Assembly: GCA_028282925.1 (NCBI GenBank) | Contig: JANQGV010000320.1 | Span: forward strand, 1-33,044 | Origin: Thermodesulfobacteriota bacterium | Lineage (GTDB): Bacteria > Desulfobacterota > WTBG01 > CAIYCZ01 > CAIRTM01 | Reading direction: 5' to 3' | DNA: 33,044 bases | Part shown: positions 1-33,044 of the stretch, one piece after another | Position numbering within the stretch: the stretch's first letter is position 1 | How the letters are laid out: each line of letters begins with the position of its first letter | The notes under the pieces: model-generated | Seen by the model: the letters and a program-made list of their open reading frames with translations, nothing else | Told to the model about the DNA's origin: nothing | Databases searched by the model: none | Position numbers and translations under genes: made by a program

Positions 1-99
1 GGCCGCAAAACCTACAGAGTTCATTAATCGCACCTAAAGATGCTCCTACCAGGCGCGCGTGATATTGAGGCTCTAGAAGTTTGTAAAATGCTCTATAAG
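1..99. repeat. Dispersed intergenic repeat, copy 1 (cut by window edge)
   Basis: These first 99 bases align without gaps to 15384-15482, with roughly 14 mismatches by eye (about 85% identity). Both copies lie outside genes. The shared core contains a GCACCT-AA-AGGTGC palindrome, which is perfect in copy 2 and has one change here. Copy 2 is preceded by a perfect 8-bp hairpin that would lie left of the window edge here. The family is not recognised; it could be a small non-autonomous element or an RNA-encoding repeat. Confidence 0.7.
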
Positions 100-181
100 C
101 GGTTTATGCAGCATCAGGGTACGATGTTTATAAAGTTTTTTTAATGGATTCCGCAGTCAAGTTGCAGAATGACGAGCGTTC

Positions 182-1048
182 TTACTCCACCAGGAGCGAT
201 ATGTCCAAAGAGGTATCTTTGGTTCCACGGCCGTGCTCGAGTATGGCGCTGAACACTTCGTTCTCGGCATCGGCGGTGCCGCCGATACCGACCCATTGTC
301 CAAGGGGCACGGAAACGCTTGTTTGAGAATCGGTAAAACGGATGACCCCTTTTTCATCACGGGAATCAACGTACGACATGCGCGGGGTAATAGTGAGGTG
401 GGCGATGTTGCCCCTGACAACCGGGCTGACCTCAAAGCCCGTCGCCACGCGCACAAATACCACGGTGTCGGCCAGCCGGGCATAGCGGCGGGTAAGGGTG
501 AGCCAGCGTTCGCGGTAGGGAATGTCTTTTCCGGCGGCAATATAGGCCGAACCGCCGGAAACAACGGTGATAAAGGACTCGCTGGACTTGCGTTCGGTGC
601 GGCTGCCGCTGTCGAGGTTCATGCCGACCCTGCCCCTGTTTTTGCGTCTGCCGGAAACAGACCAGCCGTCACCGCGCTTTCGTTTGCGTCCGGTTGACAC
701 TTCCCAGTCGTCGTCCCCGATCCGGCCCTCGACCGACACTGAAGAGTCACTTGACCTTTGGAACTCCCTGAATTTGACCCGTACCCGCACCTGTTTGCCG
801 AATACGTCGATTTCCGGCATGAAGGATTGTATCCGTCGGATGGTTTCAGGATCGTCGGTAACGATAACCGAATTGGTGAGCTTGTCGGCCACAGCCTCGC
901 CTGTGGCGGACAGCATGGTCTGCACGGTGGGAAGCACATCGGCTGCCTTACGGTAGTGGATGGGTATCATGACTGTTTCGGAAAAAACAAAGGTCGGAAA
1001 AAACAAACACCCCAGTATAACAAAAGCAATACATAGCTGTGTTTTCAT
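182..1048 (-). CDS. Short secretin-like exported protein
   Basis: A 288-residue exported protein. Residues 1-23 form a signal peptide ending VFS before ETV. Residues 24-95 resemble the secretin N-terminal (NolW-like) repeat, with hydrophobic strands around an ADVLPTVQTMLS segment and a TNSVIVTDDPETIRRI segment. Residues about 96-160 are a Ser/Arg/Lys/Gly-rich insertion. Residues 160-288 resemble a short secretin (type II/III) beta domain with VSPVVRGNIAHLTITPRMS. True outer-membrane secretins are usually much longer, so this is unlikely to form a normal pore alone. It may be a subunit, a periplasmic ring protein or a decayed derivative. The start has an AAAGGA site. It lies 22 bp after the NTF2-like gene and is probably co-transcribed with it. 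Family resemblance is inferred by eye only. Confidence 0.6.
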   Translation of the reverse strand: MKTQLCIAFVILGCLFFPTFVFSETVMIPIHYRKAADVLPTVQTMLSATGEAVADKLTNSVIVTDDPETIRRIQSFMPEIDVFGKQVRVRVKFREFQRSSDSSVSVEGRIGDDDWEVSTGRKRKRGDGWSVSGRRKNRGRVGMNLDSGSRTERKSSESFITVVSGGSAYIAAGKDIPYRERWLTLTRRYARLADTVVFVRVATGFEVSPVVRGNIAHLTITPRMSYVDSRDEKGVIRFTDSQTSVSVPLGQWVGIGGTADAENEVFSAILEHGRGTKDTSLDISLLVE

Positions 1049-1070
1049 TTTTTTCCTTTCAGGTAAGTTC

Positions 1071-1520
1071 CTACGACCCCATCGGTTTCAGGTTGGCATG
1101 GGCCGTCAACTGCCAGCCTGCTTCGGTTTCAACAAAAACCGTCATGCGGGGCGCCGGTGTTTTCGATAACCGCTTGCCCTTAATGGTTTCTTCAACCGAC
1201 ACAAAATAGGTTATGACAATAGCCGGCCCGTTGCGGGTTACCTTTATTTTCGTCAGGGTATAGGAGTCGATATGCAGCTTTTTTATAAGCTCCAATTCAT
1301 TGCGGCGGTCGCCGGAACCATACTGATGTACCGATTGAAAACCGGGAGCCAAAATTTGATCAATACTGTTCATGTCGTTATTTTTAACGGCCATCCAGAA
1401 CCGCTCCAAAAGTTTTTTGCCCATCTCCGTGGCAGCCGGGTCCTTTTCGGCCGCTGAATAGCCGGTGGAACTGATTAATAAAAAAACGGCTGTGAAAATC
1501 GTCAGTGCTGCTGTTTTCAT
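1071..1520 (-). CDS. Exported NTF2-like (SnoaL/DUF4440-type) protein
   Basis: A 149-residue protein. The start at 1520 is preferred over the upstream ATG at 1562 because it has a clear GGAGGA site (about 1524-1531) and begins a good signal peptide, cleaved near GYSA-AEK. The mature part begins with a helix (ATEMGKKLLERFWMAVKNND) followed by DILAPGF-type sequence and a beta-rich end (TPAPRMTVFVETEAGWQLTAHANL). This is the cone-shaped SnoaL/DUF4440 pattern, where the fold binds small ligands or has no enzymatic role. No catalytic residues can be assigned. It lies between the flavoprotein gene (61 bp) and the secretin-like gene (22 bp), which suggests an operon, though the contents do not point to one pathway. 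Confidence 0.7.
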   Translation of the reverse strand: MKTAALTIFTAVFLLISSTGYSAAEKDPAATEMGKKLLERFWMAVKNNDMNSIDQILAPGFQSVHQYGSGDRRNELELIKKLHIDSYTLTKIKVTRNGPAIVITYFVSVEETIKGKRLSKTPAPRMTVFVETEAGWQLTAHANLKPMGS

Positions 1521-1581
1521 GATGTCCTCCCCTGAACGCTTTATTACATATATATAGATCAATACATGAATCTATTGTTTT

Positions 1582-2859
1582 TTACGCCCTGCTTTGCAGT
1601 CCTTCGGCAGCGCTGCGCCCGGCGATCCAGCCGGTTGAAAAGGCGGCCTGCAAATTGTAGCCACCGGTGTCGGCATGGATGTTGAGCAGTTCCCCGGCAA
1701 GATAGAGCCCACGCACTTTGCGCGATTCCATGGTGCGGGGGTCAATTTCAGAGGTATCTACGCCCCCGGCGGTTATAATGGCTTCGCTGAACGGGCGGTG
1801 CCCGGTTACTTCGAGCCGAAAGTCCTTGAGCCAGTTCAGCAGGCGTTTGCGCTCCCCGGCGTTTATGCGGCACCCCTGGTATTCCGGCGGAACATCAAGG
1901 TGCCTGAGACATGCCGGAATCAGTTCACGGGGAAGCAGGCCGCGCAAAATGCTGTCGAAACGCTCCTTGCCCCGCGATGCTAAATCGCGCTGCAGGCGGG
2001 CGTCAAGTTTTTTCTCATCAAGGGCGGGTTTCAGGTCAAAGGAAAGGGTAACCCGGCGTTTGTCCTGCAATGCGGTAACTGCGGCGTCGCTCAGGGTCAG
2101 GATTACCGGGCCGGTGACCCCGAAGTCGGTGAATACCATTTCGCCGAAAGTTTCATGCCGCTTTTTATTGCCGATGTACATGCTTACCCTGATATTGCGC
2201 AGGTTGAGCCCCGCTGTTTTGCGTGTATCAATACCGGCGGTTTCAAGGGGTACCAGGGCCGGGTGGATGGGTACGATTGTATGACCGCACTTTGAGGCCA
2301 TTTTGTAGCCGTCGCCGGTGGAGCCGGTGGCAGGATACGAAGCACCGCCGGTTGCAAGAATAAGGGCGTCGCAGGCGGTTTTTTTCCCTTTAGAGACAAC
2401 ACCGGTAATACGGCCGTCGGTAATAAGCAGCTTATCCACCGGGGAAGAGCGTTGTATCTGAACACGGCCGGCTTTAAGCCATTGCTGCAAAACGGCCACA
2501 ACTTCCGGGGCCCTGCCGCAGGCGGGAAAAACCCGGCCGCCACGTTCCTTTACCAGCTTCAGCCCCAACTCCTCGAAAAAACTTATGAGATCGGTGTTTG
2601 AGAACCGAGTAAACGCCTGGCGCAGAAACCGGCCGTTTTTGCCGAAGTGAGAGATGAGTTCCGCAGTGTCGGCAATGTTGGTGATGTTGCAGCGGCCTTT
2701 GCCGGTGATGCCCAGCTTGCGGCCCGGGTGCTTCATTTTTTCAATCACCAGGGTTTCGGCCCCGGCCAGGGCTGCCTGCCCGGCGGCCATGAGTCCGGCT
2801 GCGCCGCCTCCCGCCACAATAACCTTGCCCGGGGTTTGCTCTTTGTGCGTGGGGCTCAT
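1582..2859 (-). CDS. BaiN/HI0933-family FAD-dependent flavoprotein
   Basis: A 425-residue protein of the HI0933/YhiN/BaiN family (NAD(P)/FAD-dependent oxidoreductase). Residues 12-30 hold the Rossmann dinucleotide motif GGGAAG, followed by a KHPGRKLGITGKGRCNITN segment that is a family hallmark. A second FAD contact, ALILATGGASYPATGSTGDGY, and the C-terminal AGELLNIHADTGGYNLQAAF are also characteristic. Length fits the family (about 400). The physiological substrate of most members is unknown. The start at 2859 overlaps the stop of the upstream hydrolase gene as ATGA, implying translational coupling; the longer reading from 2910 lies inside that gene and is not needed. The protein is cytoplasmic, with no signal peptide from this start. 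Confidence 0.88.
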   Translation of the reverse strand: MSPTHKEQTPGKVIVAGGGAAGLMAAGQAALAGAETLVIEKMKHPGRKLGITGKGRCNITNIADTAELISHFGKNGRFLRQAFTRFSNTDLISFFEELGLKLVKERGGRVFPACGRAPEVVAVLQQWLKAGRVQIQRSSPVDKLLITDGRITGVVSKGKKTACDALILATGGASYPATGSTGDGYKMASKCGHTIVPIHPALVPLETAGIDTRKTAGLNLRNIRVSMYIGNKKRHETFGEMVFTDFGVTGPVILTLSDAAVTALQDKRRVTLSFDLKPALDEKKLDARLQRDLASRGKERFDSILRGLLPRELIPACLRHLDVPPEYQGCRINAGERKRLLNWLKDFRLEVTGHRPFSEAIITAGGVDTSEIDPRTMESRKVRGLYLAGELLNIHADTGGYNLQAAFSTGWIAGRSAAEGLQSRA

Positions 2860-4007
2860 AGTGCGTCTACCGTGGTAATCAAGAGGCTGATAAGCCGGTT
2901 GTACGCCCATTCGGAAACATCGGCATTGGTAAGGATAATGAATCCAAAGTTGTCCGACGGCCTGAAAAAGAAGGCGGTCGACACGCCCGGATCGCCCCCG
3001 CTATGGCCCCAGTAGGCCACACCGCCGATATCATACTGTACCCAGCACAGGCCGTGGTCGGAACCGGCCTGGGGATAGTGCAGGGTAAACATCTCATTGA
3101 CCGTCTCTTCCGACAGCAGCCGTACACCGTTATACGAGCCGCCGTTCATAAAGCAGCGTAAAAATTGCGAAAGCCGGGTAACGCTGGTGCGCACAGACCC
3201 ACTGGGATAATCGGGATAATTGTAGTGCGGGTAGGGCAGGTAGCCGATAACGGGCACATGGGCATAGGGACGGGCGATATGAGACACGTTAAGTCCTTCC
3301 AGAAACCAGCTTGTTTCAGTCATGCCAAGGGGTAAAAAAATGTTTTCCGTGCAGTAATCGTTAAAGTCCTGCCCGGTGATGCTTTCCACAAGGTATCCCA
3401 GCAATGCGTAGCCGTAGTTGGAGTACTCATAATCGGTTCCGGGGGTATGGGTTGTGAAGTTGTCGATGGAGTAGTACGCACCCGACGGCATGAAATAGTC
3501 CTTTAGAAAATCGGCCAGCTTTACCCGGGGGTCGCCGGGAGAGTACTGAAACAAATAAAACGGAAAGCGGTCGGAAAGGCTTGAGGTATGAGCCAGCAGC
3601 ATCCTGAAGGTTATGGGCGTATCCGGAAAATCGGGGTTGCGCACGGAAAAGGGCAGGTGCTCATTAATATCATCATCAAGATCAAAAAGTCCCTGTTCAT
3701 ATACGTGCATAACCGCCGCGGCGGTGACGGTTTTGGACACCGAAGCCAGCATGAAGAGTGTATCGGTTGACGCCGGTATACGGGCATGTACGTCGGCATA
3801 TCCATATGCTTTGTTCCACAGGGTGTCATTGTCCTGCACGATACAGGCTGCAAGGGCGGGTACGCGATCGAGCAGCATAATGGAGGAGATGGTGCCGTCG
3901 AGGGTTTCCTCATCAAGTTGCCGGGCCGATACGTGGGGGACGAATACGACAAAGAACAGGTGCAGAATAACGCTCATGGTGCTGCATACGATGGATTTCA
4001 TAAGCAT
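2856..4007 (-). CDS. Exported beta-lactamase-like serine hydrolase (class C/esterase family)
   Basis: A 383-residue exported enzyme of the beta-lactamase/penicillin-binding-like family (PF00144 type). A signal peptide covers about residues 1-28. The nucleophile motif SxxK is Ser89-Val-Ser-Lys92, the second motif is Tyr195-Ser-Asn197, and the KTG-equivalent is His335-Ser-Gly337 in YWGHSGGDPG. HSG in place of KTG is typical of esterase or peptidase-like members rather than antibiotic-degrading enzymes. Likely roles are peptidoglycan peptide or ester hydrolysis in the periplasm. The first ATG at 4007 has a GGGAG site five bases upstream. The gene overlaps the flavoprotein gene by 4 bp and follows the homocysteine methyltransferase-like gene by 16 bp, so these are probably one transcript. 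Confidence 0.88.
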   Translation of the reverse strand: MLMKSIVCSTMSVILHLFFVVFVPHVSARQLDEETLDGTISSIMLLDRVPALAACIVQDNDTLWNKAYGYADVHARIPASTDTLFMLASVSKTVTAAAVMHVYEQGLFDLDDDINEHLPFSVRNPDFPDTPITFRMLLAHTSSLSDRFPFYLFQYSPGDPRVKLADFLKDYFMPSGAYYSIDNFTTHTPGTDYEYSNYGYALLGYLVESITGQDFNDYCTENIFLPLGMTETSWFLEGLNVSHIARPYAHVPVIGYLPYPHYNYPDYPSGSVRTSVTRLSQFLRCFMNGGSYNGVRLLSEETVNEMFTLHYPQAGSDHGLCWVQYDIGGVAYWGHSGGDPGVSTAFFFRPSDNFGFIILTNADVSEWAYNRLISLLITTVDAL

Positions 4008-4023
4008 TCGGACTCCCTACCGT

Positions 4024-4923
4024 TTAGAGTATGTTTTTTACAAGGTACTGAAGGTGCCGGGCGCCGGTGCCGCAACACCCGCCGAGTATTGTTATACCAC
4101 ACGAGCGGTGTAAGGCAAGCATGGCATCGCCCCACTGGGAAATATCGGTTTCATGCAGTTCGGGTGCCCGGTCAAGATCGCAGTGATCGAGATCGGAAGC
4201 ATTGGCCAGATACCCTGCAAGACGGCTGAACAGCTCCGGCGGCTGTGTATCCGCACACAGGAATGTCGGGTAGGCGCAATTAATCATATAACAGAGCGGC
4301 GGCCGATCGGTGGACGAGTCTATAGCGCTGGTTGCCCGGACGAGACCGGTGCCGTCCAGCATGCAGCCGGAGCGGTTTACAACAAAGCTGATGATGTAGG
4401 GTATATTGGTTCGGGCCATGGCCCGGGCAATACCCAGGGCTTCAGGGAAAGCAGGCAGGGTTTCTGCAATGAGGAAATCAACACCGGCCCGGGCCAGTCG
4501 TTCTATCTGCCAGGAGTGAAACGTTTCGGCCTCGTGCGCTGCAAGGCCCTCTTCAGGTCTGTAACAATCGTTTTTACATCCTATCAGGCCTCCGATTTTT
4601 ATTATTGAGCTGCAACCGGCATGTTTCTGCCTGGTTGCCTGCATAAACCGAACTGCGTCGGCATTGATATCCGTTGCGGTCTGAACTCGTTCCCGGTTTG
4701 CCCGCCAGGTAGGGCTGCACATGAGAAAGGGCAGCTTTTTTGATGCAGCACAGGCAATGTAGGCAGTGTAAAGCCGGGTAAGCTCCCGGCGGCTATTCGC
4801 GTCGTATATAAGCGGAGCGTTGGCAAGAATGGGGTGAAGGGAGACCGTGCCGGAGCGGTGGATTTGTTCTAGGATGGCCGCCTCCATGATGATCACAGGG
4901 CTGGTTTCAATCAAGTGTTCCAT
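4024..4923 (-). CDS. Homocysteine S-methyltransferase-family protein
   Basis: A 299-residue protein of the homocysteine S-methyltransferase family (MmuM, BHMT, MetH N-terminal). The expected zinc ligands are visible: Cys216 in MINCAYP and Cys283-Cys284 in GGCCGTGARH. The N-terminus has the family segment LHPILANAPLIYDAN, where canonical enzymes have a LDGG-type motif, so the amino end is divergent. IAETLPAFPEALGIARA corresponds to the conserved ETxP region. The methyl donor cannot be told from sequence; S-methylmethionine and betaine are both known for the family. It is cytoplasmic. It lies 9 bp downstream of a small membrane protein gene and 16 bp upstream of the hydrolase gene. No strong Shine-Dalgarno site precedes the ATG. 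Confidence 0.85.
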   Translation of the reverse strand: MEHLIETSPVIIMEAAILEQIHRSGTVSLHPILANAPLIYDANSRRELTRLYTAYIACAASKKLPFLMCSPTWRANRERVQTATDINADAVRFMQATRQKHAGCSSIIKIGGLIGCKNDCYRPEEGLAAHEAETFHSWQIERLARAGVDFLIAETLPAFPEALGIARAMARTNIPYIISFVVNRSGCMLDGTGLVRATSAIDSSTDRPPLCYMINCAYPTFLCADTQPPELFSRLAGYLANASDLDHCDLDRAPELHETDISQWGDAMLALHRSCGITILGGCCGTGARHLQYLVKNIL

Positions 4924-4932
4924 GATTTAATG

Positions 4933-5124
4933 TTATTCCGAATCACGAAAGTAGGAGATGAGCGGTTTCAGGGCCAGGAGCACCAAAAGGCATATGATAA
5001 CGGCTACATACTGTTTGGTGAAGTCGGAGAAGTAGGCGCCGATGATCATGCCGAACAGAACGGAGCTCCACTTAAGGCAGGTGATGTCCAGGGGTGACCA
5101 GCGTTTAGTCTTTATTAATTTCAT
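4933..5124 (-). CDS. Small inner-membrane protein (hypothetical)
   Basis: A 63-residue protein when started at 5124, where an AGGAG site lies about 6 bases upstream; the longer reading from 5169 adds an unlikely basic leader. It has a basic N-terminus (MKLIKTKRW) and two hydrophobic segments, roughly residues 17-30 and 37-53, ending in LISYFRDSE. It looks like a small two-helix membrane protein with both ends in the cytoplasm (inferred from positive-inside charge). The family is not recognised. It lies 9 bp upstream of the methyltransferase-like gene and is probably transcribed with it. Confidence 0.6.
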   Translation of the reverse strand: MKLIKTKRWSPLDITCLKWSSVLFGMIIGAYFSDFTKQYVAVIICLLVLLALKPLISYFRDSE

Positions 5125-5400
5125 TGTTTGCTCCTGTATGCGTATTGTTTTTGTTTTCGTCCTCATCAAGGGGCAGGCGGGGCCACTGCGATGTACCGTC
5201 TAGGGCGTCTGTTCCCGCCGGCAGACCGACGGCCGCAACTATCAAGATCCCTGGGACCCACAGCGGACGGCCCATAGCGTATCCGGGCGGGAAAATTACG
5301 CCCGGGATTATAATAAAGTATTACCGTGGACGTGGAACCGCGATTGTTTGTCAGCGGAACAGGGGTGTAACACATATGGCATATCGTGCCCGGATGCCGG
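5125..5400. other. Intergenic region with hairpin
   Basis: There is no convincing gene in these 276 bases; an open frame on the minus strand (5166-5375) has low-complexity Pro/Arg composition and no ribosome site. A perfect 7-bp inverted repeat CCGGGCG/CGCCCGG spans 5283-5305 with a 9-base loop. On the minus strand an A/T-rich TATAAT-like stretch precedes it. The hairpin lacks a T-run, so it is a weak terminator candidate. Confidence 0.4.
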
Positions 5401-6258
5401 TTAATTATATGTCTTCAGGGCTGTTTCCGGGAAATATTTTTGTATCATCAAATCAAGCAATCGGAACAGCTCCCTGTCTGTTCCATCGATCGACCGGCGC
5501 AGCCAGAAATAGACTGCTGATGGAACCAGGCTGACATGGGTATCGGGGCTGTTGTCTGCCTTGCGGTAAAAGGTGTAGTCCCGCTCTCCATACCAGGCAA
5601 TTTTGTAATGGTATCCCTGCGGCACCCTCTTTTCACGAATGAGCGTTTCGTATTCCTTTTTCACCAGCGCTGTTTCAGCAGGGTAGGCGGCCATATACGT
5701 GTAGCACACCCACCAGGTCATGAGCACGGTTTTCAGGTACCGTGCAACAAAGGGCCGGGTTGCGGTGAGATACCTGTCGTCGGACAGGAACAGCACTGCC
5801 TGGTCGTGCAGCCACCGGACGGCTTGGGGGTTATAGTAGCCGAAGCTGTTGGGTTCGTCCAGCGCCGGAGCGGTGTTTGAATGGGGACCGCGGATAAACA
5901 GCCTGCAGGGGAGCAGTTTTGCAAATTCGCGGTACGGGATAAGCGACCTGAGATGGTTAAAGGTGTTGCGCATGCCGCCTTCGGGCCAGTAGTCGTAATC
6001 CCGTCCGGTATAGGTTGTTTTATCAAGGTGGGTCAGGACATAGGCTGCAGTTTGCTGGAAGGCAGTGGTTCTTTCATCCACGGTTTCGGTGGGTGCATTG
6101 TGAACGGTACGGGATGGAGAGGCTGAGGTTCCGTCAACCGGGTATGTAGTAACGTTGTCTCTCAACAGTACCCTAATCGTCATCACTATAAAAATAAGTG
6201 CCAGCACTATGCCGTAACGGCCTTTTTTAAATCCGGAAAACACATTTTTGTTTTTCAT
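5401..6258 (-). CDS. Membrane-anchored protein of unknown function
   Basis: A 285-residue protein with a basic N-terminus and one membrane segment at about residues 15-32 (YGIVLALIFIVMTIRVLL). It probably has a periplasmic or extracytoplasmic C-terminal domain. The soluble part is rich in Tyr, Trp and Arg (for example RDYDYWPEGGMRNTFNHLR) and appears helical. No catalytic motif or family could be recognised. It contains only one Cys in the soluble core, so disulfide-based folding is unlikely. It is separated by 276 bp from the next minus-strand gene. An A/T-rich upstream region with an alternating AT tract (6273-6285) could hold its promoter. The ribosome site is weak. Confidence 0.6.
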   Translation of the reverse strand: MKNKNVFSGFKKGRYGIVLALIFIVMTIRVLLRDNVTTYPVDGTSASPSRTVHNAPTETVDERTTAFQQTAAYVLTHLDKTTYTGRDYDYWPEGGMRNTFNHLRSLIPYREFAKLLPCRLFIRGPHSNTAPALDEPNSFGYYNPQAVRWLHDQAVLFLSDDRYLTATRPFVARYLKTVLMTWWVCYTYMAAYPAETALVKKEYETLIREKRVPQGYHYKIAWYGERDYTFYRKADNSPDTHVSLVPSAVYFWLRRSIDGTDRELFRLLDLMIQKYFPETALKTYN

Positions 6259-6499
6259 AGGACATTCACATCATATATATATATCTGTGAAAGAAAAGCT
6301 GCACTGAGCCGTCTGTTGAATTAATAGATGCCGCATATTGCCGTTTCTTATACTGTAGTTGTAAAAATAATACAAGAGGAACGTGATGGAGCAGTCCAGG
6401 CGCAAAAAAATGGACTTTTATGCCAAATAAAGATACATACTATGGGTGAAGTATGGTGAAACAGGGTGTTTAGCCGAAACCATTAAGGAGTACAGGGGG
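6259..6499. other. Divergent promoter region with possible 14-codon leader ORF
   Basis: This lies between two divergent genes and is A/T-rich, with an alternating TA tract near 6273-6285. On the plus strand an ATG at 6386 follows an AGAGGA site with 6-base spacing and reads 14 codons (MEQSRRKKMDFYAK) to a TAA at 6428. This may be a leader peptide or chance. No strong sigma-70 promoter could be fixed. Confidence 0.35.
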
Positions 6500-8566
6500 A
6501 TGAATTTCAGAAAAACAAAGATATTTTACTTGGTATATGTACTTGTAATCGTTCTGGCGGCCGGGTGCGATCAGCGGGAAGACGACGAGCCCTACAGCGC
6601 CGACTACAACCCCGGCGATCTTACCACGCTGACCCAGGAGGAAGGTTATGCCGATGTGTCGTTTCCGGTAAATCAGCTTGTGGTGTACGGGGCCACCGAT
6701 ACCAGCCATGATGAAATGGTTGCTGTTCTGGAAGAAATTGACGGGGTGAAAATAGTAGGGCAGGTACCCTCTGCAGGCTTTTACCAGGTTGAGGTGCAGG
6801 CAACGAGCAAGGACGAGCTCGACCAGGTAAAGAGCAGCCTCACGGCCAATGAAAAGATTCGCGGGGCCGCTTACAATATATTGATGTCCAAAAGGGACGA
6901 CCCCGGCCGCTGCCCCACGGAGCCCGATGTGCTTATGTCGTTCCTGCTTGAGCACGACCGGTTGCCCTACTATCAAACCGGCTACCAGACCGCGCTTGAA
7001 ATCATGCAGGGCCTGCGCGACCTGATTACGCTTCAGACCGTGACCATCGGTATTGTTGAGGACGGCTACGGTGCCTCAGGGCAGTTCACCGAGGTATTGG
7101 TTGAAAACTATTCTGAGCGCAGCAGCGGAGGGCGGCGACTGGAACTGGATGCCAATGACAGCCACGGCACTTCGGTGGCCGGCATTATTTGCGCCGACAA
7201 CGACGGGGCCGAGGTGAACGGAATGGCCAGCACCTTGATCGGCAGCGACCGCCTGCAGGTTCTGATGGCTCGTCCGCGCAACCACGATTTTATGGGGTAC
7301 TGTGCCGCAATGGCATCGATGATCGACGACGGCGGGGCTGAAATTATCAACAACAGCTTCGGCCTGGGGCCCTTTGACAATGAAACCGCCCGGCAAACCC
7401 GCGACACCATTGAAGCGTTCAAGGAGCTGATGGAGCGGTACCCGGATGTGCTGTTCGTCAACGCCGCCCCCAATGAATCCGTCCGGCTGAACGGCCGCAA
7501 CGACGCCCCGGCCGGTATTCCTCTGGGTAATACCCTGACCGTGTCGTCCTGGACCCATGGTGACGCTTCGGTGCGGTATGGAGACGCGGGCTACGGAGCC
7601 CTGGTTGATATGTCGGCCGCAGGGAATGAAATGATTGTGCTGCAGGCCGGTGGGGGAACCCTTGAGCAGACGGGATGCTCATATGCAACTCCCATGGTTA
7701 CCTCTGCCGCTGCACTGCTGAAATCGGTGGAACCAAACCTCTCGCCCTTTGAAATCAAGTCCATGCTGACGAGTGCCACGTTTCACGCCGACCGCACCGA
7801 GCCGGGAGGCGGTATTCAGCTGCACATTGCCGCGCCCCTTGTGGACCTGCTGTGGGAGAAATACCAGAACACAAGCTGGGCCGCACTTATCCTTGACCAA
7901 GACCAGGACGACCTGCACGACTCGCCCGAACTGGTGGAAACCAATATATGCGAAATCACCGGTCTTGAAGCCTCCGACTACGGATCGTTTGAGTTCAATC
8001 CAGAACACCCCTGTCATACCGGTGTGGGCATGATTATGGAGCCCAACGGCTCGAGCTGGAGTCTGTGGATGCCCAGCACCTTCAACGGAAGCAACGACCG
8101 GCTGGACTTTACCCTCTCAAACGACGGAACCAGCCAGTTCGGCGTGGAAGAACCCTACGATTTTGCCACCCATTCCATGATGGTACACATCATCTGCGAC
8201 AATCTCATTGATGATACCGATTGCACTTCGGAAGACCCCGCAGACGGGGATTTTCGTTACCAGGGATTTTGCGACAGCGGCACCTATACCATCACCCGCT
8301 GCAGTATCAGCGAGCGCAACGCCGACGGAAAACCCAAGTACCTGACCGTTGACCTGCTGTTTAACGGAACGGTCAACGGGGATTTACGGACGTATTATCC
8401 GTCCAACACCATCGAGCCCATTGTGTACGAAGAGCAGGATATAACGGTCAAAGGCTGGATCAACGGCGTGCGGGTCCAGACCATGAATCCCTTCGGAACG
8501 TTTACCCAGGATGTTGAAGAGGCGTGTTTGGGCAAAGAGGTGGAATCGGACAACGGAACATTGTAG
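6500..8566 (+). CDS. S8 (subtilisin-type) serine protease lipoprotein
   Basis: A 688-residue lipoprotein protease. The start at 6500 is chosen because AAGGAG lies 9 bases upstream and it begins a lipoprotein signal with lipobox LAAGC (Cys23). A pro-region-like domain covers about 45-130 (ValGly-rich, inhibitor I9-like; inferred). The catalytic triad is visible: Asp188 in VEDGYG, His222 in DSHGTSVAG and Ser394 in GCSYATPMV. The oxyanion Asn is Asn325 in NAAPNES. Spacing between these residues closely matches subtilisin (34, 103 and 69 residues apart). Cys replaces the usual Thr just before the Ser. Residues after about 450 form a Cys-containing beta-rich tail of unknown role. It is probably anchored at the membrane and faces the periplasm or exterior. 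A hairpin at 8612-8647 follows. Confidence 0.9.
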   Translation: MNFRKTKIFYLVYVLVIVLAAGCDQREDDEPYSADYNPGDLTTLTQEEGYADVSFPVNQLVVYGATDTSHDEMVAVLEEIDGVKIVGQVPSAGFYQVEVQATSKDELDQVKSSLTANEKIRGAAYNILMSKRDDPGRCPTEPDVLMSFLLEHDRLPYYQTGYQTALEIMQGLRDLITLQTVTIGIVEDGYGASGQFTEVLVENYSERSSGGRRLELDANDSHGTSVAGIICADNDGAEVNGMASTLIGSDRLQVLMARPRNHDFMGYCAAMASMIDDGGAEIINNSFGLGPFDNETARQTRDTIEAFKELMERYPDVLFVNAAPNESVRLNGRNDAPAGIPLGNTLTVSSWTHGDASVRYGDAGYGALVDMSAAGNEMIVLQAGGGTLEQTGCSYATPMVTSAAALLKSVEPNLSPFEIKSMLTSATFHADRTEPGGGIQLHIAAPLVDLLWEKYQNTSWAALILDQDQDDLHDSPELVETNICEITGLEASDYGSFEFNPEHPCHTGVGMIMEPNGSSWSLWMPSTFNGSNDRLDFTLSNDGTSQFGVEEPYDFATHSMMVHIICDNLIDDTDCTSEDPADGDFRYQGFCDSGTYTITRCSISERNADGKPKYLTVDLLFNGTVNGDLRTYYPSNTIEPIVYEEQDITVKGWINGVRVQTMNPFGTFTQDVEEACLGKEVESDNGTL

Positions 8567-8611
8567 GAGGCTGGTGAAGAACGGGTATCTCATGTTTTCA
8601 AGGGGCATTAT

Positions 8612-8647
8612 CCGGGCAGGAGCTTGTATTTGACTGCTTCTGCCCGG
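8612..8647. terminator. Hairpin between convergent genes
   Basis: CCGGGCAGGAGC and GCTTCTGCCCGG form a 12-bp stem with one mismatch around a 12-base loop, 45 bp after the protease stop and 29 bp before the end of the convergent gene. There is no T-run, so it is a tentative bidirectional terminator. Confidence 0.45.
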
Positions 8648-8676
8648 CAGCTCACTACAGGGCGCATACCGGATGG

Positions 8677-9699
8677 TTACGGGCATGTGGTATCATTGCA
8701 GACCGAGATATTTGTTAGTGTCAATACCTGCGTGGTCGCTTCTAATGCTGCGTGGACGAAGAAGACATTAACCCCGTTCCACTCTGTCATATCCCGGACT
8801 GTCACCTTGTCGGCCAGGTTCAGCTCGCTTCCATCAACATAAAAAGTAACCGTTGTCTGTTTGATATGCATAGCATAGTCATGTGGAATGTCGGTAAGCA
8901 CTTCAGGGCTGTTCGTTAGTCCGTCCATAATATTTCTCCCTGAATTTACGCCATTTGAACTTGCCGATAGTTTAAGCTGGTTGTCACCCTCGTATGGGGT
9001 GGCCCTTAAATTTATAGTAACCCAATCACATGGATAATCCATATTGCCGGGTCCATCTTCACAGCGGTCTGAACTGGCAATGAGGAACAAGGCAACGTCC
9101 CAGCCCTTTGCGCCTCCAAATGTTTTTTCAGCACGAAAGTTTACTTTCAGTTCATTTGCCGGGTTTATCAGGGTGGTGTCTTCTGCAAAAGCCCCTATGT
9201 TTTTGCAACTGCTGGACATGTCTGCCGTTGAACGTCCAAGTGTCAAGTATTGTATTTGGTATAAATCGGTACCCGGATTATATGCCGGATCCAGCACTAT
9301 TGATCCGTCGCTGTTGAAGTTGGGGTACGACTCTTCGGAGCATCCAGCGTATACTGCCGATGTGGCAAACCACGTGCATTCCGTCTCACAAAGGGGCTCG
9401 TTGCATCCACCGCAACCAGGTGTGGTATCGCAAAGATCTCCCTCCCCGTCATTGTCCGCATCAAGCTGAAGAGGATTACATTTATTGGGGCAGTTGTCAT
9501 TCGGATTTGGTGCGCCGTCACCGTCGGTATCACCGGGGACGGTGAGACTTGTGATGCGTGCAGCGCCGGTATCGTTCAATGAAAGACTTGTATTTTCTTT
9601 CTGGTGTTCTTGAGGTGTGTCCATATCCGGCAGAGCAGGAGCGTAGGCGTAAAAGAAGGCCAAAACACAGAAGCTGGTAATGAAAAAATACTTTTTCAT
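8677..9699 (-). CDS. Exported TSP3-repeat protein with lectin-like C-terminal domain
   Basis: A 340-residue exported protein. The signal peptide is residues 1 to about 20. Residues 57-91 carry two thrombospondin type 3 (calcium-binding) repeats, with DTDGDGAPNPNDNCP and DADNDGEGDLCD. A Cys-rich patch follows (PGCGGCNEPLCETECTW). The C-terminal 220 residues are beta-rich, with strands such as VTINLRATPYEGDNQLKL and MHIKQTTVTFYVDG. This resembles a concanavalin A/LamG-like sandwich, which is inference. The likely role is calcium-stabilised adhesion or glycan binding outside the cell. It converges with the S8 protease gene, so the two could be functionally linked but are not co-transcribed. The ATG follows an AAAGGA site. 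Confidence 0.75.
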   Translation of the reverse strand: MKKYFFITSFCVLAFFYAYAPALPDMDTPQEHQKENTSLSLNDTGAARITSLTVPGDTDGDGAPNPNDNCPNKCNPLQLDADNDGEGDLCDTTPGCGGCNEPLCETECTWFATSAVYAGCSEESYPNFNSDGSIVLDPAYNPGTDLYQIQYLTLGRSTADMSSSCKNIGAFAEDTTLINPANELKVNFRAEKTFGGAKGWDVALFLIASSDRCEDGPGNMDYPCDWVTINLRATPYEGDNQLKLSASSNGVNSGRNIMDGLTNSPEVLTDIPHDYAMHIKQTTVTFYVDGSELNLADKVTVRDMTEWNGVNVFFVHAALEATTQVLTLTNISVCNDTTCP

Positions 9700-9951
9700 A
9701 GATCTATATTCCTTTCAGACTAAAAAATATTTTTTATTAGCCGTTATTGCCGGGGAGAACCATTTAAATTATAATTTTTCATATGATATTTTGTAAACAG
9801 AGTCAAATATTTTATAATATTTATTATTAAAATGTAGACAATGTTATGGTATATAAAACAATAGACCTATTGCACTCTGCGTATTGCTCTTCAAAAACCT
9901 GGATACATTTAACCAGCTGGTAGTGCTTTATTGAAAGGTTAGGATCGTTCT
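9700..9951. other. A/T-rich divergent regulatory region
   Basis: A 252-bp A/T-rich gap between divergent genes (TSP3 protein and antiporter). It presumably holds both promoters, but no pair of hexamers with 16-18 bp spacing could be fixed. AGGA near 9940 probably serves the antiporter start. No gene or repeat was seen. Confidence 0.5.
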
Positions 9952-11577
9952 ATGAGCCAGATTCTTGTTGCCGATTTGCTGATAATCCTTGTATCGGGTT
10001 TTATGGCCGGAGTCTTGTGCCGGTTTTTGAAAATTCCTATGCTGGTGGGGTATATTGCGGTCGGGGCGCTGGTGGGCGGCGGCGGCCTGGACCTGATGGG
10101 CGGCCGCCACCATGAAATTGAATACCTGGCCGAGGCCGGGGCGCTGCTCCTTCTGTTTTCAATCGGATTGGAATTTTCGCTCAAGGAGCTGACCAGCCTG
10201 AAGCGTCATATCGTGCTGGGCGGTGCGGTGCAGATGCTGCTGGTTGCGTTGCCGACAGCCCTGGTCGCCGCAGCGTTCGGGCTGGAGTGGCGTCCGGCGG
10301 TTTTCCTGGGCCTGGCGGTTGCCTTGAGTTCAACCGTGCTTGTTTTTAAATCCCTGGCCGAATACGGACAGACCACAAGCCAGGGCGGACGGAGGATGCT
10401 TTCCATCCTGCTGTTCCAGGACATAGCAATCGTACCCATTCTACTGCTGGTGCCGCTGCTCACGGGGAGCGAGTCCGGCAGAGGCATCAGCGACTATTTT
10501 CTCCTGGCGCTCAGTTCCATATTTTTTGTGGCGGTTATTCCCCTGCTGCGCAAAATACTGCAGGTCTGGGTAGCTCCTTTTCTGTCGGAACGGCGCAGCC
10601 CGGAACTGATTGTGCTGTTTGTACTGTCGCTGCTGGGTGTTATGATGGAGTTGACCCACCTGGTCGGGCTGTCGCCGGCGCTGGGCGCGTTTGCCTGCGG
10701 TTTGATGCTGAACGGCAACCGCCTTACCGCCCAGATAGATGCGCTGGTGCTGCCGTTTCGTGAAACCTTTGCAGCAATCTTTTTCGTGGGTCTGGGCATT
10801 CTTTTCAATCCCAAAATCATTATGATGGCGCCGCTTTTCGCCGCCTGCGCTTTTGCCGGTGTTCTGCTGCTCAAATCTCTGGCCGCCTGCGTTGCGGCCC
10901 GCCTGACCGGTGTACCATGGCGTCCGGCACTCGGGATCGGCGTCGGACTGGCGCAGATCGGTGAGTTTGCGTTCATTCTTGCGTTTTCCGGGGTGCAGGC
11001 CGGACTTATTATGACAACGCACTACGATTTTTTACTTGTTTTCGCCCTGGGTTCACTGGTGCTGACGCCGTTTTTGCTTCAAGCCGGGCAGAGACTTATG
11101 GCGACTGCAGAAGATCAGGGTGGTCAAGGCGAGGGCGTCTCTGACGGGTTGGTTACCGACGAAATTGATAAAGCGCTTGTTATCGGTATCGGCCATATCG
11201 GTAGAATGATCTCACTGCATCTTGAAACCCGGGGTTTTTACGTCTGCGCCCTTGATATGAGCCCCGTGAACCTGCACCCGCTTTCGCTTCAGGGTATCAA
11301 AACCGTGACGGGTGATGCCTGTGACCCCGAAACCCTTGCGCGCGCCCGGGTCGGCGATGCACAGCTTGTGGTACTGTGCGTGCCGGATGATGCCATGGCC
11401 GTGGAGATCGTTAAATCGTTGCGGACCTTCAATGCCGACTGTACGGTCATTGTACGCTGCCGATATCGCCTGACCGCCGAACAGCTTCAGTCCCTGGGGG
11501 CAAGTATTATTATTACCGAGGAGACCCTTACGGCTACGGAGTTGTTGAGCGTCCTCTCGGAAAAAGACATGATCTAG
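9952..11577 (+). CDS. Kef-type monovalent cation/proton antiporter with RCK domain
   Basis: A 541-residue inner-membrane protein of the CPA2 (KefB/KefC/YbaL) family. Roughly 12 hydrophobic segments occupy residues 1-380, including the family-typical FSIGLEFSLKEL and ALSSTVLVFKSLAEYGQ, and an F-AFILAFSG segment late in the domain. A cytoplasmic TrkA-N/RCK domain begins near residue 400 with the nucleotide-binding GIGHIGRM motif and a GDACDPETL segment, ending in ITEETLTATELL. The second RCK (TrkA-C) domain is absent, as in many bacterial relatives. Members exchange K+ or Na+ for H+; the ion here is inferred only. It stands alone, with repeats immediately downstream that may terminate its transcript. 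Confidence 0.9.
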   Translation: MSQILVADLLIILVSGFMAGVLCRFLKIPMLVGYIAVGALVGGGGLDLMGGRHHEIEYLAEAGALLLLFSIGLEFSLKELTSLKRHIVLGGAVQMLLVALPTALVAAAFGLEWRPAVFLGLAVALSSTVLVFKSLAEYGQTTSQGGRRMLSILLFQDIAIVPILLLVPLLTGSESGRGISDYFLLALSSIFFVAVIPLLRKILQVWVAPFLSERRSPELIVLFVLSLLGVMMELTHLVGLSPALGAFACGLMLNGNRLTAQIDALVLPFRETFAAIFFVGLGILFNPKIIMMAPLFAACAFAGVLLLKSLAACVAARLTGVPWRPALGIGVGLAQIGEFAFILAFSGVQAGLIMTTHYDFLLVFALGSLVLTPFLLQAGQRLMATAEDQGGQGEGVSDGLVTDEIDKALVIGIGHIGRMISLHLETRGFYVCALDMSPVNLHPLSLQGIKTVTGDACDPETLARARVGDAQLVVLCVPDDAMAVEIVKSLRTFNADCTVIVRCRYRLTAEQLQSLGASIIITEETLTATELLSVLSEKDMI

Positions 11578-11752
11578 CCCCAAAACAAGCAAAGAGTTCT
11601 GCTGCGGCTGCAGGAATGCCCGAATCTACAGGCTGTACTCCCTCCAGCCTCATCAACGTACGTACCAGTACGATTCTTCGGCTTCCAGTCCGTACAGCCT
11701 GAATCTCCGCACATTCCTGCACCCTCGCGACGAACCCCTGCTTGATTTGGGG
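11578..11752. repeat. 175-bp imperfect palindrome downstream of the antiporter gene
   Basis: The sequence reads nearly the same on both strands about a centre near 11665. The outer 41 bases pair without gaps against the far end (CCCCAAAACAAGC versus CCCCAAATCAAGC, both ending in TGCAGGAATG). The next 20 pair at ATTCAGGCTGTAC-type positions, and the centre is CGTAC-6-GTACG. It starts on the last base of the antiporter stop codon. It may fold as a long hairpin, terminate transcription, or be a small mobile repeat. The family is not recognised. Confidence 0.65.
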
Positions 11753-11831
11753 CTTGGGGCGGTTGGCGGAAAACATCCATCTACTGCGTTGCTCTCATTC
11801 CGTGTCGTTGCGACGTACAATGAGTACGCCT

Positions 11832-12023
11832 CACTCCCCGGAATTTCGCACGCCTTGCATCTAAACATTTTCCTTTCGCCTCCTTATAATTTGTTTTCTC
11901 TTCTCTTTTGGTTGTTTCTCACGATATCCCATGCCTAGCATCTGAACTCCTTTGAACCGCATTGTTTTTGAAGCTTCACTCCCCTGAACTTCGCACGCCT
12001 TGTATCTGAATATATTTCCGCCC
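11832..12023. repeat. Repeated 48-bp intergenic motif (two good copies, one weak)
   Basis: The segment at 11832-11880 begins CACTCCCCGGAATTTCGCAC and has the core CGCACGCCTTGCATCT. It matches 11977-12023, where the core is CGCACGCCTTGTATCT, at about 80-85% over 48 bases. A weaker third version (GCCTAGCATCTGAACTCC) lies near 11930. No gene overlaps. It resembles multi-copy intergenic repeats seen in some Desulfobacterota, but this is from memory only. The whole gap 11753-12166 holds no convincing gene. Confidence 0.55.
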
Positions 12024-12166
12024 ATACAAGTATGCAAAGTGGAATCGGCCCGTTAGGGGTTGATTGCAGGGGCTGGAAGTGTCGGCAAAAGCGGTCTGTT
12101 TTTCCTGTAAATGGCTCTTTATTACATTATTCCGGCACTAAATTTTCCCTGCAAATTAATCGTATT

Positions 12167-12195
12167 TTTACTTGGTTAACCAGAACTGATATGAT
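12167..12195 (+). promoter_or_regulatory. Putative extended -10 promoter for the CFI-box paralogs
   Basis: TTTACT (12167-12172), a 17-base spacer, then TATGAT (12190-12195) with TG just upstream forming an extended -10. A TGGTTAACCA palindrome sits inside the spacer (12173-12182). The same arrangement (TTGG, then TGATATGATA 15 bases later) occurs before the third paralog at 24202-24226. This suggests shared control. Confidence 0.5.
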
Positions 12196-12274
12196 AAGGT
12201 TGAAACCAAAAAAGGGGTGAAAATCATATTTTTAAACGATATATTACAATAAAACCAGTGAAGGGAGAGGTGTC

Positions 12275-13048
12275 ATGAAAAAAATCGAACTGATGTTTGG
12301 GGTTGTACTGGCAATGGCACTGGCGTTCACCATGCCGGTTTTCGCCGATGAGGATGAAGAGGTTGAATACGAATGCTGTTGCGTGCTTACCTGCAAGTGG
12401 AAATATACCATTCTGAATCCGGCCTGTGTGCAAAGCGACAATGCAACCGGGTATGTATATGCCCTGTATTCAGAATGTCGTGATTGGGTACCGGAGCTTG
12501 AAGGTCAATGTGAAAGCCAGCTGTATGCCGACGGCACGTGCAACACCTACAGCCAGCCACTAGCACAGGAAGCTCTTAAGGCAAAATTCCCTGAGATATG
12601 CCCTGAGGCTCTGCTCGATCCCATTGCCACGTTTTCATACGAGCGCCCCACCGATATTCCCTGTAAGTTCGGTGAAGCTGATGATTGCTTTATCATTGAT
12701 CTGACGGCACGTAATGATCCCCGGCTGGAGGTGATCCGCACATTCCGCGATGAGGTTTTGAGCGCAAGCGCAGCGGGAAGCAAGCTGATTGAGCTGTATT
12801 ACGACTATTCCGGTAAAATAATCGGTATATTTGATGAATATCCGTCGCTTAAAATGCATGCCCGCGAGCTGCTGGATGCGGCAGTGCCTGCACTTCAGGC
12901 CGTGCTGAACGGCGGAACTATCTCAGGGCTTATGGGCAGCCAGAGCGCCGCCGATGCGGATATTCTGGTTGAAGAGCTCGACGCCCTGATGCAGGCTCCT
13001 CTGCAAGAGAATCTGAATGCGCTGAAGCAGGAGATGGCAGCGGAATAA
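12275..13048 (+). CDS. Exported Cys-rich protein with CFI-box-type C-terminal domain (paralog 1)
   Basis: A 257-residue exported protein. Residues 1-24 are a signal peptide (PVFA-DED). A Cys-rich head follows: Cys34-36 in tandem, Cys40 in TCKWKYTI, Cys51, and more to about residue 113. The tail begins at CFI (138-140, DDCFIIDL), then TFRDEVL with FRD at 157-159, Gly168, ELYYDYS (173-179) and a helical end. This pattern matches the CFI-box-CTERM domain of NCBIfam (C-F-I then FRDxxL, then a Gly, then YYxxS); its function is unknown to me. A strong ribosome site (GGGAGAGG) precedes the ATG. The next gene is 86 bp downstream, past a terminator. It shares a near-identical C-terminus with paralog 2. 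Confidence 0.78.
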   Translation: MKKIELMFGVVLAMALAFTMPVFADEDEEVEYECCCVLTCKWKYTILNPACVQSDNATGYVYALYSECRDWVPELEGQCESQLYADGTCNTYSQPLAQEALKAKFPEICPEALLDPIATFSYERPTDIPCKFGEADDCFIIDLTARNDPRLEVIRTFRDEVLSASAAGSKLIELYYDYSGKIIGIFDEYPSLKMHARELLDAAVPALQAVLNGGTISGLMGSQSAADADILVEELDALMQAPLQENLNALKQEMAAE

Positions 13049-13070
13049 ATAACGTATGCATAGCGTACTT

Positions 13071-13101
13071 AAAAACAGGGCCGCGACAGGCCCTGTTTTT
13101 T
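13071..13101 (+). terminator. Rho-independent terminator after paralog 1
   Basis: AAAACAGGGCC and GGCCCTGTTTT form an 11-bp stem with a 6-base loop, followed by a T-run. It lies 23 bp after the stop. Confidence 0.85.
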
Positions 13102-13134
13102 ATAATGTGAAAACTTTTTTGGGGGAGGATCGAT

Positions 13135-13908
13135 ATGAAAAAGATCGAACTGTTGTTGGGGGTACTGCTGGCGGCGGCCCTGGCATTCGCCATGCCGGCT
13201 GGTGCAGATGAAGAAGAACCGCCTGAGTACGAATGCTGCTGCGCGGTTACCTGCAAGTGGCAATATACCATTCTGAATCCGGCTTGTGTGCAAAGCGATA
13301 AAGCAACCGGAACCGTGGAATCATTTTATTCGGCCTGTGTCGATGCAGCCGAAGGCGCTCAAACAACCTGTGAAAGCCAGATTTTTGCCGATACCGTATG
13401 TTCGAACAGAAGCAGGGAAGGGGCAGAAGAACAGGTTAAGGAACTGTTTCCCGAGATATGTCCCGAGGCGTTTCTGGACCCGATTGCAACATACAGCTTT
13501 ATTCCTCCGACAGAGATCCTCTGCAAATACGGTGAAAAGGACGACTGTTCTATTATCGACCTTACCTCACGGGATGATCCCCGGCTGGAAGTGTTTCGGA
13601 AATTTCGTGACGAGGTGTTGAGCGGCAGTGCGGCCGGCAGCAAGCTGATTGAGCTGTACTACGACTATTCCGGCAAAATCATCGGTATATTTGATGAATA
13701 TCCGTCGCTTAAAATGCATGCCCGCGAGCTGCTTGACGCGGCAGTGCCTGCACTTCAGGCCGTGTTGAACGGCGGAACTATTTCAGGGTTTCTGGGCAGC
13801 CAGAGTGCCGCCGATGCAGACCTGCTGGTTGAGGAGCTCGATGCCCTTATGCAGGCTCCCCTGCAAGAGAATCTGAATGCGCTGAAGCAGGAGATCGTAG
13901 CGGAATAG
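13135..13908 (+). CDS. Exported Cys-rich protein with CFI-box-type C-terminal domain (paralog 2)
   Basis: A 257-residue exported protein collinear with the genes at 12275 and 24317. It has a signal peptide (1-24), the Cys34-36/Cys40 head (ECCCAVTCKWQ), and the tail with DCSII (the CFI becomes CSI), KFRDEVL, ELYYDYS and a helical end. The amino half reads like paralog 3 (24317), while the C-terminal third is nearly identical to paralog 1. A 53-bp exact match joins 13681-13733 to 12821-12873. This suggests gene conversion. GGGGGAGG lies upstream of the ATG. The role is unknown; export and a conserved Cys head suggest periplasmic or surface location. Confidence 0.78.
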   Translation: MKKIELLLGVLLAAALAFAMPAGADEEEPPEYECCCAVTCKWQYTILNPACVQSDKATGTVESFYSACVDAAEGAQTTCESQIFADTVCSNRSREGAEEQVKELFPEICPEAFLDPIATYSFIPPTEILCKYGEKDDCSIIDLTSRDDPRLEVFRKFRDEVLSGSAAGSKLIELYYDYSGKIIGIFDEYPSLKMHARELLDAAVPALQAVLNGGTISGFLGSQSAADADLLVEELDALMQAPLQENLNALKQEIVAE

Positions 13909-13997
13909 AAGAGGGTAGTAGGCCAGGCTATGTTGTGTGCAGAAAGGAAAGGTACGCACAAAACCTGATTTTGGGATGCATAGATTCTGAAATTTTC

Positions 13998-14030
13998 AAA
14001 AGCAGAGCTGAAAGATGCTCTGCTTTTTTT
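13998..14030 (+). terminator. Rho-independent terminator after paralog 2
   Basis: AAGCAGAGC and GCTCTGCTT pair around TGAAAGAT, followed by seven T. It lies about 90 bp after the stop and serves paralog 2. Confidence 0.8.
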
Positions 14031-14341
14031 ATGGTGTTGCAGAGGGATTGCTCTGATTAAAATATCGGTATTTTGCATGGATATGTGCTCCAAAATCCCA
14101 ATTTTTTTACATAATGTATTTTCATTTTATGTGTTTTAAATTAAAATTTATATAATTTATAATTATTTTTGGTTGACATTGGGGGAGAAATATAATACAT
14201 TTTCATTATAATAAAAAATCATTAGGTACAAAGGCTTAAAAAAAATTCAAAACAAATAAGACTAGATATAATACGTAAGAAACGTCTCATACTACAAAAC
14301 GAATTTTAAACCTTATACGAATTTATGAGGGGAGGCACACC
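14031..14341. other. A/T-rich upstream region of 14342
   Basis: A 311-bp A/T-rich region with no gene. TTGACA at 14173-14178 and TATAAT at 14191-14196 are both perfect hexamers but only 12 bases apart; another TATAAT is at 14207-14212. A promoter is likely here but which pair is used cannot be decided by eye. GGGGAGG precedes the ATG at 14342. Confidence 0.5.
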
Positions 14342-15166
14342 ATGAAAAAGCAAACAGCAAAAACGTTAGGCGCTGCCGTACTGTCGGTCCTGTTCTGTCT
14401 TTGTTTCGCAGCAAACGCCATGGCAACCATCACAACCACCAGTGCCTCAGACAATTGTTCCGCGGTACGCGCACAATGGACCTGGGACCCGCCCGGTGTG
14501 GTCGACACTGAAACACAAACCCTGTGGGCTGGCAGTTCGGCGCTGAACTTCTGGAATGTAAAGATTGAGATTGTTTCATATAACGATCCCAACCTTATCT
14601 ATGATGTTGCGGTGTATGCCAATCACGAGTGTAATTATGCTTCGGAGACCAGCCCGGTTTATAAAAAGCTTTTCACCGGGTCCTTTGCGGCCATAAATTA
14701 TGACGAGTACAGCCTGCAAACCACCATTCATCACCCCGGCGGCGACTGTGACGACAAGTATAAAGTCGACTTTGAGTACATCGATCCCGAAGACGGCCCC
14801 ACTGAAATCTATTTCCACGGATTTCATGACTGCCCGGTAGCCGTAACCCTGGCATCTTTTGAGGCGGAGCCCGGCAACGGTGAGGTGACCCTGAAGTGGG
14901 AAACCAGCGATGAGACCGACAACCTGGGATTCAATATCTACCGTAGCGAGTCCGAGGACGGCGAGTATGTGAAAATCAACGATTCCATCATTCTCTCGAA
15001 GGTGGGTACCGGACTGGGTACCACCTATCAGTTTGTAGACGGTACTGTTGATAACCTTAAAACCTACTATTACAAACTTGAAGACGTTGATACCTTTGGT
15101 GTGAGCACACTGCACCCGGTTGCAAGCGCCACCCCGCGTTTTATCTACGCAATCTTTCCGCAATAG
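14342..15166 (+). CDS. Exported protein with C-terminal Fn3-like module
   Basis: A 274-residue exported protein. The signal peptide is about residues 1-28 (ANAMA). The N-terminal half is beta-rich with Cys pairs and resembles no family I can name. The C-terminal module (about 167-274) begins VTLASFEAEPGNGEVTLKWE, then GFNIYRSESEDGEYVKIN, a YQFVD strand, YYYKLEDVD and ends SATPRFIYAIFPQ. This is a fibronectin type III-like fold. The same module ends three other proteins here (15773, 19254 and 30679). Such a shared C-terminal module could be a sorting or anchoring tail; this is inference. GGGGAGG precedes the ATG, and a strong terminator follows at 15190. Confidence 0.75.
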   Translation: MKKQTAKTLGAAVLSVLFCLCFAANAMATITTTSASDNCSAVRAQWTWDPPGVVDTETQTLWAGSSALNFWNVKIEIVSYNDPNLIYDVAVYANHECNYASETSPVYKKLFTGSFAAINYDEYSLQTTIHHPGGDCDDKYKVDFEYIDPEDGPTEIYFHGFHDCPVAVTLASFEAEPGNGEVTLKWETSDETDNLGFNIYRSESEDGEYVKINDSIILSKVGTGLGTTYQFVDGTVDNLKTYYYKLEDVDTFGVSTLHPVASATPRFIYAIFPQ

Positions 15167-15189
15167 GCACTGACATAAAAGACGAACTC

Positions 15190-15225
15190 AAAAGCGGTGC
15201 AGCCTGTGGTTGCACCGCTTTTTTT
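15190..15225 (+). terminator. Rho-independent terminator after 14342
   Basis: GCGGTGCA and TGCACCGC pair perfectly around a 9-base loop, flanked by an A-run and followed by seven T. It lies 24 bp after the stop. Confidence 0.9.
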
Positions 15226-15241
15226 GTTTAAAAAAAAGGCA

Positions 15242-15272
15242 CAGACAGGATGTACACGATACATCCTGTCTG
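15242..15272. other. Perfect 13-bp hairpin
   Basis: CAGACAGGATGTA (15242-15254) and TACATCCTGTCTG (15260-15272) are perfect inverted repeats with a CACGA loop, just after the terminator. There is no T-run after it. It may be a second terminator, a protein-binding site or part of a repeat. Confidence 0.55.
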
Positions 15273-15363
15273 CAATGTGTATGTCTTCGCTTCTCCTCCT
15301 ATAAAAAAACGTAATCAATTTTCCGCTTAGAGTATTTCACACAATAGTACAGCCGGGTAGAAG

Positions 15364-15482
15364 CGGCCTGCGGCCGCGATGCAGGCCGTAAAGCCTACAG
15401 AGCACATTAATCGCACCTAAAGGTGCTCCTGCCGGGTGAGCGTGATGTTGAGGCTATAGAATTTTGTGAATTGCTCTATAAA
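15364..15482. repeat. Dispersed intergenic repeat, copy 2
   Basis: The core (15384-15482) matches 1-99 without gaps at about 85%. It is preceded by a perfect 8-bp hairpin, CGGCCTGC (15364-15371) and GCAGGCCG (15381-15388). It contains a perfect GCACCT-AA-AGGTGC palindrome at 15413-15426. No reading frame is apparent. The nature of the element is unknown. Confidence 0.7.
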
Positions 15483-15632
15483 TACATACTCTGTATCTGA
15501 TTATAAAATATATTTAATATATCTAATATAGTTATAAATACTTACATTGTGGTTTTAAATAAAACCAAATAGTATTCTGATTACTTAAAATAATAAAAAA
15601 TAACCAATACTGACAAATACTAACGAATTGTC

Positions 15633-15661
15633 TTGACTAAAAGGCTTCGATTCAGTATAAA
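15633..15661 (+). promoter_or_regulatory. Sigma-70-type promoter of 15773
   Basis: TTGACT (15633-15638), a 17-base spacer, and TATAAA (15656-15661). This is a near-ideal sigma-70 arrangement. The preceding 15483-15632 is strongly A/T-rich with no gene. The implied start near 15668 gives a roughly 105-base leader. Confidence 0.65.
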
Positions 15662-15696
15662 GTATTAGATTAATAAACTTAGTATGCTAACTAAAC

Positions 15697-15740
15697 CGGG
15701 ACAGTTAAAGCTGTTCCGCCGGGGTGCCCAAACCCTGGAA
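15697..15740 (+). promoter_or_regulatory. Structured leader with two tandem stem-loops
   Basis: Stem 1 is GGGACAG (15698-15704) with CTGTTCC (15711-15717), loop TTAAAG. Stem 2 is CCGGGG (15719-15724) with CCCTGG (15733-15738), loop TGCCCAAA. They lie between the promoter and AAGGAGGT. It looks like an RNA regulatory leader. Canonical c-di-GMP riboswitch signatures such as GGACGCAAAGCC are not present, so no class is assigned. Confidence 0.4.
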
Positions 15741-15772
15741 ACTGAGAGAAACTTAAACAAGGAGGTGGATTC

Positions 15773-17287
15773 ATGAAGAAACTGTTTGTTGTGGTAAGTG
15801 TTGCTCTTATGCTGCTGGTTGCAGGAGCCCCTGCACTTGCGGCAACCACTACGTACAACTGTGCCGCCATGGCCGATGCCCGGCTTGACCAGCGCGACCC
15901 CGGCGATAATTTCGGAACGGGTACAACCATGAAAATCGTGGGCGATCCGTTAAGCACGGAAGTGGTTCGGTCGATTATACGATTCAACATTCCGTCGTTT
16001 GTGTCACCGGGCCAGATCCAAAGCGCGGTGCTGCATCTCAACGGCAGAAGCGGCGATGATGTTGCAATCAACATTCATCCGGTAACCGCCTACTGGTATG
16101 AGAAGGATCTCTTTGAACCGGACACGACCCAGCTTATCTGGGGCGCCACCTGGAACAGCCCCGGCGGCGACTGGAGCGGCTATACCTGGGCAACCGCCGG
16201 AGGTGATTTCGATGCGGCGGAATCTCAAGCGGCAACCATTGCAAGCGGCTGGAACACGATCGATATTACGACTCTGCTCACCGATAATCTCGATACCATA
16301 CGGAAATTCGGAATCATGATGAAACTCCAGGACGAAACCCTGGACCAGTTCCGGAGCATCTATTCCCGCGACAACGCAGACCGGCATCCCTACCTGGAGC
16401 TGGTGGTTGACCTGGGACTTCCAGGAGACACGTACCTGTGTCCGGTAACAAGCGATATCTATATCGACTCCGGCCGGGACTACAACCTGAATTTCAAGAC
16501 CAGGGTACTGGTTTCATGGCATCCCACCTACGGTACCTCGCGGGGGCTGTGGCATTTTGAAATCCCCCCGGGAATTTCGGAAGCCTCGATCGAAAGCGCA
16601 ACCATGCATATTTCAGGTTCCGAGCATTCCCTTTCCCTGAAAACATTTGACGTGGATCTATCGGCCCTCAATACACCGTTTGACGAAGAGACCGACACCT
16701 GGGCGAGCCTGAGCGGCGGCGACTACGACGCCGGCGTGACCAGCACCGGAAGTCTTCCCGGAACGCTGAACCCGGCGATGACAAACTGGTATGCGGCCCT
16801 TGATGTAACGACCCTTCTGGCCGGTAACCTCGACAAGGTGCGTAACAACGGTGTTCTGATGAAACAGACAACCGAAGGCGTTGCCAAGCTGCACCAGAAT
16901 ATTGCATCGCGCGAAGCCTACGATCCTACTGATGTAGCGGCCTATCTGGAAATCAACGTCAAGCCGACCCTGATTTCCCTGGCATCCCTGGAAGCGGTTC
17001 CGGGATGCGGCAGTGTTACGCTGCAATGGTCGACGGACAGTGAAATACATAACGCCGGTTTCAATATCTACCGGGCCGAACAGGGCGGTGAATTCGTGAA
17101 AATCAACGCGGAAATCATCCCGGCCCAGGGCGGGCCGCTCAGCGGAGCAGCGTATGAGTTCGTCGATGCGTCGGTGAAAAACCGCACGGCCTATACCTAC
17201 AAGCTGGAGGACATCGACAGCGACGGAACGGCCACCATGCACGGCCCGGTCAGCGCGACGCCCCGGCTTATCTACCTGGTAAAATAA
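15773..17287 (+). CDS. Exported double-DNRLRE protein ending in Fn3-like module
   Basis: A 504-residue exported protein. The signal peptide is residues 1-24 (LAATTTY). Residues about 26-214 and 222-396 are two DNRLRE domains (beta-sandwich, now related to CBM96; NCBIfam DNRLRE). Hallmarks include NFGT, SIIRFNIPSFV and SAVLHLNG in the first, and LHQNIASRE near the end of the second. Residues 399-504 form the Fn3-like C-terminal module (LASLEAVPGCGSVTLQWS to SATPRLIYLVK). The likely role is surface binding to polysaccharide, inferred from CBM96 members. It is a paralog of 17407, which differs at the C-terminus. AAGGAGGT lies 7 bases before the ATG. It has its own promoter, leader and terminator. 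Confidence 0.85.
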   Translation: MKKLFVVVSVALMLLVAGAPALAATTTYNCAAMADARLDQRDPGDNFGTGTTMKIVGDPLSTEVVRSIIRFNIPSFVSPGQIQSAVLHLNGRSGDDVAINIHPVTAYWYEKDLFEPDTTQLIWGATWNSPGGDWSGYTWATAGGDFDAAESQAATIASGWNTIDITTLLTDNLDTIRKFGIMMKLQDETLDQFRSIYSRDNADRHPYLELVVDLGLPGDTYLCPVTSDIYIDSGRDYNLNFKTRVLVSWHPTYGTSRGLWHFEIPPGISEASIESATMHISGSEHSLSLKTFDVDLSALNTPFDEETDTWASLSGGDYDAGVTSTGSLPGTLNPAMTNWYAALDVTTLLAGNLDKVRNNGVLMKQTTEGVAKLHQNIASREAYDPTDVAAYLEINVKPTLISLASLEAVPGCGSVTLQWSTDSEIHNAGFNIYRAEQGGEFVKINAEIIPAQGGPLSGAAYEFVDASVKNRTAYTYKLEDIDSDGTATMHGPVSATPRLIYLVK

Positions 17288-17312
17288 GCAGCATCCAACG
17301 GGTACCATATAG

Positions 17313-17345
17313 AGGGCCGGGCCTGATGCGGGTACCGGCCCTTTT
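17313..17345 (+). terminator. Terminator after 15773
   Basis: AGGGCCGG (17313-17320) and CCGGCCCT (17335-17342) pair with a 14-base loop, followed by TTTT. It lies 26 bp after the stop; moderate strength. Confidence 0.7.
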
Positions 17346-17406
17346 CGTTTTTACACGAATTGGTCATAAACAAACAGCGTAGACAAATAGAAAGAACGGA
17401 AAAAAT

Positions 17407-19227
17407 ATGTGCCGGAAAATAATATCTTGTTTTTGGCTGCTGTGTATCCTGTGTGCTGTTTCCGGTTATGCACAGGCGGAAACAGTGTATACCTGCAATG
17501 CAATGGCCGACACAACCCTGCGCTCCGCTGATAATGAAACCAACTTCGGGACGGATGTGGACGTTCTTGTTGCAGGAGACGATTCGGGTGCGGACATTTC
17601 CCGGGGAGTGTTTCGATTCAACATCCCGTCGTTTGTCACTGCCGGGCAGGTGCAGGAAGCGGTGTTGCATTTGAAAGGGCAAAGCGGTGATGATGTTGCC
17701 GTAAACATTCATCCGGTAACCGGTTACTGGTATGAAAAGGACCTTTTTGAACCGGACATGACCCAGCTTATCTGGGGCGCCACCTGGAGCAGCCCCGGCG
17801 GTGATTTCGATGCAACGGAATCACAAGCGGTGATCATTGCCGACGGCTGGAACGCTATCGATATTACGACCCTGTTTGCCGATAACCTCGATACCATCCA
17901 AAAATACGGAATTCTGATGAAACTCCAGGATGAGGCCGTTGACCAGTCCAGCAGTATTTATTCTCGGGACAACAGTGACTTTAACCCCTATATTGAACTG
18001 ACTGTGGATCTTGGCCTTAAAGAAGGCGAGCACCTTTGTCCGGTTATTCATGATGTGTATATAGACTCTGGCCGTGAGTATAATCTAAACTTCAAGACCA
18101 GGATTCTGGTTTCATGGCACCCATCGTATGGAACCTCACGCGGGCTATGGAGGTTCGATATCCCATCGGGAATTTCGGCATCGGCAATCGATAATGCAAC
18201 CATGTATATTTCCGGTTCCGAGCATGTGTCCGGAGGGGAAACTCTCAATGTGGAACTGTTCGCCCTCAACGAGCCCTTTGCCGAGGAAAAAGACACCTGG
18301 ACGAGCCTAAACGGTGGGGATTACGATACCGAAGATAATGCCAGCGACACACTGCCGAACACAGGAGGTATGAACTGGTATAAGGAAATAGATGTAACCG
18401 GGCTGTTGAGCAGCAAGCTCGACAAGGTGCGCGACTACGGCTTACTGATGAAAAGCTCCGCCGAAGAGGTTTCTAAGCTGCATCAGAACATAGCGTCGCG
18501 GGAAAGTGCCGATGCAACCGACCGGGCGGCATACCTGCTGATACAATGTGACACCTCAACCAGTTCTTCCAGCACAACCACAACATCAGTCGTTCCGACC
18601 ACCACTTCCAGCACCTCGGGCGGAAACAACGGCGGTGGGCCGGACCCTACCACCACCACGGCTCCGGCCACGACCACCACCACGCTCCCGGCTTCAACCA
18701 GCACAACGACAACCATACCGCCAACGACCACCACCTCCAGCATAGCGCCCCCGCCGGAGGAACCCACCACAACCACAACGGTTCACCAGGGACCGTGCCC
18801 GGTTGAACTGCTGGTGAAACAGGCTGATGCCGGAACCGCCGGCCTGTTCAGGAGGTTTCGCGACCAGCGGTTGAACACCACGGGCCTGGGGTTATCGTTG
18901 TGTTATGTGTATTACGCCCATGCCGGTGAAATGGTGCGGATATTGACCGGTAAGCCTGATTTGGGTGCGAGGGTCGGGGAGCTTTTGCAGGAAGTGATTC
19001 CGGCGTTTCGTAGAGGCCTTGAACAGGGAGCACCGATTATTGTAACGAAAAAACAGGTGCGGGCCGGAGCAGGAATCATGGAGGAGATGCAGCGCTCCGC
19101 ATCGCCGGAACTGTACAGGGGCATCGAAACCCTGATCCGCCTGCTGGTTGAACGCGATGCGCTGAAACAGTTTGGAGTGGAAATTGCTGCACCAAAACAG
19201 CGTAACAATGCCCGGCTGATACAATAA
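17407..19227 (+). CDS. Exported double-DNRLRE protein with Thr-rich linker and CFI-box-like tail
   Basis: A 606-residue exported protein. The signal peptide is residues 1 to about 24 (YAQA-ETV). Residues about 25-208 and 212-380 are two DNRLRE domains closely matching those of 15773 at protein and DNA level. A Thr/Ser/Pro-rich linker covers about 381-461, probably a flexible and possibly glycosylated spacer. The tail (about 462-606) reads as a diverged CFI-box-CTERM: GPCPVELL, then LFRRFRDQRLNTT, a Gly, and YVYYAHAGEM. It lacks the Fn3-like module its paralog has. It lies 26 bp upstream of 19254 and starts a likely operon to 24010. The start has only a weak GGA site. Confidence 0.82.
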   Translation: MCRKIISCFWLLCILCAVSGYAQAETVYTCNAMADTTLRSADNETNFGTDVDVLVAGDDSGADISRGVFRFNIPSFVTAGQVQEAVLHLKGQSGDDVAVNIHPVTGYWYEKDLFEPDMTQLIWGATWSSPGGDFDATESQAVIIADGWNAIDITTLFADNLDTIQKYGILMKLQDEAVDQSSSIYSRDNSDFNPYIELTVDLGLKEGEHLCPVIHDVYIDSGREYNLNFKTRILVSWHPSYGTSRGLWRFDIPSGISASAIDNATMYISGSEHVSGGETLNVELFALNEPFAEEKDTWTSLNGGDYDTEDNASDTLPNTGGMNWYKEIDVTGLLSSKLDKVRDYGLLMKSSAEEVSKLHQNIASRESADATDRAAYLLIQCDTSTSSSSTTTTSVVPTTTSSTSGGNNGGGPDPTTTTAPATTTTTLPASTSTTTTIPPTTTTSSIAPPPEEPTTTTTVHQGPCPVELLVKQADAGTAGLFRRFRDQRLNTTGLGLSLCYVYYAHAGEMVRILTGKPDLGARVGELLQEVIPAFRRGLEQGAPIIVTKKQVRAGAGIMEEMQRSASPELYRGIETLIRLLVERDALKQFGVEIAAPKQRNNARLIQ

Positions 19228-19253
19228 CAGATACGGCACGTGGAGGAGAATGG

Positions 19254-21008
19254 ATGAACACTAGGGTAAAAAAACGGATAGTATTTTTATTGTCGGCCGT
19301 TGCTTTGTTGCCGATCACTGTTTGTGCGGACACGGTACACCTCACGGCCGACAACGATACCTACATTGACGCTCTGTATGCCGACACGTCCTTCGGCAGT
19401 GAATGGAAGCTTCTCATGAGCGGTTCCCCGGGAAAACCGGCCCACGGACTCATGCATTTTGATTTCAGCCCGGTTCCGGAACATGCCCTCATTACCAAAG
19501 CGGACCTGACCCTGTGCGTGCACGGGTCACGCAGCACAGACACCTTTACCACCTTGCCGCTAACGCGCCCCTGGTCGGAAACCACCGCAACCTGGCGGCA
19601 AAAATCAGCAGGGGCTGCATGGTACACGCCGGGGGGCGATTACGACCCGGCAACCAGCGCCGATGCCCCGGTGCCCGCAACAATCCCCGGCTGGACGGTC
19701 ATGGACGTGACGGGCAGTGTGGTAACCCCCGATGGTGCGGTTGATCCGATTGTTGCCGCCAACGGGTTGCTGCTCCAGGCCGACGACGGGTACAGCAAGG
19801 TGTTGTCTTCTGAGCTGGTCACCTATGCAAGCGCTCAAACCTGTCACTCCTGCCACGGGACGTTCGACACACAGCGGGATGCAGGCAAGCACACCGATTG
19901 CGCCCGGTGCCACAGCCGGGAAGGGCTGCCCCTGGCTGGTGAACCCGCCCTGGTGGTTGAATATGAGCCCATGCTGTTTCAGTTTGTGCAGTTGTCGGAT
20001 GTACACATTGGCAGAACACCGCAGCAGTCCGTGAACCTCACCAACGCGGTAACACAGATTAATGCCCTTGATCCTGATTTTGTGCTCTTTACCGGCGATC
20101 TGACCGAGCAGGGGCTTGAAAGCGAGTACCAGACTTTTATTGATACGGTCGCACTGCTCAGCATGCCGTACTACTGTATTCCAGGTGATAATGATGTTGT
20201 GGAAAGCGCCGTGCTGGGGGCCGATCTTGAGCGGTATCGGGCCTACCTGGGCGATGAGTACTACCGTTTCGAGTATATGGGTTTCAACATTATCGGCATA
20301 AACAACACTCTGGATCCGTCCCTCGGCAGCGTGCAACGGCAATGGTTTGAGCAGCAGTTGCAGGGTGGGGCGCCGAACTTGGTTTTCGGTCATAAAGCAC
20401 TACTCGGCCGGACGAGCGGCATGCCGGTACAGGGTGCCGAACAGGTGCTTGACCTGCTCGGGGCATACGGGGCCGGGGCTTTCTTCAACGGCGACGACCA
20501 CGAACACGCCCAGCACATGCATACTAACGTGCAGCACTTCTGGTGCGACAACCTGAGTTTCGCCCATTACGGCGACCCCTATAATTTCTACCGGGTATAT
20601 TCCGACCGCATTGTGCTGTATCATGTAGACCTGCGCAACGGTTCCATGACACGGGTGGGGAGTTACGCCCTGCAGGAACCGTTGACCCTTATAGAGCTGG
20701 AATCCTTTCAGGCCGTAGCGGGAAACGGCCGGGTGACGTTGAGCTGGTCTACGAAAGCCGAGATCGATACTGCCGGTTTTCATGTTGTCCGGACGGAAAA
20801 GGGCAAGAGTCCGGTACGGATAACCCCGGAGCTGATTGCCGCACGGGGAGGGGCGCTTGCCGGTGCCGACTATACAGTGTGCGACAGTGATGTGCAGAAC
20901 CGGCGCGAATATACATATCGGCTTGTTGATGTTGATGTGACGGGCGTGGAAACATCCCACGGGCCGGTAACGGCCACGCCCAGGCTTCTATACGGTTTTG
21001 GGAACTGA
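19254..21008 (+). CDS. Exported DNRLRE protein with two CxxCH motifs, phosphoesterase domain and Fn3-like tail
   Basis: A 584-residue exported protein. The signal peptide is 1-25 (VCA-DTV). A DNRLRE domain runs from about 26 to 190. It is interrupted by a Cys/His insert with two heme c-type motifs, Cys197-HS-Cys200-His201 and Cys216-AR-Cys219-His220, then resumes with PALVVEYE. A calcineurin-like phosphoesterase domain (about 243-470) has Asp249-Val-His251, Asp282 in TGDLT, GDND (311-314), His380 in FGHK and GDDHEH (413-418, His416 and His418). The Fn3-like tail is about 478-584. The combination is unusual; heme attachment and metal binding are predictions. It is co-transcribed with 17407 and 21010. 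Confidence 0.87.
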   Translation: MNTRVKKRIVFLLSAVALLPITVCADTVHLTADNDTYIDALYADTSFGSEWKLLMSGSPGKPAHGLMHFDFSPVPEHALITKADLTLCVHGSRSTDTFTTLPLTRPWSETTATWRQKSAGAAWYTPGGDYDPATSADAPVPATIPGWTVMDVTGSVVTPDGAVDPIVAANGLLLQADDGYSKVLSSELVTYASAQTCHSCHGTFDTQRDAGKHTDCARCHSREGLPLAGEPALVVEYEPMLFQFVQLSDVHIGRTPQQSVNLTNAVTQINALDPDFVLFTGDLTEQGLESEYQTFIDTVALLSMPYYCIPGDNDVVESAVLGADLERYRAYLGDEYYRFEYMGFNIIGINNTLDPSLGSVQRQWFEQQLQGGAPNLVFGHKALLGRTSGMPVQGAEQVLDLLGAYGAGAFFNGDDHEHAQHMHTNVQHFWCDNLSFAHYGDPYNFYRVYSDRIVLYHVDLRNGSMTRVGSYALQEPLTLIELESFQAVAGNGRVTLSWSTKAEIDTAGFHVVRTEKGKSPVRITPELIAARGGALAGADYTVCDSDVQNRREYTYRLVDVDVTGVETSHGPVTATPRLLYGFGN

Positions 21009-21009
21009 C

Positions 21010-22569
21010 GTGGAATTGCATGTAAAAAAACTGCTGCCGTACGTGGTGTTTGCCGTTCAGGTGTTTGTGGGAGGCTGTACGCCCGGGGACGACGTCCAGG
21101 TGCAGGTGGCGGAGACCGATGCAGGTTTTGCCGATTTCAGACATGCACCGCCCGATATTGTGTACGGGCCGTACGCGCTTGCCGTAACCACGGACAGCGC
21201 GGTGATCGCCTGGGAGGAGCGCCGGGGACTAAACGGGCTCAGGCATGTGGAGGTTGAGATGGGCGGCCTGGAACCGGGCATCGAATACCGCTACCGGGTG
21301 AACGGTGCGGCGGGAGACGGCCGTTTTGTGACGCCGCCGGATACGGACAACGGATCTTCATTCGGTTTTTTTGTCTGGGGCGATACGCGGACAGGCAATA
21401 ACGAGAGCGGCCGCATCGTTGATGCAATGCTGGCCCGTGATCCTGAAGCGGCCTTCGCCCTGCACACCGGCGACATGGTTGAAGACGGGGATGTGCTGGA
21501 CGATTGGGAAGTGCACTGGTGGACACCGATGGCCGATCTGCTGGCGGCAATGCCGGTGTATCCCACCATGGGAAACCACGAAGTAAATTCAGAGTGGTAC
21601 CAGCGGTATTTCGGGTGCCTGGGCGACCGGGGTATGAACTACTCGTTTGACTGGGGCCGGGTGCATTTCGTTGTGCTGGATGCAAACAGCGTCAATTTCG
21701 GTACGGAGCAGCAGCTTGCGTGGCTGGAAGCGGACTTGCGGGAGCACATGGATGCCGATTTTACGATTGTCGGTCACCATATCCCGGTTTATTTTTCATC
21801 ACCGGGCGATACAAACGGCATGCCCTATCTGCAGGAATCGGTGTTGCCGCTCTATGAGCGCTATGGCGTTGATCTGGTGTTGAGCGGCGACGTGCACAGC
21901 TATCAGCATCATGTGCGAAACGGTATCCATTTCCTGATTTCGGCCGGCGGCGGAGAGAAACCTTCGGAGCACGGTCTGCCCCTGGAGGGCATGACCCGTG
22001 CCCTGGCACAGGTGTATCATTATGTTCACTGCCGGGTCGACGGAAAAACCATGCAGGTAACGGCCTATGATGTTGATGGAGCGATACTGGAAGCGTTCAG
22101 CATAGAAGCGGGCGCACCATCGGCACTGCCCGCACGGGTAGTGGTAGAGGCCGACCGGGAGCAGGCCGCACCGGGCGACACGATTGTGCTTGATATCTCA
22201 GTTGAAAATATCAGCGGCCTGGAACGCGCCGCCCTTTCACTGCCGTATGTGAAAAGCCGGCCGCCGGTTGCGTTGACGGTTGCCGACAGCGACCCGTCCC
22301 GGGAGGGCATACAGGTACTTCCCGGTGGCCTTGGAGGTAGTGTTACGGGCAACAGCGCCGATAACGCAACCGGAGTGTTGCAGTATACGGAAGAAGATAT
22401 CGGCGGCGGGTCGCTGGATACCGGGCTGATTGCATCGGTTGAGCTGCTGGTGCCGGACGATGTGCGTGCAACCGCCTTTTATTTTGTGCCGGTCTGTACG
22501 TTCCAGGACAGTACCGGAAATACGATCCCGCACTCTATGGGCGGTGTCAAGGTTGTGTTGAAACTGTAA
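21010..22569 (+). CDS. Purple-acid-phosphatase-like lipoprotein with cohesin-like C-terminus
   Basis: A 519-residue lipoprotein. I choose a GTG at 21010, immediately after the stop of 19254 (21006-21008), because GGGA precedes it at suitable spacing; a TTG at 20998 would also read in frame. The lipobox is VGGC. A short N-terminal Fn3-like (PAP-type) domain is followed by a metallophosphoesterase domain: Asp125 in GDTR, Asp155 in GDMVEDGD, GNHE 188-191, GHH 255-257 and GDVH 293-296. The C-terminal 145 residues resemble a cohesin fold (VVVEADREQAAPGDTIVLDI). No dockerin was found in the window to pair with it. It is probably a periplasmic or surface phosphatase, acting with 19254. Confidence 0.85.
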   Translation: MELHVKKLLPYVVFAVQVFVGGCTPGDDVQVQVAETDAGFADFRHAPPDIVYGPYALAVTTDSAVIAWEERRGLNGLRHVEVEMGGLEPGIEYRYRVNGAAGDGRFVTPPDTDNGSSFGFFVWGDTRTGNNESGRIVDAMLARDPEAAFALHTGDMVEDGDVLDDWEVHWWTPMADLLAAMPVYPTMGNHEVNSEWYQRYFGCLGDRGMNYSFDWGRVHFVVLDANSVNFGTEQQLAWLEADLREHMDADFTIVGHHIPVYFSSPGDTNGMPYLQESVLPLYERYGVDLVLSGDVHSYQHHVRNGIHFLISAGGGEKPSEHGLPLEGMTRALAQVYHYVHCRVDGKTMQVTAYDVDGAILEAFSIEAGAPSALPARVVVEADREQAAPGDTIVLDISVENISGLERAALSLPYVKSRPPVALTVADSDPSREGIQVLPGGLGGSVTGNSADNATGVLQYTEEDIGGGSLDTGLIASVELLVPDDVRATAFYFVPVCTFQDSTGNTIPHSMGGVKVVLKL

Positions 22570-22602
22570 TAATACATGGACAGGAAAGGATGGGAAAAAA
22601 AT

Positions 22603-23094
22603 ATGAAGGTATATTCACTGAAAAAAGTATGTGCATACACAGTCGTGATGCTGAGTACGGTTTGTATGCTTGCCGGTTGTGATATCTGGATCGGCGAAGA
22701 ATATGTGTATGTGAAACTCGGCGAAACAAGCGTTACCGTCCCGCTCCAGGGCATGCAGACCACCGGGGTCAATGACCGGGCCGTTGTAAACCTGGCTGAA
22801 GTGATTGAAAAGGCCGACGTTGTTGAGGATCCTGAAAATTACTTTTACAATTTTATAGCCTCCGACGGTTATTCATTGCGGGCCCTGCTGATAAATGAAA
22901 AGCGCGGTACGGGCCTGCCGCCCTGGCAGGACATGCAGAAAGGGTATCTGTATGCCAGCGAATCCTATGAGCTGGTGGCAGGCTGGGAAGAGGGCACGCT
23001 GGGCGGTACCCACGGGGGCTGCTACAATGCCAAGTATATGAACGGCGGCACCATACAGCTTCTTGAAGAGGACATTATCGTAGAAGAGCAATGA
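22603..23094 (+). CDS. Small lipoprotein, possibly molybdopterin-domain-like
   Basis: A 163-residue lipoprotein. The start at 22603 is favoured (GGAAAGGATGGG upstream); an upstream ATG at 22576 adds nine residues before a good signal. Lipobox LAGC gives Cys26. The mature part contains YNFIASDGYSLRALLIN and ELVAGWEEGTLGGTHGGC. The DGYS segment weakly resembles the oxidoreductase molybdopterin-binding (sulfite oxidase-type) fold, but length is short and the expected Cys ligand cannot be assigned, so this is tentative. It sits inside the operon between 21010 and 23132. Confidence 0.6.
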   Translation: MKVYSLKKVCAYTVVMLSTVCMLAGCDIWIGEEYVYVKLGETSVTVPLQGMQTTGVNDRAVVNLAEVIEKADVVEDPENYFYNFIASDGYSLRALLINEKRGTGLPPWQDMQKGYLYASESYELVAGWEEGTLGGTHGGCYNAKYMNGGTIQLLEEDIIVEEQ

Positions 23095-23131
23095 AAAAGT
23101 AAAAAAAACAACCACTGCAATGAAAGAGAGT

Positions 23132-24010
23132 ATGAAAAAATACCTGCACGTTATTATACTAATCGTAATTCTAGTCCTTACCGCCGGGGCCGCCGGGGCT
23201 CAGACCATCATATGCCCGGCAATTGCCGATGTCAGCATCGACGAATGGTACCCGGATGAGAACATGAACTATAAGGACCGCCTGATACTGGCCACCAATA
23301 TGAACAGCCATCACGGCATTGCCCGGGCCCTGCTGCGTTTCGACATACCGGCGGAAGTACAGCCGGAGGAAATCAAGACGGCATTTGTGTATTTTTCCGG
23401 GTGCAGCCATTGCGGGGGCGCCAAAGGCGGCACGATCCGCATGTGCGCTCTGAACGATCCCTTCGATGAAAACACCGATACGTGGGCAACGCTTGACGGC
23501 GGGAACTGGGATGAGACCGTGTGCTGCGATGCCGAGCTGCCCGGGGGAAGCGCCTGGAACGAGGCTGTTAATGGAGAAAAAACGTCCGAGGCCGTGGGTA
23601 TGGATATTACGGCCCTGCTCACCGGTAATCTCGAAAAAGTGCGTACCAACGGCATTATGATCCGGTTCGCCGACGAGCACCAGCAGCCCTATACCCACCA
23701 GAACATAGCGTCGCGGGAGTCGGAGGACACCCTGGATTTTGCACCCTGTATTGTGCTCAACGACAATGCTGCTCCCTGTGCGGCCGGGGTTGCGCTGGGA
23801 AATGATTTGCCGGCCCTTGAAACGTTACGCCGCTTTCGGGACCGCGTGCTGGCCGGATCTGTAACCGGGCGTACGCTCACGGCCCTGTACAACCTGTGTT
23901 CACCAGCCTGTGCGCGTTATCTGCGCGAACACCCCGGGCCCAGAAAACAGGCCGAAACAATACTGCGGGGCATGTTGCCGCTGGTGCGCCGTGTGCTGGA
24001 AAAACCCTGA
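23132..24010 (+). CDS. Exported single-DNRLRE protein with CFI-box-like tail
   Basis: A 292-residue exported protein. The start at 23132 (GAGAG upstream) is chosen over an upstream ATG at 23120. The signal peptide ends near GAAGAQT. Residues about 20-208 form one DNRLRE domain: LLRFDIPAEVQ, DPFDENTDTWATL and HQNIASRES are recognisable. A CSHC pair (SGCSHCGG) sits inside it. The tail (about 215-292) matches the CFI-box-CTERM pattern: TLRRFRDRVLAGSVTGRTL, then ALYNLCSPACARYLREH and a final helix. The leading CFI is not intact. It ends the operon, with a hairpin right after the stop. Confidence 0.8.
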   Translation: MKKYLHVIILIVILVLTAGAAGAQTIICPAIADVSIDEWYPDENMNYKDRLILATNMNSHHGIARALLRFDIPAEVQPEEIKTAFVYFSGCSHCGGAKGGTIRMCALNDPFDENTDTWATLDGGNWDETVCCDAELPGGSAWNEAVNGEKTSEAVGMDITALLTGNLEKVRTNGIMIRFADEHQQPYTHQNIASRESEDTLDFAPCIVLNDNAAPCAAGVALGNDLPALETLRRFRDRVLAGSVTGRTLTALYNLCSPACARYLREHPGPRKQAETILRGMLPLVRRVLEKP

Positions 24011-24041
24011 TTTTTCATGTACCGGTCTGGTATATGAAAAA
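24011..24041 (+). terminator. Hairpin directly after 23132
   Basis: TTTTTCATGTACC and GGTATATGAAAAA pair over 13 bases with one mismatch and a 5-base loop. It starts on the base after the stop. There is no T-run beyond it. A probable terminator for the operon. Confidence 0.6.
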
Positions 24042-24196
24042 AGCATCCCTGTATATTTCGTCTGATACGGATACCTGCCTGCGCCGTATGCATCATTTGC
24101 AATTTAACGTTTTGTTTTTACTTGATATTTTGACTGTTCCGGCCCTCTATCCTCGTTACTGGTATTCGTGAGGAAAACGTAATCGGCTGCTCTTTT

Positions 24197-24225
24197 TTTA
24201 TTTGGATACCAGTGGTTGATATGAT
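24197..24225 (+). promoter_or_regulatory. Putative extended -10 promoter of 24317
   Basis: TTTATT (24197-24202), 17-base spacer, TATGAT (24220-24225) with upstream TG. It matches the arrangement before 12275 (TTGG, 11 bases, TGATATGATA). The spacer holds TGG-ATA-CCA, a partial palindrome like the one at 12173. Confidence 0.5.
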
Positions 24226-24316
24226 ATAGATACCAAAACAAGGACAGGGGATGGGTAAGGAGTGATATAGTCCTCATTACAAAACGACAAATGTAATTAA
24301 TGGGAGAGGAAAACAC

Positions 24317-25090
24317 ATGAAAAAGATGGAACTGTTATTGATGATGTTACTAACTGCGGCTTTGGCGTTTGCCATGCCGGTTTTTGCTGATGAAGAGGAA
24401 CCGCCTGAATACGAATGCTGTTGCGCGGTTACCTGCAAGTGGCAGTACACCATCTTGAATCCGGCCTGTGTGCAAAACGACAAGGCAACCGGCACCGTTG
24501 AATCCTTTTATTCGGCCTGTACCGATGTGGCCGAAGGTGCTCAAACAACCTGTGAAAGCCAAATATTTGCTGATACGGTCTGTTCGAATAGAAGCAGGGA
24601 GGGGGCCGAAGAACAGCTTAAGGAACTGTTTCCCGAAATATGCCCCGAGGCGTTTCTGGACCCCATTGCAACATATACCTTCATACCTCCGACAGAGATT
24701 CTCTGCAAATACGGGGAAAAGGACGACTGTTCTATTATCGACCTTACCTCACGGGACGATCCCCGGCTGGAGGTGTTTCGGACATTCCGCGACGAGGTGC
24801 TGAGTGCAAGCGCAGCCGGCAGCAAGCTGATTGAACTGTACTATGATTATTCAATTAAAATTATCCGGGTTTTCAACGAATACCCGTCGCTTAAAATGCA
24901 TGCCCGCGAGCTGCTTGATGCGGCAGTGCCTGCAATTCAGGCCGTGCTGAACGGTGGAAGTATAAAAGGGCTGCTGAGCAGCCAGGGTGCCGTTGATGCA
25001 GACATCCTGGTTGAGGAAATCGATGCCCTTATGCAGGCCCCGTTGCGTGAGGATCTGAGCCGGCTGAGCAGCGAGCTTGCTGCGGAGTAA
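24317..25090 (+). CDS. Exported Cys-rich protein with CFI-box-type C-terminal domain (paralog 3)
   Basis: A 257-residue exported protein collinear with 12275 and 13135. It has a signal peptide (1-24), Cys34-36/Cys40 head, and the tail with DCSII, TFRDEVL and ELYYDYS. The amino half is closest to paralog 2. The C-terminal third differs from both (SIKIIRVFNEY, and LREDLSRLSSELAAE at the end). It is separated by about 10 kb from the other two, so the family is dispersed. GGGAGAGG precedes the ATG. A bidirectional terminator follows. Function unknown. Confidence 0.78.
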   Translation: MKKMELLLMMLLTAALAFAMPVFADEEEPPEYECCCAVTCKWQYTILNPACVQNDKATGTVESFYSACTDVAEGAQTTCESQIFADTVCSNRSREGAEEQLKELFPEICPEAFLDPIATYTFIPPTEILCKYGEKDDCSIIDLTSRDDPRLEVFRTFRDEVLSASAAGSKLIELYYDYSIKIIRVFNEYPSLKMHARELLDAAVPAIQAVLNGGSIKGLLSSQGAVDADILVEEIDALMQAPLREDLSRLSSELAAE

Positions 25091-25121
25091 AACAGGCCGC
25101 ACTAATTATATATATGTGATG

Positions 25122-25153
25122 AAAAGCAGGGCCGTCACCGGCCCTGCTTTTTT
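25122..25153. terminator. Bidirectional terminator
   Basis: AAAAGCAGGGCCG and CGGCCCTGCTTTT form a 13-bp stem with TCAC loop, A-run on one side and T-run on the other. It lies between convergent genes ending at 25090 and 25165. Confidence 0.88.
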
Positions 25154-25164
25154 CATATCGGGAT

Positions 25165-25623
25165 TTATTCAGCTTGATACAGGCTGAAGCTTTCAAGCAT
25201 ATCCCCGGGTATTTCGCCGTGTTGGGCCACTAATGCATCATAATGTGGCCGGGCGGCCTCACGGAAGTCCTCGAAGGATGAAAAGGAATCAAGGGATACG
25301 CCCGTCATAATATTGATTCCCCCAAGGCCGTTGATATAGTATGCCGGTTGCCCGTTGCCTGCAACGCCGAACCCGAGGCCACCGGGTGAAAAGTAAAGCC
25401 CCCCGCCCATCGGTATAACAATAGTGAAAATGTTGACCGGAAGCATTATCTGGACGAATTCAGCCGGAAAGTATGAAAGACAGGGAACCGGAAAAACGAG
25501 GTTTATCCATACCGGCCCGGCATAGCCGCGACCGGCATAAGACGACTGGGTGGTGATTTCAGCGTTTGCTGTTTGGGTAAAGAATACGGTAGCTATTACT
25601 ATTGTCATGAGTGCTTTTTTCAC
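25165..25623 (-). CDS. Small exported Gly-rich protein of unknown function
   Basis: A 152-residue exported protein starting from GTG at 25623, supported by GGGGGAGAGG five bases upstream. The signal peptide is about residues 1-21 (ANA-EIT). The middle is hydrophobic (PAEFVQIMLPVNIFTIVIPM) and then Gly-rich (GGGLYFSPGGLGFGVAGNG). The C-terminal third is helical and charged. No family is recognised. It could be a membrane or outer-membrane component. It is convergent with 24317 and shares its terminator. Confidence 0.55.
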   Translation of the reverse strand: MKKALMTIVIATVFFTQTANAEITTQSSYAGRGYAGPVWINLVFPVPCLSYFPAEFVQIMLPVNIFTIVIPMGGGLYFSPGGLGFGVAGNGQPAYYINGLGGINIMTGVSLDSFSSFEDFREAARPHYDALVAQHGEIPGDMLESFSLYQAE

Positions 25624-25776
25624 GGGTGCCTCTCCCCCTTAGGTTGAAATATAATCACAGGTTCCTGTTAATGGTGCACCGCATATACACCGGCAGGACG
25701 ATGCAACGCCGGCCGTTCTTGCAGCGGTATAGAATATTCTGGAATTTTTTACGGAACCGGTGTACAGCATATACTA

Positions 25777-25827
25777 TTGACTAATGGTGCAGGCATGGTA
25801 CACTCTCAAAAAAAAGTGAACTTTTTT
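25777..25827 (+). promoter_or_regulatory. Promoter candidate and hairpin upstream of 25840
   Basis: TTGACT (25777-25782), 16-base spacer, TACACT (25799-25804). Just downstream a perfect 8-bp inverted repeat (AAAAAAGT, GA, ACTTTTTT; 25810-25827) lies immediately before the AGGGGGAG ribosome site (25829-25836). The stem may influence initiation. A repeated TAATGGTGCA is seen near 25669 and 25782. Confidence 0.4.
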
Positions 25828-25839
25828 CAGGGGGAGACC

Positions 25840-27261
25840 ATGATGCTTAGAGTATGCGCAGTACTTTTGATGATTGTTGTGTTCGGCTGCGACGGCCCTG
25901 TCGACCCGGACAACGGCACCACCACGACAACCTCGGTTGATGCCGCCACAACCACCACTACGACGGCTGTTGCCGACCCGGGTGCATACCCCATCGTGGA
26001 TACCAACCAGAGCAATTGCCATGATGAGAGCGACCAGATATCATGCCCTGATACGGGTGAGGGTTTTTACGGCCAGGACGCCCAGTATGAGGCAAATATT
26101 GCTTCATACAAGAACAATGGCGACGGCACCATTACCGATCTGAATACCGGCCTTATGTGGCAGAAAGACCCGGGTGAAAAGGTAAGCTATGACGAGGCGG
26201 TTGCAAACCTGGAGGGTTTCAGCCTGGCAGGGTACACCGACTGGCGCATTCCCACTATCAAGGAACTCTATTCCCTCATGAATTTCAACGGACAGGACAT
26301 CAGCGGGTCTGAAGGCAACGACACATCCGGGCTTACCCCGTTTATCGATACGGATTATTTTGCATTTTACTATGGAGACACATCCGCAGGGCAAAGGTTG
26401 ATCGACTCACAATGGGTCACCGGCAATATTAATGTGTCTAAAGTTATGAACAACCAGGAATGTTTCTTCGGCGTTAATTTCGCCGACGGCCGGATTAAAT
26501 GCTATCCCACCCAAACCGGCGGGACACAGCAGGGTTACTATGCTATTTATGTGCGGGGCGACGAATACGGGGTAAATACCTTTACTGATAATAACGACGA
26601 TACGGTGACCGATGAGGCGTCCGGGTTGATGTGGCAGAAAAACGACAGTGGTGAAGGCATGGTCTGGGAAGATGCACTGGGCTATTGCGAAGATTTGAGC
26701 CTGGCAAATTATACCGACTGGCGGCTGCCCAACGCAAAGGAGTTGCAGTCGATTGTGGACTATACCAAAAGTCCCGATGCTACCGGTACAGCCGCAATCG
26801 AATCGGTGTTCAGCATAACTTCAATTAACAATGAAGGCGGAGAAAAGGATTATCCGTATTACTGGACAAGTACCACACACATGAACTTTATTAACAGTCA
26901 GTACGGTGCCTATATTTCTTTCGGCCGGGGCCTTGGCTATATGGCCGAGCACGGCGGCTGGATTGATGTGCACGGCGCCGGTTGCCAGAGAAGCGACCCC
27001 AAGGTCGGCAACCCCGATGATTACCCCACCGGCCACGGGCCCCAGGGTGATGCTATACGCATCTATAATTATGTGCGCTGCGTGCGGGGTGGTGATGTTA
27101 CCCCAGGAACCGGCGACGAGCCTGCATCAGGCGGTGGATCAACCGAGGACGAATGCGCGCCGCCGGCAGGTTGCGATCCGCCCCAGCCGGGCGTGCCGCC
27201 CGAACCGGGCTGCGAGTTGCCTCCCGGGTGTGAGCCTCCCGAGACCCAGCCACCTGCGTAA
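25840..27261 (+). CDS. DUF1566-repeat lipoprotein with Pro/Cys-rich tail
   Basis: A 473-residue lipoprotein. The start at 25840 or the next ATG (25843) follows GGGGAG; a 25777 start would be unlikely. The lipobox is VFGC (Cys17). A Thr-rich spacer follows (about residues 24-45). Two DUF1566 (Lcl C-terminal-type) domains share GLMWQK and YTDWR-P--KEL motifs: one at about residues 80-230, the other at about 245-425, ending VRCVRGG. The final 45 residues are Pro/Cys-rich with repeated PPxGC units. DUF1566 function is not known; it is linked to surface proteins in several groups. It stands in its own transcript unit. Confidence 0.85.
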   Translation: MMLRVCAVLLMIVVFGCDGPVDPDNGTTTTTSVDAATTTTTTAVADPGAYPIVDTNQSNCHDESDQISCPDTGEGFYGQDAQYEANIASYKNNGDGTITDLNTGLMWQKDPGEKVSYDEAVANLEGFSLAGYTDWRIPTIKELYSLMNFNGQDISGSEGNDTSGLTPFIDTDYFAFYYGDTSAGQRLIDSQWVTGNINVSKVMNNQECFFGVNFADGRIKCYPTQTGGTQQGYYAIYVRGDEYGVNTFTDNNDDTVTDEASGLMWQKNDSGEGMVWEDALGYCEDLSLANYTDWRLPNAKELQSIVDYTKSPDATGTAAIESVFSITSINNEGGEKDYPYYWTSTTHMNFINSQYGAYISFGRGLGYMAEHGGWIDVHGAGCQRSDPKVGNPDDYPTGHGPQGDAIRIYNYVRCVRGGDVTPGTGDEPASGGGSTEDECAPPAGCDPPQPGVPPEPGCELPPGCEPPETQPPA

Positions 27262-27311
27262 TGCACCTGGTGTAGTGTGTTCAGGCAAGGGGAGATTTAA
27301 TTGGAAACCAT

Positions 27312-28124
27312 ATGGGACGTGTAGCAATTGTAACGGGTGCTAATCATGGAATCGGGGCGTCAATAGCAAGGGAACTGGCATCCAATGCATATAGGGTTGT
27401 GATCACATGGCTGAATCCGAACGATTACGCGTATTCGGATTCTGATACGAGTGGAATGATCCACACCATGGGTGGGCAAGCCCATGCCGATGAAGTTGTG
27501 GAGTCCATCCGTGTTGCGGGTGGACAGGTTGCGGGTTTTCCCGCCGACCTGTCACGTGTCGAAGCGCTTTCCGAAGTACTGGATTTTGCGCAGAAGGAGT
27601 TCGGACCGGTTGATACGTTGATCAACAACGCAGCCGCCGGTGAAAACGCTGATACCCTGGAGTCCAGTGATGCCGGAGTCATCGACCGTACCTACGCCGT
27701 AAATGTGCGTGCATCTGTTTTGCTGATACAAGAATTTTTGAAGCGCTATCGCGCTCACGGAATGAAAAAAGGTGCGGTGGTCAATATCACCTGTAATGCC
27801 GCCCAGTATTTCGCGGGCCAGATTCACTATGGATCAAGCAAGGCTGCGCTTGAAGCATATACCCGATCGCTCGCTGTTGAACTGGGTGTATACGGTATCC
27901 GTGTCAATGCCGTTGCTCCCGGACCCGTTCATACGGGTATTCCAGAATCGTATATAACCCCCGAGCTGGAAAATGAGCTGAACAAGAAAATTCCCCTGGG
28001 GCGGTGCGGCCAACCCGTAGACATTGCCCGGGCGGTGCGCTTTCTCGTTTCAGACGATGCCGACTGGATTACAGGGCAAGTCCTGGGTGTTGACGGCGGC
28101 CATTCCTGGGGACGGTGCCTGTAA
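27312..28124 (+). CDS. SDR-family oxidoreductase
   Basis: A 270-residue short-chain dehydrogenase/reductase. The cofactor motif TGANHGIG is at residues 8-15. A DTLINNAAAGEN segment matches NNAG. The catalytic Tyr173-GSS-Lys177 is present. The residue expected to be the catalytic Ser, 13 before Tyr, is Thr160 in NITCNAAQ. The end DWITGQVLGVDGGHSWGRCL is classical. The substrate cannot be told; FabG-like and sugar or steroid alcohol dehydrogenases share this pattern. The GGGGAG site lies 17 bases before the ATG, too far for a normal site. An in-frame ATT at 27300 sits 5 bases past it, so the exact start is open. Confidence 0.88.
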   Translation: MGRVAIVTGANHGIGASIARELASNAYRVVITWLNPNDYAYSDSDTSGMIHTMGGQAHADEVVESIRVAGGQVAGFPADLSRVEALSEVLDFAQKEFGPVDTLINNAAAGENADTLESSDAGVIDRTYAVNVRASVLLIQEFLKRYRAHGMKKGAVVNITCNAAQYFAGQIHYGSSKAALEAYTRSLAVELGVYGIRVNAVAPGPVHTGIPESYITPELENELNKKIPLGRCGQPVDIARAVRFLVSDDADWITGQVLGVDGGHSWGRCL

Positions 28125-28281
28125 GTATCGGTATCATAAGCAGCTTTAAACCAATAAGGAATCTGTTCGTTTTTGAAACGGCATAATGCCCGATAGACAC
28201 CTGGGAAGCATGCGTGAGTCGTGATTTCGGCTTATTGAGTAAAACTGTCTGGTTTGAGCCAAAACCTTTTCGACGCTACCA

Positions 28282-28743
28282 ATGACCCTGCTTGACGAAT
28301 TGAAAAATTATTTTTTTCCTGCCCTGGTGCTGGCCGGGCTGGCGGGTATCCTGTGGTTTGTTTTGAAGCAGTGGCGCAAGGTGGCCGAAGTGTATCCCTG
28401 CCTGCAACCCTGCTACGGCAACCGCTGTTACTTCCGCTCCGGCATCATAGCCGGTGCAAATATCAACGGTTTTCTTATTATAGGGGCAGACCTTCGCGGG
28501 GTATATTTTTCCAGCCTTTTTCCCCTGTCACTTTTTGCGCCGCCGCTCATGATTCCCTGGGAGGAGCTTACCGGCGTCGAGCATAAAGGCATTCTGTCGC
28601 GTTCCGTCGAGCTTACGTTTGCCCGCATGGAGGACATCCGGAACGAAATACCGGGGCGCCTTGCCGACAAGCTCGAGGAAGCCTCCGGTGGCGTGTGGCA
28701 CTTTGAGCGTGCCGACCGTTCAGTGACCACCGGCAGGGATTAG
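28282..28743 (+). CDS. Small membrane protein of unknown function
   Basis: A 153-residue protein with one N-terminal membrane segment (about residues 9-28, NYFFPALVLAGLAGILWFVL) and a basic-hydrophobic soluble part. The C-terminal half resembles small PH-like beta domains (LIIGADLRGVYFSSLFPLS, then MIPWEELTGVEHKG) by eye only. No catalytic motif. No clear ribosome site precedes the ATG. It runs to within 2 bp of a prepilin remnant on the other strand. Confidence 0.55.
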   Translation: MTLLDELKNYFFPALVLAGLAGILWFVLKQWRKVAEVYPCLQPCYGNRCYFRSGIIAGANINGFLIIGADLRGVYFSSLFPLSLFAPPLMIPWEELTGVEHKGILSRSVELTFARMEDIRNEIPGRLADKLEEASGGVWHFERADRSVTTGRD

Positions 28744-28788
28744 AGCAATTTCCACAATACTATAGCCACGGGTAAGCTTCCTTGCCAT
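28720..28788 (-). pseudogene. Probable remnant of a type IV prepilin gene (5' fragment)
   Basis: A 22-codon minus-strand frame reads MARKLTRGYSIVEIAL, then runs into the tail of the plus-strand gene and stops. The leader is basic, followed by Gly8, Tyr9 and Glu13, exactly the prepilin G-(F/Y)-x-x-x-E pattern. AGGAG lies about 9 bases upstream (near 28800). The hydrophobic helix that should follow is missing. This looks like a truncated pilin start at a recombination point; a chance occurrence cannot be excluded. Confidence 0.45.
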
Positions 28789-29090
28789 GATTACTATCTC
28801 CTGTAAAACTCTCTAAAAATAAGCCTAAGATATTGCTGATTTGACAGCAAGTTATTATCGCTTTACAGGAAACAATCCACCTTTCCCTTCAGCCTTTAAA
28901 TAAAATGATTTTTCAAGAGGCTCCAGGGGAGGGCAGGGAACACCATCAGGTCGTCATTCTTCACCAATCCGGTGTGTCACCGGCAAGCAACCGTGTTTCG
29001 CAACACATTGAGAGGGACAAAAAGCTGAAAAAACGGTTTAATAAAATTTGACCAAGACCCGGTCTGTCAAGAGTGTGGCCCTGCAGCCGC
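28789..29090. other. Intergenic region with no recognised gene
   Basis: About 300 bases between the convergent genes ending at 28743 and 29091. It holds the AGGAG site and presumably the former promoter of the prepilin remnant. No convincing frame or repeat seen. Confidence 0.5.
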
Positions 29091-29447
29091 CTACTTCATC
29101 CTGGTTTTTACCACATCGCCTTTAACCTTCCAGGCAGCCTGACCGTAGATGTATGGAATCCAGAACCAGTAGGTGCTGGCAACGGCATCGGTCATCAGGT
29201 CGCCGCCACCGCGTTCCAGGGCGTCGTCCAGGGCGCCTTCCAGGGTCGGGGCGCTTCCGACCGGAAATAAAAAGATAATGTGCTGAACGTCCTCGCCCTC
29301 GATGCCTTTGGCCCGGTCGGCCTTGGCTACTTCAAAATCGGACATTCTAATGAGCTTATTTGATAATACGGTAAAGTCACCATGTCTCACTGAACAGCCT
29401 GCACATACCACCAGGCCCAGCAGAAAAATGCATATTAGCTTCTTCAT
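29091..29447 (-). CDS. Small lipoprotein (paralog of 29487)
   Basis: A 118-residue lipoprotein, lipobox CAGC with Cys18. The mature part has a DFTVLSNKLI start, a basic FEVAKADRAKGIEG segment, a hydrophobic HIIFLFPVG, then LEGALDDALERGGGDLMTDAV and a C-terminal VKGDVVKTRMK. It is collinear with the protein at 29487 over its length, so the pair arose by duplication. Family not recognised. It is likely anchored in a membrane facing the periplasm. It is the third gene of a minus-strand operon, 39 bp after the previous stop. Confidence 0.65.
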   Translation of the reverse strand: MKKLICIFLLGLVVCAGCSVRHGDFTVLSNKLIRMSDFEVAKADRAKGIEGEDVQHIIFLFPVGSAPTLEGALDDALERGGGDLMTDAVASTYWFWIPYIYGQAAWKVKGDVVKTRMK

Positions 29448-29486
29448 ATGTTTGTGTCCTCATGTTTTCCGCCCAAAAGCAGATGA

Positions 29487-29849
29487 TTAGCCTTCTCTTG
29501 TTTTAACAACCGTGCCCTTTACCTGCATGGTGTTCTGACCGACCAGGAACCACCATGAATGCATGTGAATAACCGCGTCGATCATGATATCGCCGTCGGC
29601 TTTATCAAGGGCATCGTCTATGGCATCTTCCAGAACCGGCCGGCCGAAAGGAATGAACAGGAATATAAACACGGAATCCTTGCCCACAACCCTTTTTGCC
29701 TGGGGCAGCTTGTCGAGGTCCTGCCGGTCCAGGTTGATATTGCGGGTTGATATAACGCTCAGGTCGGCCAGGCGCACAGAGCAGGCCGAGCCGGAAAGCA
29801 GCAAGAATGAGCACAGTATACAGGTTATAATGGTTTTAAGTTTAAACAT
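29487..29849 (-). CDS. Small lipoprotein (paralog of 29091)
   Basis: A 120-residue lipoprotein from ATG at 29849, chosen because AAAGGAG lies 5 bases upstream; the ATG at 29852 is the next option and one at 29933 lies inside the upstream gene. Lipobox GSAC gives Cys23. The mature part matches the protein at 29091: ADLSVISTRNI, VVGKDSVFIFLF, LEDAIDDALDKADGDIMIDAV and VKGTVVKT. It overlaps the upstream gene by 8 bp, supporting co-transcription. Function unknown. Confidence 0.65.
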   Translation of the reverse strand: MFKLKTIITCILCSFLLLSGSACSVRLADLSVISTRNINLDRQDLDKLPQAKRVVGKDSVFIFLFIPFGRPVLEDAIDDALDKADGDIMIDAVIHMHSWWFLVGQNTMQVKGTVVKTREG

Positions 29850-30252
29850 CATCACTCCTTTCTTGTTTACGTAACACAATATGAACATCCCTTGGGTCGA
29901 TACGGTATATTGATCCGGTCGCCCAGTCCACAAACCACGCTATAGGGGCACCTACGAGCCATATCAGGTCTGCAATAGGCCATACCGGGTTGATTTCCCG
30001 GTTGAATGCATGGGTAAACGAATGGTAGCCCTCTTTGTCGAAGGTCACAAAGTGGGTGTCGCGGGTTTTGTCCAGCATAAAACTGCCGTTTTCCAGTTGA
30101 ACTTTAGCTCCGTTTGCAACAATGTCGACACCCGTGCTGGGTTCGCAATGTACAACTATGCGTTGTTCAGGACCTTCCAGCATAGTGGCACACCCGAAAC
30201 CAAGAAACAGAAACGGAACAAGCAGGATATATACAACGGTTTTTTTGATCAT
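29842..30252 (-). CDS. Lipoprotein, PEGA-like
   Basis: A 136-residue lipoprotein with lipobox FGC (Cys21). Residues 25-80 resemble a PEGA-type beta domain: EQRIVVHCEPSTGVDIVANG, then a TFDKEGYHSFT segment. A hydrophobic region around INPVWPIADLIWLVGAPIAW and WATGSIYRIDPRDVHIVL follows. This arrangement occurs in small bacterial lipoproteins of unknown role. It is the first gene of the three-gene minus-strand operon. GGGGAGGAAAGG lies upstream of the ATG at 30252. Confidence 0.65.
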   Translation of the reverse strand: MIKKTVVYILLVPFLFLGFGCATMLEGPEQRIVVHCEPSTGVDIVANGAKVQLENGSFMLDKTRDTHFVTFDKEGYHSFTHAFNREINPVWPIADLIWLVGAPIAWFVDWATGSIYRIDPRDVHIVLRKQERSDDV

Positions 30253-30616
30253 ACACCTTTCCTCCCCGGTCTAACTGTAAAGACAAGAGTATCGGTTTGA
30301 TACATGCGGCGTTCCTGTTGAACTGCAGGAGTGGAGCCCCGGCATGTACACTTGACTGAATCTTCCGCATGAGTCGGCCAGCCGGTCGGGCACACTACCT
30401 CAACCCGTATATGGACCGCTTCCGTTTTACCGCACGGCTCATTAATGTACATGTATAGGTGAATCAAGGACGCCCCTCATGAAGAAGTAACACTGTGTAT
30501 CAGATCACCACCTTTTTGCTTTTTTTCAGTACAAACTACCATACTTGGAAGCAAAAGTCTCTAGGTGTAAATACTCATTTATACTGAAAATACTTATTTG
30601 ATGGAGTGTAAAAAGA
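30253..30616. other. Intergenic region upstream of the lipoprotein operon
   Basis: A gap of about 360 bases. It contains the ribosome site and probably the promoter of the lipoprotein operon (minus strand). No gene or strong repeat is seen; an open frame at 30249-30467 has no support. Confidence 0.5.
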
Positions 30617-30647
30617 AAAGATCAGGGCCGAAACGACCCTGATCTTT
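30617..30647 (-). terminator. Terminator of the edge gene
   Basis: AAAGATCAGGG and CCCTGATCTTT form an 11-bp stem with a 9-base loop. On the minus strand it is followed by a T-rich stretch. It lies 31 bp past the stop of the edge gene. Confidence 0.8.
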
Positions 30648-30678
30648 ATTGTTTGCAGTGTGTTTGAAGATTCAGCCG

Positions 30679-33044
30679 TTAAAACAGGCCGAATCCGATA
30701 GCGCGTGTACTGACCGGGCCGTGCTCGGTGGCTGTGCCGTTCAGGTCGATGTCTTTCAGTTTGTAGAAGTAGGTGCCGCCGATCTTCACATCCCGGTCGA
30801 TAAAGCTGTATGAGGCCCCTTCGGTTGCCGACCCTTTTGCCGGTATGATGGAAGCATTAATTTTTACGTAGTCGCCGTTCGCGGCATCGGCACGATAGAT
30901 GTTGAAGCCGGCGTTGTCTATTTCAGCATCGGTAGACCATTCCAGGGTTACTTTGTTCCAGGCGCCTTTGGCGCTGAAACCGGCAAGCTCAATCAGCACA
31001 ACCTCTGAACAGATACAGTTCTTGCATTCATAGCCCGGGGCACAGTCGCCCAAACCGGGTTCGCCGCATTCTTCACCGGCATCAACAATGCCGTTGCCGC
31101 ATTCAGGAGTATACACACACTGGCACCCTTCACAGGATTCACCTGTTCCGGTACAGTCAATGCCCACTTCACACTCTTCACCCGGATCGAGGGTTCCGTC
31201 GCCGCAGACGGATTCGGTTACGAGCCGGAAAATCTTGGCTCCGCCCAGGCCCTGGGGTGTTGAGCTGGCCCCCTTGCTGCCGGAAACATACACAGTGCCG
31301 CCGAAATCGGCAAAGCCTTCAAAGATAACAATGTCGCCGTCACCGAACCCGTCATCGGTAATGGTGTTCCAGATGATGCCGTCGGGGGTGCTGCGCAGTG
31401 AGCAGCCCGGGGGCGGAGTTGCACCGTATTCAGGTATATAAATGGTAACATCGCCGGTGTACATGAGATCGCTTGCGTACGGGAACATGTTGATGGCTAT
31501 GTTGTTATACCCCCAGTTGGCGAAGTTCGCCAGACCGTCAAAGCCTTCAGGAATAGCGGAAGTGCCGCCGACGCTGTGCTTCCACATGTCGCCGCCACCG
31601 GTGTCGGTATCGGCGGAGCCTGCCTCATTGCTGTAGAGAACCCGGATACCGCCCAGGGAGTTGATGCCGACGATCAGCTTGGAATCGAAGGTTGCCAGGT
31701 TCCAGGGCATAAAGTTGCCGGAGCTCATGGTGCAACCCATACCGTCTCCGAAACCGTTTTCGTTGGTGCCGGTGTCGTTTCCATCCACGTCAACGTCAAC
31801 AATCAGCTCCCAGCCTGTGGGGGTAAGTACTGCCATGCGTGAGCAACTGCCTTTGTCGCCGCTGGTGCCGGTGCCGCCGGCATACAGTTTGCCGTCGAAT
31901 ACGGTCAGGTTGGTAATACTGCTGGATATCGGTTTTAAGCCGTCAGGGTAGGCCGTTCCATCGGTATGGTAGTTGCCGAAGCTGTTGGCCGGCAAGGTTA
32001 CCGTCCAGTTGTCGCCGTCCGCGGTATACCATACCTGGGCGCCGAACTCGTAGTTAAGGCCCGTGCTCACGTAGAGCTTACCGTCGAATATATCCATGTC
32101 GGTGATGGTCTTGTTCCATGGTTCACCGAAACCGCTCTCATCGTAGCCCGTACCGATTTCGTAAGAATCGCCAACTACAATTGCCCCCAGGGTGTAGGAG
32201 TACATGGGGTAGGGGTTGCTGTAATTTTTTGCGGCGCAGATGGTAAACTCGCTTTCGCTTGCCGGGTCAGCACCGGTTCCGGCCGAATCGTTTTGCTGAA
32301 TGGTGAGGGTATCCGCGGTGTTGGAAATGATCTTGAACTTGCGGTATAAGCCGTCGCCCGAAGTGATTTCAAGCACGCCGCCGGCCCATTCATCCGGTAC
32401 CCAGGTTTTGGTGGAGTCGGTAATCCGGGAGGTTTTGGCGGAATCGGCATCGGCACAGTCGCTGATTGCAGTTATGCTGCCGCTTTCCTCGGTGTCGAAT
32501 TTGGAGGAAATAACCGGTTCCCACTCGGTACCGTCGAAGCGCCAGATTTCGCAGCCGGTGGAGCCCAGGTAGCTTCCCTGGAGCCCGGAGGAGATTCCGA
32601 AGTAGAGCTTGCCGTCAAAAACGATCATACGGCCCCAAACATTGTTGAGCCAGGGGTTGCCGTACACACCGTTTTCCACGCCCCCGGGAAACAGAACCTG
32701 TTCCCAGCCGGTGCCGGTGGTGCGCCATACTTCAGCGCCTTCGGCCTGGTTGCGGGTCATGGCATAGAGGCGGTTCTGGTATTCCGTCATGGCAACCACC
32801 GAGAAGTTGTTGGAAGCGGAACCGGCCGGGTTGTCGAAACCTTCAAAGTTGACCCGTTCCCACTCTGATCCGTCAACGTTTGCTGTAACCGTTTCAAGGG
32901 TTGCAGGTATGTTTGTTGCGGACGGTGAAAGTGCATCCAGGAAGTAGACGGTATACATGGCGATCCGGTATGTCTGTTGATCGCGGGTGATGTCTGCAGG
33001 GCTGTCTACCGGAACGGGCTGTACATACGAATGGTCTGAAGCAT
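30679..33044 (-). CDS. Large exported protein with Cys-rich repeats and Fn3-like tail (partial, truncated at right edge)
   Basis: About 788 residues are visible. The frame has no stop between the first internal ATG (32958) and the window edge, so the start is outside. The amino part has repeated DGKLY-type strands (FDGKLYFGIS, FDGKLYVSTG, FDGKLYAGGT), suggesting a beta-propeller. Two DUF4215/Myxococcus-type Cys-rich repeats follow (CGDGTLDPGEECE and CGNGIVDAGEECG). The final 105 residues form the Fn3-like module (LIELAGFSAKGAWNKVTLEW, GFNIYRADAANGDYVKIN). This is the same module found in 14342, 15773 and 19254, about 10 kb away. Probably a surface protein. Confidence 0.8.
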   Translation of the reverse strand, partial: ASDHSYVQPVPVDSPADITRDQQTYRIAMYTVYFLDALSPSATNIPATLETVTANVDGSEWERVNFEGFDNPAGSASNNFSVVAMTEYQNRLYAMTRNQAEGAEVWRTTGTGWEQVLFPGGVENGVYGNPWLNNVWGRMIVFDGKLYFGISSGLQGSYLGSTGCEIWRFDGTEWEPVISSKFDTEESGSITAISDCADADSAKTSRITDSTKTWVPDEWAGGVLEITSGDGLYRKFKIISNTADTLTIQQNDSAGTGADPASESEFTICAAKNYSNPYPMYSYTLGAIVVGDSYEIGTGYDESGFGEPWNKTITDMDIFDGKLYVSTGLNYEFGAQVWYTADGDNWTVTLPANSFGNYHTDGTAYPDGLKPISSSITNLTVFDGKLYAGGTGTSGDKGSCSRMAVLTPTGWELIVDVDVDGNDTGTNENGFGDGMGCTMSSGNFMPWNLATFDSKLIVGINSLGGIRVLYSNEAGSADTDTGGGDMWKHSVGGTSAIPEGFDGLANFANWGYNNIAINMFPYASDLMYTGDVTIYIPEYGATPPPGCSLRSTPDGIIWNTITDDGFGDGDIVIFEGFADFGGTVYVSGSKGASSTPQGLGGAKIFRLVTESVCGDGTLDPGEECEVGIDCTGTGESCEGCQCVYTPECGNGIVDAGEECGEPGLGDCAPGYECKNCICSEVVLIELAGFSAKGAWNKVTLEWSTDAEIDNAGFNIYRADAANGDYVKINASIIPAKGSATEGASYSFIDRDVKIGGTYFYKLKDIDLNGTATEHGPVSTRAIGFGLF

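Follow-up and report, generated by a model that had tools for sequence, protein, structure and literature searches.

The window, by which we mean the whole stretch of 33,044 nucleotides that was analysed, contains an open reading frame at 19254-21008 (+ strand) whose 584-residue product, counted from ATG, carries two CxxCH motifs inside a DNRLRE (CBM96) domain. We conclude that the segment holding these motifs is very probably a c3-type diheme segment grafted into the CBM96 domain, and it is predicted to bind heme c covalently. The gene and its parts are laid out as follows:

19254..21008, + strand: whole gene, encoding a DNRLRE(CBM96)-putative diheme insert-metallophosphoesterase-FN3-like protein of 584 aa, predicted to be exported (ORF translation, profile matches)
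19254..19328, + strand: predicted signal peptide, residues 1-25, MNTRVKKRIVFLLSAVALLPITVCA (by inspection)
19329..19814, + strand: CBM96/DNRLRE domain, residues 26-187, ending at SSE (profiles; structural alignment of a low-confidence model)
19521..19523, + strand: His90, candidate distal heme ligand (ortholog and paralog alignments)
19815..19943, + strand: insert, residues 188-230, cytochrome-c3-like putative diheme segment ahead of the last DNRLRE strand (alignments, profiles)
19842..19856, + strand: first CxxCH, CHSCH, residues 197-201 (sequence; codon comparison)
19899..19913, + strand: second CxxCH, CARCH, residues 216-220 (sequence; codon comparison)
19944..19970, + strand: last DNRLRE strand, PALVVEYEP, residues 231-239 (alignment with paralogs)
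19980..20504, + strand: calcineurin-like metallophosphoesterase PF00149, residues 243-417 (profile, motifs)
20673..21005, + strand: C-terminal FN3-like domain, residues 474-584 (repeats in the genome)

By inspection, the N-terminus of the protein resembles a Sec-type signal. The scaffold domain matched both the DNRLRE profile NF033679 (E 2e-15; 57.3 bits, curated cut-off 34) and CBM96 PF24517 (E 3.3e-12; 47.0 bits, curated cut-off 26), whereas no Cache family matched the protein. A calcineurin-like phosphoesterase had been placed after the DNRLRE domain in a preliminary description of this DNA, and Metallophos PF00149 was indeed found there well above its curated cut-off (E 4.5e-13; 50.5 bits against 21.5). 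Absent from that description was the domain past the phosphoesterase (474-582). This FN3-like domain of about 105 aa occurs in about 44 copies in the source genome at 29-54% identity, with window copies at 20673-21005, 16964-17284, 14843-15163 and 30706-31005 (-). The one window copy that was scanned matched no Pfam or NCBIfam family; the domain is possibly a sorting or surface domain.

The insert comprises about 43 residues between the SSE that ends at residue 187 and Pro-231, and is flanked by LSSE (184-187) on one side and by PALVVEYE (from 231) on the other. TCHSCH provides Cys197, Cys200 and His201, and CARCH provides Cys216, Cys219 and His220. In an alignment with five DNRLRE domains of other window proteins, the extra residues fall on the short SRE-xxDxxDxA-(P/A)YLEI loop region of these paralogs. 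Both the position of the two motifs between LSSE and PALVVEYE and the paralog ends reading SRE, a short loop and an AYLEI-like strand are thus as initially described. None of the other 22 translated open reading frames of the window contains a CxxCH motif. An AF2 model was built on six window sequences; at a mean pLDDT of 55.3, its core aligned best to CBM96-type structures over 155 residues (VIA-align; 8wab, Z 9.5; 7vbo, Z 9.1). Profile matches above cut-off and the same last strand link the protein to known CBM96/DNRLRE domains (PF24517, NF033679; 7VBO), and the low-confidence model suggests a similar fold. It differs from them by the roughly 43 extra residues with two CxxCH before the last strand, and carbohydrate binding is putative here.

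Three orthologs, full or partial, were identified at 50-53% identity, one in a genome of the same family (G007) and two in another family of the same order (G009 and G010). Both CxxCH motifs are kept in all four genomes, including the source genome G000, and hence in two families. The four inserts share the pattern A-x-TCHSCHG-xxD-xxxD-x-GK-x-T-x-CA-x-CH-x(6)-L-x-GEP. Residues Cys197, His198, Cys200, His201, Cys216, Cys219 and His220 are invariant in the four genomes, while all seven codons vary synonymously (TGT/TGC, CAC/CAT), which argues that the insert is not a product of chance. Chance or an assembly artefact as its source was rejected, since the identical junction occurs in four separate genomes. 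Close homologs lacking the CxxCH motifs were looked for and none was found. The preliminary architecture recurs elsewhere, with DNRLRE plus insert in all three orthologs and the phosphoesterase fusion in G009 and G010. The insert did not prove to be more conserved than the core (invariant columns 47% versus 41%, Fisher p 0.49). Wherever dS allowed an estimate, dN/dS lay far below 1 in both parts; judged from these alignments, insert and DNRLRE core are under similar constraint.

The insert was not found in the other seven genomes of the order at E 0.001. A profile of DNRLRE plus insert, run over 395 genomes of the phylum, recovered only the same four cases; the other matches examined were plain DNRLRE domains or multiheme cytochromes. 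Scans of genome contigs, viral contigs (two scans) and plasmids yielded no insert-bearing relative, the genome-contig scan being weak evidence of absence as it used one sequence and few patterns. Because the seven other genomes of the order and the 395-genome phylum sample gave no further cases, the heme-DNRLRE domain looks like a clade-specific invention within the genomes searched. Unreported members beyond these genomes are possible.

A profile of the insert alone (55 positions) was likewise run over the 395 genomes. Besides the four known cases it gave 13 matches at E 1e-3 or better, all of them multiheme proteins with 4 to 25 CxxCH each. In the source genome its other matches were weak (E 0.097-0.67) and comprised three multiheme proteins and one single-motif protein. 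The latter (L093:1363-2082, on contig C318) consists of a small c-type cytochrome domain (QCASCHGG), a Thr-rich linker and a CFI-box-like C-terminus, and is a further cytochrome with the surface-type tail seen in proteins of the heme-gene cluster. Small tetraheme cytochromes of about 130 aa (L101, L103, L105, L106, L108, L112) that are similar to the insert occur repeatedly in the phylum, with the pattern CAxCHKxATPxxYxxWxxSVHG...CxQCHGTYE...TNCAxCH.

The four inserts themselves matched Cytochrom_c3_2, Cytochrome_C7, MtrC/MtrF and Cytochrom_CIII with best E-values of 3.6e-4 to 3.8e-3, below the curated cut-offs. The score for PF22113 (MtrC/MtrF) was 15.5 bits with the whole protein and 19.5 bits with the insert alone (cut-off 30), and that for PF14522 (Cytochrome_C7) was 13.9 and 16.7 bits, respectively (cut-off 24.8). 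Such scores are expected for half a domain. The best PDB match of the insert, basic cytochrome c3, was not significant (E 0.36). With class III multiheme cytochromes (PF14537, PF14522, PF22113 domains II/IV) the insert shares sequence and the CxxCHG-x(13)-CAxCH spacing, and its profile matches them. However, the class calls for at least three hemes in one domain, whereas the insert has two motifs only, forms no independent cytochrome domain and scores below the curated cut-offs.

A ResB gene (E 9e-94) adjoins a CcsA-type gene on contig C123 of the source genome. CcsBA has been shown to attach heme to short CXXCH peptides, requiring only both thiols and the His (PMC8112865), and hemes have been placed on non-heme scaffolds in vivo by substitution of three residues (PMC6962350). 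With the motifs kept in orthologs, an insert profile that finds only multiheme cytochromes and ResB-CcsA in the genome, the initial heme-c reading gained strength, while its emphasis on the phosphatase fusion lost some. An arrangement without heme, in which the four Cys pair up as disulfides or bind zinc in a ribbon-like CxxC-x15-CxxC site, is improbable. Zinc ribbons have a similar CxxC spacing, and HypA (E 0.0058) and Zn_ribbon_8 (E 0.43) were among the weak matches; these were, however, weaker than the cytochrome matches or occurred in fewer members of the insert family. Moreover, both His beside the CxxC are invariant, every phylum-wide match of the insert profile is a multiheme cytochrome, and the protein is predicted, from its signal by inspection, to be exported in a bacterium that has heme c attachment genes.

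Four His are invariant among the four orthologs in the part comprising DNRLRE domain and insert, namely His90, His198, His201 and His220. The only one located in the DNRLRE core is His90, which appears to go with the insert because the five paralogs carry Asn, Ser or Lys in the corresponding column. We therefore regard His90 and His198 as candidate distal ligands of the two hemes, which would account for all four invariant His. Ahead of the second motif, the window copy has KH where the other three orthologs have KS, so no distal His of the HxxCxxCH type is conserved. Geometry and pocket of the hemes cannot be read from the AF2 model, as the pLDDT of the insert is only 33-40.

The hemes might instead have a structural role, stabilising the loop by the last strand without electron transfer and perhaps replacing the Ca2+-binding region of CBM96. 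The insert does take the place of the SRE-xxDxxDxA loop of the paralogs, and the CBM96 structure 7VBO has a stabilising Ca2+ that is held by Asp82, Asp142 and main-chain atoms of Asp140 and Ile145 (PMC9971899). Two hemes would be a costly staple, however, and the paralogs manage without one; we consider this explanation unlikely.

The best PDB match of the phosphoesterase was GpdQ (2ZO9; E 1.7e-4). In the window copy the metal-site motifs read DxH, GD, GDND (for GNHD), H and GDDH (for GHxH). GDND replaces GNHD in all three fused orthologs (G000, G009, G010), and the GHxH motif is GDDH in the window copy and GHDH in G009 and G010. The domain resembles GpdQ-like metallophosphoesterases (2ZO9, 3D03; PF00149) in that DxH, GD and GHxH-type motifs align, and differs from them in being fused and, by prediction, exported, in the GDND of the three fused orthologs and in the GDDH of the window copy. 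Whether this predicted enzyme with its altered metal-site motifs is catalytically active is uncertain. Equivalog identities as CpdA, LpxG or YaeI were rejected with scores far below cut-off. In the G007 ortholog the heme-DNRLRE domain leads into a CFI-box-type C-terminus, which closely resembles another CFI-box of that genome, and a phosphoesterase is absent. Heme-DNRLRE is thus the constant unit and the phosphoesterase fusion is optional. The fusion, initially put forward as part of what makes the protein unusual, does recur in G000, G009 and G010; its weight is reduced by its absence from G007 and by the altered metal-site motifs.

Both phosphoesterase domains of the gene cluster (21415-21903 and 19980-20504) have GDxH where their relatives in G007 or in G009/G010 have GHxH, the same metal-ligand change thus occurring in the neighbouring genes 19254-21008 and 20998-22569. 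On contigs C104, C318 and C291 of the source genome, several metallophosphoesterase matches lie about 1-5 kb from matches to cytochrome families or to the heme-insert profile.

The gene for the heme-insert protein is the second in a cluster that further comprises:

17407..19227, + strand: gene 1, two DNRLRE domains, Thr-rich linker and CFI-box-like C-terminus, no CxxCH (profiles)
20998..22569, + strand: gene 3, metallophosphoesterase lipoprotein, lipobox by inspection (profile; ortholog adjoins the heme gene in G007 and G010)
22576..23094, + strand: gene 4, small lipoprotein, assigned by inspection (45% to the C-terminal portion of a DNRLRE protein encoded at the equivalent position in G010)
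23120..24010, + strand: gene 5, DNRLRE and CFI-box-CTERM (51% to the ortholog in the equivalent position of G010)

The genes between 17407 and 24010 are nearly contiguous, with gaps of at most 26 nt and a single overlap of 11 nt between the heme gene and gene 20998-22569. The products of the cluster, as judged from sequence features, are surface-type proteins, with no electron-transfer partner among them. The gene order is the same in G010: a DNRLRE-CFI gene, the heme gene, the phosphoesterase lipoprotein, a DNRLRE protein with the domain of the 22576 gene, and DNRLRE-CFI. In G007 the ortholog of the phosphoesterase lipoprotein (47%) adjoins the heme gene, and every genome in which a close ortholog of this lipoprotein was found also has the heme gene. 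The G010 lipoprotein is encoded in two frames (L052, 3173-3988 and 3985-4668), indicating a frameshift or an assembly error near 3985. The small lipoprotein 22576-23094, which matched no known family, corresponds to the C-terminal part of a larger G010 DNRLRE protein (L052:4675-6396), pointing to gene fission or fusion. Elsewhere in the window, three related, exported-looking Cys-rich proteins (YECCC...CKW) with a CFI-box-CTERM end are encoded at 12275-13048, 13135-13908 and 24317-25090, two copies, 11 kb apart, being 87% identical. Two strong terminator-like hairpins lie back to back at 15190-15222 (+) and 15274-15240 (-), between gene 14342-15166 and the DNRLRE genes.

Taken as a whole, we read the protein, with somewhat better than even confidence, as an exported, probably surface-located diheme element for redox reactions or electron transfer that is carried on a DNRLRE scaffold, the phosphoesterase being a passenger. 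Some 43 residues resembling half of a tetraheme class III (c3/c7-type) cytochrome would have entered the loop that precedes the last strand of the CBM96/DNRLRE beta-sandwich. ResB-CcsA would, with high probability, attach heme c at both CxxCH outside the cytoplasmic membrane. The two hemes would be near neighbours, the His of each motif serving its own heme as proximal ligand, with His90 and His198 as candidates on the distal side. The heme-DNRLRE part would form the conserved unit, joined to a variable partner, either a metallophosphoesterase or a CFI-box, and its scaffold would hold the diheme element at the cell surface or matrix. The phosphoesterase would be co-localised and remain outside electron transfer. 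Both electron transfer and surface location are suggested by the domain types. A more far-reaching version appears doubtful: that a polysaccharide- or matrix-binding CBM96 domain has been turned into a diheme carrier, by which heme pairs would be fixed to the surface matrix, wired to multiheme cytochromes and provided with exchangeable C-terminal enzymes or anchors.

For the role of the unit, we place surface redox or electron transfer first and a heme sensor second. As a sensor, the inserted hemes would perceive redox state or a gas, for instance NO, to which the phosphoesterase joined to them would respond. By analogy, the closest precedent of the insert is the heme-Cache domain (sCache_heme; DUF3365/Tll0287), in which a short cytochrome fragment within a sensor fold can yield an NO sensor if signalling modules are attached, whereas stand-alone domains look redox-related (preprint, PMC12889525). 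In the window protein, the fold joined to the insert is of the phosphodiesterase type (GpdQ). However, the heme domain of the G007 ortholog comes with no phosphoesterase, the phosphoesterase of the window protein is predicted to be exported and its metal-site motifs are altered, and two close hemes with extra invariant His residues resemble low-spin electron-transfer sites, so that a sensor has little probability. Very unlikely is a joint chemistry loosely like that of SoxAX and SoxB, the latter being a metallophosphoesterase-fold enzyme that works with heme proteins, in which the hemes would oxidise and the metal site hydrolyse one S or P compound: the fusion is retained in G000, G009 and G010, hence in two families, but G007 lacks it, the cluster showed no sox-like gene, and in the PDB profile comparison the phosphoesterase matched GpdQ best rather than SoxB.

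Like sCache_heme, the surface redox element proposed here would be a cytochrome-derived CXXCH fragment inside a pre-existing, non-cytochrome extracytoplasmic fold, occurring alone or joined to other domains (PMC12889525). In contrast to sCache_heme, the scaffold is CBM96/DNRLRE and not Cache, there are two CxxCH rather than one, no signalling module is present, and the spread is limited to one bacterial order among the genomes searched, instead of extending across phyla. The literature searched contained no paper joining DNRLRE and cytochrome and none on a heme-bearing DNRLRE/CBM96 domain. A cytochrome fragment in a foreign fold is of an already known kind, while the DNRLRE/CBM96 host with two motifs would be new. 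If the reading is true, heme-Cache would be joined by a second natural example of a ready-made extracytoplasmic fold that has taken up a short piece of cytochrome, with two hemes instead of one, and this would bear on how easily heme c and redox function spread to non-cytochrome proteins. Standard cytochrome counts overlook diheme segments of some 40 residues whose scores fall below family cut-offs, and the heme inventories of such bacteria may therefore be too low.
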